A stretch of 64,000 bases of DNA, from the NCBI GenBank assembly GCA_013297865.1, contig JAAFIP010000005.1, positions 124,001 to 188,000 of the forward strand, read 5' to 3'. The DNA is from Polaromonas sp. (GTDB lineage: Bacteria; Pseudomonadota; Gammaproteobacteria; Burkholderiales; Burkholderiaceae_C). The stretch's first letter is position 1. Each line of letters opens with the position of its first letter. This document shows positions 1 through 64,000 of this stretch, in pieces. The notes under the pieces were generated by a model. The model was not told the DNA's origin, did not search any database, and saw only the letters and a program-made list of their open reading frames with translations. The position numbers and the translations under genes are program-made.

Positions 1-346
1 TGTGGCAGTACCAGAAACTCACGGGCTTGAAGGTGTAGCCCAGCACGCGCGGGTAGCAGTGCAACCAGGCCTCGCCATCGGCATCCACAATGCCCTCGCT
101 GCGCAGCAGCTCGTCCAGCCAGGCCAGTGCGCCGCCAGCAGCCACACCACGGCCATCGCCATGGTCTGCATCATAAAAACTCAAAGCGCCCCAGCGGTTG
201 CGCGCCAGTGCTGCGCAGGGTGCGCGCTGTAGCGTGCGCAAGGGCAGCATCAGGAAATAGGTGGGGTAGGCAAAGGCGTTGCGCGCGGGCCGCAGCCGGG
301 TGTGGCGCACCTGGCCAAAACCGATCAGGGCCTGCGCTGTGCTCAT
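1..346 (-). CDS. DUF1365 family protein (partial, C-terminus outside window)
   Basis: The first 115 codons are present and the gene runs off the left edge. The translation begins MSTAQALIGFGQVRHTRLRP and contains the family's conserved pieces: R-H-T-R-L-R-P near residue 14, FAYPTYFLMLPL near 25, YDADHGDG near 58, and FKPVSFWYCH at the window edge. DUF1365 proteins usually sit beside a FAD-dependent oxidoreductase and a cyclopropane-fatty-acid-synthase-like methyltransferase and are thought to act in lipid modification under light or singlet-oxygen stress; the biochemical role is unproven. Its ATG overlaps the stop of the upstream oxidoreductase (ATGA at 343-346), so the two are almost certainly translationally coupled. 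Confidence 0.88.
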   Translation of the reverse strand, partial: MSTAQALIGFGQVRHTRLRPARNAFAYPTYFLMLPLRTLQRAPCAALARNRWGALSFYDADHGDGRGVAAGGALAWLDELLRSEGIVDADGEAWLHCYPRVLGYTFKPVSFWYCH

Positions 347-1665
347 GCTGCGGCCCTCATTTCGTCATTGGCGCTGTGCAGGGCCTGCAGGATCTGGCGG
401 GCCACCGCCAAGCCTGATTTCAAGCCGTCTTCATGAAAGCCGTAGCCGGTCCATGCACCGCAGAAGTAGGTGTTTTGCACCCCCTGCAGCTCGGGCAGGC
501 GCTGCTGCGCGGCGATGGCCTGGCTGTCAAACACGGGGTGTGCATACTCGAATTCGCCCATGATGTGGCTACGCGCGATCGGTTGCGTTGGATTTAGGCT
601 GACCACCACGGGCTGCTCAAACGGAATGGGCTGCAGCAGGTTGATCAGGTAGTGCAGGCATACCTGGCTTTGCTCATGTGCGTCGTCACCGCGCACATAG
701 TTCCAGGCAGACCAGGTGCTGCGATTGCGCGGCAGTACCGACGCATCGGTGTGCAGCACCACGCGGTTGGCCTGCGTGCGCAAGCCAGAGAGCAGCTCGC
801 GCTCAGCAGGGCTCGGGTCGCGCAGCAGGGCCAGGGCCTGCGGTGCATGCGTGGCAAGCACCACTTTGTCAAAACGCTCGGCACGTCCCTGCGTCATCAC
901 CCTCACGCCCTGCGCATCGCGCTCAATCAGCTGCACGGGTGTGTTCAGGCGCTTGTCGCTGATTTGCGCTGTGATGGCGTCGACATAATGGCGCGCGCCA
1001 CCTTGCACGGTGTACCACTGCGGCCGGTTGGCCACCTGCATCAGGCCATGGTTATGGCAAAAGCGGATCATGGTCGCCACAGGAAACTGCAGCATCTGGT
1101 CGGTCGGGCAGCTCCAGATGCAGCCCAGCATGGGCAACAGATACCAATCACGAAACTCCACTCCAAAGCGATGCTCGCGCAGAAAAGCCTCCAGCGGCTG
1201 AGCCAGCTTGGTCTCGTTGCCTTCCAGCGCAATGGCGGTGCACAGCTTGTTAAAGCGCAGCAACTGCCACAGCATGCGCAGAAAACGCGGGTTCCACAGG
1301 TTGCTGCGCTGGGCGAACACCGTGGACAGGCTGCCACCGCTCCACTCCAGGGCCTGGCCCTTGAGCGCGCCGGGCACCTGTACCGAGAACGACATCTGGG
1401 TTTTAGCCGTGGCAATGCCCAGCTGCTCAAACAGCGCAATCAGGTTGGGATAGGTGCGCTCGTTGTAGACCAGAAAACCCGTATCGACCCCGTGCGTAAC
1501 AGGGCCCTTGGCCGTAGGCAGGGTGATGTCCACTGTATGGGTATGGCCGCCGAAGTAGCTGTCTGCCTCGAACAGCGTGACCTCGGCATGTCCGAGCAGG
1601 CTGTGGGCCACACCCAGACCAGAAATACCTGAACCGATGACGGCCACTTTCAGCGGGGCTGGCAT
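343..1665 (-). CDS. NAD(P)/FAD-dependent oxidoreductase (amine-oxidase-like, COG2907 type)
   Basis: The 440-residue protein opens with a dinucleotide-binding GxGxxG motif (VIGSGISGLGVA, residues 9-20) followed by an acidic strand end (LFEADSYFGGHTHT), the FAD-binding pattern of amine-oxidase and phytoene-desaturase-like flavoproteins. A second FAD-contacting segment is near the C-terminus (NTYFCGAWTGYGFHEDGLKS). Length and pattern fit the family found with DUF1365 and Cfa-like methyltransferases. The substrate is unknown. It is first in a coupled pair with the DUF1365 gene and divergent from the B12-dependent MerR regulator at 2280, so light-controlled expression is a reasonable inference. 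The ATG at 1665 follows a GAGA-type ribosome site. Confidence 0.85.
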   Translation of the reverse strand: MPAPLKVAVIGSGISGLGVAHSLLGHAEVTLFEADSYFGGHTHTVDITLPTAKGPVTHGVDTGFLVYNERTYPNLIALFEQLGIATAKTQMSFSVQVPGALKGQALEWSGGSLSTVFAQRSNLWNPRFLRMLWQLLRFNKLCTAIALEGNETKLAQPLEAFLREHRFGVEFRDWYLLPMLGCIWSCPTDQMLQFPVATMIRFCHNHGLMQVANRPQWYTVQGGARHYVDAITAQISDKRLNTPVQLIERDAQGVRVMTQGRAERFDKVVLATHAPQALALLRDPSPAERELLSGLRTQANRVVLHTDASVLPRNRSTWSAWNYVRGDDAHEQSQVCLHYLINLLQPIPFEQPVVVSLNPTQPIARSHIMGEFEYAHPVFDSQAIAAQQRLPELQGVQNTYFCGAWTGYGFHEDGLKSGLAVARQILQALHSANDEMRAAA

Positions 1666-1674
1666 GCGAGTCTC

Positions 1675-1887
1675 TCAGGCGGTATAGAAAATTGCTGCGA
1701 AGCGCCCCGAAGCGAAAAAGGGAGGGAGGGAGGAGGAGGAGAAGCGCTTCAAGATTTCTACCGAGCTAACAGCTCCCGGAAGGCTTCGCAGCATGGAAAA
1801 CGACAAGTGACCCGGGAAAAGCCGTGCATGGCCACCCACATCCTTGGTGGATGTGTTGCTGGCGGACAAATTGCAAAATGGGCTCAC
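1675..1887 (-). CDS. Possible small ORF upstream of the oxidoreductase (doubtful)
   Basis: A 70-codon reading frame starts with GTG, preceded by GGAG at 7 nt, and stops 9 nt before the oxidoreductase start. I do not recognise the protein. It is rich in Ser, Phe and Pro, has no domain or signal, and includes residues from the polypurine tract at 1715-1743 read on the other strand. It could be a genuine leader gene of the light-responsive operon, or simply an open stretch of the 5' untranslated region. The placement with a ribosome site supports it; the composition argues against. Confidence 0.22.
   Translation of the reverse strand: MSPFCNLSASNTSTKDVGGHARLFPGHLSFSMLRSLPGAVSSVEILKRFSSSSLPPFFASGRFAAIFYTA
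1694..1792. repeat. Inverted repeat with polypurine G-rich tract between the arms
   Basis: GCTGCGAAGC (1694-1703) is exactly complementary to GCTTCGCAGC (1783-1792). Between them lies a polypurine run (about 1715-1743) with three GGGA units followed by GGA units, which could form a G-quadruplex or triplex, and the small palindrome GAAGCGCTTC (1741-1750). It lies in the region transcribed ahead of the oxidoreductase. Function unknown. Confidence 0.45.
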
Positions 1888-1909
1888 TGGGAAACTCCAA
1901 ACTTAATGG

Positions 1910-2160
1910 TCAGATTATGACTGTTTAGTATAAAAATACAATGAAAGGTTGATAAACCGCATATCTTTGAGGGTTATTAAGCAGTACTTGCTGTATGCAG
2001 CCAGCCATTACGCTGAGCCCTCGGCATTAAAACCCTGATGGCAACATGGCTAGACAAGAAAACTTGTAAACCCAGCACATAGCATGCATGATGCATCCAT
2101 GTAGGCATTTTGTCTAGGACATTTAATCCGACAAAGTCTAGGGTTTATACTAGCGTATCC
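1910..2160. promoter_or_regulatory. Divergent control region of the LitR-like regulator and the oxidoreductase operon
   Basis: This AT-rich stretch of the 1888-2279 intergenic region lies between divergent genes. For the leftward operon a -10-like TATACT (complement of 1928-1933) overlaps the small inverted repeat GTATTTTTATAC. For the rightward regulator a TATACT is at 2146-2151. Three related words occur: CTAGACAA (2050-2057), its inverse TTGTCTAG (2110-2117), and GTCTAGG again at 2136-2142 just ahead of the rightward -10, where MerR proteins normally bind. They are candidate operators for the regulator encoded at 2280. The known consensus of LitR/PplR sites does not match exactly, so this is a guess based on position and symmetry. 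Confidence 0.35.
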
Positions 2161-2279
2161 CTGCAGTTTGTCCGTTGGACGCTGCCCGCCTTCGCCGATA
2201 CTACCGACAGAACAACCCACCGGTAGTTGTTTTCAATCATCAGCACAACGGCTGATGTCGTTATGGAGTTCGTAGTACC

Positions 2280-3212
2280 GTGAACGATAGAGCTGCTGTA
2301 CGCCCCATTACTGTATCGATCGCCGCAGTCGAGCGCGACACCGGCCTGTCCAAGGACACCTTGCGTGTTTGGGAACGCCGCTATGGCTTCCCCACGCCTG
2401 AGCGCGATGCCTTTGGCGAGCGCGCCTATCCGCTGGACCAGATTGAAAAACTGCGCGTCATCAAGCGCCTGCTGGACTCGGGCCACCGCCCGGGGCGTAT
2501 CGTGGGCATGGATATCGATGCCTTGCAGCATATGGGCGACTCCCTGTCGGCAGCGCCGCAGCGCCTCACCCACAGCGATGCGACGGACCTGCGCCTGTAT
2601 ATTGACCTGATCAAAGGCCATGATGTGGAAGGTCTGCGCCGTGCGCTGGGCCAGGCCGCCATGCGCATGGGCCTGGCCGCCCTGGTCTGCGATGTGATTG
2701 CGCCACTCAATGTGATGGTGGGCGACGCCTGGATGCGTGGCCAGCTGGAGGTGTTTGAAGAGCATATGTACACCGAAAGCGTGAATGTGATGCTGCGCGG
2801 TGCCATTGCCAACGCGCCTTCGGCATCGGCCACAGCGCGCCCCCGCGTGCTGCTGACCACCTTTCCCCAGGAGCCGCACGGCTTGGGCTTGCTGATGGCC
2901 GAAGCCATGCTGGCGCTGGAAGGCTGCCGCTGTTTTTCACTGGGCACCCAAACCCCGATTTGGGACATCGTGCTGGCCGCTACCGCCCACCGCGCCGATA
3001 TTGTGGCCCTGAGCTTTACTGCCAGCCAGAACCCCAACCATGTGATCAACGGCCTGGAAGAGCTGCGCCAGAAGCTGCCACGCACGGTGGATATCTGGGT
3101 GGGAGGCAGCTGCCCCATCGTGGGGCGCAAGTCACCCGAGGGCATCAACGTGATCACCGACCTGACCAGCCTGGGCAGCCAGGTTGCCGACTGGCGCGCC
3201 CAGCACACCTGA
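2280..3212 (+). CDS. litR: CarH/LitR-type MerR-family regulator with B12-binding domain (light sensor)
   Basis: A 310-residue protein. Residues ~10-80 form a MerR winged helix (AAVERDTGLSKDTLRVWERR, then YGFPTPERD). Residues ~90-180 are the helical cap and ~185-305 the Rossmann-type cobalamin-binding domain. The cap holds the Wx9EH signature (W151, E161, H162) that in CarH proteins marks binding of light-sensitive adenosylcobalamin. The loop QEPHGLG provides the expected lower-ligand histidine, H200. In the known family, light breaks the Co-C bond, the tetramer falls apart and repression is lifted. The GTG start at 2280 is preceded by GGAG at 2265-2268. It is divergent from the DUF1365/oxidoreductase pair, the usual target set. 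A cobalamin photoreceptor role is inferred from these residues. Confidence 0.9.
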   Translation: MNDRAAVRPITVSIAAVERDTGLSKDTLRVWERRYGFPTPERDAFGERAYPLDQIEKLRVIKRLLDSGHRPGRIVGMDIDALQHMGDSLSAAPQRLTHSDATDLRLYIDLIKGHDVEGLRRALGQAAMRMGLAALVCDVIAPLNVMVGDAWMRGQLEVFEEHMYTESVNVMLRGAIANAPSASATARPRVLLTTFPQEPHGLGLLMAEAMLALEGCRCFSLGTQTPIWDIVLAATAHRADIVALSFTASQNPNHVINGLEELRQKLPRTVDIWVGGSCPIVGRKSPEGINVITDLTSLGSQVADWRAQHT

Positions 3213-3338
3213 ACCACCCATGATCTGCCAGCCCTGGCGGCATGGCAATGACATATGCAGGGCGTAAACTACATGGCTATTGCGCCCCAGTAATCACTTG
3301 GTATGCAGGCTTTGCGTAAAATACAGATAGTTTGTTCG

Positions 3339-3351
3339 CCGACCGTGTCGG
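3339..3351 (+). promoter_or_regulatory. Small stem-loop just ahead of the ribosome site of the diiron gene
   Basis: CCGAC-CGT-GTCGG forms a perfect 5-bp hairpin directly before the AGGA ribosome site and the ATG at 3364. It could influence translation start or mRNA stability. No ligand-binding motif was recognised. Confidence 0.3.
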
Positions 3352-3363
3352 TTTAGGACCCCA

Positions 3364-4245
3364 ATGCTCTATCCAGAACTATTCAAACAGCTCGAATCCG
3401 TCCGTTGGGATATGGATAAAGATATTCCGTGGGACAGCTTCGATACCCACAAGCTGACCGACGAGCAGGCCCAAACCATCAAGATGAATGCCATCACCGA
3501 GTGGAGCGCCCTGCCTGCCACCGAGATGTTTTTGCGCGACAACCGCGATGACTCGGATTTTTCGGCCTTCATGTCGATCTGGTTTTTTGAAGAACAAAAG
3601 CACTCGCTGGTGCTGATGGAGTATCTCAAGCGTTTTCGCCCCGACCTGGCGCCTACCGAGCAAGAGCTGCACGAAGTGCGCTTTGAGTTTGAGCCCGCGC
3701 CCGCGCTGGAAACCCTGATGCTGCATTTTTGCGGCGAGATCCGCCTGAACCACTGGTACCGCCGCGCCAGCGAATGGCACACCGAGCCGGTCATCAAGCA
3801 TATCTACACCACCCTGAGCCAGGACGAGGCCCGCCATGGCGGCGCCTACCTGCGCTACATGAAGCGGGCGATTGCCAATTTCGGCAACGACGCCAAGGCC
3901 GCGTTCACCAAAGTGGGCGTGCTGATGGCCAGCGCTCGGCGCACGGCGCAGGCCCTGCACCCGACCAATCTGCATGTGAACAAGGCGCTGTTTCCGCGCG
4001 ACACCATCCAAAGCCGCCTGCCCAATCCCGAATGGCTGGAGCAGTGGCTGGACTCGCAGATCAAGTTTGATGCGGTCTGGGAAAACAAGGTGATCGAGCG
4101 CATTTTGCACAATATGAGCCTGCTGATGGAGCGCAGCTTTGAGAGCGTGCAGGAGCTCAACCGCTATCGCAAGGAGCTGGCCCGCGAGCTGGCGGCCAAA
4201 GCCGAAGGTCTGATCGTGCCCGCCACTGCGCCACGCGTGGTCTGA
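3364..4245 (+). CDS. Ferritin-like / acyl-ACP-desaturase-like diiron protein
   Basis: A 293-residue, mostly helical soluble protein with the metal-ligand pattern of the diiron carboxylate superfamily: an early Glu in ITEWSALPATEMF (~residues 44-57), ExxH in FFEEQKHS (~74-81), Glu in FCGEIRLNHW (~122-131), and ExxH in SQDEARHGG (~155-163). Two ExxH motifs spaced about 80 residues apart match acyl-ACP desaturase and related ferritin-like folds. It may desaturate or hydroxylate a lipid, or detoxify iron or peroxide; the sequence does not decide. It follows the light regulator at 2280 in the same direction with 151 bp between, so it probably has its own promoter. No signal peptide is seen. Confidence 0.75.
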   Translation: MLYPELFKQLESVRWDMDKDIPWDSFDTHKLTDEQAQTIKMNAITEWSALPATEMFLRDNRDDSDFSAFMSIWFFEEQKHSLVLMEYLKRFRPDLAPTEQELHEVRFEFEPAPALETLMLHFCGEIRLNHWYRRASEWHTEPVIKHIYTTLSQDEARHGGAYLRYMKRAIANFGNDAKAAFTKVGVLMASARRTAQALHPTNLHVNKALFPRDTIQSRLPNPEWLEQWLDSQIKFDAVWENKVIERILHNMSLLMERSFESVQELNRYRKELARELAAKAEGLIVPATAPRVV

Positions 4246-4274
4246 CCTGCCACCCCCTGCCGCCCACCCACACT

Positions 4275-4760
4275 TTGAGCGCCCCTTCGTTTCTCGCCAA
4301 GATCGCCACCCGAGCGCAGGCAAGCGCGCGCATGGCCCAGCTGTCCAAACCCGTGGTCTTTACCAATGGCGTGTTTGATGTGCTGCACCGCGGTCATGCC
4401 AGCTACCTGGATGCTGCGCGGGCCTTGGGCGGCTCGCTGGTGGTGGCGCTCAACACCGATGCCTCCGCGCGCCGGCTGGGCAAGGGGCCCGACAGGCCAC
4501 TCAACAACGAACAAGACCGCGCCGCGCTGATGGCTGCGCTCGAATCCGTCAGCCTGGTAACCTGGTTTGACGAAGACACACCGCTGCAGATCATCGATGA
4601 ACTGCGCCCGGACGTGCTGGTCAAAGGCGGTGACTACGACATGAAGCGCCTGCAGGAAGCCCAACTGGTGGAAAGCTATGGCGGCCAGGCTTTTGCGCTG
4701 GACTTTGTTGACGGCTACTCGACCACGGCCCTGGTAAAAAAAATCCGCGCCACGGCCTGA
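4275..4760 (+). CDS. rfaE2: D-glycero-beta-D-manno-heptose 1-phosphate adenylyltransferase
   Basis: The 161-residue cytidylyltransferase-like protein carries the nucleotide-binding motif FTNGVFDVLHRGHASYL (residues ~29-45) with the HxGH signature, and a C-terminal VKGGDY segment. It matches the stand-alone C-terminal half of HldE, which transfers AMP to heptose 1-phosphate in the ADP-heptose route to lipopolysaccharide inner core. The start is TTG at 4275, 30 nt after the diiron gene. An in-frame ATG at 4332 (MAQLSKPVVF) is a plausible alternative and would remove 19 poorly conserved residues. The kinase half (HldA-type) is not in the window. Confidence 0.93.
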   Translation: MSAPSFLAKIATRAQASARMAQLSKPVVFTNGVFDVLHRGHASYLDAARALGGSLVVALNTDASARRLGKGPDRPLNNEQDRAALMAALESVSLVTWFDEDTPLQIIDELRPDVLVKGGDYDMKRLQEAQLVESYGGQAFALDFVDGYSTTALVKKIRATA

Positions 4761-4813
4761 ACCCACCCCTCTTGCGCCGCCGCAGCACCCGCCCTGGCTG
4801 CTGCACCACATGA

Positions 4814-6208
<1,395 letters not shown>

Positions 6209-6239
6209 TGGCGCGCCTGCTTTTTTAATGCTTTTAGCC

Positions 6240-6288
6240 CTGCAGCCCAATAGAATATCGCGGGAGCAGCTATGAAAATAATAGTAAA
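6240..6288 (+). repeat. Dispersed repeat copy 1
   Basis: Contains CCCAATAGAATATCGCGGGA, then GCAGCTATG and an AT-rich tail. It lies between purB and yaeQ. The ATG inside the repeat opens a seven-codon frame (MKIIVKG, then TAG) ending just before yaeQ. The GGAG of the repeat core lies 6 nt upstream of this ATG. Confidence 0.85.
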
Positions 6289-6301
6289 AGGATAGTACTC
6301 C

Positions 6302-6862
6302 ATGGCGCTCAAGTCCACCATCTACAAGGCCAATGTCTCGATTGCCGACATTGACCACGGCTACTACGCCGACCACGCGCTCACGCTGGCGCGCCACCCC
6401 AGCGAGACCGATGAGCGCATGATGGTGCGCCTGGTGGCGCTGGCCATCAATGCCTACAAGCTGCAAAGCGTGTGCCAGGGCGACGCAACACTGGCTTTCG
6501 GCGCAGGCATGTCCGACCCGGACGAGCCCGATGTGGTGCTGCGTGACTTCACCCAGGCCTGCCAGATGTGGATCGAGGTGGGCCAGCCCGAAGACAAACC
6601 GATCATCAAAGCCTGCGGCAAGTCCACCGAGGTGATGGTTTACAGCTTCAACCACGCCACACCGATCTGGTGGAAGGGCATCGAGAGCAAGCTCACCCGT
6701 GCGCGCAACCTGAGCGTCTGGCAGCTGCCGTCGGGCGCCACGCAGGAGCTGGCCGCTATGGCCCAGCGCAGCATGCAGCTGCAGGCCACCGTGCAGGAGG
6801 GCAGCGTGATGATCAGCGACGGCCAGAGCACCGTGAACGTAGAGCCCGTGCGCCTGATGTGA
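6302..6862 (+). CDS. yaeQ: YaeQ family protein
   Basis: A 186-residue protein starting MALKSTIYKANVSIADIDHG, the typical YaeQ opening, with the family's conserved RHPSETDERMMVRLVALA stretch (~residues 32-49) and a central ACGKSTEVMVYSF segment. YaeQ proteins have a PD-(D/E)xK nuclease-like fold of unconfirmed activity; E. coli YaeQ can suppress loss of the antiterminator RfaH when overexpressed. The ribosome site AAGGA near 6287 overlaps the end of the upstream dispersed repeat. It is probably expressed separately from kdsD, 24 nt downstream, which has its own -10-like box. Confidence 0.92.
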   Translation: MALKSTIYKANVSIADIDHGYYADHALTLARHPSETDERMMVRLVALAINAYKLQSVCQGDATLAFGAGMSDPDEPDVVLRDFTQACQMWIEVGQPEDKPIIKACGKSTEVMVYSFNHATPIWWKGIESKLTRARNLSVWQLPSGATQELAAMAQRSMQLQATVQEGSVMISDGQSTVNVEPVRLM

Positions 6863-6886
6863 CGCAACACGCTCTAAAATGCGGCC

Positions 6887-7876
6887 ATGACATTCAACAC
6901 TGAGCAGGCGCTTGCCCTGGCACTGGATACCCTGGACATCGAGGCCACGGCCATCACGCAGATGCGTGCGCGGCTGCATGAGAGCGGGCAGACAGCATTT
7001 GGCAAGGCGGTAGAGCTGATTTTGGCCACCCGTGGCCGCGTGGTGGTGATGGGCATGGGCAAAAGCGGCCATGTGGGACGCAAGATCGCCGCCACACTGG
7101 CCTCTACCGGCACGGCGGCCATGTTTGTGCACCCGGCCGAAGCCAGCCACGGCGACCTGGGCATGATCAAGCCAATCGACTGCGTGCTGGCGATTTCCAA
7201 CTCGGGTGAGGTGGACGAGCTGGCCACCATCTTGCCGCATATCAAACGCATGGGCACGCCCTTGATTGCGCTGACCGGCGGGCTCAAATCCACCCTGGCC
7301 CACAACGCCGACGCCGTGCTCGACAGCAGTGTGGCCAAGGAGGCCTGCCCACTGAACCTGGCCCCCACAGCCAGCACCACCGCGCAGCTGGCCATGGGCG
7401 ACGCCCTGGCTGTGGTGCTGCTGCAGGCGCGAGGCTTCAAGGCCGAAGACTTTGCACGCTCCCACCCCGGCGGCAGCCTGGGCCGCAGACTGCTGACCCA
7501 TGTGCGCGACGTGATGCGCAGCGGCAGCGATGTGCCGCGCGTAACGCCTGCCACCACCTTCACCGAGGTGATGCGCGAAATCAGCGCCAAAGGCCTGGGC
7601 GCGACTGCGGTGGTAGACCCGGCAGGCAAGCCGATCGGCATCTTTACCGACGGCGACCTGCGCCGCCTGATTGAGCGCGGCGCAGACCTGCGCACCCTGA
7701 ACGCGCAGCAGGTGATGCACAGCGGGCCACGCCTGGTCAGTGCCGATGCGCTGGCCGTGGACGCTGTGGCGCTGATGGAAGAGCACAAGATCAACAGCGT
7801 GCTGGTGACCGACAGCGAGGGCGTGCTGATTGGCGCACTCAACACCAACGACCTGATGCGTGCCAAAGTGATCTAG
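6887..7876 (+). CDS. kdsD: Arabinose-5-phosphate isomerase
   Basis: The 329-residue protein has an N-terminal SIS sugar-isomerase domain (GMGKSGHVGRKIAATLASTG, residues ~52-71; ALAISNSGEVDEL ~104) and two C-terminal CBS domains (~residues 205-329). This is the KpsF/GutQ/KdsD layout. It converts ribulose 5-phosphate to arabinose 5-phosphate, the first step to Kdo for lipopolysaccharide. Histidines expected in the active site are in HPAEASHGDLG and RSHPGGSLGRRLL. A TAAAAT box at 6875-6880 is 6 nt before the ATG, so the mRNA may be leaderless. kdsC follows after 3 nt. Confidence 0.96.
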   Translation: MTFNTEQALALALDTLDIEATAITQMRARLHESGQTAFGKAVELILATRGRVVVMGMGKSGHVGRKIAATLASTGTAAMFVHPAEASHGDLGMIKPIDCVLAISNSGEVDELATILPHIKRMGTPLIALTGGLKSTLAHNADAVLDSSVAKEACPLNLAPTASTTAQLAMGDALAVVLLQARGFKAEDFARSHPGGSLGRRLLTHVRDVMRSGSDVPRVTPATTFTEVMREISAKGLGATAVVDPAGKPIGIFTDGDLRRLIERGADLRTLNAQQVMHSGPRLVSADALAVDAVALMEEHKINSVLVTDSEGVLIGALNTNDLMRAKVI

Positions 7877-7879
7877 CGC

Positions 7880-8428
7880 ATGCAACCCGTGCTGTCTTTC
7901 GCCCCCGAGCTGCTGCTGCGCGCGCAGGCGGTGCGGGTGGTGTTTTTTGACGTGGACGGTGTGCTCACCGATGGCGCCTTGGGCTTTACCGAAGCGGGCG
8001 AAACCCTCAAGCACTTTCATGTGCTGGACGGCCAGGGCTTCAAGCTGCTGCAGCGCGCGGGCATCCACATCGCGGTGATCACCGGGCGAGACAGTGCGCC
8101 GCTGCGTACGCGGCTCTCAGCGCTGGGCGTGCAGCATGCCGTGTATGGCACCGAAGACAAGCGCCCCGCAGCAGAAAAAATTCTCGCCGAGCTGGGCCTG
8201 GACTGGAGCCAGGCCGCCGCCATGGGCGATGACTGGCCTGACCTGCCCCTGCTGGTGCGCTGTGCGCTGGCCTGTGTGCCCGCCAACGCGCATGCTGAGA
8301 ACAAGGCGCTGGCACACTATGTCTGCACATTACAGGGCGGCCAGGGCGCGGCGCGCGAGCTGTGCGACATGGTGCTGGTGGCGCAGGGGCATTACGCCCG
8401 GTTTTTCGCCGAGGCGGTGCAACGATGA
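7880..8428 (+). CDS. kdsC: 3-deoxy-D-manno-octulosonate 8-phosphate phosphatase
   Basis: A 182-residue C0-type HAD phosphatase. Motif I is FFDVDGVLTDG (residues ~21-31, nucleophile Asp in DVD), motif II is ITGRDS (~72), and motif IV is AMGDDWPDLPLL (~114). It removes phosphate from Kdo 8-phosphate. It is 3 nt after kdsD, and its TGA overlaps the ATG of lptC (ATGA at 8425-8428), giving a tightly coupled kdsD-kdsC-lptC operon. Confidence 0.95.
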   Translation: MQPVLSFAPELLLRAQAVRVVFFDVDGVLTDGALGFTEAGETLKHFHVLDGQGFKLLQRAGIHIAVITGRDSAPLRTRLSALGVQHAVYGTEDKRPAAEKILAELGLDWSQAAAMGDDWPDLPLLVRCALACVPANAHAENKALAHYVCTLQGGQGAARELCDMVLVAQGHYARFFAEAVQR

Positions 8429-9078
8429 ACAGCGTAGCCATCAGCAACTCAGCCTTGGCCTTTGCCACCGCTGTGCGCTGGCTGCGGGCTGCCTGGTACC
8501 GCACCACCATGTACCTGCCGGTGGTGCTGATCGTGGCGCTGGCCCTGGGCACCTGGTGGCTGGCGCGCAACACCGCCAGCTCAACCGCCGCAGAGCCCGA
8601 GCGGCCCGTGCTGCACGAGCCCGATTACTTCATGCGCAACTTCGCAGTGAAAAATTTTGATGCCCAAGGCCAGCTGCGCAGCGAGATCACTGGTAGCGAG
8701 GGCCGCCATTTTCCTGACACCGATGTGCTGGAGATTGACAAGGCACGCATCCGCTCGTTCAAGGACGGGCGCCTGACCGTGGCCACGGGCGACCGGGCCT
8801 ACAGCAATGGCGATGGCTCGCAAGTGCAGCTGGTGGGCAACGCGCTGGTGGTGCGCGAAGCCAGTGTGGACGGCAAGGGCGTGGCCACCCCGCGCATGGA
8901 GCTGCGTGGTGAGTTTCTGCATGCTTTTCTCAACACCGAAAAAGTCATCTCGCACAAGCCAGTCACCATCGTGCGCGGCAAAGACCGTTTTATTGCAGAC
9001 TCGCTGGATTTCGACAACCTGGACGGCGTGCTGGTCCTGCAGGGGCGCGTCAAAGGCACGCTGAACTCTGGCAGATAA
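8425..9078 (+). CDS. lptC: LPS export ABC transporter periplasmic protein LptC
   Basis: About 217 residues with the start at the ATG overlapping the kdsC stop. One N-terminal membrane anchor lies at ~residues 29-49 (YLPVVLIVALALGTWWLA), followed by a periplasmic beta-jellyroll: EPDYFMRNFAVKNFDAQGQL, then a Glu-Gly-Arg-His-Phe-Pro-Asp-Thr segment and a C-terminal LVLQGRVKGT strand. This is the standard LptC pattern. It bridges LptBFG and LptA in moving lipopolysaccharide across the periplasm. Unusually, lptA, lptB and rpoN do not follow; the next gene is a short-chain dehydrogenase. Confidence 0.93.
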   Translation: MNSVAISNSALAFATAVRWLRAAWYRTTMYLPVVLIVALALGTWWLARNTASSTAAEPERPVLHEPDYFMRNFAVKNFDAQGQLRSEITGSEGRHFPDTDVLEIDKARIRSFKDGRLTVATGDRAYSNGDGSQVQLVGNALVVREASVDGKGVATPRMELRGEFLHAFLNTEKVISHKPVTIVRGKDRFIADSLDFDNLDGVLVLQGRVKGTLNSGR

Positions 9079-9126
9079 GCCCCGTGCACATCTGATTGCA
9101 TACCCTCCTATTTCACGGATCACGCC

Positions 9127-9918
9127 ATGCACAGCTCTCCTTTGGTTTTTATCACCGGCGCCTCCAGCGGCATCGGCCAGGCCCTGGCCCTGCGCTACTA
9201 CCAGGCGGGCTGGCGGCTGGCGTTGCTGGCGCGGCGCACTGCTGAAGTAGCGCAATGGGCGGCAGCCCAGGGACTGGCGGCCGAGCGCTTCGCCATCTAC
9301 AGCGCTGATGTGGCGCAGATCGACGCCATCGCTGCCGCGGGCGCGGCCTGCATCGCCAGCCAGGGCGTGCCCGATGTGGTGATTGCCAACGCGGGCATCA
9401 GCGTGGGCATCGACAGCGGCATCCGCGAAGACCTGGACGTGATGGCGCAGACCCTGTCCATCAACACCCTGGGCGTAGCCGCCACCTTCCACCCCTTCAT
9501 CCGCGCCATGCAGGCGCGCAAAACCGGCGCCCTGGTGGGCGTGGCCAGCGTGGCGGGCATCCGCGGCCTGCCCGGGCACGGCGCCTACTGCGCCAGCAAG
9601 GCCGCCGTCATCAGCTATTGCGAGAGCCTGCGCGGCGATATGCGCGCAGCCACTGGCAAAGACGGCGTGCAGGTAGTGACCCTGGTGCCCGGCTATATCG
9701 ACACGCCGCTGACCCGGGGCAACAGCTACTCCATGCCTTTTTTGATGCAGCCCGAGGAGTTTGCCGAGCGCGCCTTCAACGCCATCTCCCAGCGCGCCAG
9801 CTACCGCGTCATTCCGTGGCAGATGGGCGTGGTGGCCAAGCTGCTGCGCCTGCTGCCCAATGCGCTGTTTGACAAGGCCGTGGCCGGGCGCGGGCGCAAG
9901 AAGCGTCAGGGCGAGTGA
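9127..9918 (+). CDS. SDR family NAD(P)-dependent oxidoreductase
   Basis: A 263-residue classical short-chain dehydrogenase: TGASSGIG cofactor loop (residues ~10-17), NAG strand end (~89-91, VIANAGIS), catalytic Ser in VGVASVAG (~140), and YxxxK in GAYCASKAA (~156-160). The last ~50 residues (WQMGVVAKLLRLLPNALFDK, then basic GRGRKKRQ) look like a membrane-associating tail, as in reductases acting on lipids or quinones. The substrate is unknown. It lies 48 bp after lptC in the same direction and may be co-transcribed with it. Confidence 0.9.
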   Translation: MHSSPLVFITGASSGIGQALALRYYQAGWRLALLARRTAEVAQWAAAQGLAAERFAIYSADVAQIDAIAAAGAACIASQGVPDVVIANAGISVGIDSGIREDLDVMAQTLSINTLGVAATFHPFIRAMQARKTGALVGVASVAGIRGLPGHGAYCASKAAVISYCESLRGDMRAATGKDGVQVVTLVPGYIDTPLTRGNSYSMPFLMQPEEFAERAFNAISQRASYRVIPWQMGVVAKLLRLLPNALFDKAVAGRGRKKRQGE

Positions 9919-9944
9919 ACGCCCTGGTTTATATACCCAACAAG

Positions 9945-9990
9945 CCTGCAGCCCAATAGAATATCGCGGGAGCAGCTATTTAATTTGTAG
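9945..9990 (+). repeat. Dispersed repeat copy 2
   Basis: CCTGCAGCCCAATAGAATAT followed by the CGCGGGAGCAGCTATTTAAT tail. It lies directly upstream of modB. A CATAAT box begins at its right end (9991-9996), 6 nt before the modB ATG, so the insertion may have brought or altered the modB promoter. Confidence 0.88.
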
Positions 9991-10002
9991 CATAATCACT
10001 GC

Positions 10003-10692
10003 ATGGATTGGCAAGCCGCTCACGTCTCTTTCACCCTCGCGCTGTGCACTGCGGCGCTGCTGCTGCCGCTGGGCCTGTGGCTGGCGCGCTGGCTGGCGCT
10101 GACCGACAGCCGCGCCAAGCCCTGGATCGAAGCACTGCTGCTGTTGCCGCTGCTGCTGCCGCCAACCGTGGTGGGCTTTTATCTGCTGATCGGCCTGGGG
10201 CCAGCCTCGCCGCTGGGGACCTGGCTGGGCGCACAGACGGGGCTGCGCCTGGTGTTCAGCTTTGAGGCGCTGCTACTGGCCTCGCTGCTGGTCAATATTC
10301 CCTTCATGGTGCAGCCCATCCAGCGCGCCCTGTCGTCCATCGCGCCAAGTGTGCGCGAGGCGGCGTGGGTGGGTGGGCTGAGCGCCTGGCGCACCTTCTG
10401 GCGTATCGAGCTGCCGCTGGCCTGGCCTGGTGTGCTGGCCGGCGTGGCGCTGACCGCAGCGCATACGGTAGGCGAGTTTGGCGTGGTGCTGATGGTGGGC
10501 GGCGCGATCCCGGGCGAAACCAAAACCCTCTCGGTGGCCATTTACGACCGGGTGCAGGCTTTTGACAATGCGGGCGCGCACATGATGTCGCTGGCCTTGG
10601 TGGCGGTCTCGCTGCTGGCCCTGGCCCTGGTATTTGCCAGCGACCGCCGGCGCACAGTCAACGCTGCACATTCTGGCGCAGCGCGCAGCTAG
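10003..10692 (+). CDS. modB: Molybdate ABC transporter permease
   Basis: A 229-residue inner-membrane permease with about five or six hydrophobic segments and the binding-protein-dependent transport EAA loop (EAAWVGGLSAWRTFWRIELPL, ~residues 117-137, where the ATPase docks). Segments such as LLPLLLPPTVVGFYLL and HTVGEFGVVLMVGG are characteristic of ModB. It imports molybdate together with ModC, encoded 14 bp downstream. A periplasmic ModA gene, normally just upstream, is absent here and replaced by a dispersed repeat. Confidence 0.95.
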   Translation: MDWQAAHVSFTLALCTAALLLPLGLWLARWLALTDSRAKPWIEALLLLPLLLPPTVVGFYLLIGLGPASPLGTWLGAQTGLRLVFSFEALLLASLLVNIPFMVQPIQRALSSIAPSVREAAWVGGLSAWRTFWRIELPLAWPGVLAGVALTAAHTVGEFGVVLMVGGAIPGETKTLSVAIYDRVQAFDNAGAHMMSLALVAVSLLALALVFASDRRRTVNAAHSGAARS

Positions 10693-10706
10693 GCTCTCGC
10701 ACCGCC

Positions 10707-12137
10707 ATGCAGTACCCCAGCGCCATCTCCGCAGCCCACGCTCCCGGCACTTTGCGTGTGGCCCTGCACTGCAGCGCTCCAGTGCCGCTGCAGGTGGAGT
10801 TCGACTGCGCTGCGGGCGAACTGCTCGCTTTGGTGGGACCGTCGGGCAGTGGCAAGAGCACGCTGCTGCGCGCCATTGCCGGTCTGTACACGCCGCCCCA
10901 GATGCATGGCTGTGTGCGGCTGGGCGACACGGCGTGGTTTGACAGCAGCCACGACATCGCGCTGTCGCCGCAGCAGCGCCGCGCGGGCCTGGTGTTTCAG
11001 CAGTACGCGCTGTTTCCGCATCTGAGTGCCCGGGACAACATCGCCCTGTGCGCCGACCATGCGGGCAGCAAAGCCCAGCAGCGTGCCCAAGCGCAGGCCT
11101 TGCTGGAGCGCATGGGCTTGGGCGAGCTGGCCCACCGCCTGCCGCACCAGCTCAGCGGCGGGCAGCAGCAGCGCGTGGCGCTGGCGCGGGCACTGGTGCG
11201 CATCATGCCGCTGCCCGGCGAGGGCGCGCCACTGCCCGGCGCAGGCGCACTGTTGCCCCAGCGGCCTGGTGTGCTGCTGCTGGACGAGCCTTTTTCTGCG
11301 GTAGACGCACCCATGCGCCAGGTGCTTTACCGCGAGCTGGCCCAGCTGCACGCCAGCCTGCAACTGCCTATCGTGCTGGTAACCCACGACCTGGCCGAAG
11401 CCCGGCGGTTGGCCGACACGGTGGTGATTCTGGACAACGGCGTGAGCCTGCAAAGCGGCCCGCCCGAGCGCGTGCTGCGCAGCCCGCGCAATGCCCGCGT
11501 GGCCCAGCTGGTGGGCATCCACAACCATTTTGCTGGGCAGTTTTACAGCTCGCCCGACACAGCCCCTGATACCTCACCTCAGGCTCCAACTCACACACCG
11601 CCACACGCACCGCCCCACGTCGCGCCTCACACTCCCGCCAATGTCTCACCCCCAGCCCCGTATCCTTCTGCAAGCGGCACTGCGAGTGATGCACCCGACC
11701 ACACGCCCCCGCGCTATGCCCAGCTGCGCTGGGGCACGGTCACGTTGAACGTGCTGGACAAAGGCAAAATCGCCCACGACACGGCCGTCACCTGGGTGCT
11801 GGCGGGCGATCTGGTGCAGGTGTTGCCAGCGGCCTGGCAGCCCACAGCGCAAGCTGACAGCGCGGCGGCGGCTCAGGACAACTATGTGCCCTGCCGCCTG
11901 ACGGAGATGCTGCCGCTGGGCGAGATCAGTGTGTGCAAGCTGGCTGTGGGCGACGGCAGCGACAGCCTGGGCGCGCAGCCCAAGGACAGTGCACCAGCGC
12001 CTGCCCAGGTTACGCTGAACCTGTCCACCGCCCAGCTGCGCCAGCTGCAGGCGGTGGTGGGCAGCGCGCTGACCCTGCACCTGCCGCCGCAGGCGCTGCA
12101 CATCATGCCGGTGCGGCCCTTGCAGGCTGGGCAGTAG
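10707..12137 (+). CDS. modC: Molybdate ABC transporter ATP-binding protein with unusual insertions
   Basis: 476 residues, longer than the usual 350-370. The ATPase shows Walker A GPSGSGKST (~44-52), ABC signature LSGGQQQRVALARAL (~149-163) and Walker B VLLLDEPFSAVD (~188-199), with a switch His in VLVTHDLAE. Two oddities are visible. An extra ~19-residue Gly/Pro-rich piece (LPGEGAPLPGAGALLPQRPG, encoded by an imperfect tandem repeat at about 11209-11262) lies between signature and Walker B. A ~60-residue Pro/His/Thr-rich linker (codons at ~11550-11710) separates the ATPase from the C-terminal TOBE/molybdate-binding-like domain. Function as ModC is otherwise well supported by position after modB. 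Confidence 0.93.
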   Translation: MQYPSAISAAHAPGTLRVALHCSAPVPLQVEFDCAAGELLALVGPSGSGKSTLLRAIAGLYTPPQMHGCVRLGDTAWFDSSHDIALSPQQRRAGLVFQQYALFPHLSARDNIALCADHAGSKAQQRAQAQALLERMGLGELAHRLPHQLSGGQQQRVALARALVRIMPLPGEGAPLPGAGALLPQRPGVLLLDEPFSAVDAPMRQVLYRELAQLHASLQLPIVLVTHDLAEARRLADTVVILDNGVSLQSGPPERVLRSPRNARVAQLVGIHNHFAGQFYSSPDTAPDTSPQAPTHTPPHAPPHVAPHTPANVSPPAPYPSASGTASDAPDHTPPRYAQLRWGTVTLNVLDKGKIAHDTAVTWVLAGDLVQVLPAAWQPTAQADSAAAAQDNYVPCRLTEMLPLGEISVCKLAVGDGSDSLGAQPKDSAPAPAQVTLNLSTAQLRQLQAVVGSALTLHLPPQALHIMPVRPLQAGQ

Positions 12138-12213
12138 GCTGCGCAAGTAGCGCAGCTGGGGCGCAATCAAGGGGGGTGAAGTCTAGAGATAGGGAGCAAT
12201 TGAGAATATCGAC

Positions 12214-12263
12214 GCTACAAATACTATAGCTGCTCCCGCGATATTCTATTGGCCTGGAGGCCT
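12214..12263 (-). repeat. Dispersed repeat copy 3
   Basis: Reverse orientation: TATAGCTGCTCCCGCGATAT then TCTATTGGCCTGGAGGCC. It lies between modC and the small membrane protein gene, which reads toward it. Confidence 0.88.
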
Positions 12264-12316
12264 AAAAGGCATTGAAAAGAGGGTGAAAACCGCTCCGTTC
12301 AGTGCCTGCAGGGCAT

Positions 12317-12463
12317 TTAGGCCATGAATACTGCGATAAACGCGATCAGCAGCATCATCAGGCCGCCCACGACCGGCAGAACCACGGGCATCAGCGGCAC
12401 AATGGCTTCCACGCCGTCTTTTTCGGCGGGGGCTTCGGTGGATTGGTGAGACGGTGCAGACAT
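12317..12463 (-). CDS. Small single-span membrane protein (48 residues)
   Basis: A short gene with good start signals: GAGGA ends 8 nt before the ATG. The protein begins MSAPSHQSTEAPAEKDGVEA and is followed by a continuous hydrophobic helix rich in Val, Leu, Met and Ile (residues ~21-48) containing VVGGLMMLLIAF, ending at the C-terminus. This is a cytoplasmic-tail, C-terminal-anchor design. I do not recognise the family. It is alone on its strand between modC and the DUF1161 gene. The abrupt change from acidic N-terminus to a clean transmembrane segment, plus the ribosome site, argue that it is real. Confidence 0.6.
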   Translation of the reverse strand: MSAPSHQSTEAPAEKDGVEAIVPLMPVVLPVVGGLMMLLIAFIAVFMA

Positions 12464-12680
12464 GGTGACATCCTCAAAACAGTAAAACAGGGGGCTGCGG
12501 CACTGGCCGCGCTATGGCCTATATTTTAACGGGTTGCACACAGGGGCGGTTTGCCCTGGTTTTAAGCTGGTTTTCGAGCTAGTTTTTGAGCTGCGGGGGG
12601 CTGGTTTTGGGCCAGATGGCCTGAGGCCAGCAACGGCCAGACGCCTGGCCAGGCCCCAGGCGCAGCGTGGGGCGCGCCGC

Positions 12681-12686
12681 TATACT
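12681..12686 (+). promoter_or_regulatory. Candidate -10 box of the DUF1161 gene
   Basis: TATACT, a near-consensus sigma-70 -10 hexamer, lies 32 nt before the ATG at 12719. No strong -35 hexamer was found. Confidence 0.4.
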
Positions 12687-12718
12687 GATGGCCTTCACTC
12701 CCAACACAACACCCTGCC

Positions 12719-13120
12719 ATGTGGAAGCTTTCATCGATTGCCCTTACTCTTGCACTGCTGAGCACCGCCAGCCAAGCCAGCAACTGCGACACCCTGCGTG
12801 CGCAGATCGAGGACAAGATCAAGGCAGCAGGGGTAGCCCGCTTCAGCGTGGTGGTGGTGGACACGGCGGCCAGCGCCCCGGGCAAGGTGGTGGGCTCCTG
12901 CGAGCGCGGCGCCAAAAAAATCATGTACACCCAGACCGCAGCGCCTGCTGCTGCACCGGCTGCGACACCTGCAACCCCAGCAGTGCCACAGACCGCAAAA
13001 AAGCCTGCTGCGCCGACTGCATCAGCCCCGCAAGCGGCTCCTGCCCAAGCCAAAAAAGACGCCATCCTCACCGAATGCAAAGACGGCACTGTGTCGATGG
13101 GTGGGAGCTGCAAGAAGTAA
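12719..13120 (+). CDS. DUF1161 family periplasmic protein with Ala/Pro-rich linker
   Basis: 133 residues. A signal peptide (MWKLSSIALTLALLSTASQA, likely cut after residue 20) is followed by the DUF1161 core SNCDTLRAQIEDKIKAAGVA and VVVVDTAA, then GKVVGSCERGAKKIMYT, with the paired cysteines expected in this family. A low-complexity Ala/Pro/Thr/Lys stretch (~residues 75-118) leads to a C-terminal CKDGTVSMGGSCKK with two more cysteines. DUF1161 proteins are small periplasmic proteins of unknown function. The Ala/Pro extension is not part of the usual core. Confidence 0.85.
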   Translation: MWKLSSIALTLALLSTASQASNCDTLRAQIEDKIKAAGVARFSVVVVDTAASAPGKVVGSCERGAKKIMYTQTAAPAAAPAATPATPAVPQTAKKPAAPTASAPQAAPAQAKKDAILTECKDGTVSMGGSCKK

Positions 13121-13236
13121 GCGAGTAAGCGGGGCGGCACACGCGCAGAGTGCTGAGTGCTCTGCCTGAACTGCCTGCGCTATCTGTATGGGCCGCACTG
13201 GCTGAGCTGCCCACCGCAGACAATAATACACTTCAT

Positions 13237-13288
13237 TACTATTATTTTCATAGCTGCCCGCGCGATATTCTATTGGCCTGGCAGCCTG
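13237..13288 (-). repeat. Dispersed repeat copy 4
   Basis: Reverse orientation, with CATAGCTGCCCGCGCGATAT and TCTATTGGCCTGGCAGCC. It lies between the converging DUF1161 and threonine ammonia-lyase genes. The core has one changed base (CCCG for TCCC region) relative to other copies. Confidence 0.85.
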
Positions 13289-13329
13289 AAACACCTGCAA
13301 ATCAGGCCTGGTAGCAAGGCTGCCAAAAC

Positions 13330-14526
13330 CTACACCGCCTGCGCCTCAAAGCCCTGCACACGCAGCGCAGCCAGCACTTGGGCGACATGATCGTGGCCGC
13401 GCGCCTGGATGACCAGCTCGATGTCCACATTCTGTGCGGCCAGCAGGGTAAAGGCCCGCTGGTGCTGCACTTCGTTGATATTGGCCCCGGCCTCAGACAC
13501 GATAGCCGTGATGCGCGCCAGCGAGCCAGGCACGTCGCGCGCGCCCACGCGGATGCGCGCCAGCCGCCCGGCGCGCACCATGCCGCGCTCAATGATGCTT
13601 GAGAGCAGCAGCGGGTCGATATTGCCACCGCACAGCACCAGGCCCACCTTCTGGCCTGTGAACATCTCGGGGTGCTTGAGCACCGCCGCCAGGCCCGCCG
13701 CGCCTGCGCCCTCGACCAGGGTTTTTTCAATCTCCAGCAGCATGACAATGGCCTGCTCAATATCGCCCTCATCCACCAGCAGCATGTCGTCGACCAGGCT
13801 GCGGATGATCTGCTGGGGCAGCACGCCCGGCGTGCCCACGGCAATGCCCTCGGCAATGGTGCTGGCGCCCTGCGGGTGCGTGCTGCCCTTAATAGCGTTG
13901 AACATGGCCGGAAAGCGCTGGGCCTGCACGCCCACGATGCGGATGCTGGGCTTGATCGCCTTGGCCGCTGTGGCAATGCCGCCAATCAGCCCGCCTCCAC
14001 CTACAGCAATCACCAGCGTGTCCAGCTCGGGCACGGCCTGCAGCATCTCCAGCCCCACCGTGCCCTGGCCCGCCACAATCAGCGCGTCATCGTAGGGGTG
14101 CACCAGGGTCAGGTTTTGCTGGGCCGCCAGCTCCAGCGCGTGGCTGCGGGCGGCGTCCAGCGTGTCGCCATGCAGCACCACCTCAGCACCCAGGCGGCGG
14201 GTGTTCTCTACCTTCACGCCGGGCGTAAACTGGGGCATCACGATCACTGCGCGCAGGCCCAGGCGGGCCGCGTGGTGCGCCACGCCCTGGGCATGGTTGC
14301 CCGCGCTCATGGCCACCACGCCCTGGCAGCGGCTCAGATCGAGCGTGGACAGCTTGTTGCAGGCCCCGCGCTCTTTGAAACTGGCCGTGAACTGCAGGTT
14401 CTCGAATTTCAGGTAAATCTGCGCTCCCGTGATCTGCGAGAGGGTTTGGCTCTCGACGCAGGGCGTGTTCAGCACATGGCCCGAGAGGCGCTGGGCGGCG
14501 GTCTGGATGTCTTGCAAGGTAATCAT
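13330..14526 (-). CDS. ilvA: Threonine ammonia-lyase (catabolic type with C-terminal ACT domain)
   Basis: 398 residues. A PLP-dependent fold type II domain (1-~320) contains the Schiff-base lysine in TASFKERGA (~residues 48-56), the substrate loop SAGNHAQGVAHHA (~74-86) and the phosphate-binding glycine loop VGGGGLIGG (~176-184). A C-terminal ACT-like domain (~325-398, ARDVPGSLARITAIVSEAGA) follows. It deaminates threonine to 2-oxobutyrate. Its length is that of the TdcB-like/ACT form rather than the ~500-residue biosynthetic IlvA with two ACT-like domains, so whether it serves isoleucine synthesis or threonine breakdown is not settled. Confidence 0.92.
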   Translation of the reverse strand: MITLQDIQTAAQRLSGHVLNTPCVESQTLSQITGAQIYLKFENLQFTASFKERGACNKLSTLDLSRCQGVVAMSAGNHAQGVAHHAARLGLRAVIVMPQFTPGVKVENTRRLGAEVVLHGDTLDAARSHALELAAQQNLTLVHPYDDALIVAGQGTVGLEMLQAVPELDTLVIAVGGGGLIGGIATAAKAIKPSIRIVGVQAQRFPAMFNAIKGSTHPQGASTIAEGIAVGTPGVLPQQIIRSLVDDMLLVDEGDIEQAIVMLLEIEKTLVEGAGAAGLAAVLKHPEMFTGQKVGLVLCGGNIDPLLLSSIIERGMVRAGRLARIRVGARDVPGSLARITAIVSEAGANINEVQHQRAFTLLAAQNVDIELVIQARGHDHVAQVLAALRVQGFEAQAV

Positions 14527-14567
14527 GCAAGCATTGTGCGCTGCAAACCCTGCCCAAGCCCTGCTAA

Positions 14568-14589
14568 TATGTGGTGAATTTCACACATA
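14568..14589. promoter_or_regulatory. Imperfect palindrome between ilvA and the double-AAA gene
   Basis: TATGTGGTGAA and TTCACACATA mirror each other with one extra G in the left arm. It lies in the 162-bp gap between the divergent genes and is a plausible operator for a dimeric regulator. The regulator is unknown. Confidence 0.4.
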
Positions 14590-14688
14590 CAGGCGGTGTA
14601 AATAAAACCCTGATGTCTTCCCAAGCATTGCAAAGCGCGTTATCGTAGTTCTACCAACAAACACGGGGTATCCCGTTGGAGGCTTAAC

Positions 14689-17019
14689 ATGGTCAAGCGC
14701 AATGTCGCTGTCAGTGTGGGTTCTGATGAGAAGCTCTTGGCGTCGCCCGGTCTGCGCGACGCCCCCGTGCTCGATCTGATGTGCTCACACTTCGTGCTCG
14801 CCCTGGCTGCCAAGCAGGGCGCGAAGTTCAATGTGCGCCGCGACCTCAACAGCCTGCTGTCGCTGGCAGGCCGACACATCGTGTGGCCTGTGCATGTGCT
14901 GGAGAATGTGCGCGAGTTTTTAAGCCGCCGCTGCCAGGGCAACGAGTTCTGGAAAGGCCACGAGGCGCTGAGCGCGCAAGAGTTTCTCGAGCGCCATGGC
15001 GCATGGCGCGGCCCGTATGAAGAAGGCACGCTGTTTTTCTATCTCGACGAGTTTGCCAAAGACGCGCCCAAAGACCTGCTGACCATGCTGGCAGCTACCG
15101 GCGAATGGCTGACCCGCGCACTGAAAAAACACTCCACCCTGGTAGAGAAAAACATCGACGCACTCGCAGGCCTGCTGCAGCTGAACAAGGCCGAGCGCGC
15201 CCTGCTGCTGTATGGCACCCTGGCGCGCTACCAGCGCGACCTGCGCAGCCTGCTGGTGGAGTTCAAGGTCAACAACGCGCCCGAGGCTTATGCCGCGCTG
15301 GCCGATATTGCGGGCGTCAAGGCCAGCGACGTGGGCGAGGCCCTGCGCGCAGGTTCGCGCCTGGAGCGCATTGGCCTGGTGGAGAACCTGATCTCCGAGC
15401 ACAACATCACCGACCTGGCCGACCTGATGAAGGTCAGCGAAAAGCTGCCGCCCGTGCTGATGCGCGAATACCGCGACCAAAGCGAGCTGATGGCCGTGTT
15501 CACGCGCCCTGCCTCCAAAACCGAACTGGTGATCAAGGACTTCCACTTTGTGGACGAGGATGTGCAGGTGCTGGTCAGCCTGATGCGCAACGCCGTGGAG
15601 CGCAAGGAGCTGGGCGTCAACGTGCTGCTGTATGGCCCCCCGGGCACCGGCAAGACCGAGCTGGCCAAAGTGGTGGCGCAGGCCGCAGGCCTGGAACTGT
15701 TTGAGGTGGAATATGCCGACCGCGATGGCAATTCATTGAGCGGCCGCGACCGCTACCGCTCGCTGCAGATTGCGCAGGTGTTCCTCAAAGGCGCGCAACA
15801 GGCATCGCTTTTGTTTGACGAAGTGGAAGACGTGTTCCCGCCGATCAGCGTGGACGCGGCTCAGCTGATGGCGCGCCAGGAGCAGCAGGCCCTGTCTAAC
15901 GCCGTGAGCCAGAGCGTCAACGGCAAGGCCTGGGTCAACCAGATTCTGGAAGCCAATGCCGTGCCCACCATTTGGGTGACCAACCGCATTGAGCAGATCG
16001 ACCCGGCGTTTCGCCGCCGCTTTGCCTACCACCTGGAGCTCAAGTCGCCGCCACCCGGCGCACGCGAGCAGCTGGTGCGCAAAACACTCGACGGCGTGGC
16101 CGTAAGCGATGGCTTTGTGGCCAAGCTGACCGAGCGCAAAGGCCTCACCCCTGCGCAGATCCGCACGGCCGTGCGCTTTGCCGGCCTGGCCAAGTCCAGC
16201 GAAGACACTACGGTGTTTGAAAATCTGATCGAGCGCCAGCTGAAAAACTCTGACGAAGCGCTGGGCAACAAGCCAGCGGACGCCAAAGGCCGCAAGCAGG
16301 TCACCACTTACGACCTGGACATGCTGAACGTGGAAACGCGCTTTGATATTCCGCGCATTGTGGACGCGCTCAAAGCGCGCGGGCACGGCACGCTGTGCTT
16401 TTATGGCGCGCCCGGCACCGGCAAAACCGCGTTGGGTGAGCACATCGCACGCAACCTGGCCAAGCCTTTGATCGTCAAGCAAGCCAGCGATCTGATCAGC
16501 AAATTTGTCGGCGAGACAGAGCAGAACATGGCCGCCATGTTCAAGGAAGCAGAAGCTGAGAAAGCCGTGCTGCTGCTGGACGAGGCCGACAGCTTTTTGC
16601 AGGACCGCCGTGGCGCGCAGCGCAGCTACGAGGTGACCGAGGTCAACGAAATGCTGCAGCAGATGGAGCGCTACAACGGCATCTTCGTGTGCACCACCAA
16701 CCTGCTTGATCGGGTAGACCAGGCGGCATTGCGCCGCTTCACCTTCAAGATCAAGTTCAAGCCACTGACCAAAGAGCAGCGCGAGAAGATGTTCATCACC
16801 GAAGCCTTGGCTGGCGATGCGACGAAGCTGGACGACGCATTACGCGTGCGCCTGGCCAAGCTGGAGCAAATTTGCCCTGGCGACTTCGCAGCCGTCAAGC
16901 GCCAGGTGGACATCCTGGCCACCGAGTTCTCAGCCGACGAGTTCATGGAGCAGCTGGAAGCCGAGCACCGCATCAAACCCGAAGTGCGCGAGGCGCGCAG
17001 CATGGGGTTTGTGCAGTAA
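14689..17019 (+). CDS. Double-AAA ATPase of unknown function
   Basis: A 776-residue protein with two AAA modules after a ~290-residue all-helical N-terminal region of no recognised family. D1 has Walker A GPPGTGKTE (~316-324), Walker B SLLFDEVEDVFP (~372-383) and an arginine-finger-like AFRRRFAYHLEL. D2 has Walker A GAPGTGKTA (~573-581), Walker B VLLLDEADSFLQ (~625-636), and ALRRFTFKIKF. The two-ring layout resembles Cdc48/ClpA-type unfoldases or remodellers, but there is no ClpP-binding loop or known adaptor domain. The N-terminal region probably recognises the substrate. It appears monocistronic, with GGAGG before the ATG, and has no informative neighbour. No membrane segment or signal is seen. 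Confidence 0.85.
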   Translation: MVKRNVAVSVGSDEKLLASPGLRDAPVLDLMCSHFVLALAAKQGAKFNVRRDLNSLLSLAGRHIVWPVHVLENVREFLSRRCQGNEFWKGHEALSAQEFLERHGAWRGPYEEGTLFFYLDEFAKDAPKDLLTMLAATGEWLTRALKKHSTLVEKNIDALAGLLQLNKAERALLLYGTLARYQRDLRSLLVEFKVNNAPEAYAALADIAGVKASDVGEALRAGSRLERIGLVENLISEHNITDLADLMKVSEKLPPVLMREYRDQSELMAVFTRPASKTELVIKDFHFVDEDVQVLVSLMRNAVERKELGVNVLLYGPPGTGKTELAKVVAQAAGLELFEVEYADRDGNSLSGRDRYRSLQIAQVFLKGAQQASLLFDEVEDVFPPISVDAAQLMARQEQQALSNAVSQSVNGKAWVNQILEANAVPTIWVTNRIEQIDPAFRRRFAYHLELKSPPPGAREQLVRKTLDGVAVSDGFVAKLTERKGLTPAQIRTAVRFAGLAKSSEDTTVFENLIERQLKNSDEALGNKPADAKGRKQVTTYDLDMLNVETRFDIPRIVDALKARGHGTLCFYGAPGTGKTALGEHIARNLAKPLIVKQASDLISKFVGETEQNMAAMFKEAEAEKAVLLLDEADSFLQDRRGAQRSYEVTEVNEMLQQMERYNGIFVCTTNLLDRVDQAALRRFTFKIKFKPLTKEQREKMFITEALAGDATKLDDALRVRLAKLEQICPGDFAAVKRQVDILATEFSADEFMEQLEAEHRIKPEVREARSMGFVQ

Positions 17020-17033
17020 TTGATGCATCTCTC

Positions 17034-17082
17034 AGCCCTCCAAGCCAATGGAATGCCGCGGGAGCAGCTATTTATTTAATAG
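17034..17082 (+). repeat. Dispersed repeat copy 5 (diverged)
   Basis: AAGCCAATGGAATGCCGCGG then GAGCAGCTATTTATTTAATA. It has several substitutions in the core. It lies between the convergent double-AAA and phoX genes. Confidence 0.75.
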
Positions 17083-17122
17083 CGTGCAGGTGTTGTTTTG
17101 ATCTACCCACCTGCTTTTTCTG

Positions 17123-19435
17123 TCAGCCAAAGCCGACCTGAGCACCGTCGTTTTTCGTCACCACAATGGTGGCTGAGCGTGGACGCTGGGGCGTGGCGGC
17201 TGCGGCGCCTTTGACCGCGTCGGGCCAGTAGCTGGTCCACAGGCTGGGGTTGCCCAGATTGGCTGAAGCAGTGTCTTCACCGGGGTGCTGGACGTTCACG
17301 AAGATAGCTTTGCCGTCGGGCGTTTCGGTGATGCCGGTGATCTCGCAATCGGCAGGCCCCACCAAAAAGCGCTTGAGTTCGGCTGCCGTGGGCTTTTTTC
17401 CCACATAGGTGTCCACCGTTTTGGCAGGGACTTCGGCCGCAGTGGCCGTAGCGGGTATGGCAGGGTAGTTGATGGCGGTTTTGGCACCATCACCACGCGT
17501 GCCTGGCAAGCCCGCTAGCAGCATGCAGTGGGTCACGTCGGTATAGCGCCCATCGTCTGTCTGCACCCAGCAGATGCCTGTGGCCTCGCTGAACCACAGT
17601 CCATCGGGGCTGGAGAAATCATTGTCGGCCGTCAGGCCTGAGAGGTTGACGCTTGCGCCGTCTGCCCCAGCTTCCGATGCAAACAAATACACATCCCAGT
17701 TGAAACTGGTGGCTGCGGGGTCTGCACCTGCCTCTGAGAAACGGATGATGTGGCCGTTGACGTTGCCGCGGTTGGTGCTGGCGCTGGCACCGCTGCCATA
17801 GGTGTCGCTGTAGGCGCGGGGATTGGCTGCGTCCGTGCTGGTAGAGGTGCGCGCTGAGTTGTTGGTCAGCGTCATGTAGATGTCGTTGTTTTTGGGGTTC
17901 ACTGCGCCCCACTCCGGGCGGTCCATCTTGGTGGCGCCTACGGCATCTGCGGCCAGGCGGGTATTGCGCTGCACATCGGCCTGGTCAGCAAACGCATAGG
18001 CGGTGTTGGCCTGTATGACGGGGTTATCGATGGTCAGTGCGATCCAGTTGCCTGTGCCGTCCGCATTGAACTTGGCTACATACAGGGTGCCTTCGTCGAG
18101 GTATTTATCGCCAATCGCCATGCGGTTGGCCGCGTTGGCATCAGCGGCATTCCACGTGGCTTTGGAGACAAATTTGTAGATGTACTCGTTGTTGGAGTCG
18201 TCTCCCATGTACACCGCGATGGATCGGCCCTGCACCGGCTTGGTGATGACAGCCGCTTCGTGCGCAAAGCGGCCCAGGGCCGTGCGCTTTTTGATAGGGG
18301 CGGTTTTGTCATAGGGGTCGATTTCAACCACAAAGCCAAAGGTGTTGGCCACATTGCGGTAATCGTCTGTGCCATCGGTCGATGCCCCCGTGACGCTCAT
18401 GTCCCAGCGCTGGTACAGATCGCCCGTGCGGTCGGCCTCCCAACCATAGCGACTGCTGACGTTGGATTCCACGCCTGTGCTGCTGTTGACGGATTTGCGG
18501 CGGCCATAGCGCGCGATGCTGGTGATGTCCTTGGCGCTGCGTTTGGCATCATCGCCTGCAGCGCGGAAGAAGTAGCCCGCCCAGTTCTCTTCACAGGTCA
18601 GGAAAGTGCCCCAGTAGCTGGTGCCTGTGCCGCAGTTGTTTTGGGTGCCACGGGTTTGCGTGCCGTCTTGGGAAAACACGGTTTTCATGGCAGCGTTTCC
18701 GCGCAGGGGACCCGATAGCTCCATTGGGGTGCTGGCAGTGATGCGACGATTGAACGCCGAGGCGGGGTTATAGCTCCACACCCCGTCAGCCAAGCCCACC
18801 TCCACAATTGAGCAGCCATGCACCGCAACTTCCTTGTCGATCTCGGCTTTGGGGCGTACACCGCTGGTGGGGCCCGTGGGATGCAGCCACAGCGCGTTCA
18901 TGTATTCGTGGTTCATCGCCAGCAAACCGCGCTGGGAGCCCAGTGGGTCACGCGCCGTGCCTGCGCTGTTCAGGCCATAGTATTCGATGCCGTCGTGGCA
19001 GTCGCCGCTGCGCTGTTCCATCTGGCTGTCAGTGCCATCGTTTTTATAGGCTGCCAGGCCTGCGGCCAGAGGGTCACCTACTCGGTAGAGTGTTTTGGAG
19101 GTATAGCCCGCTGGCACCACGACAGTGTCGGCCAAGCCTTTGGGCACGGCATCGAAACCCAGCAGTTTTTGCGCAGGCGCGGGCGCAGGCGGGGGAGGCG
19201 TGGAGGCCACTGGTGCAGGTGCTGGGTCGCTGCCGCCACCGCAGGCTGACAGACTCACCGACCCCAAAATAGCGGCAGCGCCGCTGCCCACCACACCTTT
19301 GAACATGGAGCGGCGTGCAATGCGTGCCTGCAGTACGCTGTCGAAATGCGCGTTGGCGCTGGTGTTGTTGATGGTGTCGTCGGCATCGACAAACTGCTGT
19401 GCAGGCGATGGTGCGGGCTTGAGAATAGCGCTCAT
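17123..19435 (-). CDS. phoX: PhoX family alkaline phosphatase, Tat-exported lipoprotein
   Basis: 770 residues. A twin-arginine motif ARRSMFKG (~residues 41-48) precedes a hydrophobic stretch and a lipobox-like SLSAC (~60-64), then a Gly/Ser/Pro-rich linker. This suggests folded export through Tat and possible lipidation. The body matches PhoX/DUF839: AMNHEYMNALW, FLTCEENWAGYF, DPYDKTAPIKKRTALGRFAHE, YMGDDSNNEYIYKF, RPEWGAVNPKNNDIYMTLTN and SSPDGLWF. PhoX enzymes release phosphate from esters using iron and calcium. A triple Pho-box-like repeat lies upstream (19502-19530), consistent with phosphate-starvation control. Confidence 0.92.
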   Translation of the reverse strand: MSAILKPAPSPAQQFVDADDTINNTSANAHFDSVLQARIARRSMFKGVVGSGAAAILGSVSLSACGGGSDPAPAPVASTPPPPAPAPAQKLLGFDAVPKGLADTVVVPAGYTSKTLYRVGDPLAAGLAAYKNDGTDSQMEQRSGDCHDGIEYYGLNSAGTARDPLGSQRGLLAMNHEYMNALWLHPTGPTSGVRPKAEIDKEVAVHGCSIVEVGLADGVWSYNPASAFNRRITASTPMELSGPLRGNAAMKTVFSQDGTQTRGTQNNCGTGTSYWGTFLTCEENWAGYFFRAAGDDAKRSAKDITSIARYGRRKSVNSSTGVESNVSSRYGWEADRTGDLYQRWDMSVTGASTDGTDDYRNVANTFGFVVEIDPYDKTAPIKKRTALGRFAHEAAVITKPVQGRSIAVYMGDDSNNEYIYKFVSKATWNAADANAANRMAIGDKYLDEGTLYVAKFNADGTGNWIALTIDNPVIQANTAYAFADQADVQRNTRLAADAVGATKMDRPEWGAVNPKNNDIYMTLTNNSARTSTSTDAANPRAYSDTYGSGASASTNRGNVNGHIIRFSEAGADPAATSFNWDVYLFASEAGADGASVNLSGLTADNDFSSPDGLWFSEATGICWVQTDDGRYTDVTHCMLLAGLPGTRGDGAKTAINYPAIPATATAAEVPAKTVDTYVGKKPTAAELKRFLVGPADCEITGITETPDGKAIFVNVQHPGEDTASANLGNPSLWTSYWPDAVKGAAAATPQRPRSATIVVTKNDGAQVGFG

Positions 19436-19501
19436 GGCTTGATTGTCCTTTCATGGCTGTGAGGAATAACCACCATCATCTGGGCGCTGTGTGTAAGCAC
19501 C

Positions 19502-19530
19502 GTGACATGCCCATGAAGATTATGTGACAG
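19502..19530 (-). promoter_or_regulatory. Triple Pho-box-like element upstream of phoX
   Basis: Read toward phoX: CTGTCAC, 4 bp, TCTTCAT, 4 bp, ATGTCAC. The three 7-mers sit exactly 11 bp apart, the geometry of PhoB binding sites (CTGTCAT repeats). The outer two match well and the middle one weakly. The element ends 67 bp before the phoX start. It supports PhoB activation; this is inferred from the pattern only. Confidence 0.6.
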
Positions 19531-19534
19531 CCTG

Positions 19535-21466
19535 CTAGGCCGTGCTGAGCTGCGCCACCAGACGCAGCACCTCCTGCCCGTACGCATCAAGCTTTTTGGT
19601 GCCCATGCCACTGATACCCGAGAGCTCCTGCAGCGACTGCGGGGCCTGGTTGGCAATTGATGCCAGGGTGGCATCGTGGAAGATGACATAAGCAGGCAGG
19701 TTGTGCTCTTTGGCCACTTCGGCGCGCCAGGCCTTGAGCGCGGCAAAGCGTTCACGTGCGCCCAGGTTCATATTGGCTGTGGCTTTTTCCTTGCTCAGCT
19801 TGTTGGCGGCACTCTTACGCGCGCCGCTGGTGGTTTCTGCCGTGGTCTCGCGCACCAGGATTTTCTGCTCGCTGCGCAGAAATTCGCGCGCTGACGCTGT
19901 CAGCTGCAAGGTGTTGAAGGCCTCGGGGTTGACATGCACGATGCCCAGTGCGATCAGCTGGCGCAGCACACTGCGCCATTGCTGCTCGCCAAACTCTGCG
20001 CCAATGCCAAAGGTGCTCAGCGTGCTGTGGTTGAACTGCGCAACTTTGTCGGTGGCTTTGCCGCGCAGGATGTCGATCAGATGCCCCGCGCCAAAGCTGA
20101 TGCCGCTGGCCTGCTGCACGCGGTAGATGCAGCTGATCGCCTTGCGCGCTGCGTCGGTGGCGTCCCAGGTGGCGGCGGGGCTCAGGCAGTTGTCGCAGTT
20201 GTTGCAGCGGTAGCTGGCTGCGCCTTCCCCATCGCCCTTCTGGTCAAAGTAAGCCAGCAGACGGCCACGCCGGCACTCGGTGGCCTCGGCCAGCGCCAGC
20301 AGGGCGTCGAGCTTGCCGCGCATGACCTGTTTGTATGTTTCGTCTGCGGGGCTTTCATCAATCATGCGCCGCTGGTTGACCACGTCCTGCAGGCCGTAGC
20401 ACATCCAGGCATTGGCAGGCTCGCCATCGCGCCCGGCCCGGCCGGTTTCCTGGTAGTAGCCTTCGATGTTTTTGGGCATGTCCAGGTGGGCGACAAAGCG
20501 CACATCGGGTTTGTCGATGCCCATACCAAAAGCAATCGTGGCTACCATGATGACGGGCTCGCCCGTGGTGGTGTCACTGCGCAAAAAGGCATCCTGGTTT
20601 TTCTGGCGCACCGCGCGGTCCAGACCCGCGTGGTAGGGCAGCGCGCGCAGGCCGTGCTCGCACAGCATGTCGGCCACCTCTTCCACGCGCTTGCGCGACT
20701 GGCAGTAGACAATGCCCGCCTCGCCCATATGCTCGGTATCGATAAAGCGCAGCAGCTGTTTGCGCGGGTCGTTTTTCTCGACGATTTTGTAGCGGATGTT
20801 GGGGCGGTCAAAGCTGCTGACAAACTGCTGCGCGCCCTGCAGCTGCAGCCGCTCGACAATGTCGCTGCGCGTCAACGCGTCGGCCGTGGCAGTCAGCGCA
20901 ATGCGCGGCGTGTTGGGGAAGCGTTCATGCAGCACCGTGAGGCCGCGGTATTCAGGACGAAAATCATGGCCCCACTGGCTCACGCAATGGGCTTCATCGA
21001 TGGCAAACAGGCTGAGCTGACCGCGCTCATACAGCGAGTCCACCAGCGCCAGAAAGCGCGCATTGGTCACGCGCTCGGGCGCGGCGTACAGCAGCGTGAT
21101 CTCGCCGCGCAGCAGCCGCTGCTCTACCTCGCCCGCCTCAGGGCCTGACAGCGTGGAGTTCAAAAATGCAGCTTCGACCCCCGCCTCGTGCAGCGCGCCC
21201 ACCTGGTCGTGCATCAGTGCGATCAGCGGCGAGACCACTACGGCAATGCCCTTGCCCAGGCGCTGGCGCGCAATGGCGGGGATCTGGTAGCACAGCGACT
21301 TGCCGCTGCCGGTGGGCATCAGCACCAGCGCGTCGCCGCCGCCAACCACACATTCGATGGCTGCCTGCTGGTGACCGCGAAAGGCGCTGTAGCCGAAAAT
21401 GTCGTGGAGGATGGTGTGCGCGAGGGTCACGGCGGGCGATGCTGGAAAAACTGCAGATGCGGGCAT
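19535..21466 (-). CDS. recQ: ATP-dependent DNA helicase RecQ
   Basis: 643 residues with the full RecQ layout: motif 0/[21 protein letters not shown] and [11 protein letters not shown] (~residues 29-61), DEAH box [19 protein letters not shown] (~155), helicase C-terminal motifs ([22 protein letters not shown]), the zinc-binding cysteines in [10 protein letters not shown] through [12 protein letters not shown] (~395-430), the winged RQC domain, and a C-terminal HRDC domain (~560-640). It unwinds DNA 3' to 5' in RecF-pathway recombination and fork repair. It lies directly upstream of the phoX control region but on its own transcript. Confidence 0.97.
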
Positions 21467-21479
21467 ACCACTGATGCTA

Positions 21480-21525
21480 CTAGATTAATAGCTGCTCCCG
21501 CGATATTCTATTGGGCTGGAGCCTG
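21480..21525 (-). repeat. Dispersed repeat copy 6
   Basis: Reverse orientation: TAATAGCTGCTCCCGCGATA then TTCTATTGGGCTGGAGCCTG. It lies between the thioesterase stop and the recQ start on the same strand. Confidence 0.88.
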
Positions 21526-21543
21526 ATTTTATGTGAAAAAGGC

Positions 21544-21969
21544 TCAGGATTTAGGGGCCAGCACCGCCATGGTGATGCGGCTGGCGCAGGTCATCTCGCC
21601 TGCGTCGTTGAACAGATCAATCTGCCACACCTGGGTGCTGCGGCCAATGTGCACCGGACGGGTGATGCCCGTCACATAGCCGCTGGTGGCGCCGCGCAGG
21701 TGATTGGCGTTGATGTCCAGCCCCACTGCGCGGTAGCCCGCCGCGCAGGCATAGGCCGCGCCGCACGAGCCCAGGGTTTCGGCCAGCACTACGCTCACCC
21801 CGCCGTGCAGCAGGCCGTAGGGCTGGCGGGTGTGTTCGTTGACGGGGATACGGGCTTTGATGAAGTCGTCGCCGACTTCGATGAACTCAATGCCCAGGTG
21901 TGCCACAGCGGTGTCCACATGGATGCGCGTCAGTTCGGCTACGCTGATAGGTTGTTTCCAGATACTCAT
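21544..21969 (-). CDS. PaaI-family hotdog-fold thioesterase
   Basis: 141 residues with the hotdog pattern: IEFIEVGDDFIKARIPVNE, then QPYGLLHGGVSVVLAETLGS (~residues 55-74), where the HGG and following Glu are the catalytic/substrate loop of PaaI/YbgC-like thioesterases, and ANHLRGATSGYVTG. It probably hydrolyses an acyl- or aryl-CoA ester. The substrate is unknown. It lies downstream of a structured inverted-repeat element that separates it from the hibernation-factor gene. Confidence 0.9.
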   Translation of the reverse strand: MSIWKQPISVAELTRIHVDTAVAHLGIEFIEVGDDFIKARIPVNEHTRQPYGLLHGGVSVVLAETLGSCGAAYACAAGYRAVGLDINANHLRGATSGYVTGITRPVHIGRSTQVWQIDLFNDAGEMTCASRITMAVLAPKS

Positions 21970-21987
21970 GGCTGCATCATAAGCGCC

Positions 21988-22152
21988 AGGAGTCTGGGCG
22001 GCAGAAGGTGTCGAGGATAAACTGGCGAAAATCGAGGAGCATGTGGTGATAGTGTCTAGCCAATAGCCTTCGCTATTGGCGACGACGGTATCGCCGCATG
22101 ATGCCGATTTCTCGTCGGTTTAGACCGACATCGTTCTGCCGCCCAGACTCCT
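21988..22152. repeat. 165-bp element with perfect 19-bp terminal inverted repeats
   Basis: AGGAGTCTGGGCGGCAGAA (21988-22006) is exactly mirrored by TTCTGCCGCCCAGACTCCT (22134-22152). Inside are further small hairpins: CCAATAGCC-TTC-GCTATTGG near 22060-22079 and GTCGGT-TTAG-ACCGAC near 22116-22131. The size and ends fit a MITE-like mobile element or a large structured RNA. No target-site duplication was obvious. It fills the gap between hpf and the thioesterase gene. Confidence 0.6.
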
Positions 22153-22202
22153 AGGGCATGAAAAAAGCCGCATCAGCGGCTTGGTGTGGAGCAATAGGCG
22201 CG

Positions 22203-22535
22203 CTACTGGATGGTGCGCTTGTTCGATTCAAAATGGTGGTTCTGGATCTTGGTCTTGTGGCGGTTGACCTGGCGGTCCAGCTTGTCTACCAGCTCATCCA
22301 CAGCGGCATACAGATCGGCATGGCTGCTTTCGGCAAACATGTCATTGCCTTTCACATGGATGTTGCATTCCGCTCGTTGTCTGCGTTCTTTTTCCTTTTG
22401 TTTTTCAACGGTGAGTAAGACTTTGACGTCAACTACCTGATCAAAGTGGCGCGATATTCGATCGAGTTTGGTGGTCACATAAGAACGCAGGGCGGGTGTA
22501 ACTTCAAGATGGTGACCACTGATCGTCAAGTTCAT
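22203..22535 (-). CDS. hpf: Ribosome hibernation promoting factor (short HPF/RaiA family)
   Basis: 110 residues: [20 protein letters not shown] opening, [20 protein letters not shown] beta-strand, and [20 protein letters not shown] helix, the beta-alpha-beta-beta-beta-alpha fold that binds the decoding region of idle ribosomes and drives 100S dimer formation. An AGGAGG ribosome site precedes the ATG closely. In many proteobacteria hpf follows rpoN; here it lies alone between an MFS transporter and a thioesterase gene. Confidence 0.94.
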
Positions 22536-22743
22536 AGGGAGCCTCCTAAATGCTCTCGTTGCTAAAACGTTTCAAACCGCGTTGACGCGCTGTCCAAAAC
22601 ACGTAAATACACCGAAACTGATCACTTGAGTTCACTATGCCCTGATTCGTTTGGGGGCGCAATCGTGCGTTGCAACAAAACGCAAGTGATTTCGCGGTTT
22701 TAGCTCCTAAGTACTTGATTTACATGCTGTAATTTATTTGAAA

Positions 22744-24003
22744 TTATTTTGTAAGACCACTGGCTGGCGCGCCAGGAGGGGCTGCAGTAGCTGGCGCACC
22801 GGGCGCGCCGTAGAGAGACAGTTTGCCCACCAGCCACAGGCTCAGCAGGCTGGCCGCCACACCCACCAGCGCATTGCCCCAGTAGTGCTGCACCAGGCCT
22901 TGCGCATCGCGGCTGATGATCAGGCCGCCGATGAATGCGGCCAAGCCCATGGCCGCTGATTGCACCGAGGAGTTGAGCGCCATGAAGGTGCCGCGCAAAG
23001 CGGGGTTGGCCGCCGAGGTGATGATGGCCATGCCAGGAATCATGCGCCCGCTCATGCAGATGAAAAAGCTGGTCGAGACAGCCAGAATCACCCAGATGCC
23101 CCAGGGGGCAGACAGGGTCATCAAAAACAAGGGAACGATGGTGAGCAGTGCTGTGCGCCGGAACATGGTGGCCTTGCCTACCTTGTCCGTCAGGCGGCCA
23201 ATCCAGCGCGCCGTGACCAAAGTGGCCGCACCGCCGCACAGGTACACATACGGCACCTGCTGTGGCGTCAAGCCGCCGTTGGTGGTGATGTAAATCGTGA
23301 TGTAGGGAATGATGGTGAAGCCAGCAAACATCAGCAGGGCAGAGAAGGCAAATGCTTTTTGGTGGTTGGGGTCCTTGAGCACCTGGCCGATATTGCTCCA
23401 GCCCGACGCAGGGCGGCGCTGCAGGTGGTCGGTCAGTGCAGGCATGGTCATCCACGAGATCACCGCCAGCACGGCGCACAGCACGGCAAGCATGATGAAC
23501 GGCGCATGCCAGCCCAGGTGCGCCGCCAGAAACAGGCTCAGCGGCACGCCCAACACCGTGGCGGCAGAAAACGAGGACATCACAATCGCCATCGCGCGGC
23601 CACGGCGCTCAAACGGTATGGTGTCGGCCACAATGGTCTGCGACAGTGCAGACAGCACGCCGCCAAAGGCACCCGCAGCAATGCGCGCTGCCATCAGGCT
23701 TTCGTAGGTGGGCGCGATGCCGCAGGCCAGTGTGGCCAGGCCAAACAGCACGTACAGACTCAGCAGCAGTTTCTTGCGGCCAAAACGGTCTACATACAGC
23801 GACGCCAGCAAGCCCGATGCACCTGCAGAAAAGGTGTAGGCCGACACCAGCAGGCCAAACTGCGCATCGCTGATACGAAACAGTTGCGTAAACTGCGGGC
23901 CTAATGGCATCATCACCATGAAGTCGACGATATGCGTGAACTGGATGCCTGCGAGGGTGAGCAAAAGCCATAGCTCTCGCCGGGGAGTGAGCGTTGTTGT
24001 CAT
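22744..24003 (-). CDS. MFS transporter (DHA1 family, drug:H+ antiporter-like)
   Basis: 419 residues with 12 predicted membrane spans. Motif A of the major facilitator superfamily is visible between spans 2 and 3 (YVDRFGRKKLLLSL, ~residues 69-82), followed by a GxxxG-type span (AARIAAGAFGGVLSALSQTI). It resembles AraJ/YdhP-type exporters of the DHA1 group. The C-terminal tail is Ala/Pro/Gly-rich. The substrate is unknown. It is divergent from the patatin gene 36 bp away. Confidence 0.88.
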   Translation of the reverse strand: MTTTLTPRRELWLLLTLAGIQFTHIVDFMVMMPLGPQFTQLFRISDAQFGLLVSAYTFSAGASGLLASLYVDRFGRKKLLLSLYVLFGLATLACGIAPTYESLMAARIAAGAFGGVLSALSQTIVADTIPFERRGRAMAIVMSSFSAATVLGVPLSLFLAAHLGWHAPFIMLAVLCAVLAVISWMTMPALTDHLQRRPASGWSNIGQVLKDPNHQKAFAFSALLMFAGFTIIPYITIYITTNGGLTPQQVPYVYLCGGAATLVTARWIGRLTDKVGKATMFRRTALLTIVPLFLMTLSAPWGIWVILAVSTSFFICMSGRMIPGMAIITSAANPALRGTFMALNSSVQSAAMGLAAFIGGLIISRDAQGLVQHYWGNALVGVAASLLSLWLVGKLSLYGAPGAPATAAPPGAPASGLTK

Positions 24004-24039
24004 GAGAACTCAAAAATATGGATCGGCCACTGTAACCCA

Positions 24040-25284
24040 ATGACGCTGTCTACGTTGATCAATGCCGGATTAACCCGGCCCGACAAGCCGCGCACCGCCC
24101 TGGTACTGATGGGAGGTGGTGCGCGAACAGCCTATCAGGCGGGCGTGTTGGGGGCGCTGGCCGACATGCTGCGGCTGCAAAACCCGGCCAGCCAGGAGCT
24201 GGGCGCTCAAACCTTTCCGTTTCAGATTTTGATTGGCACGTCGGCTGGCGCGCTCAACGCCAGCTTTCTGGCATCGCGCGCCATGCAGGGGCTGGGCGCA
24301 ATGGACGAGCTCTCGCAGTTCTGGCACAAACTGCGCTCGCACCAGGTCTACCAGCTCAATGTCTCACCCTGGGTGCGCTGGTCGCGCATTGCCGCGGCCT
24401 GGAGCCTGTCCAAACAGGTGCGATCACAAGGCGCCATGCTGGACAACATGCCCATGGTGGACACCCTGCACCGGGCCATCCCGCTGGAGGGCATTGACCA
24501 GGCTTTGCAAGCCCGGGTGCTGCACGCACTGGCGGTGACGGCGTCCAGCTACACCACCGGAGTGCACTGGACGTTCTGCCACACGGCGCACGACGCACGT
24601 GACCGGCCCTGGGTGCGCCCTGGCCGCCGCTCGGACCTGGGGCCGATCACCATTGAGCATCTGATGGCGTCAAGCGCCATCCCGCTGATCTTTCCGGCCA
24701 CGCCGCTGTGGGTGGAGGGCGGCAGGGAGTTTTTTGGCGATGGCTCGATGCGGCAGACCTCGCCACTGTCGCCAGCCATGCACTTGGGCGCGCACAAGGT
24801 GCTGGCGATTGGTGTGGGCCAGCCGCAGCGCAGCGCGCTGGGCGGCCTGCTGGGCAGCAGCAAGGCGCAGTCGCCCGGAGTGGGCGGCATCCTGGGCCAT
24901 GCCATGGCCAGCGTGTTCCATGACACCCTGCAAGGCGATGTCGAGCAGGCCCAGCGCATGAACGCCACGCTGCAGCAGCTGCCGCGCGAGGTGGCTGCCG
25001 TCATGCCGTACCGCAGCGTGCAGGTGGTGAGCCTGCAGCCCAGCGAGTCGCTGGATGCCGTGGCGCAGCGCTTTGTGCATGAGCTGCCCGAGTCTGCGCG
25101 CAATGCGCTGGCCGGCCTGGGCGCCCTGAGCCCTTCGGGGCGCTCGCCCGCGCAGCCCACAGGCGCGGCGGCGCTGGCCAGCTATCTGCTGTTTGAGCCG
25201 GGCTTTGTCAGCGCCCTGATGGAGATGGGCCAGCGCGATGCGTATGCACAAAAGACACAGCTGCTGGAGTTTTTCGCGTCCTAA
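24040..25284 (+). CDS. Patatin-like phospholipase
   Basis: 414 residues. The patatin domain has the oxyanion loop GGGARTAYQAGVLGAL (~residues 26-41), the nucleophile elbow GTSAG (~66-70) and the catalytic Asp in FGDGSMRQTSPL (~235). Between nucleophile and Asp there is a long helical insertion (~85-190). A C-terminal domain (~280-414) is helical. It is likely a cytoplasmic or membrane-associated serine lipase acting on phospholipids. No signal peptide is seen. Confidence 0.9.
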   Translation: MTLSTLINAGLTRPDKPRTALVLMGGGARTAYQAGVLGALADMLRLQNPASQELGAQTFPFQILIGTSAGALNASFLASRAMQGLGAMDELSQFWHKLRSHQVYQLNVSPWVRWSRIAAAWSLSKQVRSQGAMLDNMPMVDTLHRAIPLEGIDQALQARVLHALAVTASSYTTGVHWTFCHTAHDARDRPWVRPGRRSDLGPITIEHLMASSAIPLIFPATPLWVEGGREFFGDGSMRQTSPLSPAMHLGAHKVLAIGVGQPQRSALGGLLGSSKAQSPGVGGILGHAMASVFHDTLQGDVEQAQRMNATLQQLPREVAAVMPYRSVQVVSLQPSESLDAVAQRFVHELPESARNALAGLGALSPSGRSPAQPTGAAALASYLLFEPGFVSALMEMGQRDAYAQKTQLLEFFAS

Positions 25285-25359
25285 GCAGCCCAAAGCCGCG
25301 CAGCGGGTTCCGTTACGGTCAGATACAAGGGATAATCTGCCCATCTTCATTTCTGGAGT

Positions 25360-25500
25360 CCGTTTTGGAAACCTACCCTAGTCGGTAGCTTCCAGCGTCT
25401 CTCGCAGCGCAGCTTCAGGGTCCGACACCCGACTGCACCGCGCCGGTCGCATGGAAGCAGCCTTTGCTTGTTTTGCCCCCGGTGCGCTGCTGTGATAACT
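25360..25500 (+). ncRNA. Structured 5' leader of corA (candidate magnesium-responsive leader)
   Basis: The 257-bp space before corA holds nested pairings. Hairpin 1 (25367-25393) pairs GGAA..CTACC with GGTAG..TTCC. An 8-bp long-range stem pairs GCAGCGCA (~25405-25412) with TGCGCTGC (~25486-25493). Inside it are three small hairpins: GGGT/ACCC, CGAC/GTCG and AAGCA/TGCTT. Two tiny frames overlap it: TTG at 25365 (METYPSR, with GGAG 7-8 nt before it) and ATG at 25451 (MEAAFACFAPGALL). Leader RNAs or leader peptides control Mg transporters in other bacteria; this one matches no known class I could recognise, so the regulatory role is inferred. Confidence 0.4.
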
Positions 25501-25541
25501 GTCCTTGACCAGCCACCCCAACCCCTTGTTTGGAGTGAGCC

Positions 25542-26528
25542 ATGCTCAACATCTTCACATTGGCCAATGGCCGCCTGTTCCAGGAAGAGATCGAATCCTT
25601 GGAGGAACTTGCCAAGTTCCAGCCCATCTGGGTGGACCTGGAAGCCCCCACGCCGGAAGAAAAGGCCTGGATCAAGCAGCACTATGGCCTGTCGATTCCC
25701 GATGACGCGATGGACGAAGACATCGAGGAGTCGGCGCGCTTTTACGAAGCCGACAACGGCGATCTGCACATCCGCTCGGACTTTCTGATTGACGACAATG
25801 CAGAGTCGCGCACCGAGCGCGTGGCCTTTATCCTGAACCTCAACAACAGCGACCTCAAGAGCAAGGGCGTGCTGTTTTCCATCCACGATGAGGATGTGCC
25901 GATTTTCCGCCTGCTGCGCATGCGGGCGCGGCGCATGCCTGGCTTGATCGAAGACGCCCGCGAAGTGCTGCTCAAGCTGTATGACGCTGACGCCGAATAT
26001 TCCGCCGATGCGCTGGAGCGCGTGCACGATGCGCTGGAGCTGATCAGTGGCAAGGTGCTCAAGGGCGAGGTGACTGACGAGGTGGCCGCCGAGGTGCTGG
26101 CCACGATTGCCAAAGAGGAAGACTTGAATGGCCGCGTGCGCCGCAACATCATGGACACGCGCCGCGCGCTGAGCTTCATGATGCGCAGCAAGATGCTGTC
26201 ATCGGAGCAGCACAACGAAGCGCGGCAGATTCTGCGCGATATCGATTCGCTGGACAGCCACACCACCTTCCTGTTTGACAAGATCAACTTCTTGATGGAC
26301 GCCACGGTGGGTTTCATCAACATCAACCAGAACAAGATCATCAAGATCTTCTCGGTGGCCAGCGTGGCTTTGCTGCCGCCTACCCTGATTGCCAGCATCT
26401 ACGGCATGAATTTTCAGCACATGCCCGAGCTGAGCCAGCGCTGGGGCTACCCGGCTGCCTTGCTGCTGATGGCAGGCTCTGCGGTGCTGCCCATGCTGTA
26501 TTTCCGCAAGCGCGGCTGGTTGAAATAA
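25542..26528 (+). CDS. corA: CorA-type magnesium/cobalt channel
   Basis: 328 residues: a large cytoplasmic N-terminal domain rich in acidic and helical segments, then two C-terminal membrane spans. The hallmark YGMNF selectivity motif is at ~residues 287-291, followed by a short periplasmic loop and the last span ending in a basic RKRGWLK tail. This pentameric channel brings in Mg2+. The ATG at 25542 follows a GGAGTGAGCC ribosome region. It is preceded by a structured leader that may sense magnesium. Confidence 0.96.
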   Translation: MLNIFTLANGRLFQEEIESLEELAKFQPIWVDLEAPTPEEKAWIKQHYGLSIPDDAMDEDIEESARFYEADNGDLHIRSDFLIDDNAESRTERVAFILNLNNSDLKSKGVLFSIHDEDVPIFRLLRMRARRMPGLIEDAREVLLKLYDADAEYSADALERVHDALELISGKVLKGEVTDEVAAEVLATIAKEEDLNGRVRRNIMDTRRALSFMMRSKMLSSEQHNEARQILRDIDSLDSHTTFLFDKINFLMDATVGFININQNKIIKIFSVASVALLPPTLIASIYGMNFQHMPELSQRWGYPAALLLMAGSAVLPMLYFRKRGWLK

Positions 26529-26555
26529 TACGCTTTCAACGCACTTTTTAAGTGC

Positions 26556-26610
26556 TCTATTGGCCTGCAGGCCAATAGAATATCGCGGGGGCAGCTATTA
26601 ATTTAGTAGC
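26556..26610 (+). repeat. Dispersed repeat copy 7 (fullest palindrome)
   Basis: Has the complete 22-bp palindrome at its left end (26557-26578: CTATTGGCCTG mirrored by CAGGCCAATAG), then AATATCGCGGGGGCAG and the right palindrome CTATTAATTTAGTAG. It abuts the proC stop codon (CTA at 26610-26612). This copy best shows the two-hairpin design. Confidence 0.9.
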
Positions 26611-27422
26611 TAACCACCAAACTCATCACCCAGCTCCTTGGCGCGTCTGCGCGCGGCATGCATCGCGCGCATGAACATCGTGTCCACGCTGTCCTGCTGC
26701 ATCGAGGTGATGGCTGCATAGGTGGTGCCGCCTTTGGAGGTGACGCGCTGGCGCAGCACCTCGGGGCTGTCTGCAGAGCCATGCGCCAGCGCAGACGCAC
26801 CGGTGAAGGTGGCCTGGGCCAGGCGCGCAGCCTGCTCGGGCGACAGACCCATGTCGATACCCGCCTTGGTCATGGCTTCCATAAAGAAGAACACATACGC
26901 CGGACCCGAGCCGGACAGCGCGGTGACGGCATCAAGCTGGCTCTCGCTATCCAGCCACAGGTGCTCTCCCGTCGTGCTGATCACCTGCTCGACCTGCTGG
27001 CGGTCCGCCGCAGTGACCGCAGCGCGCGCAAACAGTGCGGTGATGCCTTTGCCGATCAGCGCGGGCGTGTTGGGCATGCAGCGCACCACGCGGTCGGTGC
27101 CCAGCCACTGGGCTATGCTGTCCGAGCGGATGCCCGCGGCCACACTCAGGTGCAGCGCCTGGGCAGTGTGCACTTTGGCGGCCAGTGCAGCGGTCTTGAA
27201 GACCTGCGGCTTGACCGCCCAGACCACCAGGCCGGCCTGGCTGAGCATGCTGTTGGGCGCGGCAAAGGCCTCAATGCCAAACTCGGCTTTGAGCCTGGCG
27301 TGCTGCGCACTGTCGGGCTCGACCACCATGCACTGCATAGGGCGCATGCCCTGGCGGATCAACCCGCCGATGATGGCGCTGGCCATGTTGCCGCCGCCGA
27401 TGAATACCATTTTGTCAGCCAT
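26610..27422 (-). CDS. proC: Pyrroline-5-carboxylate reductase
   Basis: 270 residues when started at MADKMVFIGGGNMASAIIGG. It has a Rossmann NADPH site GGGNMASAI (~9-17), the conserved VWAVKPQ strand (~70), and the C-terminal dimer/active-site signature DAVTALSGSGPAYVFFFMEA (~residues 164-183). It performs the last step of proline synthesis. A longer open frame extends upstream to 27539 but its extra residues are unlike the family and run into the next gene's control region, so the ATG at 27422 is preferred. The stop codon touches a dispersed repeat. Confidence 0.96.
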   Translation of the reverse strand: MADKMVFIGGGNMASAIIGGLIRQGMRPMQCMVVEPDSAQHARLKAEFGIEAFAAPNSMLSQAGLVVWAVKPQVFKTAALAAKVHTAQALHLSVAAGIRSDSIAQWLGTDRVVRCMPNTPALIGKGITALFARAAVTAADRQQVEQVISTTGEHLWLDSESQLDAVTALSGSGPAYVFFFMEAMTKAGIDMGLSPEQAARLAQATFTGASALAHGSADSPEVLRQRVTSKGGTTYAAITSMQQDSVDTMFMRAMHAARRRAKELGDEFGG

Positions 27423-27447
27423 ATTGCGCTTTCCTGATCGTGGGCGA

Positions 27448-28650
27448 TTATGCCGCGAGCCATTCAAAGGCCACAAACTGGGTGATCTGGCTGCTGTTGA
27501 AATTGTCGTCGCTGACAAACACCAAGGTGGGGTTGCCATTGGGCAAAGTGGGTCCGCGCGTCATGCCCTCGGTGTTGTCCAGGCGCGGCAGGCCCGCGTT
27601 GGCAAAGTCCAGCAGCAGCACTTTTTCGGCAGGCTTGAACTTGGCCCCGGCCAGCGTGGGCATGTCCAGCACATTGTCGGCTTCTTCGGTGTCAATCCAG
27701 TACAGACGCAGCGAGTTGCCCACGCCATAGGCCCAGGCGCGCTCGAGCACCAGCATGCCGGTCTCAGACGCCATCCAGATCTCGCTGATACCGTTATCAG
27801 CCAGGGCATCCGGCGTCAGGCTGGCCGGGGGCGTGAGGCCAGCGATCTGTGGGGCAGACGGTATGGCGTCGGGCAGGTAAGCGATCTGGCGAAAGGGCTG
27901 TGCGCTGTGGGTGGCAAACTGCGTGATCCGCACCGGTCCTCCAGGCACACCCACCGCGGGCAGCGGCCCGTCCTGCAGCAAGGCTGCCTCCGTGGCAACC
28001 CACAGCGTGTCACCACTGGGGCTGAAGGCCATGCCTTCAAAACCCTTGTTGTCCCGCACGCCGCTGCGCCCTGTTTTGTCGTGTGCAAACATGGCGGGCA
28101 GCGGCACCTGGCTGCTGTAGCTGCCGTCCATGCGCATCTCGCGGATAAACGGCGCAAAGCCGTGGCGCGTGTCGCCCTCACTGGTCCAGTACAGTGTTTG
28201 GGTGGCGCGGCGCAGGCGAATGCTTTCGGGGTCAGGCACCTCGGGGTTGTCGGTGGTGACGCTGGCGCGGTTGGGATAGGCTTTGCCGCCCGGTGCCTGC
28301 AGCGTAGTGACCGACTGCAGCTGGGCCACACCCAGGCTTTGGGCGCTCAGGGATAGCTTGAGGGTGTAAAAGCGCGCAGGGTGCAGGTCAGAGCGGTCAT
28401 CACTGATGGCGTAGTACACATCCTTTTCGCGGTCGTAGTCCAAGCCGCTCAAGCCCCCCACCGTGGTGCCCTGAAACTGCATCTTGTGGGGCAAGCTGCT
28501 GTGCCCGATCAGGCGCAGGCGCGGCCCGCTGGCACTGGCAGCGGCCCCGGCACCGCTTTGCGCACGCAAGCCGCCTGCAACCAGCAGGCTGCTTGCCGAT
28601 GCTGCGCGCAACAAGGCGCGGCGTGAAAAGGAGATGGGTTTGGAGTTCAT
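27448..28650 (-). CDS. Phytase-like esterase, Tat-exported
   Basis: About 400 residues. The start MNSKPISFSRRALLRAASAS gives a twin-arginine signal (SRRALLR) and a hydrophobic stretch ending in LRAQS. The mature part matches the 'esterase-like activity of phytase' family: GGLSGLDYDREKDVYYAISDDR (residues ~68-89), NPEVPDPESIRL, DNKGFEGMAFSPSGDTLWVATE, LLLDFA and LVFVSDDNF, which suggest a beta-propeller with acidic metal sites. It probably acts on periplasmic phosphate esters. An upstream in-frame start at 28686 would add 12 residues with no benefit to the signal. Confidence 0.86.
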   Translation of the reverse strand: MNSKPISFSRRALLRAASASSLLVAGGLRAQSGAGAAASASGPRLRLIGHSSLPHKMQFQGTTVGGLSGLDYDREKDVYYAISDDRSDLHPARFYTLKLSLSAQSLGVAQLQSVTTLQAPGGKAYPNRASVTTDNPEVPDPESIRLRRATQTLYWTSEGDTRHGFAPFIREMRMDGSYSSQVPLPAMFAHDKTGRSGVRDNKGFEGMAFSPSGDTLWVATEAALLQDGPLPAVGVPGGPVRITQFATHSAQPFRQIAYLPDAIPSAPQIAGLTPPASLTPDALADNGISEIWMASETGMLVLERAWAYGVGNSLRLYWIDTEEADNVLDMPTLAGAKFKPAEKVLLLDFANAGLPRLDNTEGMTRGPTLPNGNPTLVFVSDDNFNSSQITQFVAFEWLAA

Positions 28651-28761
28651 AACTACTAAGTCTATCCGCAGTGAGGCCAAAGCCACGCCCTACTGCAACG
28701 CTCAGTACGCCGGTCTGCGCAGTCGGCAACGCCTTCGTTTTGCCTGAAAAGCCCACCAAGA

Positions 28762-28812
28762 TACTATGAATTTAATAGCTGCCCCCGCTATATTCCATTG
28801 GTCTGCAGCCTG
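28762..28812 (-). repeat. Dispersed repeat copy 8
   Basis: Reverse orientation: ACTATGAATTTAATAGCTGC, then CCCCGCTATATTCCATTGGT and a CTGCAGCCTG end. The core is slightly diverged. It lies between the divergent phytase-like and tautomerase genes. Confidence 0.82.
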
Positions 28813-28915
28813 TTTTAATGCCTAAAACATGCTGGTTGGCAGCGTTTTTTGCATCAATCGCGTCCTGCGCGGCGACATACTCACCATATGTCCCTGCCTG
28901 CAAAAGGAAACCATC

Positions 28916-29311
28916 ATGCCCATCACGACCATCCAGGCGCGCGCCAGCTACAGTGCGGCGCAGGAAGTTGCCCTCATCGAGGCGGTGCAGGCCGCTTTGG
29001 TGGAGGGTTTGCAGATTCCTGCGCATGACCGCCATGTCATGCTGGTAGCCCACGCACCGCACCGGTTCATCGTGCCCGCCCATCTGGCGCAACCCGAGCG
29101 CTTTACCGTGGTCAGTATCGATGCGTTCGCAGGCCGCTCGGTGCAGACCAAACGCAAGCTCTACCAGGCGATGGCTGCCAGGCTTGCCCCCTTGGGCATT
29201 GCGGGCGACCATCTGGTGGTGACCCTGCGCGACATTCCTCTGGAAAACTGGGGCCTGCAAGGGGGCCAGGCGGCCTGCGATATGGACTTGGGTTTTGCAG
29301 TAAACGTGTAG
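28916..29311 (+). CDS. Tautomerase family protein
   Basis: 131 residues starting MPITTIQARASYSAAQEVAL. After Met removal the terminal Pro would be the catalytic base of the tautomerase superfamily. The body has two beta-alpha-beta halves (AAQEVALIEAVQAALVEGLQ; SVQTKRKLYQAMAARLAPLG) and ends VTLRDIPLENWGLQGGQAAC, as in the YusQ/YrdN-like long tautomerases. The ribosome site AAGGAAA supports this ATG rather than the open frame that begins upstream at 28829. The substrate is unknown. Confidence 0.85.
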   Translation: MPITTIQARASYSAAQEVALIEAVQAALVEGLQIPAHDRHVMLVAHAPHRFIVPAHLAQPERFTVVSIDAFAGRSVQTKRKLYQAMAARLAPLGIAGDHLVVTLRDIPLENWGLQGGQAACDMDLGFAVNV

Positions 29312-29323
29312 GCCTGCGCGGGT

Positions 29324-30280
29324 TCAGTGCGTCATTAGATGCACAACACCTGAAAAACTAAAGAAGGCCAGCAGGGTGGAGAGCAAAATGATGCGTGCGA
29401 TGCGGCCATTGTTGGCGCCGAATCTCTCAGCCAGCAAGGACACATTGGAGGCAGAGGGCAAAGCGGCAACCAGCACAATCACTGTGAGGCTGAAGGTATC
29501 GAGCGGGGCGCCCAGCGCGATCGCCGAGCTGCCCACCAGCAGCACCACCAGCGGGTGCAGCACCAGCTTCATCAGCGCCAGGGGCACATAGTCCATCGCG
29601 GGCGTGGCCTCGGTCACGGTCATGTGGCTGCGCGCCAGCACCGCACCAATCGTGAACAGCGCCACGGGTGATGCGGCATCGGCCAGCAAACCCAAAGTCT
29701 GCATGACCGGCTGAACGGGCTGCCAGCCCAGCAGGGACGACAGGGCACCCAGCGCAATGGCCCAGGGCATGGGATTGCCCAGCACGCCGCGCAAGGCGTT
29801 GCGCAGCGCGGTGCTGGCGCCGTGCTTGTCAGCGGCATCCAGGCGCGACAGCGCGATGCACAACGAACTGGTCATCACCAAGTCCACCACAATGGTCATG
29901 ATCGCAGGTCCTGCGGCCTGGGTGCCCAACAGGGCCACCAGCAGCGGCACGCCCATGAAACCGGTGTTGGGAAAAGCCGCCACCAATGCGCCAAAGGCGG
30001 CGTTGTTCCAGTTGATGCGCGGCCCCAGCGTCACGGCCACGGCAAAAGCCACCATCGTCAATGCACACATCAGGTAGACCACAAACAGCGCGGGATTGAG
30101 CAGCTGGGCAAGCGGCGTGTTGGCACCAAAGCGGTAGAGCATGCACGGCAGGGCAAAGTACAGCACAAAGGTGTTCAGGCCCGGAATCGCCGCCTGCGGC
30201 AGCAGGCCGCGCCGCGCAGCCCCATAGCCACACAGCACCAGTGCAAAAAACGGAAAGGTGACCAACAAGATCTGTAACAC
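29324..30280 (-). CDS. AEC family transporter (auxin efflux carrier-like)
   Basis: 318 residues with about ten membrane spans in two fivefold halves. It begins MLQILLVTFPFFALVLCGYG. The family's broken-helix crossover segments are seen in AFPNTGFMGVPLL and in AALPSASNVSLLAERFG. AEC carriers export or exchange organic anions such as malate or malonate; the substrate cannot be told from sequence. It is convergent with the tautomerase gene, 12 bp apart. Confidence 0.88.
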   Translation of the reverse strand: MLQILLVTFPFFALVLCGYGAARRGLLPQAAIPGLNTFVLYFALPCMLYRFGANTPLAQLLNPALFVVYLMCALTMVAFAVAVTLGPRINWNNAAFGALVAAFPNTGFMGVPLLVALLGTQAAGPAIMTIVVDLVMTSSLCIALSRLDAADKHGASTALRNALRGVLGNPMPWAIALGALSSLLGWQPVQPVMQTLGLLADAASPVALFTIGAVLARSHMTVTEATPAMDYVPLALMKLVLHPLVVLLVGSSAIALGAPLDTFSLTVIVLVAALPSASNVSLLAERFGANNGRIARIILLSTLLAFFSFSGVVHLMTH

Positions 30281-30435
30281 GCGGCTATTGTCTCAGCCCG
30301 GGTGGGCTGTGGTTTGCAATGGGCTGACGGTTAAACAGAAATTTATCTTGCCCAGCGCATGCCCAGCGCCTCCAAACGCCAAGCTTGTCGGTATGATTCC
30401 CAGCTGTTGCCTCCATTTATTACGATTTTTCGCGC

Positions 30436-32559
30436 ATGTCATCCACGGGTCCCGGTCTCAATATCGCTCAGCAAGAGGCTGTGAACTACCTGCAAGGCCC
30501 CTGCCTCGTACTGGCTGGGGCAGGATCGGGCAAAACCCGGGTCATCACGCACAAGATTGGCCGCCTGATTCAGGCTGGTGCCACGCCCAGCAAGATTGCC
30601 GCCATCACCTTTACCAACAAGGCCGCCGCCGAGATGCGCGAGCGCGCCAAGAGCCTGGTGGGCAAGAGCGCCAAAGAAGTAGTGATCTGCACCTTCCATG
30701 CGCTGGGCGTGCGCATGCTGCGCGAGGGCGGGCAGGCGGTGGGGCTCAAGCCGCAATTCAGCATTCTGGACAGCGACGATGTGCTGTCCATGATCAAGGA
30801 CGCTGGCGGCAACACCGACAATGCCGCCGCGCGCCAGCACCAATGGGCCATCAGCGCCTGGAAAAATGCCGGCCTCAACGCCGCACAGGCCCTGGCGCAG
30901 GCCGAGGACGACAACCAGCGCGTCACGGCCACCATCATGGCCCGTTATGAAGAGCGCCTTATCGCCTACCAAGCGGTTGATTTTGACGATCTGATTGGTC
31001 TGCCCCTGAAGCTTTTGCAGACCTCGCCAGAGATCACCCAGCAATGGCAAGAGCGCTTTCAGCACATTCTGGTGGATGAATACCAGGATACCAATGCCAC
31101 GCAGTACGAGCTGCTTAAACTGCTGGTGGGCAGCAAGGGACGCTTTACCGCAGTGGGCGATGATGACCAGTCGATCTATGGCTGGCGCGGCGCTACGCTG
31201 GACAATCTGAAAAAACTGCCGATTGACTACCCCAGCCTCAAGCTGATCAAGCTGGAGCAGAACTACCGCTCCACCAGCGCCATCCTGCGCGCTGCCAACA
31301 ACGTGATCGGCCCCAATCCCAAGCTGTTTCCCAAAACACTGTGGAGCGACCTGGGCGAGGGCGAGCCGGTGCGGGTGGTGGATGCCGACAATGAAGAGCA
31401 CGAGGCCGAACGCACGGTGGCGCGCATCCAGAGCTTGCGCGCAGGCGATATGAGTGCTGCCAACAGCGCTGGCGCGGTGCAGTTCAAGGAATATCGGGAC
31501 TTTGCCATTTTGTACCGCGCCAACCACCAGGCCCGCGTGCTGGAGCAGGCGCTGCGCAAGGCCAATATTCCGTACAAAGTCTCCGGTGGGCAGAGCTTTT
31601 TTGACCGCGCCGAGATCAAGGACCTGTGCAGCTGGCTGCGCCTGATCACCAACAACAACGACGACCCGGCCTTCCTGCGCGCTGTCACTTCACCCAAGCG
31701 CGGCATCGGCCACACCACGCTGCAGCAACTGGGCACCTTTGCGACGCAGTACAAGCTCAGCCTGTTTGAGGCCTTATTTTCCAGCTCGCTGTCCAGTGTG
31801 ATCAACGCACGCAGTCTGGCCGGCCTGCACGAGTTTGGGCGCTATGTGAACGACCTGGAGTACCGCGCACGCCACACCGAAGGCGCAGAAGCAGCGGGTG
31901 TGTTCCTGAGCGACTGGCTCAAGGAGATTGGCTATGAAAAGCATTTGTATGACAGCGAAGACAATGAAAAAATCGCTGCCAGCAAATGGACCAACGTGAC
32001 CGATTTTTGCGAATGGATGGCCCAGCGCTGTGGCGGCGACATCGATGATGCCGCGGGTCTGACCATGGCACGCGAAACCAAGACCATGCTGGAAGTCGTG
32101 CAGACCATCTCGTTGCTGTCGACCCTGACAGAGCGCGAAAAAGACCAGAACGTGGTGACCCTGTCTACACTGCATGCCTCCAAGGGGCTGGAGTGGCCCC
32201 ATGTGGTGCTGGCCGGTGTGAGCGAGGGCATGCTGCCCTTCAAGCTGGGAGAGGACGACATGCACAGCACCGACGCCAAGGCTGCGGCCAGCGAGAGCAT
32301 CGCCGCACGGCTGCAGGAAGAGCGCCGGTTGATGTATGTAGGCATCACACGGGCGCAGCGCACGCTGGCAGTGAGCTGGCCCAAAAAGAAGAAGAAAGGC
32401 CGTGACATGGTCAGCGCGCAGCCCAGCCGCTTTATTGCCGAGATGGCGCTGGAGCAGAACACTGTCAAAGAAGACCCGCGCGAAAAGCTCAAGGCACTGC
32501 GCGCGGAGTTCGCACTCAAATCAGCCCACAACGCCGAACTGGCCAAGGCCATTGCCTGA
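30436..32559 (+). CDS. rep: ATP-dependent DNA helicase Rep (UvrD/Rep family)
   Basis: 707 residues. Superfamily 1A motifs in order: Q-motif LNIAQQEAVNYLQGPCLVLA, Walker A GAGSGKTRVI (~residues 30-39), motif Ia TFTNKAAAEMRERA, motif II VDEYQDTN (~215), motif III VGDDDQSIYGWRGA (~240), motif IV LEQNYRSTSAIL, motif V TLHASKGLEWPHVVLAG and motif VI RRLMYVGITRAQRTL. The layout and the PCLVLAGAGSGKTRVIT run favour Rep over UvrD. It helps forks pass protein blocks. The ATG lies 9 nt after a TACGAT box with no clear ribosome site. A secreted-protein gene follows after 8 nt. Confidence 0.93.
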   Translation: MSSTGPGLNIAQQEAVNYLQGPCLVLAGAGSGKTRVITHKIGRLIQAGATPSKIAAITFTNKAAAEMRERAKSLVGKSAKEVVICTFHALGVRMLREGGQAVGLKPQFSILDSDDVLSMIKDAGGNTDNAAARQHQWAISAWKNAGLNAAQALAQAEDDNQRVTATIMARYEERLIAYQAVDFDDLIGLPLKLLQTSPEITQQWQERFQHILVDEYQDTNATQYELLKLLVGSKGRFTAVGDDDQSIYGWRGATLDNLKKLPIDYPSLKLIKLEQNYRSTSAILRAANNVIGPNPKLFPKTLWSDLGEGEPVRVVDADNEEHEAERTVARIQSLRAGDMSAANSAGAVQFKEYRDFAILYRANHQARVLEQALRKANIPYKVSGGQSFFDRAEIKDLCSWLRLITNNNDDPAFLRAVTSPKRGIGHTTLQQLGTFATQYKLSLFEALFSSSLSSVINARSLAGLHEFGRYVNDLEYRARHTEGAEAAGVFLSDWLKEIGYEKHLYDSEDNEKIAASKWTNVTDFCEWMAQRCGGDIDDAAGLTMARETKTMLEVVQTISLLSTLTEREKDQNVVTLSTLHASKGLEWPHVVLAGVSEGMLPFKLGEDDMHSTDAKAAASESIAARLQEERRLMYVGITRAQRTLAVSWPKKKKKGRDMVSAQPSRFIAEMALEQNTVKEDPREKLKALRAEFALKSAHNAELAKAIA

Positions 32560-32567
32560 GGATCACC

Positions 32568-33020
32568 ATGTTTCTACGCAGTGTTGCACTCGCATCAATG
32601 ACTTTGGCTTGTCTTGCCCCAGCGCATGCGCAGAGCTCGGCCCCCAAAGCCGAGAGCGCCAAGTGCCTGAGCGCCGCCGACATCAAGGCGCTTGATTTAT
32701 ATGGCAACTGGGTGGTGGAAATCGCCAGCCTTGATGGTGCGCAGATCCTGCATCGTGGACGCATTGAACTGGAAAAAAATCCTGAGCACGCAGACTCTGT
32801 CAGCGGCTGGATGCACATTCAGGACCAGAAGATATTTGTCGCGGGTGATATGGATGCCGGTGCATTCAGCTTTGAAGAATCTGACGATGGCACACGCATC
32901 AGCGCCGTGTGGGAGGGTGCTGTCGCCGATGGCAGCTGCGGCAAGGCCATCACTGGCATGCGCCGCGCGGGCGAGCTGCAGACACGCTTTGTGATGCGCA
33001 GGGCTACGGGCTGGAACTAA
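32568..33020 (+). CDS. Secreted hypothetical protein downstream of rep
   Basis: 150 residues with a signal peptide (MFLRSVALASMTLACLAPAHA, cut likely after AHA). The mature part has two cysteines (AKCLSAADIK; DGSCGKAITG) that could form a disulphide, and alternating strands (GNWVVEIASL, GRIELEKNP, SGWMHIQDQKIFVAGD, FVMRRATGWN), suggesting a small beta-barrel or lipocalin-like fold. I do not recognise a family. GAGGA lies just before its ATG and the rep stop is 8 nt upstream, so it is very likely co-transcribed with rep, though a functional link is not evident. Confidence 0.75.
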   Translation: MFLRSVALASMTLACLAPAHAQSSAPKAESAKCLSAADIKALDLYGNWVVEIASLDGAQILHRGRIELEKNPEHADSVSGWMHIQDQKIFVAGDMDAGAFSFEESDDGTRISAVWEGAVADGSCGKAITGMRRAGELQTRFVMRRATGWN

Positions 33021-33061
33021 CAGCTGCGCTGCGCAGGCCAGCACCCCAAACTACTGCAGAC

Positions 33062-33088
33062 AAAAAAAGGCCCGCTCGAGGCGGGCCT
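33062..33088 (-). terminator. Rho-independent terminator of the torF-glnK-amtB operon
   Basis: On the minus strand AGGCCCGC pairs with GCGGGCCT around a 5-nt loop and is followed by seven T. It lies ~75 bp after the amtB stop. Confidence 0.9.
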
Positions 33089-33161
33089 AACATCCAATGG
33101 AGACTCTCTTGTTTTCTGGCAATTAGGGTAGCAGCAGCACGATGGCTGCTGCTGGCAAGGA

Positions 33162-34700
33162 TCAGCGGTTATAGGCCGTCTCGCCGTGGGAAGTGATGTC
33201 CAGGCCTTCGCGCTCGTCTTCTTCCGATACACGCAGACCGATCACCAGGTCCACCAGCTTGAAGGCCACGATGGACACAATGCCTGACCATACGACCGTG
33301 GTCATCACCGCTTTGAACTGAATCCACACCTGCGACGCAATGCTGTACTCCGTGGGTGTCATCATGGTGGCTGTAACCCAGTCGCCCATGGCGCTGGGGC
33401 CGCCCAGGGAAGGCGAGGCAAACACACCCGTGAGCAAAGCGCCGACAATACCGCCGACACCATGCACGCCGAACACATCCAGCGAGTCGTCAGCACCCAG
33501 CATTTTCTTGAGGCCACTGACGCCCCACAGGCACAGGAAGCCTGCAGCCACACCGATCACCAATGCGCCGCCGACACCCACGTTACCCGCTGCGGGAGTG
33601 ATGGCCACCAAACCCGCCACTGCGCCAGATGCAGCGCCCAGCATGGAAGATTTGCCTTTGTGCAATGCCTCGCCTACTGACCAAGCCAGCACAGCAGCAG
33701 CAGTGGCGACAAAGGTGTTAATGAAGGCCAATGCGGCAAAACCGTTGGCTTCCAGCGCAGAGCCAGCGTTGAAACCAAACCAGCCCACCCACAGCAGGGC
33801 TGCGCCCACCATGGTCAGGGTCAGGCTGTGTGGCGCCATGGCTTCCTTGCCGTAGCCAATGCGCTTGCCGACCATGAAGGCACCCACCAGACCGGCCATG
33901 GCCGCGTTAATGTGCACCACGGTGCCGCCCGCGAAGTCCAGCGCACCCCACTGCCAGATCATGCCTGCCTTGGCGTTCATGGCATCAGCGACTTCCTTGC
34001 TGGCGTAGGCATCAGGGCCCATCCAATACCACACCATGTGAGCAATCGGCAGGTAGCTGAAGGTGAACCACAGCACCATGAAGGCCAACACGGCAGTGAA
34101 CTTGATACGCTCGGCAAAGGCACCCACAATCAGGCAGCAGGTAATGCCTGCAAATGTGGCCTGGAAGGCAGCAAACACAATCTCGGGAATGTACACCCCC
34201 TTGCTGAACGTGGCGGCATTTTCAAAGGTGCCCGCGACGTTGTCCCAGATGCCCTTCATAAACAGCCGGTCGGTGCCGCCAATGAATTTATTGCCTTCGG
34301 TGAACGCAAAACTGTAGCCATAAATCACCCACAGCACGACGATGAGTGAGAAAGTGACCATGACCTGCATCAGCACCGACAGCATGTTTTTGCTGCGCAC
34401 CAGACCGCCGTAGAACAGGGCCAGGCCCGGAACGGTCATCAAAATCACCAGCAGGGTGGCTACCATCATCCAGGCCGTATCGCCCTTGTTGGGCACGGGC
34501 TTGGCCGCTGCCGGTGCTGCCGGTGCTGCGGGTGCGGCGGCAGCTGCAGGCGCAGCAGCTGTTGCTGTGGTGGCTGTGGCACTGGCTGCCGAGGCTTCTG
34601 CAGTCGGCGCAGCAGTTTGCGTCTGAGCGAAAGAGGTGCCCGCGCTCAACAATAGACCCAGCCCCAAGGCCAGGGATGCAAGTATCTTTTTCATGGTCAT
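33162..34700 (-). CDS. amtB: Ammonium transporter AmtB
   Basis: 512 residues. A cleavable signal (MTMKKILASLALGLGLLLSA) is followed by an unusually long Ala/Thr/Pro low-complexity segment (~residues 26-66), then 11 membrane spans. Ammonium-channel landmarks are VPGLALFYGGLVRSKN (~89-104), the conserved aromatic gate and LPIAHMVWYW, DFAGGTVVHINAAMAGLVGA with its pore His, and DVFGVHGVGGIVGALLTG with the second pore His. It is last in the operon torF-glnK-amtB; the upstream PII protein blocks its pore when nitrogen is plentiful. Two alternative Met starts lie two codons apart. Confidence 0.96.
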   Translation of the reverse strand: MTMKKILASLALGLGLLLSAGTSFAQTQTAAPTAEASAASATATTATAAAPAAAAAPAAPAAPAAAKPVPNKGDTAWMMVATLLVILMTVPGLALFYGGLVRSKNMLSVLMQVMVTFSLIVVLWVIYGYSFAFTEGNKFIGGTDRLFMKGIWDNVAGTFENAATFSKGVYIPEIVFAAFQATFAGITCCLIVGAFAERIKFTAVLAFMVLWFTFSYLPIAHMVWYWMGPDAYASKEVADAMNAKAGMIWQWGALDFAGGTVVHINAAMAGLVGAFMVGKRIGYGKEAMAPHSLTLTMVGAALLWVGWFGFNAGSALEANGFAALAFINTFVATAAAVLAWSVGEALHKGKSSMLGAASGAVAGLVAITPAAGNVGVGGALVIGVAAGFLCLWGVSGLKKMLGADDSLDVFGVHGVGGIVGALLTGVFASPSLGGPSAMGDWVTATMMTPTEYSIASQVWIQFKAVMTTVVWSGIVSIVAFKLVDLVIGLRVSEEDEREGLDITSHGETAYNR

Positions 34701-34724
34701 GTTCTCTTCTGATGGATGGATACG

Positions 34725-35950
<1,226 letters not shown>

Positions 35951-35983
35951 TCCTATATTCCGATGGACGGGAGACAGGCATTA

Positions 35984-35999
35984 AGCACAGAGCATGCCA
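35984..35999 (-). promoter_or_regulatory. Sigma-54 promoter of torF-glnK-amtB
   Basis: Read leftward: TGGCATGCTCTGTGCT. It matches the TGGCACG-N4-TTGCA consensus with the invariant GG and GC spaced correctly (GG-N10-GC). Predicted start of transcription is ~12 bp on, near 35973, leaving ~22 nt before the torF ATG. A half-site like that of NtrC (TTGGTGCG on the minus strand, ~36136-36144) lies ~145 bp upstream. This fits nitrogen-limitation control. Confidence 0.75.
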
Positions 36000-36048
36000 C
36001 CCACCTCCAATGCCTTGCCGGCAACAACATCTGTACAAACATTAAAAA

Positions 36049-36066
36049 ACTGTATTAAATTACAGT
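36049..36066. promoter_or_regulatory. AT-rich palindrome between torF and comM
   Basis: ACTGTA and TACAGT are perfect inverted repeats around 6 bp. It lies between the sigma-54 promoter and the NtrC-like half-site and could be an operator or bending-protein site. The binding protein is unknown. Confidence 0.35.
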
Positions 36067-36154
36067 AATATGTAATCGTTTGCGCTGAGCCAAGCGTTAC
36101 ATTCATTTCGATATACACGAGAGATATTTTTCCGCACCAAAATAGGGAGTTTCT

Positions 36155-37747
36155 GTGACGGGTTTTGCATTGGTGCATTCGCGTGCGCTTTTAGGATTGC
36201 AGGCACCTGGGGTTCAGGTGGAAGTTCACCTTGCCAATGGCCTGCCCAGCTTCACCTTGGTCGGTCTGGCAGATACGGAGGTGAAGGAAGCCAGAGAGCG
36301 TGTCCGCTCGGCCATTGCCAATGCGGGCCTGGAGTTTCCCAGCAATAAGCGCATCACGGTGAACCTGGCCCCTGCAGATTTGCCCAAAGACTCAGGGCGT
36401 TTTGACCTGCCGATAGCTTTGGGCATTCTGGCTGCCAGTGGCCAGGTGGATGCGGCGCGCCTGAACGGTTATGAGTTTGCCGGCGAGCTGTCTCTGTCGG
36501 GTGAGTTGCGTCCGGTGCGAGGTGCTTTGGCGATGGCATTGGCGTCTACCCAGCTCAAACCGCACCAAAACGGGGCTTTTTCTACGGCCACGCCCGCAGC
36601 ACCACCGACCACTCGCCTGGTCTTGCCCAAAGAAAGTGCGCAGGAAGCGGCGCTGGTCCCTGACGCGCAGATTTATGCTGCCGGGCATCTGCTGGATGTG
36701 GTGGCGCAATTTATACCGCAGGCGCAAGCCAGTGACGAGTCGCAATCAGCCGTCCCCGCCGAGCCGTGGACACGACTGGCTTTTGTGGCCCCGACCCAAC
36801 GCCCCACTCTGCAGGACATGGCGGATGTGAAGGGCCAGCAAGCCCCCAAGCGCGCACTGGAAATCGCTGCAGCGGGCGGCCACAGTGTGTTGATGGTGGG
36901 GCCGCCAGGCTCTGGCAAATCCATGCTGGCGCAGCGCTTTGCCAGTATGTTGCCGCCGATGAGCACCCAGCAGGCGCTGGAGTCTGCGGCCGTGCTGAGC
37001 CTGGTGGGCAAGTTCCGCGTGGAGCACTGGTCGCAGCGGGTGGTGCAATCTCCGCACCATACGGCCAGCGCGGTGGCACTGGTAGGTGGTGGATCACCCC
37101 CGAAACCTGGCGAAATTTCGATGGCCCATGAAGGTGTGTTGTTCCTAGACGAGTTGCCTGAATTCCCCCGCTCCGCACTCGAAGCCCTGCGCGAGCCTCT
37201 GGAGACCGGCACGATCAGTATATCGCGTGCAGCACAACGCGCAGAGTTTCCGGCACGCTTTCAGCTGATGGCCGCCATGAACCCCTGCCCCTGTGGCTAC
37301 CTGGGCTCGCGCCTGAAGGCCTGCCGCTGCACGCCCGACCAGGTGGCGCGCTACCAGGGCAAGCTCTCCGGCCCCTTGATGGACCGTATTGATATCCATG
37401 TGGAGGTAGCCGCCATGGCCAGTGACGAGCTGCTGCAGTCAGGCCCAGGCGAGGCCAGCAGCCAGGTGGCCGCGCGCGTGCAGGCCGCGCAGGCACGCAG
37501 CATGGCCCGGCAAGGCAAACCCAACCACAGCCTGGCGGGGCAGGAGATTGAAACCCATGTGGCGCTGGACGACCCAGCCCGTAAATTTCTCAACACCGCA
37601 GCCACACGCCTGGGCTGGTCAGGGCGCTCGACCCACCGCGCACTGAAGGTGGCGCGCACGATTGCCGATTTAGCGGGCGCACCCACGGTGCAGGTGACGC
37701 ATATTGCAGAGGCGATACAGTACCGGCGCGTGTTACGCGGGAGCTAG
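36155..37747 (+). CDS. comM: YifB/ComM-type Mg-chelatase-like AAA+ helicase
   Basis: 530 residues: N-terminal ChlI-like domain (ALVHSRALLGLQAPGVQVEV; LPSFTLVGLADTEVKEARER), then the Mg-chelatase AAA domain with Walker A MVGPPGSGKSMLAQR (~248-262) and Walker B EGVLFLDELPEF (~327-338), and four-cysteine MNPCPCGYLGS with KACRCTP (~377-395), then a C-terminal domain. In naturally competent bacteria ComM is a branch-migration helicase that extends heteroduplex during transformation. The start is GTG at 36155 with GGAG just before. The insert between N-domain and AAA (~140-205) is longer and Thr/Pro-rich. Confidence 0.93.
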   Translation: MTGFALVHSRALLGLQAPGVQVEVHLANGLPSFTLVGLADTEVKEARERVRSAIANAGLEFPSNKRITVNLAPADLPKDSGRFDLPIALGILAASGQVDAARLNGYEFAGELSLSGELRPVRGALAMALASTQLKPHQNGAFSTATPAAPPTTRLVLPKESAQEAALVPDAQIYAAGHLLDVVAQFIPQAQASDESQSAVPAEPWTRLAFVAPTQRPTLQDMADVKGQQAPKRALEIAAAGGHSVLMVGPPGSGKSMLAQRFASMLPPMSTQQALESAAVLSLVGKFRVEHWSQRVVQSPHHTASAVALVGGGSPPKPGEISMAHEGVLFLDELPEFPRSALEALREPLETGTISISRAAQRAEFPARFQLMAAMNPCPCGYLGSRLKACRCTPDQVARYQGKLSGPLMDRIDIHVEVAAMASDELLQSGPGEASSQVAARVQAAQARSMARQGKPNHSLAGQEIETHVALDDPARKFLNTAATRLGWSGRSTHRALKVARTIADLAGAPTVQVTHIAEAIQYRRVLRGS

Positions 37748-37789
37748 CCAAGTGCTTTGGTACTTAGATGGGCTTTTTGGGTATTCTTT

Positions 37790-37847
37790 TTCTTTGTTTT
37801 CTTTTGCGCTCTCTGCGAATTTTTCGCGCCCTCTGCGTTCAAAAATC
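37790..37847. repeat. CTCTGCG-type direct repeat region
   Basis: Two near-copies of a CGC(N)CTCTGCG word (about 37806-37817 and 37826-37838), ~20 bp apart, lie in a T-rich stretch between comM and rsmA. Similar CGCAGAG-rich intergenic repeats occur in many bacterial genomes. Function unknown. Confidence 0.35.
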
Positions 37848-37869
37848 CCCGCATTCCAGCGCAAGACCC

Positions 37870-38670
37870 TCACACCCCCTGCGCCAGCGCCACGAACTCA
37901 GCCACAGGCACTTCCTCGGCCCGGCGCTGCAGGTCAAAAGCCCCGGCGAAGCTGCGCGCTTCTAGCCATTTGCCCAGGGTATGGCGCAGCAGCTTGCGCC
38001 GCTGGCTGAAGGCCACTTGCACCAGCTCTTCCAGCAGCTCAAAGCGCACAATGGCTGGGGCCGCCAAGGGCACCATGCGCACCACGGCACTCATCACGCG
38101 CGGGGGCGGGTCGAAGCATTCGGGCGGCACGTCCAGCATGTCCTGCATGGCATAGCGCCATTGCAGCATCACACTCAGCCGCCCATAGGCCGATGTGCTG
38201 GGCGATGCCACCATGCGCTCAATCACTTCTTTTTGCAACATGAAGTGCTGATCTTGCACCAGATGCGCATAGCCCAGCAGGTGAAAGAGGATGGGCGTGG
38301 AAATGTTGTAGGGCAGGTTGCCCACCACACGCATGCCTGCTGCCTGACCTGGCAACGGGGTGCTGGGTGTGGCCTGCGCGCCCAGCGACTGCGCAGGCGC
38401 AATCTGTGAAAAATCGACCTTGAGCACATCAGACTCTATGACCTGCAACTGGGAGTGGCTGCGCAGCCTTGCGGCCAGATCGCGGTCCAGCTCCACCACC
38501 GTCAGCGCGCCCAGGCGCTCCACCAAGGGCTGGGTCAGTGCAGCCAGGCCCGGGCCGATCTCCACCATATGCTGCCCGGCCTGCGGTGCGATGGTGCGCA
38601 CGATCGCATCAATCATGCCGTCGTCGGCCAGGAAGTGCTGGCCAAAGCGTTTGCGCGCGATGTGTTTCAA
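37870..38670 (-). CDS. rsmA: 16S rRNA (adenine1518/1519-N6) dimethyltransferase
   Basis: About 266 residues. It starts with [20 protein letters not shown], the conserved KsgA N-terminus, then motif [20 protein letters not shown] (~residues 36-54), motif [11 protein letters not shown], and motif [17 protein letters not shown] (~105). It dimethylates two adjacent adenines in helix 45 of 16S rRNA. The start is taken as TTG at 38670, 8 nt after the surA stop; a GTG at 38694 inside the end of surA is possible. It is last in lptD-surA-rsmA. Confidence 0.95.
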
Positions 38671-38677
38671 AGTGCGG

Positions 38678-40042
38678 TCAGCGCGGGGGATCACGCAGCT
38701 CGACGTAGGCACGCGCACGGATATCCTGCGCCCACACTACAAAAGCCTCTTCGGCTTTTTTCTCCTTGAGCGAGGCACGTGCCAGCTCGCGCTGCTCGCG
38801 TGCGCTCAGCGTGGTCTGCCTGCGCTCGAGCAACTGGATCAAGTGCACACCAAAGCGTGACACCAGAGGCTCGGACACTTGCCCGGGGGCCAGTGCGTTC
38901 ATCACTTCTTCAAACTCGGGCACAAACTGCCCGGGGTTGGCCCAGCCCAGGTCACCACCCTCGCGGGCCGAACCATCCTGCGAATTCTCGCGTGCGGCAG
39001 TAGCAAAGTCTTTCTGTCCGCCAGCAATCGCCCTGCGCAAAGCCGTCAACCGCTCGCGGGCTGTGCTCTCACTCATCTGTGCATTGACACGCAGCAGAAT
39101 ATGCCGCGCCCGGCTTTGCGTGACGCCATAGCCGGGCAGGCCTGCCTGCTTTTTCTCCACCAGCTTGAGCACATGAAAGCCAGCACCTGAGCGCACCGGG
39201 CCCGTCACGCCGCCCACGCTGAGCGCCTGCGTGGCCTCCACAAACAGACTGGGATAACGGTCCGTAGGGCGCAGTCCCATTGCGCCGCCATTGACACTGT
39301 CATTTGACTCGGACATCTCGCGCGCCACTTTGGCAAAGTCTTCGCCCGCGCGCACCCGCTGGGCTGCGCGCTCGGACCGCGTCTGCAGTGCCTGCACTTG
39401 GGCCGGGCTGGCATTCTCGGGCACAACCACCAGAATCTGCGCAATATTGACTTCAAACGCGCTGGCATCCGGGTTGTCCTGCTGCTCGCGGATAAAACGG
39501 TCCAGTTCGGGTTCGGTGATCACCACGCGCTGCTCGACTTCGCGTTCGCGCACGCGCGCCAGTAGCATTTCATCACGCAGGCCTTCGCGAAACTGCGTGT
39601 AGCCAATGCCTTCGGCCTCGAGCCGGCGGCGCAGCTCGTCCACACTGATCTGGTTTTGGCGTGCCACATTGGTCACTGCGGCTTCCAGCGCAGATTCTTC
39701 CACCTTGATGCCGTTCTCGCGCGCAGTCTGCACCTGGGCGCGTTCACTGATCAGGCGATCCAGCACCTGCTGCGCCAGCTCCTCGCGGGGCGGCATGGCG
39801 CCGCCACGGGCGCTGAGCTGCTGCTCGATGCGCAGCATACGGGTGCGCACATCGTTGTTGGTGATGGGCTCGGAGTTGACCACGGCGACGATGAAATCGG
39901 CGCTGCGCTGCGTGTTATCTGCACCCGCACGCGGCAGGGTCAGCGTGGGCGAGATGCGCAGACCCTGGGCCTGCAGCGATGCGCTGCCCAGCAGAGCGGC
40001 CAGCGTCAATGAGGTCAGGGAAACAACAGAAAACTTAATCAT
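38678..40042 (-). CDS. surA: Periplasmic peptidyl-prolyl isomerase/chaperone SurA
   Basis: 454 residues from the ATG at 40042, giving a signal peptide ([20 protein letters not shown], cut near LQAQG). The N-terminal chaperone domain ([34 protein letters not shown]) precedes two parvulin domains (~residues 190-290 and 300-410; [37 protein letters not shown]) and a terminal helix. It helps outer-membrane proteins, including LptD, to fold. The ATG overlaps the lptD end by 8 nt, so expression is coupled. Confidence 0.95.
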
Positions 40043-42470
40043 AGGTGCTGAACCGACTGGGGTCGGTGGTGATTTTTTCACGCAGATACTGGTAACGCGA
40101 GACATTGTTTTTGAGCGTTTTCAATGGATTAGTTCCCGCGCCGATGCGCGAGAAACCCACCAGCTCCAGCTGGAACGAAATACGCTTGTTGGCCGTCGTG
40201 GTGGTGGTTTGCAACCGCTCCACCACAATGCGCGCCAGCCAGCATCCTGCGTCGTACTCAAAACCCAGCACGCTATCGACCAGCTTGCGGTCCTTCAGGT
40301 CATAGTTTAACCGCCCCACGGTATACCAGCGACCTTCGCCCTGGCCCGCGCCGGGGCCCAGGTTCTGGCCTTTGTCGCCCCACAGATCGTTGATAGGCCA
40401 TTGCCAGCCAATATCGATCTGCTCACTCGCCGTCCTGGAAAAGCGGTAGGCCGCACTGACCACGCGGTAGTCGGTGGGGGCGTAGCGCGCAGCCAGGGTG
40501 GAGCGCTCGGAACGCTTGATTTTGGGGTTGTACTGCACCACCGCGTCGGTCGTCCAGACAGGAGACCAGTTGATGGTGGCGCCATACAGCTGGTCCGACA
40601 AACCCGCGCTCTCGCCAGTACCGCCTGGCAAGGTCACCCGCTGCTCGCTAAAGCGCAGGCGCTGCGCGAAAGCCAGGCGCACAGCTTCGACCCCGGTGGC
40701 CGGGTCCAGCAGGCGCGAGGTGAGTCCCAGCGTCAGCAGGTTGTTGTCTGCAAAACGGTCATTGCCGACAAAGCTGTTTTCGTTATAGATGGTGGCAAAG
40801 TTGAAATCATTGGCACCGCTGTCGTAGTTGGGCAGACGGGCCTGGTCGCGAAACGGCGTGTAGGTGTAAAACGCCCGAGGCTCCAGGGTCTGCGTAAAAC
40901 TGCGCCCAAAAAAGCTGCTCTCACGCTCAAACACCAGTCCGCTGTCCACACTCAGCGTGGGCACAACGCGCTGCGCGCGGTTTTGTCCCGTGCTCAGGGC
41001 GCTGTCGAACTGGTAGTTTGCTGCATGCAGCTGCAGCTTAGGCGTGACGTAGTAGCCTGGCGCGATCCAGGGGCGGCTGATCTGCGCCAGCGCGTAGCTG
41101 CGCTGGGCATCGGGCTGCAGGGTCAGCGACTCTTGAGAGCGGAAACGTGTGTAGTCGACTTCCGTAGAGACATCTAGGCCCCCCCAGTTGCTGCGGGTGT
41201 AGCGCCCCGTCAGCTGCGGCAGGCGGTCGTAGGGCGGGATGATGATGGACGAGGGGATCTGCAGGGTTTGCCACTTCAGCACGCGGCTGTTGAGCGAGAA
41301 AGGCCCCTGCGACCACGACAGGCTGCCTTCATTGGCCAGCAGGCGCTGGGTCAGCGTGTTGGTAGCGCGCGGAAAGTCGCTCCAGTAATTGTCATCGCTG
41401 ACGCGGTTGAGGCTGAGGTTCAGGCCCAGGCTGCCGATGGCAGGAATGTTATTGAAGGTCCCGTTGTGTGTAGTGGCTACGCCCCAGCGCGAGCTGCCGC
41501 GCAATCGGTCATTGGGCATCCAGTTGACGCGGGCAGTGCCGTTGTAGTCGTCTTCCAGATAGCGGAACTCGCTGCCCAGATTCAGGCCGCGCTTGGTCGC
41601 CAGGCTGGTCGACAGGGTGGCATCGCGGTTGGGAGCGATGTTCCAGTAATAGGGGATGGCCACTTCCAGGCCGCTGGTGTTGTCGGCATTGATGGTGGGC
41701 GGCAGCCAGCCGGACTTGCGCGCGTCCGACAGGGGAAAGCTCAGCACGGGCAGGGACAGGATTGGTATGTCCTTGAAGCGCAGTTGCGCGTCTTGCGCCA
41801 CGCCAACATCGGTCTCGGTGTCCAGGCTGACCTGGGAGGCTTTCACCACCCAGTCAGGCAACCAGCTGGGGCCAGGCCTGCGCGTGCAGGTGGTGTAGCT
41901 GGCGTTGCGCGCCACGGAGCGTTTGTTGTCGATGAAGTCAATGCGCGAGGCCTCGCCGTGGCCGCCGTTTTTCAGCAGCCGGTAGGTAGGCTCCAGAAAA
42001 TAGCCTTCGTTGGACTCGACCTTCATCTGGGCTTCTGTGCCCTGGTAGACATTGCCTTCGCGGTTGATGCGCACATTGCCGCGCGCTTTGGCGGTGTCTT
42101 CGGGCTGGTAATACTCAATGCGGTCTGCGCGGATCACCGCGCCATTGCGGCGCAGTTCGGCATTGCCTTCCACGATGGTGTCCAGCTCGGGGCGGCCCGT
42201 CAGGCGGTCGCCAAAGATGAAGGTCGGTTGCGCCCTGGCAGCCTCGGGGGTGATTTTCTCCTGCAGCAGGGGCGAGGTCTGCAGGCGCAGCGGGGTATCG
42301 GCCGCACTGCCTGAAGCCGGTGTGGCAGGTGCAGCGGGCGCTGCAGGTGGCGTGGTCTGTGCCCATGCTGCAGACTGCGCGCAGCACCACCATACAGCGC
42401 AAGCCAGTGCACTCAGCGCGCAGGGTCGATGCTGTGAAAGAGAGGGGGTAGGCAGGTGGCGCTGTCGCAT
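40035..42470 (-). CDS. lptD: LPS-assembly protein LptD
   Basis: 811 residues. A signal peptide ends near AAWAQ, followed by an Ala/Pro-rich linker. The N-terminal OstA/jellyroll domain (~85-210: PTFIFGDRLTGRPELDTIVE, VIRADRIEYYQPEDTAKARG) is followed by a 26-strand-type barrel (~220-811; IPILSLPVLSFPLSDARKSG; GLEVAIPYYWNIAPNRDATL). The conserved cysteines for inter-domain disulphides are partly visible (SYTTCTRR; YDAGCWLARIV). It inserts lipopolysaccharide at the cell surface with LptE. First gene of lptD-surA-rsmA and divergent from amgK. Confidence 0.96.
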   Translation of the reverse strand: MRQRHLPTPSLSQHRPCALSALACAVWWCCAQSAAWAQTTPPAAPAAPATPASGSAADTPLRLQTSPLLQEKITPEAARAQPTFIFGDRLTGRPELDTIVEGNAELRRNGAVIRADRIEYYQPEDTAKARGNVRINREGNVYQGTEAQMKVESNEGYFLEPTYRLLKNGGHGEASRIDFIDNKRSVARNASYTTCTRRPGPSWLPDWVVKASQVSLDTETDVGVAQDAQLRFKDIPILSLPVLSFPLSDARKSGWLPPTINADNTSGLEVAIPYYWNIAPNRDATLSTSLATKRGLNLGSEFRYLEDDYNGTARVNWMPNDRLRGSSRWGVATTHNGTFNNIPAIGSLGLNLSLNRVSDDNYWSDFPRATNTLTQRLLANEGSLSWSQGPFSLNSRVLKWQTLQIPSSIIIPPYDRLPQLTGRYTRSNWGGLDVSTEVDYTRFRSQESLTLQPDAQRSYALAQISRPWIAPGYYVTPKLQLHAANYQFDSALSTGQNRAQRVVPTLSVDSGLVFERESSFFGRSFTQTLEPRAFYTYTPFRDQARLPNYDSGANDFNFATIYNENSFVGNDRFADNNLLTLGLTSRLLDPATGVEAVRLAFAQRLRFSEQRVTLPGGTGESAGLSDQLYGATINWSPVWTTDAVVQYNPKIKRSERSTLAARYAPTDYRVVSAAYRFSRTASEQIDIGWQWPINDLWGDKGQNLGPGAGQGEGRWYTVGRLNYDLKDRKLVDSVLGFEYDAGCWLARIVVERLQTTTTTANKRISFQLELVGFSRIGAGTNPLKTLKNNVSRYQYLREKITTDPSRFSTYD

Positions 42471-42547
42471 TGAGCGGCAAGGAGCTTGAAGCTTCGGTTA
42501 AGGGCTAAGGAAGATAAGGGGCAAAGGCTTTGTAGAATGGATTATCC

Positions 42548-43678
42548 ATGAGTCAACCCATCCTCTCACCTTCCATGCCCACCGCTACCCCCTTAAGCCC
42601 CGCTTCCCCGGCAGCGGCCGGTGGTGTTTCCTGGGCCGATCCTGCGCGTGCGCAGGCCTTTGCACGCTGGCTAGCCAGCCTGACCAGTGCCCAATCGCTG
42701 GTGCCCGAGAGCCTGCGCATCGCCTCGGCGGACGCCAGTTTCCGGCGCTATTTGCGTATCGACACTGCCCAGGGCACGCCGCGCATCATCATGGACGCGC
42801 CGCCCGACAAGGAAGACTGCAAACCTTTTGTCAAAATCGCCCGGCTGTTTGCCGACGCAGGCCTGCTGACACCGCAGGTGCTGGCCTGGGACGAGGCGCA
42901 GGGCTTTGTGCTGCTGACGGACCTGGGGCTGCAGACCATGATGGAGCAGATAGACCGCGACCACCCCGACGCCAACCTGCCGCGCTACATGCAGGCCACC
43001 GACGCGCTGCTGCAGCTGCAGACCGCCTCGCGCCCTGGCGTGCTGCCGCCGTATGACGCAGCGCTGCTGCAGCGCGAACTGTCGCTGTTTCCAGACTGGT
43101 ACATCGCACAGCACCGCGGCCACACGCTCGGCGACAAACAGCGCGAGACCATGGACAGCGCCTTTGCCCTGATCGTGCAGCGCAATCTGGCCGCGCCCAG
43201 TGTGTATGTGCACCGCGACTTCATGCCACGCAACCTGATGCTCAGCCACAGCGACCGACTAGGTGTGCTGGACTTTCAGGACGCGGTCTATGGCCCGCTC
43301 AGTTATGACATCGCCTCGCTGATGCGTGACGCGTTTTTGAGCTGGGAGGAAGAATTTGTATTAGATGTGACCATCCGCTACTGGGAGAAGGCGCGCAAGA
43401 CCGGACTGATGGATTTTGATGGCTGGAGCGAAGACTTTGGCGCCTTTTACCGGGCTGTGGAATGGATGGGTCTGCAGCGCCATCTCAAGGTAGCGGGTAT
43501 CTTTGCGCGGCTGACCCTGCGCGACGGCAAGCCTAAATACCTGCAGGATGCGCCGCGCTTTATCCACTACATCCGCACCACCTGCAACCGCTACCGCGAG
43601 CTGGGCCCGCTGCTCAAGGTGATTGACGAGATCGAAGGCACCGAGAACACCACTGCCTGGTCGTTTGGCCGCATGTAG
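42548..43678 (+). CDS. amgK: Aminoglycoside-phosphotransferase-family sugar kinase (AmgK-like)
   Basis: 376 residues of kinase-like fold: ASADASFRRYLRI (phosphate-binding N-lobe, ~59-71), catalytic loop YVHRDFMPRNLML (~219-231, Brenner-type HxDxxxxN) and LGVLDFQDAVYGPLSYDIAS (~239-258, Mg-binding Asp). Located divergently from lptD, as in other proteobacteria where AmgK phosphorylates N-acetylmuramate or GlcNAc at the anomeric carbon in cell-wall recycling. The partner nucleotidyltransferase murU, normally next, is missing; a dispersed repeat and rsmE follow. A TAGAAT box 10 nt before the ATG suggests a very short leader. Confidence 0.88.
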   Translation: MSQPILSPSMPTATPLSPASPAAAGGVSWADPARAQAFARWLASLTSAQSLVPESLRIASADASFRRYLRIDTAQGTPRIIMDAPPDKEDCKPFVKIARLFADAGLLTPQVLAWDEAQGFVLLTDLGLQTMMEQIDRDHPDANLPRYMQATDALLQLQTASRPGVLPPYDAALLQRELSLFPDWYIAQHRGHTLGDKQRETMDSAFALIVQRNLAAPSVYVHRDFMPRNLMLSHSDRLGVLDFQDAVYGPLSYDIASLMRDAFLSWEEEFVLDVTIRYWEKARKTGLMDFDGWSEDFGAFYRAVEWMGLQRHLKVAGIFARLTLRDGKPKYLQDAPRFIHYIRTTCNRYRELGPLLKVIDEIEGTENTTAWSFGRM

Positions 43679-43714
43679 GCCTGCTCAGACCTGTTTTTTA
43701 TATGCAAATCGTCC

Positions 43715-43760
43715 ACCAGACCAATAGAATATCGCGGGAGCAGCTATGAAATTCATAGTG
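43715..43760 (+). repeat. Dispersed repeat copy 9
   Basis: ACCAGACCAATAGAATATCG then CGGGAGCAGCTATGAAATTC with the right palindrome CTATGAAATTCATAG. It lies between amgK and rsmE, and its ATG begins the mini-ORF at 43746. Confidence 0.88.
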
Positions 43761-43784
43761 CCTACTTTGCACTGCCTGCACTGA
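43746..43784 (+). CDS. Repeat-derived 12-codon mini-ORF coupled to rsmE
   Basis: The ATG inside the repeat, with GGAG 6 nt before it, opens MKFIVPTLHCLH and stops with TGA at 43782-43784. That TGA overlaps the rsmE ATG as TGATG, a classic translational-coupling arrangement. No separate ribosome site is seen for rsmE. Whether it is translated is untested. Confidence 0.35.
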   Translation: MKFIVPTLHCLH

Positions 43785-44515
43785 TGCCGCGCCTGCACAC
43801 CCCTCAAACGCTCAGCACGGGCACCGAGCTGGCGCTGGATGCTGCCAGCGCGCGCCATGTGCAGGTGCTGCGCATGCAGCCTGGCGGCGCGCTCACGCTG
43901 TTCAACGGCCAAGGCGGTGAATACGCTGCCGTGGTCACCCACATGGGGCGCAGCGAGGTGCGCGTGCAGGTGGGCGCGCACGATGCCGTGGAGCGCGAAG
44001 CGCAGCGCGTGGTGCACATCGCCATAGGCATGCCCGCCAACGAGCGCATGGAGTGGCTGGTGGAAAAAGCCACCGAGCTGGGCGCAGCCAGCATCCAGCC
44101 CCTGATGACCGAGCGTACCGTGCTGCGCCTGACAGGCGATCGGGCCGCCAAAAAGCAGGCCCACTGGCAGGCCATAGCAGTGGCCGCCTGCGAGCAGTCG
44201 GGCCGCAACCGCGTGCCGGTGGTGCACCCGGTGTGCACGCTCAGTCAATGGCTGCAGGATGCACCGCGCAAAACCGCCACCATGGCACGCGCCGTGTTTT
44301 CCGTGCACCACGCTGCGCTGTCAGCCACAGGCTTTGCTGCGGCGTCCACCGACCCCATCGAATGCCTGTGCGGCCCCGAAGGCGGGCTGAGCGCGCAGGA
44401 AGAGTCTGCTGCACGGGCCCAGGGCTTCGCGCCCGTCGGGTTGGGCGCACGCGTGCTACGCTCGGAGACCGCGCCCCTGGCAGCTCTCAGCCTGTGGGCG
44501 CTGGGCAGTGCCTGA
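43784..44515 (+). CDS. rsmE: 16S rRNA (uracil1498-N3) methyltransferase
   Basis: 243 residues: an N-terminal PUA-like domain (MPRLHTPQTLSTGTELALDA; HVQVLRMQPGGALTLFNGQG) and a C-terminal SPOUT knot with GMPANERMEWLVEKATELGA (~85-104), CEQSGRNRVPVVHPV (~137-151), CGPEGGLSAQEESAA (~194-208) and GARVLRSETAPLAALSLW (~217-234), all RsmE landmarks. It methylates U1498 of 16S rRNA. Its ATG overlaps the stop of a repeat-derived mini-ORF. Confidence 0.96.
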   Translation: MPRLHTPQTLSTGTELALDAASARHVQVLRMQPGGALTLFNGQGGEYAAVVTHMGRSEVRVQVGAHDAVEREAQRVVHIAIGMPANERMEWLVEKATELGAASIQPLMTERTVLRLTGDRAAKKQAHWQAIAVAACEQSGRNRVPVVHPVCTLSQWLQDAPRKTATMARAVFSVHHAALSATGFAAASTDPIECLCGPEGGLSAQEESAARAQGFAPVGLGARVLRSETAPLAALSLWALGSA

Positions 44516-44577
44516 GAGCGTCTACGCTTTGACATCCACTCCACTTTCTCACCGCGCGCCGCGCAGCAAGGCCTTTT

Positions 44578-45756
44578 GTGAACCGTAATCTGTGGCTGAT
44601 GGTCTTTGCCCAAGGCCTGTTTCTGACCAATAACGTGGTCTTCATCGCCATCAATGGCCTCGTGGGACTGGCGCTGGCACCGTTGGGCTGGATGGCCACC
44701 CTGCCCGTCATGGGCTATGTGGTGGGCGCAGCGCTGTCCACCGCGCTGGTGGCGCGGGTGCAGGCTGCGCTGGGGCGCAAGCGCTCGTTTTTGATCGGCC
44801 TGGTGGTCGGGCTGCTGTCGGCGCTATTGTGTTTTTATGCAGCCATCACGCGCAATTTCTACCTGCTGTGCACGGCCACCGTGATCGCAGGCTATTACAG
44901 CGCCAACGCCACGCTTTACCGCTTCGCCGCAGCCGAGCTGGCCGCTCCCGCCGCCAAGGAAAAAGCGGTGTCCTGGGTCTTGGCGGGCGGGCTGATTGGC
45001 GCCATCGTGGGCCCCAATCTGGCCGCTGCCACACGCAGCCTGATGGCTGTGCCGTTTGCTGCCGCCTACCTGGCCCTGGCCGTAGTGGCGCTGCTGGGCC
45101 TGCTGGTGATGGCCTTTGTGCAGTTCCCGCCCGAGCCGACCAAAACCAGCGCGGGCACTGGCCGCCCGCTGAGCGAGATCATGCGCCAGCCGGTCTTCAT
45201 TGTCAGTGCGGCTGCGGGGGCGCTGGGCTACGGGGTGATGAACTTGCTGATGGCCGCCACGCCAATTGCCATGCAGCAGTGCGCGCTGCCCTTCAGTGAC
45301 GCAGCCTTTGTGCTGCAGTGGCATGTGATCGGCATGTTTGCGCCAGGTTTTGTCACGGGGCATCTCATCAAGCGCGTAGGCGCGCTGCCGGTGATGAGTG
45401 TGGGGGTGCTGCTTAACTTGCTGTGCATCATCATCGCGCTGTCCGGGGTGCAGCTGCACCAGTTTCTGATTGCACTGTTTTTGCTCGGGGTGGGCTGGAA
45501 TTTTCTGTTCACCGGCTCTACCACGCTGGCGCTGCAGGCCTACGCACCGGCTGAAAAAGACAAAGTGCAGGGCGTGCTGAACTTCTTTGTCTTTGCCACG
45601 CTGGCGCTGTCCTCGTTTTCATCGGGCGCGCTGGTCACCACCCAGGGCTGGGCCTTGCTCAACTGGGGTTCCCTGTTGCCAATTGGCATCACGGGTGTGG
45701 CATTGTGGTGGCTTGCACAGCAGCGCAAAGCGGCGCAAAATAGTCAATCGCGTTAA
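44578..45756 (+). CDS. MFS transporter
   Basis: 392 residues, about 12 membrane spans, starting from GTG at 44578 (MNRNLWLMVFAQGLFLTNNV). Spans are clear (LGWMATLPVMGYVVGAAL, FLIGLVVGLLSALLCFYAA, FLIALFLLGVGWNFLFTGST), and the loop between spans 2 and 3 carries a degenerate motif A (VQAALGRKRSF). The family is probably a YcaD-like or uncharacterised exporter. The stop codon lies inside a strong stem-loop (45752-45786). Confidence 0.86.
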   Translation: MNRNLWLMVFAQGLFLTNNVVFIAINGLVGLALAPLGWMATLPVMGYVVGAALSTALVARVQAALGRKRSFLIGLVVGLLSALLCFYAAITRNFYLLCTATVIAGYYSANATLYRFAAAELAAPAAKEKAVSWVLAGGLIGAIVGPNLAAATRSLMAVPFAAAYLALAVVALLGLLVMAFVQFPPEPTKTSAGTGRPLSEIMRQPVFIVSAAAGALGYGVMNLLMAATPIAMQQCALPFSDAAFVLQWHVIGMFAPGFVTGHLIKRVGALPVMSVGVLLNLLCIIIALSGVQLHQFLIALFLLGVGWNFLFTGSTTLALQAYAPAEKDKVQGVLNFFVFATLALSSFSSGALVTTQGWALLNWGSLLPIGITGVALWWLAQQRKAAQNSQSR

Positions 45757-45786
45757 ACCCAGCGCCTGCGCGCTGATTGGTTTAAC
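45752..45786 (+). terminator. Strong stem-loop at the end of the MFS gene
   Basis: GTTAAACC (45752-45759) pairs with GGTTTAAC (45779-45786), and CAGCGC with GCGCTG inside. It includes the MFS stop codon. There is no T-run after it, so it may be an mRNA-stability or attenuation structure rather than a true Rho-independent terminator; yidB begins 46 bp on. Confidence 0.45.
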
Positions 45787-45832
45787 ATGGACTGTTCGGT
45801 CTTACATCAACCTTCCACTTTTGGAGCACATC

Positions 45833-46318
45833 ATGGGTTTACTCGATTCTGTTTTAGGCGCGGCGATGGGCGGCGGTCAACAAGGCGGCGGCTTGGGTAA
45901 CATCCTGGGTTCGCTACTTGGCGGTGGCCAGCAGCAGGACGGCAGTGGCGGTGGTCTCAATAGCCAGCTGATCAACGCAGCCATTGGCATGCTGGGCAAT
46001 GACGGCGGCCAAGGCGGACTGGGCGGACTGGCCGCAAAATTCCAGCAGGCCGGTTTGGGCGATGCCGTGAACTCCTGGATTGGCAGCGGCGAAAACCAGG
46101 CCGTGGATGCCGGTCAGGTCACCAACGCGCTGGGCCAGGACACCATCAACGACATTGCCTCCAAGCTGGGCATGAGCCAGGGCGATGCTGCAGGCCAGCT
46201 CAGCCAGATTCTGCCCGGCCTGATCAACCACCTCACACCCAACGGCCAGGCCCCCGAAGGCGGTCTGGGCAATGCTGGCGACCTGATGGGCATGCTGGGC
46301 AAGATGCTGCAGAAGTAA
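45833..46318 (+). CDS. YidB family protein (DUF937)
   Basis: 161 residues starting MGLLDSVLGAAMGGGQQGGG. A Gly/Gln-rich N-terminal half leads to the DUF937/YidB core: QLINAAIGMLGNDGGQGGLG, LAAKFQQAGLGDAVNSWIGS (~residues 68-87), then VDAGQVTNALGQDTINDIAS, with a C-terminal NHLTPNGQAPEGG. The protein is small and soluble; the function is unknown. It has its own ribosome region (TTGGAGCACATC). A longer upstream frame reading through the stem-loop is rejected because its residues are unlike the family. Confidence 0.9.
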   Translation: MGLLDSVLGAAMGGGQQGGGLGNILGSLLGGGQQQDGSGGGLNSQLINAAIGMLGNDGGQGGLGGLAAKFQQAGLGDAVNSWIGSGENQAVDAGQVTNALGQDTINDIASKLGMSQGDAAGQLSQILPGLINHLTPNGQAPEGGLGNAGDLMGMLGKMLQK

Positions 46319-46344
46319 GCACTGCGCATTATCAGTTCGCGGGC

Positions 46345-46395
46345 ACTATAGTTTTTATAGCTGCTCCCGCGATATTCTATTGGCCTGCGGGCCAA
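46345..46395 (-). repeat. Dispersed repeat copy 10
   Basis: Reverse orientation: TTATAGCTGCTCCCGCGATA then TTCTATTGGCCTGCGGGCCA. It lies between convergent yidB and the alpha/beta hydrolase. Confidence 0.88.
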
Positions 46396-46462
46396 TTTTG
46401 CTTTAAAAAGTGCCCGTTGACGCACACCAGGCAGGCGCGCACGCCCTCGCGCGATGCCAGGC

Positions 46463-47317
46463 TCAGGCGCGCAGCTGGGTCAACCAGTTGTGCATCAGGC
46501 CCAGCACCTGATCGCGTTCGGGGTCGTTGAGTATCTCGTGGTACATCGCTTCAAAGCAATGCGAGCGCACCACCTTGCTCGGTGCGGCCTGGGCAAAGGC
46601 GCGGCTACCCTGGGGGTTGACCAGGCGGTCTGCACCGGCATACACCAAAAGCGTAGGCGTGCTCCACACGGAGGCAGCGCTGATGCAGGCTGCGCCCTCG
46701 CGGTAGATCCATTGGGCCAGGCGGGCGTTGATGCGGTCGTGCACCAGGGGGTCGCTCTGGTAGGCCCTGATGACCTCCGCATCCCGGCATAGATAAGCTT
46801 GTTTCAGACCATTGCCCACGCGCGTGTTGGGTGCCACACTCATCAGGCTGGAAAGCAGCAGTTTCTGCGCCTTGCTCAGCCCGGGGTCGAACGCGGGGGA
46901 GCTCAGGATCAGCCCCTCCACGCGGCGCATTTTGTGCAGCACAAACTGGGCCGCCACCACACCGCCCATGCTGTGCCCGAGCAATATCAAAGGTTCGTTG
47001 GCTGCCATGATGCGCCGGGTGCTGTCCACCACGTCGGTCAGATCGTCCAGCAGGCGGGTGTCATACGGCAGCACGCCGCGCGCACCGCCTGAGTCGCCAT
47101 GGCCCACCTGGTCATAGCTGCGCACCGTGTAGCCCCACTGGTTCAGCGCATCGGCCACGCCAGCGTAGCGGGCAGCGTGCTCGCCCAGGCCGTGCACCAC
47201 CAGCACGGTGCCGCGGGGGCTGTCGTCGTCCAGTCCGTTGTCAGTGAACGGCCAGTCCTGCACGGCAATATTGTCTCCATCGGCCGCTGTCAAGGGCGAG
47301 AGGTAAGAGTCACTCAT
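46463..47317 (-). CDS. Alpha/beta hydrolase, monoacylglycerol-lipase-like
   Basis: 284 residues. The nucleophile elbow is GHSMGG (~residues 114-119), the oxyanion strand is LVVHGLGEHAARY (~40-52), the catalytic Asp is in VYAGADRLVNPQG (~226-238), and the His is in FEAMYHEILNDPERDQV (~255-271). HGxGEH and the lid region match the Hydrolase_4/lysophospholipase group. It is probably cytosolic; no signal is seen. It lies 45 bp downstream of the M20 peptidase gene on the same strand and may share its transcript. Confidence 0.9.
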   Translation of the reverse strand: MSDSYLSPLTAADGDNIAVQDWPFTDNGLDDDSPRGTVLVVHGLGEHAARYAGVADALNQWGYTVRSYDQVGHGDSGGARGVLPYDTRLLDDLTDVVDSTRRIMAANEPLILLGHSMGGVVAAQFVLHKMRRVEGLILSSPAFDPGLSKAQKLLLSSLMSVAPNTRVGNGLKQAYLCRDAEVIRAYQSDPLVHDRINARLAQWIYREGAACISAASVWSTPTLLVYAGADRLVNPQGSRAFAQAAPSKVVRSHCFEAMYHEILNDPERDQVLGLMHNWLTQLRA

Positions 47318-47362
47318 GCGGTTTTATAGATGATGCCTTGTTGGTGGGGTGTCCCGGGTTTG

Positions 47363-48853
47363 TCAGGGATGCGCTGCGATCACACTGGCCACGGCTGCGG
47401 TGAGCTTTTTGGCGTAGTCCAAGTGCAGAAATTCATTGGGGCCGTGGGCATTGCTCTTGGGGCCAAGCACGCCGCAGACCATCATCTGCGCTTTGGGAAA
47501 GCCCTGGGAGAGCATATTCATCAGCGGAATCGTGCCGCCCTGGCCGATATAGCCGCAGGGCGCCGCGTAGTGCGCCTGGCTGGCTGCGTTGAGCGCCTGC
47601 TCAAACCAGGCGGCGTTGCTGGGGGCGTTCCAGCCCGTGGCGCCGCCACTGGACTCGAAGGTAACCTTGGCCTGATAAGGCGCGTTGTCCTCCAGCAAGG
47701 CCTTGAGCTGCTGCACCGCTTGCGCCGCTTCCACCAGAGGCGGCAGGCGCAGCGAGAGCTTGAACGCCGTGTAGGGGCGCAGCACATTGCCCGCGTCCTT
47801 GAGCGCCGGAAAACCCTCTGCGCCCGTCACACTCAGCGTCGGGGCCCAGGTGCGGGCCAGCAGGCCTTGCAACGGGTCTGTCGTGGTGGGCAGGGTGAAG
47901 GTGCTGGAGCCGCCGCAGTCGTAATGCGCCCAGGGAAAGCGTTTGTGGATTTCGTCGCCCAGTATCTGTGCGGTGGCCCGGGCCTGGGCCAGCCGGTCGG
48001 CCGGCACCTCGCAGTGAAAGCTCGCGGGCAGCAGGCGGCCTGTGGCGCTGTCTTCCAGCCGGTCCAGCACCTGGCGCATGATGCGAAAGCTCGATGGCAC
48101 CAGGCCGCTGGCATCGCCCGAGTGCACGCCCTCGGTCAGCACCTCCACCTTCAGGGTGCCGCTGGCCATGCCGCGCAGGCTAGTGGTGAGCCAGAGCTGG
48201 TCGTAGTTGCCAGCGCCCGAGTCCAGGCAGACCACCAGAGACACATCGCCCAGGCTGGTCTTGAGGGCGTCCACATAGGGCAGCAGGTCGTAGGAGCCCG
48301 ATTCCTCGCAGGTCTCGATCAGGCCCACGATGCGCGGATGCGGCACGCCCTGCGCCTTGAGGGCCTGCACCGCGGCAATCGACGCATACACCGCATAACC
48401 GTCATCGGCACTGCCACGCCCATACAGGCGTGCCGCACCGTCTTTGCCGGTTTCCAGCTTGGCCGTCCACGGGCCCAGGTCATTGCGCCAGCCAGTGAAC
48501 TCGGGCTGCTTGTCCAGGTGGCCGTACATCAGCACCGTCTGCTTGGAGCTGCTTTGGTGGGCAGGAATTTCAAAAAACAGCACCGGCGTGCGCGCGCTGC
48601 CATCGGGCTTGTTCAGGCGCAGCACCTGCAGGGTCAGGCCGTCCACCTTTTGCGCGGCCACCCAATCGGCCGCATTGCGCAGCACGGTGTCGATATGGCC
48701 GTGGGCCGCCCAGTCGGCATCAAAGCCGGGTGACTTGGCGGGAATAGCAATGTAGTCGGTGATGCGCTGGGTGATGTCACTGTCCCATGCTTGGGTGACA
48801 TGCGTCAGCGCATCGGCGGTGTTGAGAAGCTGGGCGGGCACGCGTGCGTTCAT
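47363..48853 (-). CDS. M20 family metallopeptidase
   Basis: 496 residues. The dizinc site of M20 dipeptidases shows as MYGHLDKQPEF (~residues 109-119), YGRGSADDGYAVY (~140-152, bridging Asp) and ETCEESGSYDLL (~175-186), with a later His-containing GQGGTIPLMNMLS loop. A lid domain sits at ~215-380. The pattern matches the CNDP/DapE-like group that cleaves dipeptides. No signal peptide is seen, so it is cytosolic. The substrate is unknown. Confidence 0.9.
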   Translation of the reverse strand: MNARVPAQLLNTADALTHVTQAWDSDITQRITDYIAIPAKSPGFDADWAAHGHIDTVLRNAADWVAAQKVDGLTLQVLRLNKPDGSARTPVLFFEIPAHQSSSKQTVLMYGHLDKQPEFTGWRNDLGPWTAKLETGKDGAARLYGRGSADDGYAVYASIAAVQALKAQGVPHPRIVGLIETCEESGSYDLLPYVDALKTSLGDVSLVVCLDSGAGNYDQLWLTTSLRGMASGTLKVEVLTEGVHSGDASGLVPSSFRIMRQVLDRLEDSATGRLLPASFHCEVPADRLAQARATAQILGDEIHKRFPWAHYDCGGSSTFTLPTTTDPLQGLLARTWAPTLSVTGAEGFPALKDAGNVLRPYTAFKLSLRLPPLVEAAQAVQQLKALLEDNAPYQAKVTFESSGGATGWNAPSNAAWFEQALNAASQAHYAAPCGYIGQGGTIPLMNMLSQGFPKAQMMVCGVLGPKSNAHGPNEFLHLDYAKKLTAAVASVIAAHP

Positions 48854-48910
48854 GGTATGGGGCTTTCAGTTAATGGCATCGTAGCGGTTTTTGGACTCCG
48901 CGCACAGACC

Positions 48911-49597
48911 CTAGCCGCCCAGACTGACCACCCAGGCCACCAAGGCTGCGCACAGCGCAAACACCACAGCAGCCACGGTGCGCGAGACGGCATCGTCGCG
49001 CGAGGGGGCCACTGCGACTTCCAGCTGCTTGTCGCCTGTGAGCATGGGGCGGATCAGGTTTTCCTTTTTCCGCGTGAGGTAAAAAATAATCGCCACCACA
49101 TGCAGCAACGCCAGCGCAACCAGCACTTTGTTGCCCACTTCCTTGTGGTACCAGGTGGCCAGACTCACGCGCGCGCTGGAGACAAACTTGTACAGCGGCC
49201 CCTGGTTGGCTATCTCGTCGTCGCTGACCAGGCCGGTGGCCACCTGCAGCATCAAAAACGCCAGCAGCGCGAACACCGAGCCGGCGCCAAGCGGGTTGTG
49301 CCCCACCGAGTGCTCTGCCTTGCCGCGGCCTTTGAGGTAGGCCAGTATCGTAGAGGGGGCGTAGATAAAGCTGGCAAAGCGCGACCAGCGCCCGCCCACA
49401 AAGCCCCATACCAGGCGAAACAGCAGCAGAGTAAAGACGGCGTAGCCCAGGCGAAAGTGCCACTGCATCCAGGCCCCACCCACATTGCCCGAGACCAGCA
49501 GGCCGATGACGCACAGCGTCAAGGCCCAGTGAAATAGGCGTGTGGGCAAGTCCCACACGCGCACGCTGCGTGCGCTGGCGCTGGCCTGAGAGGGCAT
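48911..49597 (-). CDS. Cytochrome b561-like membrane protein
   Basis: 228 residues from the ATG after GGAGACATTT. Five hydrophobic segments appear (FHWALTLCVIGLLVSGNVGG; LGYAVFTLLLFRLVWGFVGG; VFALLAFLMLQVATGLVSDD; VLVALALLHVVAIIFYLTR; AAVVFALCAALVAWVVSLGG). Conserved His residues near WDLPTRLFHW, MQWHFRLGY and LLHVVAI are the expected haem b ligands of the di-haem cytochrome b/b6 family. It likely passes electrons from the quinone pool to a periplasmic c-type cytochrome; the cytochrome c-prime gene is divergent next door (190 bp). Confidence 0.86.
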   Translation of the reverse strand: MPSQASASARSVRVWDLPTRLFHWALTLCVIGLLVSGNVGGAWMQWHFRLGYAVFTLLLFRLVWGFVGGRWSRFASFIYAPSTILAYLKGRGKAEHSVGHNPLGAGSVFALLAFLMLQVATGLVSDDEIANQGPLYKFVSSARVSLATWYHKEVGNKVLVALALLHVVAIIFYLTRKKENLIRPMLTGDKQLEVAVAPSRDDAVSRTVAAVVFALCAALVAWVVSLGG

Positions 49598-49786
49598 AAA
49601 TGTCTCCTGCTTCAATGTGGATGAAAGCCAATAGCTTAGCGCTGCCGGGAAATTAGTGCAAACCCTAGTCATTCAGATGCTGATGGCCGGGAACTTGCTT
49701 GATTGTCAGGCCTCAGACCAGAGGCGCGCAACAACTGTGCGCCAAACTGCGGTATAAACAAATTCTTTTTTGATGAGGGAAAACTT

Positions 49787-50239
49787 ATGTCTCCACGCTC
49801 ACTTGTTCAAGCCTCCATCGCCGCACTCGCCCTGGCCAGTGCCTTGCCTGCAGCAGCCCAGTTTGCCAAACCTGAAGACGCCATCAAATACCGACAAAGC
49901 GCGCTGTCCGTGATGGCCGCCCACTTCGGCCGTGTCGGTGCCATGGTCAACGGTCGCGTGCCCTTTGACGCCGCCATGGCCCAGCAAAATGCCGAAATCG
50001 CCACCATGATGTCCAGCCTGCCATGGCAGGGCTTTGGCGCAGGCACCGAAGGCGGCAAGGCCAAGCCCGAAATCTGGAAAGAAAGCGCCAAGTTCAAGGA
50101 ACTGAGCGATGACATGAACAAGAAGATGGTGGCCCTGAATGCCGCAGCCAAAACCGGCAATCTGGACAACATCAAAACCGCCTTTGGCGCCGTCGGTGGC
50201 AGCTGCAAGACCTGCCACGATGCTTACCGCAACCAGTAA
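49787..50239 (+). CDS. Cytochrome c-prime (class II)
   Basis: 150 residues. A signal peptide (MSPRSLVQASIAALALASAL, cut near AAAQF) is followed by a four-helix bundle (ALSVMAAHFGRVGAMVNGRV; AEIATMMSSLPWQGFG; KFKELSDDMNKKMVALNAAA). The haem-binding CKTCH lies near the C-terminus (~142-146), as is typical of class II c-type cytochromes. These bind NO or CO and are linked to nitric-oxide protection or electron transfer. The start follows GAGGGAAAACTT. A Rho-independent terminator follows at 50279. Confidence 0.93.
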   Translation: MSPRSLVQASIAALALASALPAAAQFAKPEDAIKYRQSALSVMAAHFGRVGAMVNGRVPFDAAMAQQNAEIATMMSSLPWQGFGAGTEGGKAKPEIWKESAKFKELSDDMNKKMVALNAAAKTGNLDNIKTAFGAVGGSCKTCHDAYRNQ

Positions 50240-50278
50240 TTGACAGTCCTCCTCGGCAGCTGCTCTTGGCTGTCCTCG

Positions 50279-50310
50279 CCCGTTGGTGTCATGCCAACGG
50301 GCTTTTTTTT
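50279..50310 (+). terminator. Rho-independent terminator after cytochrome c-prime
   Basis: CCCGTTGG pairs with CCAACGGG around a 7-nt loop (TGTCATG) and is followed by C and eight T. Confidence 0.92.
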
Positions 50311-50319
50311 GGGGCAGGC

Positions 50320-50832
50320 TCAGGCTTTTTCGGCCAGCAGCTTGCCAATGAGCTTGTGCAAGGCGGCAAAATCTGGCGCGCCCACATAGCGCTTCACAAT
50401 CTCACCCTTTTTGTTGACGATGTAGGTGGTGGGCGTGAGCTTCACATCACCCCAGGCCTTGGCCACCGCCCCGGTGTTGTCAATGGCCACCTTGAAAGGC
50501 AGCTGGCGGGTCTGTGCGTAGTTGACCACATAGCTGGGCGGGTCGTAGCTCATGGCCACGGCCACGGTGTCAAAGCCCTGGGCCTGAAACTGCTGGTGCG
50601 TGGCGATGATCTGCGGCATCTCGGCCACGCAGGTGGTGCAGCTGGTCGCCCAGAAGTTCACCAAAGTCACCTTGCCTTTCATGGCTTCGGTGGTGTGTTT
50701 GCTACCGTCAAGCAACACCATGGTCGATGCAGGGGCTGGCCCCGTGAACTCTGACACATTGCTACACGCGCTCAGGGTCATAGCGATTGCCAAGCCAGCG
50801 CCAACTAAGGCAAGATACAGTATCTTTTTCAT
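50320..50832 (-). CDS. TlpA-like thioredoxin-fold lipoprotein
   Basis: 170 residues. The start at MKKILYLALVGAGLAIAMTL gives a lipoprotein signal with LSAC at the cleavage site. The thioredoxin domain contains the redox pair in NFWATSCTTCVAEMP (C-T-T-C, ~residues 78-84), the cis-Pro segment LTPTTYIVNKKG (~134-145) and GKVTLVNFWA. Probably a periplasmic, membrane-anchored disulphide reductase such as those maintaining c-type cytochrome or other exported cysteines. The longer upstream frame lacks a signal. It is divergent from the DUF4197 gene. Confidence 0.9.
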   Translation of the reverse strand: MKKILYLALVGAGLAIAMTLSACSNVSEFTGPAPASTMVLLDGSKHTTEAMKGKVTLVNFWATSCTTCVAEMPQIIATHQQFQAQGFDTVAVAMSYDPPSYVVNYAQTRQLPFKVAIDNTGAVAKAWGDVKLTPTTYIVNKKGEIVKRYVGAPDFAALHKLIGKLLAEKA

Positions 50833-50847
50833 CTTCAGGAGTTTCTC

Positions 50848-51552
50848 ATGGATCGCAGACAGTTTAACCAAGCCGGCATGTCCTCGCTGGCCTTATTGAT
50901 CGCTGCCACCTACGAACAGGCCTACGCCCTCTCGTTGGGCGATTTGACCAACGCCGACGCCAGCGCCGGGGTGAAAGCCGCACTGGAAAAGGGCGCTTTG
51001 GCTGCCATCGGCATTCTGGGCAAAAACGATGGATTCCTGGGCAACGAGAAAGTTCGCATTCCCCTGCCCGGTTATCTCAATGATGCAGGCAAGCTGATGC
51101 GCCAGCTCGGTCAGGGCAAGCGGGTGGACGAGCTGGTCACCTCCATGAACCGGGGCGCCGAGCAGGCCATGCCCATGGCCAAAACCTTGCTGGTCAACAC
51201 CGTCAAAGGCATGAGCGTGACGGACGCCAAAAACATCCTGACCGGTGGCGACACGTCAGTGACCAGCTTTTTCGCTGACAAGACGCGCGCGCCCCTGGGC
51301 GTGCAGTTTCTGCCGATCGTCAACCAGGCCACCGAAAAAGTGGGCCTGGCCGCAAAGTACAACAGCGTGGCAGGCAAAGGCCAGAGCCTGGGCCTGGTCA
51401 AAAAGGAAGACGCCAATATCCAGCAGTACGTCACTGGCAAGGCACTGGACGGCCTGTACCTGGTGATTGGCGAGCAGGAAAAGCTGATTCGCCAGGACCC
51501 TGTGGGCACGGGCAGCAGCATTTTGAAAAAGGTCTTCGGCGTGCTAAAGTAA
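50848..51552 (+). CDS. DUF4197 family exported protein
   Basis: 234 residues. N-terminus MDRRQFNQAGMSSLALLIAA looks like a Tat-like or Sec signal. The DUF4197 body is recognised from GVKAALEKGALAAIGILGKN, VRIPLPGYLNDAGKLMRQLG (~70-90), MNRGAEQAMPMAKTLLVNTV (~108) and GGDTSVTSFFADKTRAPL (~133). The C-terminal half is helical (YNSVAGKGQSLGLV; LDGLYLVIGEQEKLIRQDPV). Function is unknown; homologues are exported and often outer-membrane linked. It is followed by a dispersed repeat and the nucleotidase gene. Confidence 0.87.
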   Translation: MDRRQFNQAGMSSLALLIAATYEQAYALSLGDLTNADASAGVKAALEKGALAAIGILGKNDGFLGNEKVRIPLPGYLNDAGKLMRQLGQGKRVDELVTSMNRGAEQAMPMAKTLLVNTVKGMSVTDAKNILTGGDTSVTSFFADKTRAPLGVQFLPIVNQATEKVGLAAKYNSVAGKGQSLGLVKKEDANIQQYVTGKALDGLYLVIGEQEKLIRQDPVGTGSSILKKVFGVLK

Positions 51553-51586
51553 ACGCTGTCAGTTGACACATTTTTTATGCTCCATC

Positions 51587-51637
51587 GGCCTCCAGCCCAA
51601 TAGAATATCGCGGGACCAGCTATGAAATTTATAGTAA
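51587..51637 (+). repeat. Dispersed repeat copy 11 (reaches into the nucleotidase start)
   Basis: GGCCTCCAGCCCAATAGAAT, then ATCGCGGGACCAGCTATGAA and ATTTATAGTAAA. The core has one change (GGGACC for GGGAGC). Its right arm contains the ATG and first five codons of the gene at 51622. Confidence 0.9.
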
Positions 51638-53292
51638 ACCACTCTTTGTATGCAGCTGCATCTCCCCGCCTGGCGCTGCGCGCAGGCAGCCTGAGCGCAC
51701 TGGCGCTGCTGGCGGCCTGTGCCACCCAAGGGCCAGCGCCCGTCAGCGGCCCTGTCAAGCTAACGGTGCTGCACACTAACGACCACCATGGCCGTTTCTG
51801 GAAAAACTCTGACGGCGAATACGGCCTGGCAGCGCGTAAAACCCTGATCGACAGCGTGCGTTCCGAGGTCAAAGCCGCAGGTGGCCACACCTTGCTGCTG
51901 GACGGCGGCGATGTCAACACCGGCGTGCCCGAGAGTGACACGCAAGACGCCGAGCCGGATTTCAAGGGCATGAAGCTGCTGGGCTATGACGCCATGGCTT
52001 TGGGCAACCACGAGTTTGACAAGCCCCTGCCGGTGCTGGCCAAGCAAATGGCCTGGGCGGGCTTTCCGATGCTGTCGGCCAATATCTACAAAGACGGCCA
52101 GCGCCTGTTCAAACCGTACGAGATGTTCGAGCGCGGCGGCCTGAAGATCGCCGTGCTGGGCCTGACCACCGATGACACCGCCAAAATGGTCGATCCGGCC
52201 AATGTGGCTGGCGTGGAGTTTCGCAAGCCCGCGCGTGAAGCAGCGGCGCTGATGCCTGAGCTGAAAAAGCAGGCGCATGTCGTGATTGCGGCCACCCACA
52301 TGGGCCACTACACCAATGGTGCGCGGGGCGTCAACGCCGAGGGTGATGTCGAGATGGCACGCCAGGTCAAGGGCCTTGACCTGATCGTCGGCGGCCACAG
52401 CCAGAACCCGGTGTGCATGCTGGACCAGCTCAACCGCAATGATGCCTATCAGCCCGGCGGCGCATGCAAGCCCGACCAGCAAAACGGCACCTGGATTGTG
52501 CAGGCGCATGAGTGGGGCAAATATGTGGGCCGAGCGGATTTTGAATACGCAGGCGGCGAGCTCAAGCTGGTCAAATACACGCTGATTCCCGTGAACCTGA
52601 AAAAGACCGTCAAGGCTGCCGACGGCAAAGACCAGAAAGTCTTTGCCACCAGCGAGATTGCCGAGGACGCAGCCACCCTGGCCTTTTTGCAGCCCTTCCA
52701 GGACAAGGGCCGCGCCGCACTCGATGTGGTGGTGGGCGAGTCTGATGGCAAGCTCGAAGGTGATCGCGCGGTGGTGCGGGCCCAGCCTACCAATCTGGGG
52801 GTGTTTATCGCCAGCGTCATGCAGCAGCGCGCCAAGGCCGATGTGGGCATCATGAACTCCGGCGGTATCCGCGACTCCCTGCCTGCGGGCAAGCTGACCT
52901 ACAAGGACGTGCTCAAGGTGCAGCCCTTTGGCAACATGCTGGCCTATGTGGACCTCAGCGGCAAAGAGCTGATGGACTACCTCAACGCCGCCGCCAAAAT
53001 GAGCGCGGGCTCTGGCGCGTTTGCGCAGTTCTCCGGCGTGCAGCTGGTGATCGAAGCGGGCGCAGTCAAAACTGCCACCATCAAAGGCGCAGCGATTGAC
53101 CCGGGCAAAACCTACCGACTCGCGCTCAACAACTTCCAGGCCAACGGCGGTGACGGCTACCCCAAACTCAGCAACCACCCCGGCTATGTCAACACCGGCT
53201 TTGTAGACGCCGATGTGATGCGCGAATACCTCAGCAAAAACGGCATCAAGGCCGCCAATTTTGCGCCGGGTGAGGCCGTAGTGCGGCGCTAG
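51622..53292 (+). CDS. 5'-nucleotidase/metallophosphatase lipoprotein (UshA/NadN-like)
   Basis: 556 residues. The lipoprotein signal (arginine-containing stretch to ALALLAAC, ~residues 15-34) is followed by the calcineurin-like domain: TVLHTNDHHGRF (~48-59), LLDGGDVNTGVPESD, MALGNHEFD (~130-138), VIAATHMGHY and IVGGHSQNP, i.e. the dimetal ligands. The C-terminal nucleotide-binding domain begins near residue 360 (MNSGGIRDSL; FGNMLAYVDLSG; NFQANGGDGYPKL). It degrades periplasmic nucleotides or NAD. The ATG and MKFIV are encoded by a dispersed repeat, whose GGGA replaces a normal ribosome site; no better downstream start with a complete signal is seen. Confidence 0.92.
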   Translation: MKFIVNHSLYAAASPRLALRAGSLSALALLAACATQGPAPVSGPVKLTVLHTNDHHGRFWKNSDGEYGLAARKTLIDSVRSEVKAAGGHTLLLDGGDVNTGVPESDTQDAEPDFKGMKLLGYDAMALGNHEFDKPLPVLAKQMAWAGFPMLSANIYKDGQRLFKPYEMFERGGLKIAVLGLTTDDTAKMVDPANVAGVEFRKPAREAAALMPELKKQAHVVIAATHMGHYTNGARGVNAEGDVEMARQVKGLDLIVGGHSQNPVCMLDQLNRNDAYQPGGACKPDQQNGTWIVQAHEWGKYVGRADFEYAGGELKLVKYTLIPVNLKKTVKAADGKDQKVFATSEIAEDAATLAFLQPFQDKGRAALDVVVGESDGKLEGDRAVVRAQPTNLGVFIASVMQQRAKADVGIMNSGGIRDSLPAGKLTYKDVLKVQPFGNMLAYVDLSGKELMDYLNAAAKMSAGSGAFAQFSGVQLVIEAGAVKTATIKGAAIDPGKTYRLALNNFQANGGDGYPKLSNHPGYVNTGFVDADVMREYLSKNGIKAANFAPGEAVVRR

Positions 53293-53376
53293 AGAATCAA
53301 GTTGAGCTCGTCGCCAAGCCTCTTATAGCGGCTAGTGTGGCCAATGGCCGCTTGCCAATTAAAAACCTAGACTGAA

Positions 53377-53913
53377 CTAGTTTGTGTTTTGAAAATGATC
53401 TGAGAGCATTAGCCACCCTTCTGGCCAATCCCCAATACCGCTTTGCGCATTGATGTGACCTTTAGCTCCAACTGAGACATGCTTAGCTCTAAGCTTTTGC
53501 ATAATTCCTGCAGTGAATTGGGCGTCGGAAAATGGGTCATCAGTACTACTTATTGCAAGAACTGCGCAATGCCGCTTCGGCTCTGGAAGCGGTGCGAAGC
53601 CAACAGCTTCTTGAGGGAAATTAGGGCCTTCTGGATTCGGTATTGCGACCAACATGCAACCAGCAATATCCAGCTGGCTGATTGCCAACCAGTGTATAAA
53701 AGCGAGACAGCCCAGGCTATGAGCAACAAGTAACGGGGGCTGGTTGCTTGCCTCGACAGCTTTTTCAATTTTCGCTACCCACTCGTTGCAAACAGGAAAC
53801 TCCCAATTATCTTGCTGGATTCTGGACACACCATGATGATGCAGCTCCCACAGCGATTGCCAATGGGTTGGGCCAGAGTTTGTAATTCCGGGAATCAGTA
53901 AAATAGGTGGCAT
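53377..53913 (-). CDS. RBBP9/YdeN-type serine hydrolase
   Basis: 178 residues, family opening PPILLIPGITNSGPTHWQSL, nucleophile LLVAHSLGCLAFIHW (Ser ~residue 67), Asp in SSTDDPFSDAQF (~124) and His in GAKGHINAQSGIGDW (~152). This is a small alpha/beta hydrolase of the DUF452/RBBP9 group. The stretch 53.3-54.5 kb appears AT-richer than its flanks, with different codon use, which suggests transfer of this gene with the Lrp-like regulator next to it (divergent, 131 bp away). Confidence 0.86.
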   Translation of the reverse strand: MPPILLIPGITNSGPTHWQSLWELHHHGVSRIQQDNWEFPVCNEWVAKIEKAVEASNQPPLLVAHSLGCLAFIHWLAISQLDIAGCMLVAIPNPEGPNFPQEAVGFAPLPEPKRHCAVLAISSTDDPFSDAQFTAGIMQKLRAKHVSVGAKGHINAQSGIGDWPEGWLMLSDHFQNTN

Positions 53914-54044
53914 AAGATAGATTTATTGCTGGATATTTTTTACACACGGTTATTTTGAGTTTTTGAGTCCAGTGTGCCCATAACAAGTTATCGAATTACT
54001 CAACTCAAAAGCTTGTTTTCATCGGAAATAGGGGCGAGATACTT

Positions 54045-54485
54045 ATGGAAATAGATGCGAAGGACCGCCGCATACTCAATGCCCTACAACTTGACGCCAG
54101 ACAGAGTCTCTCGGCGCTGGGTAAAAAAATTGGTCTCTCGCAACCCGCAATCAGTGAGCGAGTAAAGAAGCTTGAGGAAGCTGGGGTCATTGCCGGGTAC
54201 TCTGCACATGTGAATCTAAAGGCGATCGGAATAGGACTAGAGGCTATCGTTCGCGTGAGGACAACGCATCAACACATTAATACCTATGTCAGCATTTTCC
54301 AAAAAATGCCTGAAGTACTGAATGTGGTGCGAGTTACAGGGGAAGATTGCTTCATAGTGCAATGCGCATTTAAGCAAGCAGAAGACCTGGAGCGGATCGT
54401 TGACTCGCTTGCCGCTTACGGTAGCGTGCAAACCTCACTGGTTTTATCCCGCCCCATCTCAAAGTTTGCTCACCTCGGGCCATGA
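54045..54485 (+). CDS. Lrp/AsnC family transcriptional regulator
   Basis: 146 residues: helix-turn-helix (IDAKDRRILNALQLDARQSL; ALGKKIGLSQPAISERVKKL, ~residues 3-45) and a ligand-binding RAM domain (GYSAHVNLKAIGIGLEAIVR; VLNVVRVTGEDCFIVQCAFK). Lrp-type proteins form octamers that bind amino acids. The codon use and AT content match the neighbouring hydrolase, its likely target, since the two are divergent. The ligand cannot be told. Confidence 0.92.
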   Translation: MEIDAKDRRILNALQLDARQSLSALGKKIGLSQPAISERVKKLEEAGVIAGYSAHVNLKAIGIGLEAIVRVRTTHQHINTYVSIFQKMPEVLNVVRVTGEDCFIVQCAFKQAEDLERIVDSLAAYGSVQTSLVLSRPISKFAHLGP

Positions 54486-54542
54486 ACACAGCCGTCAAGT
54501 GCAGTCCATGCGAGGTGTTGACTGCAGGCGACCGAGAGGCCT

Positions 54543-56207
54543 CTACTTACCCAGCTGCTGCCTCACTGCCTCCCAGCGGTCCATGCGCCGCTGCATCAGC
54601 AGCTTGGTTTTGTCCTTGAGCTTTTGCTGCATGTCGGCGGTCATCTGCATTGCCGTTTCTGCTTCCTGCGCTGCCACAGCGGGCAGTTGGTCTTCCAGCT
54701 CCTGCGCACGCTTGAGTGCGGCACTGCCCGAGCTGCCGCGGCCAATGGTGATTGCCAGCTCGGAGAAGATGTCGTTGCGGTTGTTCAGATCTCCCGTGGT
54801 CTGGGCATAGAACGGCACAAAAATCGGCCCGATGCTGGTCAGGCCCTGGTAGTCGCCCAGAAACAGGCCGCGTGCAAACGGAGCGGTCGACAGATCAAAC
54901 GGGCCTGTCACATGGCTTTCGCGCCAGCTCTTGCCACCGTCTTTGGAGCGCAGCAGCCAGTAGTCCGTGGGCAGATTGGCCGGGTCTGCAGTGTTGCTGC
55001 GCAGGTCGTAGTGGGTGATGCCAATCGTGCCATCGCTGCGCACATGCACGATGGGGGTAAAGGCCTGCACGCTGGGCACGCGGTTGATCTGCACTGGCGC
55101 TGACCAGCTCAGGCCGCCGTCGAGCGAGCGTGAGAACGCAATGCCGTCGCGCTCACCATTGCTAAAGCGTGCATCGGCCCAGGTCACATACAGCTCGCCC
55201 TTTTTGCCTACAGCGATCGAAGCAATGCCTGCGCCATCGCGTATGGCGGTGCCGTTTTCAGGGTCTTTGGTGCCTATGCCCAGATCGTCCGCGATCTTGA
55301 TAGGAGGCGACCAGGTCTGGCCCTTGTCGCTGGAGCGGATGATGGCGTAGAAAGACGCGCCGGTGATCTGGTCGATCTGTGTGAACACATTGACCAGCAC
55401 TCCGTTGGGCAACACCACGATCTGGTTGCCGATGGTCTGCGTGTCAGGACCGGGGTCATAGATGGTCTTGGTCGGCTGCCATGTGCGGCCGTTGTCCACG
55501 CTGCGCGCCAGCAGCGTGGGGCCACCGCCGGTGGTGATCAGGCGGTCCCACACCGCATAGACAAAGTTGGAATCGGTAGGGTCTGCCGTCAGCGTATTCT
55601 TGTCATTGAAAAACTGCTCGCCAGCATCGCGGATCAAGGTGGTGGTGGGGCTCCAGGTGCGGCCACCATCGGTGGAGCGGCTGACCAGCATGGCACTGAC
55701 GCCCGAGCTGGTGAAGGCCTCGCCGCTGACGGACAGGGCCATTTGATGAACCACGCCGTTGGGCGAGAAGCTGACCCAGGGATCGGAAGCGCGGTTGTAG
55801 TCGCCACCGTTGGCGGCATTGCCACCCGCGCAGCGTGAAAACGGCAAGTAGCTCTGTCGCCACGTCACGCCGCCGTCAAACGACACGCCCGTGCCCAAGC
55901 CCTGCGCACCCCCGTTGGACCAGCGGTCTTGCTGCCACACGCCCACCAGATTGAGCGGGTTGCGCGGATTGACAGCGATATACGGCTCGACTTCCGCATT
56001 TTTGAACAGGTTGCCCGTCTGCGGCACGCCGTTGCAATTGTCGGCAAACTGTGTCGGTGCGGAGGCGCGAAACTGCAGGTCGAAGACATCTGCATGCGCG
56101 CTACCCGCTGCTACTGCCAGCGTACAGATCGCCAGCTGAAGAGTCCTGGCCCATGGGCTGCGGGTGTGATCGCTACGCAGCCTGGCTTGTGAAACACGGT
56201 CCATCAT
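54543..56207 (-). CDS. Secreted sialidase-fold (BNR repeat) protein
   Basis: About 554 residues from ATG at 56207, with GGAGACC just before. A signal peptide ends near AGSAHAD. The mature part shows Asp-box repeats (SFDGGVTWRQ, STDGGRTWSP, SVDNGRTWQP, SSDKGQTWSP, SLDGGLSWSA, SKDGGKSWRE), which build a six-bladed sialidase-type propeller. The catalytic Arg triad of true sialidases was not confirmed, so enzyme activity is uncertain. A C-terminal helical tail rich in Gln, Met and Lys (~485-554) follows. Two M starts upstream are rejected for lack of a ribosome site. Confidence 0.85.
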   Translation of the reverse strand: MMDRVSQARLRSDHTRSPWARTLQLAICTLAVAAGSAHADVFDLQFRASAPTQFADNCNGVPQTGNLFKNAEVEPYIAVNPRNPLNLVGVWQQDRWSNGGAQGLGTGVSFDGGVTWRQSYLPFSRCAGGNAANGGDYNRASDPWVSFSPNGVVHQMALSVSGEAFTSSGVSAMLVSRSTDGGRTWSPTTTLIRDAGEQFFNDKNTLTADPTDSNFVYAVWDRLITTGGGPTLLARSVDNGRTWQPTKTIYDPGPDTQTIGNQIVVLPNGVLVNVFTQIDQITGASFYAIIRSSDKGQTWSPPIKIADDLGIGTKDPENGTAIRDGAGIASIAVGKKGELYVTWADARFSNGERDGIAFSRSLDGGLSWSAPVQINRVPSVQAFTPIVHVRSDGTIGITHYDLRSNTADPANLPTDYWLLRSKDGGKSWRESHVTGPFDLSTAPFARGLFLGDYQGLTSIGPIFVPFYAQTTGDLNNRNDIFSELAITIGRGSSGSAALKRAQELEDQLPAVAAQEAETAMQMTADMQQKLKDKTKLLMQRRMDRWEAVRQQLGK

Positions 56208-56325
56208 GGTCTCCTTGAGAAGGTGAAAAAAGTATTGCATCGTAGGATTTAGTTCCGGATACATCTACGACGCGAAAGTAAAGCGCGTAACGCGAGGCAA
56301 CGTGACAGGACTGTGACACCTGCAT

Positions 56326-56359
56326 GAAAAAAGCACCTGGTCCTTGCGGGCCAGGTGCT
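56326..56359 (-). terminator. Rho-independent terminator of the M28 peptidase gene
   Basis: On the minus strand AGCACCTGG pairs with CCAGGTGCT and is followed by a six-T run. It lies about 20 bp past the gene stop, between it and the sialidase-fold gene. Confidence 0.9.
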
Positions 56360-56378
56360 TGTCACAAGTGATGCGCGC

Positions 56379-58055
56379 TTATTGATTCACGCGCAGTGGA
56401 TAGGCCTGCCATGCAGGCATCGGTGGGTTGGTGCCTTTGAGTTTGGCGCTGCCGATGCTGGGGTTGAGGTCCTTGCCTCGTGCACCATTGACCACCTTGG
56501 TGGTGAACGCAAACTGCAGTGTGGCATAGGCCACCGCGTCGGAGTTCACATCAAGGGCATACAGGTTCATGTTGCCGTAGTTGTCACAGGCCTTGTGGTA
56601 GCAGGGGTCGTAGGCTGTTCCCGCAATGCCGCCCCATACCTCGGCTTCTGCCACCGTCTTGGTGCCTTCTGCGCCGGTGAACAGGCCGCCTGCAGGAATG
56701 CCCGCTTCAATGAACGGCCCGTAGTCAGAGCGGCCGTCAAAGTCGGTGCCTTTGAAGGGCACGCCGACCTTGTTGTAGAAGTTTTGGAAGGTCTTCTCGA
56801 TACCCGCAGAGCCTGCGGGGCCGGGGCCTGAGCCTACACCGTCAGAGTTGTCGCCGTCATAGATGAAGAAGACATGGTTGGGCGAGCCGATCATGTCAAA
56901 GTTCAGGTACAGCGCAATCTTGTCTTTTTCTGCCTGGGGCAGTCCTTCGACATAGCGGGTCGAGCCAATCAAGCCTGACTCTTCAGCACCCCACAGGGCA
57001 AAGCGCACTTTGTTGCGGGGCTTGACCTTGCTCATCTGCTTAGCCACTTCCAAAATTGCCGCGCTGCCCGAACCGTTGTCGTTGATGCCTGGGCCTTCGT
57101 CTACCGAGTCCAGATGCGCGCCGACCATCACGATATTGTCAGGGTCACCGTCTTTGGACTCAGCGATGATGTTGCTGGTGGTGGCCGTGCCACGCAAAGT
57201 GCTGGCAGTGAAGGACAGCTGCAAGCCAGGGATGGCGCTGAGCCGCTGCCCCTCGGTCTGGGTCACGCCAGTCACCGCGATGGTCAAGGTGAACTCTGCG
57301 CCCAAAGTGCCGTTAAGCTCGCCGGCCCGGTTGTTGTAGATCACCACCGCCGATGCGCCAGCGCCCTGGGCGTTGGTAGCCTTGGTGGCGAAGGTACAGT
57401 CACCCCTGCTGATCAGCGCGATATTGCCTGCTGGGAAGCCAGCAAAGTCTACTGTGTTGCAGCCCGTCACCGTAGGCAGCACGCTCACAGTGCCAGTCAC
57501 AGCGCCACTGCCAGAGTACGAAAGGATCGTAGTGCTGATCGTTGCTGTCGGTGTAGGCGATACCTGCTGCAGGCTGGTGCCCGGCAGTTCAATAAAGCTC
57601 TGGAACTGGAAGTTCTGGCGCGTCACGTTGTAGCCTGCATCGCGGAACACTTTTTCTGCATAGTCTGCAGAATCGTCAAAGCCCTTGGTGCCTGACACAC
57701 GTGTGCCGCCATTGGCCAAGGCAATGTCACGCAGCTTGATCTGATGCTCGCGCACACCATCGAGTGTGACGCAATCCAGCAGCTTCTTGAAGGTATCGTT
57801 GTTGCGCAGTTTGCAGGGCTTGTCCAGATCGTCCTTGCTGGGTGCTTCATCACTTTGCAGCTTCTGCATGATCTGCGCGTCTTCGTCCAGCGCCGCCAGC
57901 GTGGTGCCCACCTCGCTGGCGTTGCCCGCGGTTACAGTGCTGCCTCCGTCGCCCCCGCCGCCGCAGGCCACCAGGCCCATCGCTACCGCCAGGGCCATGT
58001 AAACGCTGGCCCACCAGCGTGCACGGCCCGACGATGATTCTCCTGTTGAATTCAT
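56379..58055 (-). CDS. M28 family metallopeptidase with PA domain, lipoprotein-like
   Basis: 558 residues from the ATG at 58055 (GAGG before it). The signal stretch ends with a lipobox-like GLVAC followed by Gly-rich residues. A protease-associated domain lies at ~190-300 (ALISRGDCTFATKATNAQGA). The zinc peptidase core has GAHLDSVDEGPGINDNGSG (~322-340, His and Asp ligands), WGAEESGLIGSTRY (catalytic Glu pair) and LNFDMIGSPNH; later CYHKACDN carries the last His ligand. It is an exported aminopeptidase. The upstream extension to 58166 gives no signal and is rejected. Confidence 0.92.
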   Translation of the reverse strand: MNSTGESSSGRARWWASVYMALAVAMGLVACGGGGDGGSTVTAGNASEVGTTLAALDEDAQIMQKLQSDEAPSKDDLDKPCKLRNNDTFKKLLDCVTLDGVREHQIKLRDIALANGGTRVSGTKGFDDSADYAEKVFRDAGYNVTRQNFQFQSFIELPGTSLQQVSPTPTATISTTILSYSGSGAVTGTVSVLPTVTGCNTVDFAGFPAGNIALISRGDCTFATKATNAQGAGASAVVIYNNRAGELNGTLGAEFTLTIAVTGVTQTEGQRLSAIPGLQLSFTASTLRGTATTSNIIAESKDGDPDNIVMVGAHLDSVDEGPGINDNGSGSAAILEVAKQMSKVKPRNKVRFALWGAEESGLIGSTRYVEGLPQAEKDKIALYLNFDMIGSPNHVFFIYDGDNSDGVGSGPGPAGSAGIEKTFQNFYNKVGVPFKGTDFDGRSDYGPFIEAGIPAGGLFTGAEGTKTVAEAEVWGGIAGTAYDPCYHKACDNYGNMNLYALDVNSDAVAYATLQFAFTTKVVNGARGKDLNPSIGSAKLKGTNPPMPAWQAYPLRVNQ

Positions 58056-58386
58056 AATTTTCACCTCTGATACTTGCTTGTGAAAGTACATAGGAAACCA
58101 TTTTCCACAGCGTGTGGCCGTGGTCACATGGCTTACAACTTCTCGCGGCCTGTACCGATAAACCACGAGGTTGTGAAAGATAGCACCAAGGTTTCACGCA
58201 GTTCATCAAAACGCATAAGAGTTACGGCTGTCACGCAAATGAACACAGTTGTGTTCTAAAAATAGGAAAACTGTGAATCAACAGAAACAGTTGCGTCGAA
58301 ACTTATGAATCATCCCGTTGAAAAGCATTCCTTCAGCCTTGGCATGATGTCAACAGTAAAGTAGAAGTGGTTACACAATCCACACC
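58056..58386. other. 331-bp intergenic region with a perfect 16-bp palindrome
   Basis: Between the divergent M28 peptidase and acetyltransferase genes. The main structure is GAACACA-GT-TGTGTTC (58241-58256), an operator-like perfect inverted repeat. No strong -35/-10 pair or other gene was seen. Composition appears AT-richer than flanking genes. Confidence 0.5.
58241..58256. promoter_or_regulatory. Perfect 16-bp palindrome, candidate operator
   Basis: GAACACAGTTGTGTTC. It is placed ~130 bp from the acetyltransferase start and ~190 bp from the peptidase start. The binding protein is unknown. Confidence 0.4.
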
Positions 58387-58911
58387 ATGCCAGAAGAAAT
58401 TCTCTATTCCCCGATTGCGCAATCTGACCTCGAAGAGCTGGCAGTCGTATTGCGTAACGAGGCGGTCTACGAGCATATCGGCGGCGTGCCCACACCAGAG
58501 GACTTCATGCTCGACCTTCAACGCGCAATGCAAGGGCCCTCTACACAGCAGCCTCAAGAGCACTGGCTTCACTTCGTGGCGCGCTTGCCAAGCACAGGGC
58601 AGATGCTCGGCAGGCTGGAGGCCACGGTGCATGACGGCATGGCTGAGGTAGCCTTTCTGTACAGCCCCCAGTGCTGGGGCCGCGGCTATGCGCACCAAGG
58701 GCTGCTATGGCTGCACGGCCATTTGCAAACCTACGAGGAAGTCTCAGCGCTCTGGGCAACCACCGTGCCACACAACACACGCTGCCAAGCCTTGCTGCGC
58801 AGGTGTGGCTATATGCAAGTCTCTGATGTGAGCTTGCCGCCGCTGTATTCCTACGATATTGGTGATTGGGTTTTTAGCCGCCCAGTACGATCTGAAACGC
58901 AGCTTTTATAG
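58387..58911 (+). CDS. GNAT family N-acetyltransferase (RimJ-like)
   Basis: 174 residues. Acetyl-CoA binding site SPQCWGRGYAHQGLLWLHGH (~residues 92-111, Gly-Arg-Gly-Tyr-Ala) and the last GNAT element NTRCQALLRRCGYMQV (~132-147) match the RimJ/RimL side of the family. No signal peptide is seen. The substrate is unknown. It is first of a same-strand group of accessory genes. Confidence 0.85.
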   Translation: MPEEILYSPIAQSDLEELAVVLRNEAVYEHIGGVPTPEDFMLDLQRAMQGPSTQQPQEHWLHFVARLPSTGQMLGRLEATVHDGMAEVAFLYSPQCWGRGYAHQGLLWLHGHLQTYEEVSALWATTVPHNTRCQALLRRCGYMQVSDVSLPPLYSYDIGDWVFSRPVRSETQLL

Positions 58912-58950
58912 TACGCTTTGCACCAGACGATTTGATTTCTGGAGCACCAT

Positions 58951-59550
58951 ATGCCATCTAGCCATTCCATCCAATGCAGGTGTGGGCAACTGCGTGGCCT
59001 GCTCACAGCAACACGCCCTTCCAATCACTGCATCTGCTACTGCACAGACTGCCAGGCATTCGCACGGCACCTGGGCGCGCATGACGCACTGGACAAACAA
59101 GGCGGCACAGAAATCATCCAGGCACCCGCCGCGAATCTGACTTTCTCGCAAGGCGTGGACACACTTGCCTGCCTGCGCCTGACCGATACCGGCATGCTGC
59201 GCTGGTACACAACCTGTTGCCAAACGCCCATCGGCAACACGCTGGCCAACTGGCGCGTTTCCTTTGTGGGACTGATCCACACCTGCTTGCGCGCCGAAGG
59301 CCAGTCTCTGGACACATCATTTGGCCCAGTCACCATGCGCGTCAGCGTCAAAAGTGCGATCGGACAAGAAAAGCCTGTGTCCTCGGGACTGCTTGACGGC
59401 ATTGCAAAGACAATCGCCATGATCGTGCGAGCGCGCATCAGCGGAGCTTATCGGCGCAGCCCGTTCTTCGATCCGCGCAATGGCACGCCTGTTGCGCATC
59501 CCAAGGTGCTGACCTCCGATGAACTGCAGGCTGCAAAGCGGATGGCCTAA
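58951..59550 (+). CDS. DUF6151 / GFA-like zinc-binding protein
   Basis: 199 residues. An N-terminal zinc pattern like that of glutathione-dependent formaldehyde-activating (GFA) domains is seen: CRCGQLRG (~9-16), CICYCTDCQAFARHLG (~27-42) and TTCCQTPIGN (~87-96). A longer C-terminal part (VSFVGLIHTCLRAEG; AYRRSPFFDPRNGTPVAHPK) fits the DUF6151 group. Function unknown; related GFA domains bind zinc and thiol adducts. It is 39 bp after the acetyltransferase gene and ends just before the left arm of the 160-bp inverted repeat. Confidence 0.8.
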   Translation: MPSSHSIQCRCGQLRGLLTATRPSNHCICYCTDCQAFARHLGAHDALDKQGGTEIIQAPAANLTFSQGVDTLACLRLTDTGMLRWYTTCCQTPIGNTLANWRVSFVGLIHTCLRAEGQSLDTSFGPVTMRVSVKSAIGQEKPVSSGLLDGIAKTIAMIVRARISGAYRRSPFFDPRNGTPVAHPKVLTSDELQAAKRMA

Positions 59551-59566
59551 CGTTTTCTTTCACACA

Positions 59567-59725
59567 TCTGGCTTTTGTACATTGCGGCGATTGAGGAAGT
59601 TGGGCTGTCAAAAACTTGCGAAAACACGCGGCCACGCAAGCAACAATCTGGAGTGGATCCCCGCGCCTTTCTCCAGTTTTGCATCCCAACCACGCTCAAT
59701 CACCGCTTGCAGAGTTTTGTAGCGC
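59567..59725 (+). repeat. Left arm of the ~160-bp inverted repeat
   Basis: About 159 bp, ~93% identical to the complement of 62285-62445. Shared words include TTGTACATTGCGGCGATTGA, GCGAAAACACGCGGCCACG and CCACGCTCAATCACCGCTTG. Differences cluster in a ~15-bp patch (~59636-59652). Reading the minus strand gives a protein-like segment that is frameshifted between arms, so it may be a decayed gene tail or a non-autonomous element. Confidence 0.8.
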
Positions 59726-59793
59726 ACCGCTGCGCACTGACTTGGCTATGATTTTCATTCGGCGGCTATTCATGCAATGAAGGGTACAAGCGT

Positions 59794-60009
59794 ATGGACA
59801 AATTTGACTGGCACAGTGACCACATCACAGCAAAAACTCCCATCACACAGACCTATCGCAACACACAGAACGTGCGCCGGTATCTGACGCAGGTTTGTGG
59901 ATCAGACTTCAAATTCGACCGCAGTTTCATAGCCTGGATCAAGGATGGAAAACCAAAGACCATGGGCGATGTGGCGCGCGAGTGGCTGTGGAGACGGCAA
60001 GAGTTGTAG
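59794..60009 (+). CDS. DUF6434 domain protein (small)
   Basis: 71 residues: FDWHSDHITAKTPITQTYRN then TQNVRRYLTQVCGSDFKFDR and SFIAWIKDGKPKTMGDVARE. The motif W-x5-T..IT..Y.NTQNVR, F.FDR and GDV..EW is that of DUF6434, a small domain sometimes joined to a SAP domain. Function unknown. Start at ATG with AAGGG 8-9 nt upstream. It is the first gene inside the inverted-repeat block. Confidence 0.8.
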   Translation: MDKFDWHSDHITAKTPITQTYRNTQNVRRYLTQVCGSDFKFDRSFIAWIKDGKPKTMGDVAREWLWRRQEL

Positions 60010-60052
60010 CGCACTGGTAAAAGACTGTCTATGTCAAAGCCGCATAAAATAT

Positions 60053-60127
60053 AAGTGCAAAGACGTTTCGGACGTTGAGAGGCGGGGGCTGCGATTCAAA
60101 CCGCAGCAGCATGTGCTCGTTGCACTT
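60053..60127 (+). ncRNA. 75-nt structured segment between accessory genes
   Basis: AAGTGCAA (60053-60060) pairs perfectly with TTGCACTT (60120-60127). Between them GACG/CGTT, GCTGCG/CGCAGC and AGCA/TGCT can form smaller hairpins, giving a cloverleaf-like fold. It does not fit tRNA rules (no anticodon stem, wrong arm spacing) and no promoter is obvious. It may be a small RNA, an mRNA structure or a decayed tRNA-like sequence. Confidence 0.3.
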
Positions 60128-60286
60128 AGCCACAGGCTCAATGCCCAGTACAGCATTCACCTAGCAAGCCTTATGCGTGACTGAGCTTCAGCCTCAGGCG
60201 GCTGCTACTCACGCAATTAGATTAAGCTGTCTTCACCAATACAGGATAGACATGTGGGTGGCATACAGAAACCGGAGACACTTCAT

Positions 60287-60805
60287 ATGGTCAACTATGA
60301 ATATCGCGTAGGTTCATCAGATGATGCTTTGCTAGCTGAAAAGTTTTTCACAAAAGTTAACGGCGAGACCGAATATCTTCTTTTCAGTCCAGACGAGGTC
60401 ATGCCAGCGAAAGCTTGGGCTTCCAGCTTGGAATACGCACTGCAACACAAAACTGGCGTGACCTATTTCTGCCTTCAAGGGGAAGACATTGTGGGTGCCG
60501 GTATCGCTTTTCGGGGATTCCCAAGGCGACAGCATCATGTGATGGGAATTGCGCTGATGGTTGCCAAAGATCACCATAGGCAAGGCATCGGCCTTGGCCT
60601 GCTACGCAAACTTGAGGACTGGGCGGCATCCCATTCGATTGTGAGAATCGAGCTGACCGTGCATGCAGAAAATCTACGGGCGATTCAAATATACAAACGG
60701 TTTGGTTTTACAAAAGAAGGTGTCAAGCGCAATTCCTTGCGAATCGACAACAGACTTATTGACGAAGTTTATATGGCGAAGTGTATTGATACAGTCACGC
60801 ATTGA
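60287..60805 (+). CDS. GNAT family N-acetyltransferase
   Basis: 172 residues from the ATG at 60287 (GGAG ends 9 nt before it), MVNYEYRVGSSDDALLAEKF. The acetyl-CoA site is ALMVAKDHHRQGIGLGLLRK (~residues 87-106), and the last GNAT motif is NLRAIQIYKRFGFTKEGVKR (~128-147). No signal peptide is seen. The substrate is unknown. Codon use appears AT-richer than in the core genes, like other members of the block. Confidence 0.86.
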   Translation: MVNYEYRVGSSDDALLAEKFFTKVNGETEYLLFSPDEVMPAKAWASSLEYALQHKTGVTYFCLQGEDIVGAGIAFRGFPRRQHHVMGIALMVAKDHHRQGIGLGLLRKLEDWAASHSIVRIELTVHAENLRAIQIYKRFGFTKEGVKRNSLRIDNRLIDEVYMAKCIDTVTH

Positions 60806-60836
60806 TTGCACTGAAAGCAAACACGCGGGCTAGTAG

Positions 60837-61028
60837 AGCGGCCCATCACATTCCAGCACTGCGACGACAGCCCAGGCTGGCAGCGCTCTCACCCTGCCCC
60901 AGCTGGAAGCCCACTTCAAAGGCCGTGGCCCGTGGAAGAACAGCCTGCCGCGCATCTTGGAAACGCTGGAGGCGCTGGGCAAGGCGCAGCGCGAGACTGG
61001 TGGCGAGGTAGCGCGTTGGCGCGCTTGA
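60837..61028 (+). pseudogene. C-terminal fragment of a lost gene (winged-helix-like tail)
   Basis: An open frame without a start, bounded upstream by TAG, reads LTLPQLEAHFKGRGPWKNSL and then PRILETLEALGKAQRETGGE to a TGA. The pattern resembles the small winged-helix tail at the C-terminus of some DNA methyltransferase or restriction-type proteins, but that identification is weak. Its GC content and codon use appear like the core genome, unlike the AT-rich genes on both sides. It is likely a remnant left by deletion or insertion. Confidence 0.45.
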
Positions 61029-61049
61029 TTCGCACAACGAAAATTCATG

Positions 61050-61081
61050 TTGACAACCCAAACTATGAAATGCGCTATAAT
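61050..61081 (+). promoter_or_regulatory. Consensus sigma-70 promoter with long spacer
   Basis: TTGACA (61050-61055) and TATAAT (61076-61081) are both perfect hexamers, separated by 20 bp instead of 17. Long spacers usually need an activator that twists DNA, such as a MerR-type protein. Expected start is near 61088. Confidence 0.65.
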
Positions 61082-61087
61082 CTTCTT

Positions 61088-61160
61088 ACACAATCCCTTC
61101 GCGGTGTCATTCAGTTGGCTCAGGCTTAGGGCGAAAAAGCCACCGCAAGGTGGCTTTTTC
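61088..61160 (+). ncRNA. Candidate short transcript ending at a terminator upstream of the NYN gene
   Basis: From the predicted start near 61088 the DNA soon meets a perfect terminator hairpin (GAAAAAGCCACC, GCAA tetraloop, GGTGGCTTTTTC; 61133-61160). A ~73-nt RNA would result: either a small RNA, or an attenuated leader of the NYN gene starting 18 bp on. No short leader peptide with a ribosome site was recognised. Confidence 0.45.
61133..61160 (+). terminator. Perfect terminator hairpin ahead of the NYN gene
   Basis: A 12-bp perfect stem with a GCAA loop and a T5 run. It is symmetric, so it could also end leftward transcription. Confidence 0.85.
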
Positions 61161-61177
61161 ACTTTCTGGACTTTCAT

Positions 61178-61867
61178 TTGCTAAAAACTTGCGTTTACAT
61201 TGATGGCTACAACCTGTACTACTCGCGTCTAAAGGGTACTCAGCACAAGTGGCTGGATATTGTGGCGCTGTTTCGCGACCATATCGTCCTACCGCAAAAT
61301 CCGCACACAGAGGTCGTAGCTGTCAAATATTTCACCTCGCCCGTGAAAGCTTCGTACGCCAGGCACGCTCAAGCATCAGAGCATGCGCAAACACAATACC
61401 ATCGCGCTCTGCTAGCCAAATATCCAGAGTTCATTCAGATCATCCAGGGCTTTCACATATTTCAGCCGACAGTGTTACCTACCTACGCGCCAGGCACGGC
61501 TGCATCCAAAAGCGTGGGATCTCCGGTGTGGATGATCGAAGAAAAGCAGACGGATGTAAATATTGCCTTGCACGCTTATCGCGACGCTGCACGGGGTTTG
61601 TGCGATCAGGTGGTCATCTGCTCTAACGACAGCGACCTGGAGCCTGCGCTGCGCATGATTCGACAGGATGCGCCCGCCGTCACTATCGGTTTAGTGATGC
61701 CTCTGCGCGAAAACTCCAAAGCCGACGGCAAGGTGCCCAACAAAAGACTGACCCCCTTGGCCCATTGGGTTCGGCATCACATCCTGGATGACGAGCTAGG
61801 CAAGTCTCAGTTGCCACTTAACATACAAACCAAAAAGAAGCCCGCAAGCAAACCTGAGCACTGGTGA
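61178..61867 (+). CDS. NYN-domain protein (LabA/DUF88-like putative ribonuclease)
   Basis: 229 residues starting at TTG 61178 (TGGA ~10 nt upstream). NYN/PIN-like fold: VYIDGYNLYY with D9 (residues 6-15), EEKQTDVNIALHAY with D126 (~121-134) and ICSNDSDLEPAL with D151 and D153 (~147-158), i.e. the acidic metal-binding set expected of an active nuclease. The C-terminal part (~180-229) is basic (KVPNKRLTPLAHWVR; TKKKPASKPEHW) and may bind RNA. NYN proteins process RNA; some act in defence or toxin-like systems. It lies behind a promoter and terminator and within the inverted-repeat block. Confidence 0.88.
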   Translation: MLKTCVYIDGYNLYYSRLKGTQHKWLDIVALFRDHIVLPQNPHTEVVAVKYFTSPVKASYARHAQASEHAQTQYHRALLAKYPEFIQIIQGFHIFQPTVLPTYAPGTAASKSVGSPVWMIEEKQTDVNIALHAYRDAARGLCDQVVICSNDSDLEPALRMIRQDAPAVTIGLVMPLRENSKADGKVPNKRLTPLAHWVRHHILDDELGKSQLPLNIQTKKKPASKPEHW

Positions 61868-61962
61868 GCTATGAAGAAGAGCCTTTAACGCATGGCACAC
61901 CCTGAAGGTGCTGTGTTATGACGGACACTCTCGGCCACAAGCGGCCTGAAGCGGTCCATCAG

Positions 61963-62127
61963 CTACCCGTTATATTGCTGGAAAAACGGCCACACCGCGC
62001 AAAACATTAACAGCACGAGCGGCGCGAACAGGCCCAATAAAACAAGCCAACCCCATCCCAGGCTCATGCCAAAGCTGATGCCGCCGACGAACAGCCAAAA
62101 AGCCAATTTAAAGGGATGAAAGGTCAT
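61963..62127 (-). CDS. Small two-span membrane protein
   Basis: About 54 residues from an ATG at 62127: MTFHPFKLAFWLFVGGISFG, then a second hydrophobic run (GWLVLLGLFAPLVLLMFCAV), ending PFFQQYNG. A longer frame starts at 62169 with a basic extension (RRRGRHFYRSYG). No clear ribosome site is seen for either. I do not recognise the family. The strongly hydrophobic pattern favours a real gene. It points opposite to the NYN gene. Confidence 0.45.
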   Translation of the reverse strand: MTFHPFKLAFWLFVGGISFGMSLGWGWLVLLGLFAPLVLLMFCAVWPFFQQYNG

Positions 62128-62462
62128 AGAACCATAGCTTCTATAAAAGTGCCTGCCACGCCGCCGCATGGCAAACCTTGTGCAAATAGGATTGGAGGCC
62201 CCGGCGGAGGCTGCTCTTGCAATCAGGTAAAAATCATTTTAGCCACACTTTCCAGCAAAGGTGGCTGGTCGTGCCCAAGCATGCGCGCTACAAAACCCGG
62301 CAAGCGGTGATTGAGCGTGGTTGGGATGCAAAAACTGGAGAAAGGCGCGGGGACCCACTCCAGCGCGTTACTCCCGTGGCCGCGTGTTTTCGCAAGTTTT
62401 TGACAGCCCAACTTCCTCAATCGCCGCAATGTACAAAAGGCAGATTCGACATCTTCAAACGC
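62128..62462. other. 335-bp region holding the right repeat arm
   Basis: No gene seen besides fragments of the repeat. It contains the right arm of the inverted repeat (62285-62445) and a ~115-bp stretch before it with no clear signal. Confidence 0.5.
62285..62445 (-). repeat. Right arm of the ~160-bp inverted repeat
   Basis: Complement of 59567-59725 with ~10-11 differences and a one-base indel (five T for four in AGTTTTTGCATCC). It ends 18 bp from the putA stop. The arms bound ~2.56 kb of accessory DNA. Confidence 0.8.
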
Positions 62463-64000
62463 CTAGCCCGCAAGCAAAGCCGCATTGCCCCCCGCCGCTG
62501 TGGTGTTGATAGTCACCGTCTGCTCTGCGCAGAAGCGGTACAGATAGTGTGGCCCGCCGGCTTTGGGCCCGGTGCCTGACAGGCCTTCGCCGCCAAATGG
62601 CTGCACGCCCACCACGGCGCCGATGGTGTTGCGGTTGATGTAGACGTTGCCGATGTGGGCCGCGCTGGCCAGCGCTGCGGCGCGAGTGTCGATGCGGGTC
62701 TGGATGCCCATGGTCAGGCCGTAGCCCAGGGCGTTGATCTGCGCGATGACCTGCAGCGGGTCGCCGCTGTAGCGCACCACCTGTAGCACGGGGCCAAAAA
62801 TCTCGGCGCTGACGTCTGCTATGCTGCGCACTTCAAACATCTGTGGTGCTATTAAATTAAGAGCTGCTTCCGCGATATTCTGTTGGTCTAGCAGTGGTTT
62901 TTGTTGCAAATTGAGGCGTCCAATATGCTTTTGAATGCCCTGGTAGGCCTCGCCATCAATCACCCTTGGCACATCAGTGGCCAGCTGCGCGCTGTCGCCA
63001 CAGACCAGCTCTTTGGCAGCGCCTGCAATCATCTCTATAACCCCGTCGGCAATCGCCTCGTGCACGCACAGCAGGCGCAGCGCCGAGCAGCGCTGGCCTG
63101 CGCTGCGAAAGGCTGACTGGATCACCGCGTCGCACACCTGCTCTGGCAGGGCCGATGAATCGACCACCATGGCGTTGATGCCGCCGGTCTCGGCAATCAG
63201 CGGCGTGATGGGGCCGTCTTTGGCGGCGAGCGCGCGGTTGATGATGCGGGCCACCTGGGTGGAACCGGTGAAGACGACACCGGCGATGCCTTGCAAAGCA
63301 ACCAACGCCGCGCCCACCGTCTCACCCGGCCCGTGGCATAGCTGCAGCGCACCTTCGGGCACACCCGCAGCGTGCAGCAGCTTGACCGCTTCCAGCGCCA
63401 CGCCCGGCGTCTGCTCGGCGGGCTTGGCCAGCACGGTGTTGCCCGTGGCCAGCGCTGCAGCCACCTGGCCGATAAAGATCGCTAGCGGAAAATTCCACGG
63501 GCTGATGCAGACCCACACACCACGCGCCTTCAGACGCAGCTCGTTGGACTCTCCCGTGACACCGAGTGTCACCTCGTAATTTTTGCCCAGCGTCGCTTCG
63601 TTACCTTTGCCCGGCATCTGCATCGGCAGCATGATGCGCTCGGCCTCCACAGCGTAGTAGCGCAAAAAATCCACCGCTTCGCGCACTTCGGCCACGGCGT
63701 CGCCCCAGGTTTTGAAGGCCTCTTTCACCAGCAGTGCGCAGAACGTGGGCAGCTGGGCCTGCAGCGCATCGGCCGCAGCGTGCAGCACGGCGGCGCGCTG
63801 AGCGACTGGTTGACCGCTCCAAATCTGGTAGCTGGCCGTGCTGATTTTCATGGCTGCTGCGGTCTGCTGCACATCAAACTCTGGCACGGTGGGCACGGCG
63901 CTGGTGTGCAGCGCCTGCAGCAGCGGCGCGCGCATGCCCTCGTCGGCCAGGTCCACGCCGTCGCTGTTGCGCCGCGCGCTGCCCAGGATCTGCGCGGGCA
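62463..64000 (-). CDS. putA: Bifunctional proline dehydrogenase / P5C dehydrogenase (partial, C-terminal region)
   Basis: The last ~512 codons are inside the window; the reading frame continues past the right edge (ILGSARRNSDGVDLADEGMR precedes what could be read as a GTG start at 63956), so the N-terminus is outside. The aldehyde dehydrogenase domain shows WVCISPWNFPLAIFIGQVAA, AKPAEQTPG, FTGSTQVARIIN, the catalytic-Glu region LIAETGGINAMVVD, the nucleophile in SAGQRCSALRLLC, and PFGGEGLSGTGPKAGGPHYL. It oxidises P5C to glutamate. A dispersed repeat (62848-62894) lies in frame, contributing about 14 residues (DQQNIAEAALNLIA) in a loop before FEVRSIADVSAEIFGP. Confidence 0.93.
   Translation of the reverse strand, partial: PAQILGSARRNSDGVDLADEGMRAPLLQALHTSAVPTVPEFDVQQTAAAMKISTASYQIWSGQPVAQRAAVLHAAADALQAQLPTFCALLVKEAFKTWGDAVAEVREAVDFLRYYAVEAERIMLPMQMPGKGNEATLGKNYEVTLGVTGESNELRLKARGVWVCISPWNFPLAIFIGQVAAALATGNTVLAKPAEQTPGVALEAVKLLHAAGVPEGALQLCHGPGETVGAALVALQGIAGVVFTGSTQVARIINRALAAKDGPITPLIAETGGINAMVVDSSALPEQVCDAVIQSAFRSAGQRCSALRLLCVHEAIADGVIEMIAGAAKELVCGDSAQLATDVPRVIDGEAYQGIQKHIGRLNLQQKPLLDQQNIAEAALNLIAPQMFEVRSIADVSAEIFGPVLQVVRYSGDPLQVIAQINALGYGLTMGIQTRIDTRAAALASAAHIGNVYINRNTIGAVVGVQPFGGEGLSGTGPKAGGPHYLYRFCAEQTVTINTTAAGGNAALLAG
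62848..62894 (-). repeat. Dispersed repeat copy 12, in frame inside putA
   Basis: Complement reads ACCAACAGAATATCGCGGAA then GCAGCTCTTAATTTAATAGC. Changes at CCAATAG and GGGAG avoid a stop in the putA frame. It codes roughly DQQNIAEAALNLIA. Confidence 0.88.

Follow-up and report, generated by a model that had tools for sequence, protein, structure and literature searches.

The stretch of putA examined here, in a Polaromonas genome, is a true though slightly decayed member of a family of dispersed repeats of about 60 nt, and it keeps the reading frame of its host gene. Taken as a whole, the reading that we favour and consider fairly probable is that this non-autonomous repeat occupies an old site within the gene, whose letters were overwritten or refilled in this lineage. 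We also put forward a more general proposal, as a possible but more doubtful one: that in-gene copies are continually overwritten by the current repeat population, through conversion or homing, such that the loops of enzymes are rewritten lineage by lineage while the site itself is inherited.

The window, that is, the whole stretch of 64,000 nt that was analysed (G000:C23:124001-188000 in the 3.99 Mb of genome searched), contains a 27-nt core, ATAGCTGCTCCCGCGATATTCTATTGG, in 12 copies with up to three mismatches, compared with none in 100 shuffles. One of them, with three mismatches, lies within putA, which bears out the original prediction of a dispersed repeat in this gene. A coding-frame test places the other 11 outside coding-like frames, and we take these to be intergenic (Table 1). 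Across the genome, a 19-nt part of the core is found 634 times at up to three mismatches (308 forward, 326 reverse; reversed control 0), with a mean distance of about 6 kb between copies. At up to two mismatches, the genome has 592 copies, while four of the 298 further genomes sampled from the family have a single match each, the reversed core likewise giving single matches in three of them; given this near-absence, the core is private to the Polaromonas genome within that sample. The element extends around the core to about 60 nt, with CTAT...ATAG in an AT-rich part to one side, and with an A-rich tail as well as a variable GGCC-rich part to the other; its consensus has a GC content of about 42% (counted by hand). 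A stable hairpin as a conserved feature is unsupported for this genome, since its own consensus folds with a z-score of -0.96 and 35 of 200 shuffles fold as well; the Polaromonas-type consensus folds well (z -2.57). Scanning the window against Rfam at gathering thresholds gave no match.

Table 1. Copies of the repeat in the window (non-coding: outside coding-like frames) and the gene that hosts the in-frame copy
Feature	Positions	Strand	Remarks
Repeat copy, non-coding	6231..6284	-	27-nt core 6247-6273
Repeat copy, non-coding	9937..9990	-	core 9953-9979
Repeat copy, non-coding	12211..12278	+	core 12226-12252
Repeat copy, non-coding	13235..13302	+	core 13250-13276
Repeat copy, non-coding	17029..17082	-	core 17045-17071
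Repeat copy, non-coding	21473..21540	+	core 21488-21514
Repeat copy, non-coding	26542..26617	-	core 26572-26598
Repeat copy, non-coding	28760..28827	+	core 28775-28801
Repeat copy, non-coding	43691..43766	-	core 43721-43747
Repeat copy, non-coding	46342..46409	+	core 46357-46383
Repeat copy, non-coding	51567..51642	-	core 51597-51623
putA, C-terminal part (P5C dehydrogenase part), runs off the window	62463..63998	-	open frame of 1016 aa in the genome
Repeat copy inside putA	about 62847..62905	-	59-nt element frame; 3 mismatches in the 27-nt core

With respect to the core as written, putA is coded on the antisense strand. The copy is in frame and encodes DQQNIAEAALNLIA, and the 59-nt element codes ..PLLDQQNIAEAALNLIA; the loop carries the letters CAACAGAATATCGCGG, and the peptide coded by the repeat is of the type ALAQQNIAGAAI. 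At the position of the TAG stop of the consensus, the putA copy reads CAG, and the frame of the gene stays open through the repeat, as had been predicted. Could such a resemblance have arisen by coincidence, or by convergent codon use? The loop is rich in Ala and Gln, and this copy belongs to the most diverged ones of the window, sharing its count of 3 mismatches in 27 positions with two others of the 12. We nevertheless regard chance as extremely unlikely, in view of the empty shuffles, the lack of any match to the reversed core in 852 kb of the same genome and a score of 36.1 bits with a profile pooled from four other genomes, to be compared with a null maximum of -15.8. In an AlphaFold model (mean pLDDT 74.7), the loop is located between a helix (349-365) and a strand (386-390), with a pLDDT of about 60, and according to this model it is likely surface-exposed; the best PDB matches of the model are PutA structures, with a poor superposition overall (TM 0.52, rmsd 9.5). 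Directly downstream of putA, the window also contains long inverted-repeat arms (59566-59725 and 62285-62445), which pair over 115 nt at 93% and 49 nt at 96% complementarity; the segment of about 2.6 kb between them looks like a duplicated or mobile segment.

The putA copy is one of many within genes. In a sample of 852 kb, consisting of the window and 40 stretches chosen along 14 contigs, we found 146 copies at up to six mismatches (reversed control 0). Counting a copy as in-gene where an open frame runs through it and codon use is coding-like on both sides, 24 of the 146, about one in six, lie in coding-like frames, and the parallel originally drawn with the in-frame palindromic elements of Rickettsia is thereby strengthened. 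Recognisable families in NCBIfam or Pfam account for 21 of the 24 copies, putA included: the further hosts are UvrC, PurL, TruB, two oligopeptide-type ABC ATPases, PrmB, ArgE, an MlrC relative, MetC, DadA, RlmD, a LysR regulator, a YgfZ protein, 3-hydroxyisobutyryl-CoA hydrolase, an amidase, an acyl-CoA synthetase, EarP, HisZ, an O-antigen-ligase relative and a SpoU methylase. The NCBIfam scan covered 20 of the 24 copies, of which 18 matched, with those in L158, L162 and L177 outside the scan; Pfam matches were obtained for the copies in L162 and in L174, the latter without an NCBIfam match, the other scanned copy without one being that at L154:6501-7256.

These copies share a preference for one reading. 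Thirteen of the 24 use the frame antisense to the core as written, approximately A-L-A-Q-Q-N-I-A-G-A-A-I-x-x-I-A, compared with an open share of about 13% for this frame in non-gene copies (binomial p 2e-6; the share is approximated by subtracting in-gene from open counts), and none of the 24 uses either of two frames that 55 and 28 copies leave open. The favoured frame contains TAG in 80 of 121 non-gene copies, while the codon at this position is CAG or CAA in 9 of the 13 favoured-frame copies and in 9 of the 121 non-gene copies (one of the 146 copies, at a stretch edge, is left out of these counts). Some of these nine non-gene copies also look coding and may have been missed by the thresholds. 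We set aside a Fisher test of stop versus non-stop codons, since an open frame was the basis on which in-gene copies had been selected. CTAG precedes the core in 8 of 19 CAG/CAA copies but in 6 of 83 TAG copies (p 0.0005), a hint of a subfamily that is older or coding. The copy at L153:1368 lies in a lysine/alanine-rich open frame, in which AAG replaces the TAG stop.

Measured against solved structures, the copies differ in how much they add to their hosts: about 20 residues in MetC and 4 in TruB. In the amidase, there is no net gain, with 476 residues facing 476 profile positions; hence, in-gene copies are not all net insertions. In MetC, the stretch compared comprises 47 residues, whereas it has 27-39 in the best 29 of 35 matching relatives (59 were searched), in none of which we found a repeat; the greater length and the lack of a repeat in these relatives mark a lineage-specific insertion. 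Beside metC, a copy at L167:12006 agrees in its downstream letters with the one in metC (L167:9629), which suggests a partial duplication.

For PutA, length tells a different story from the addition of about 14 residues that had originally been proposed. Its loop has 50 residues, no more than in 81 of 86 distinct relatives: among 87 distinct loops, with our own included, 5 are shorter, 22 equal and 60 longer (range 48-91). A length of 50 residues is also seen in 16 of the 50 loop rows without a repeat, and an alignment with Bradyrhizobium PutA (4q72/3haz) gives a net difference of +3 in our loop. These comparisons cover 94 of 110 loci, window included, from Rhodoferax, Polaromonas and other Comamonadaceae, the closest relative having a PutA with 77% identity; 16 of 29 added loci were excluded for lying on the opposite strand, matches in L075 were dropped because this locus holds a second putA-like copy, and seven pairs of identical loops reduce the 94 to 87 distinct ones. 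An ordinary, recent MITE-like insertion that added some 14 residues to PutA would agree with the in-frame position in a variable loop and with lineage-specific insertions elsewhere, as in MetC, but it does not agree with the lack of a net length gain relative to most relatives, nor with the sister repeats that relatives carry at the same site and in the same phase, and we consider it very unlikely. Of the proposed mobility into coding DNA, the part that stands is past mobility as such, which is supported by the MetC insertion absent from the 29 examined relatives; PutA itself is no simple new insertion.

The sister repeats, which differ from ours in their middle part, are abundant in several of these genomes. 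The pattern TAGCTGCTNGCGC is found at 237 places in L044, 214 in L046, 106 in L089, 99 in L041, 96 in L037, 92 in L073 and 88 in L049 (control 0-2); it is low in L036 and L050 (8 each) and at or near the control in 9 of 21 genomes (L035, L040, L032, L090, L110, L086, L034, L064 and L054). In L034, L032 and L040, the PutA loop is occupied, yet the pattern counts are 0, 7 and 7 against controls of 0, 9 and 3; like our genome, these three may hold other cores. A profile pooled from four relatives gives at least 14.7 bits to 44 of the 94 loops, or 39 of the 87 distinct ones, while the remainder stay at or below -10.1. The corresponding null comprises 279 putA segments outside the loop and the linker, with the maximum given above; it replaces a first null (maximum 61.9), made unusable by a further copy of the repeat that relatives carry in the linker of PutA. 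Three loops (L048, L056 and L078) at -10 to -13 bits exceed this null maximum and may be decayed copies; they are counted as being without a repeat. It is not the case that all related PutAs have the same residues without a repeat, so that the original proposal withstands this objection.

All 39 distinct occupied loops have the repeat on one strand and in one codon phase, and the offset is identical in 36 of the 44 occupied rows. On a PutA tree (81 rows, loop removed), the repeat's presence changes 10 times, with at least 7 changes forced by well-supported branches, against a mean of 27 upon shuffling. A single ancestral insertion kept by all is excluded by these 10 gains or losses. On this evidence, the site is old and was probably inherited in parts of the family, with turnover. 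Neither a conversion tract nor a target duplication was seen, and among relatives at most 77% identical in PutA, none shows the loop on either side of a core switch in this lineage. The second in-frame repeat, in the linker that joins the two enzyme parts, scores at least 15 bits in 39 of the 94 loci and -3.2 in the window, which lacks it; it lies about 1 kb upstream of the loop in L041, L044, L037, L045 and others (e.g. ..KLASSAYTTSASSYKVWSK), in a different reading phase.

Within this shared site, the letters follow the genome rather than the site in the five genomes tested. We compared profiles from the five genomes concerned, those of the four relatives being built from 15 copies each and aligning gaplessly with our own; our putA copy was excluded from its own-genome profile, and no PutA copy is among the printed members of the profiles. 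In five of five PutA loops, the own-genome profile scores best: 63.7 against at most 36.9 bits in the window, 62.9 against 56.5 in L041, 27.0 against 20.3 in L044, 62.5 against 49.2 in L042 and 50.9 against 47.3 in L046. By simple arithmetic, the chance of this outcome is (1/5)^5 = 0.0003, although the margins are small in L041 (6 bits) and L046 (4 bits) and the L044 loop reaches only 27 bits. Since the letters of our loop belong to the private core of its own genome, an inherited copy would have been overwritten, or the site refilled, after that core arose.

RlmD repeats the PutA pattern, its site being filled with other cores in some relatives and empty in others: among the best 29 of 56 matching relatives, 13 score at least 22.9 bits at the same site with other cores (the fourteenth scores 8.6), and 6 are 11 residues shorter, i.e. 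have an empty site. This recurrence might also be read as target preference, with the PutA loop and the RlmD site as preferred targets into which the lineages inserted separately after their cores had diverged, nothing being inherited. The 10 changes on the PutA tree are in keeping with this, and so is the resemblance of the repeat end (..ATAGC / TTTGTAGC) to native codons, NLIA in PutA and FVA in RlmD, as expected of a preferred target. It is also favoured by the unrelated repeats that have settled in the PutA loop of other species, of which there are at least two and probably three. A palindrome of the CCGGNTCAAGNCCGG type occupies the loop in L090, L086 and L110, and is found at 43, 26 and 98 places in these genomes (up to one mismatch, control 0), but at none in those of L050 and L089 at the same threshold. 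In L089, the loop holds a palindrome of the GCGTTTTGC...GCAAAACGC type, for which the genome of L089 has 19 places, that of L099 17 and that of L073 13 (up to two mismatches, control 0); in the PutA of L073, which the tree places closest to L089, the usual repeat is present. Lastly, the insert in L050 matches two further stretches of the same locus, one at 95% over 37 nt and one at 81% over 48 nt. What speaks against independent insertion is the common orientation and phase throughout, together with the exact offset in most rows, where other orientations and phases would be expected, even if only open frames would survive. On balance, we consider it rather unlikely. Two details concern the same loop: the repeat type of L090, L086 and L110 (CCGGNTCAAGNCCGGNATGAC) is followed by a small tandem array in the last of these, and in a Rhodoferax group (L089 and L099), the usual repeat is replaced by the GCGTTTTGC...GCAAAACGC palindrome, apparently in a shortened form in L099.

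The favoured reading, an old site with renewed letters, could have come about as follows. A short non-autonomous repeat would have been copied in trans by some enzyme, landing mostly outside genes, and in-frame copies would have been tolerated in protein loops, such as the presumed surface loop of PutA, once a stop-free reading was reached. The PutA site itself is old, as relatives have their own versions of the repeat there, with orientation and reading phase unchanged. Gene conversion by one of the genomic copies could then have overwritten the letters, or a new copy could have refilled the site after the core of this genome arose; refilling is suggested by the diversity of the unrelated occupants, and conversion by the constancy of orientation and phase. 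In either case, native codons at the junction may have been absorbed, such that the loop did not grow.

How does this repeat compare with known systems? It resembles REPs and REPINs in its hundreds of short copies, which are mostly outside genes, and in the presence of one RAYT-like gene in the genome. This single Y1_Tnp gene (L181:15215-15919, G000:C12) scores 50.1 bits against a cut-off of 23, and the 20 kb around it contain one copy, a perfect one, 0.6 kb upstream, compared with the mean genomic spacing given above; one gene and one nearby copy are too little to claim RAYT as the mobiliser. GTAG closes 34 of 145 copies, whereas it lies on the other side in canonical REPs. The GTAG and CGTC super-families have been described in a study whose available portion names neither Polaromonas, Rhodoferax, Acidovorax nor Comamonadaceae (PMC3733652), and the available portion of an account of Rhodoferax ferrireducens mentions only CRISPR repeats (PMC2755013). 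Among the papers searched on Comamonadaceae repeats, intragenic palindromes and PutA insertions, we found no description of the element, only motif fragments in Polaromonas and Acidovorax. As far as the accessible text goes, these are spaced motifs given as two potential novel pairs: ATAGCT(N)22CAAAAG, with 125 copies in Polaromonas naphthalenivorans, 18 of them in genes, and GCTTAT(N)5AAGCG, with 114 copies in Acidovorax ebreus, 5 of them in genes; the copies are mostly intergenic (PMC5217627). Going by their letters, the ATAGCT start and the GCTTAT..AAGCG stem, they are very probably sister repeats; in contrast to the present analysis, they were described there, in the portion accessible, without an element, a frame, a peptide or lineage-specific cores.

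Another repeat known from this group is BRE, which occurs in Bordetella, Polaromonas, Rhodoferax, Delftia and others, usually in intergenic regions but with some copies entirely within coding sequences; in the part of its description at hand, it measures about 90 bp, has 64-79% GC and at most 29 copies per genome, and is often in tandem (PMC3110155). By this description, the window repeat is set apart by its length (about 60 nt), GC content (about 42%) and copy number (about 630). The occupant of the L089 loop fits BRE better in size and GC and might be one. Small non-autonomous repeats with some copies fused in frame to genes are also known as ERIC, Correia/NEMIS and other MITEs, according to the excerpts available (PMC2229807; for ERIC and Correia also PMC10969869). 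The Polaromonas repeat is like them in being small, non-autonomous and partly fused in frame, and unlike them in being much shorter and in belonging to other taxa.

The closest likeness is to the Rickettsia palindromic elements (RPEs), dispersed palindromic repeats that are found in intergenic regions as well as in frame in unrelated genes, as described in the accessible portions of two sources (PMC2229807; PMC10969869). Both have intergenic copies as well as in-frame ones within genes that are unrelated, and their in-gene copies share an open frame and a conserved peptide. By contrast, RPEs are 105-150 bp long with a long stem-loop and have rickettsial hosts, whereas the present repeat has about 60 nt, a consensus that folds no better than many shuffles and some 630 copies in a member of the Comamonadaceae. 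Furthermore, its favoured frame has a consensus stop that is absent from in-gene copies, and its in-gene sites are common to several genera, with genome-specific cores. By analogy, it would work like an RPE, but it is a separate family, set apart by host, length and description rather than by RPE sequence. The best-known palindromic repeats in frame within genes are those of Rickettsia, which may merely decay within proteins or may keep a link to the genomic family. With orthologous in-gene sites (PutA and RlmD), which across many genomes of free-living relatives are occupied, empty or taken by something different, and with a lineage-specific insertion in MetC, both the proposal that mobile palindromes give rise to protein segments and the concerted evolution of bacterial repeats become directly testable.
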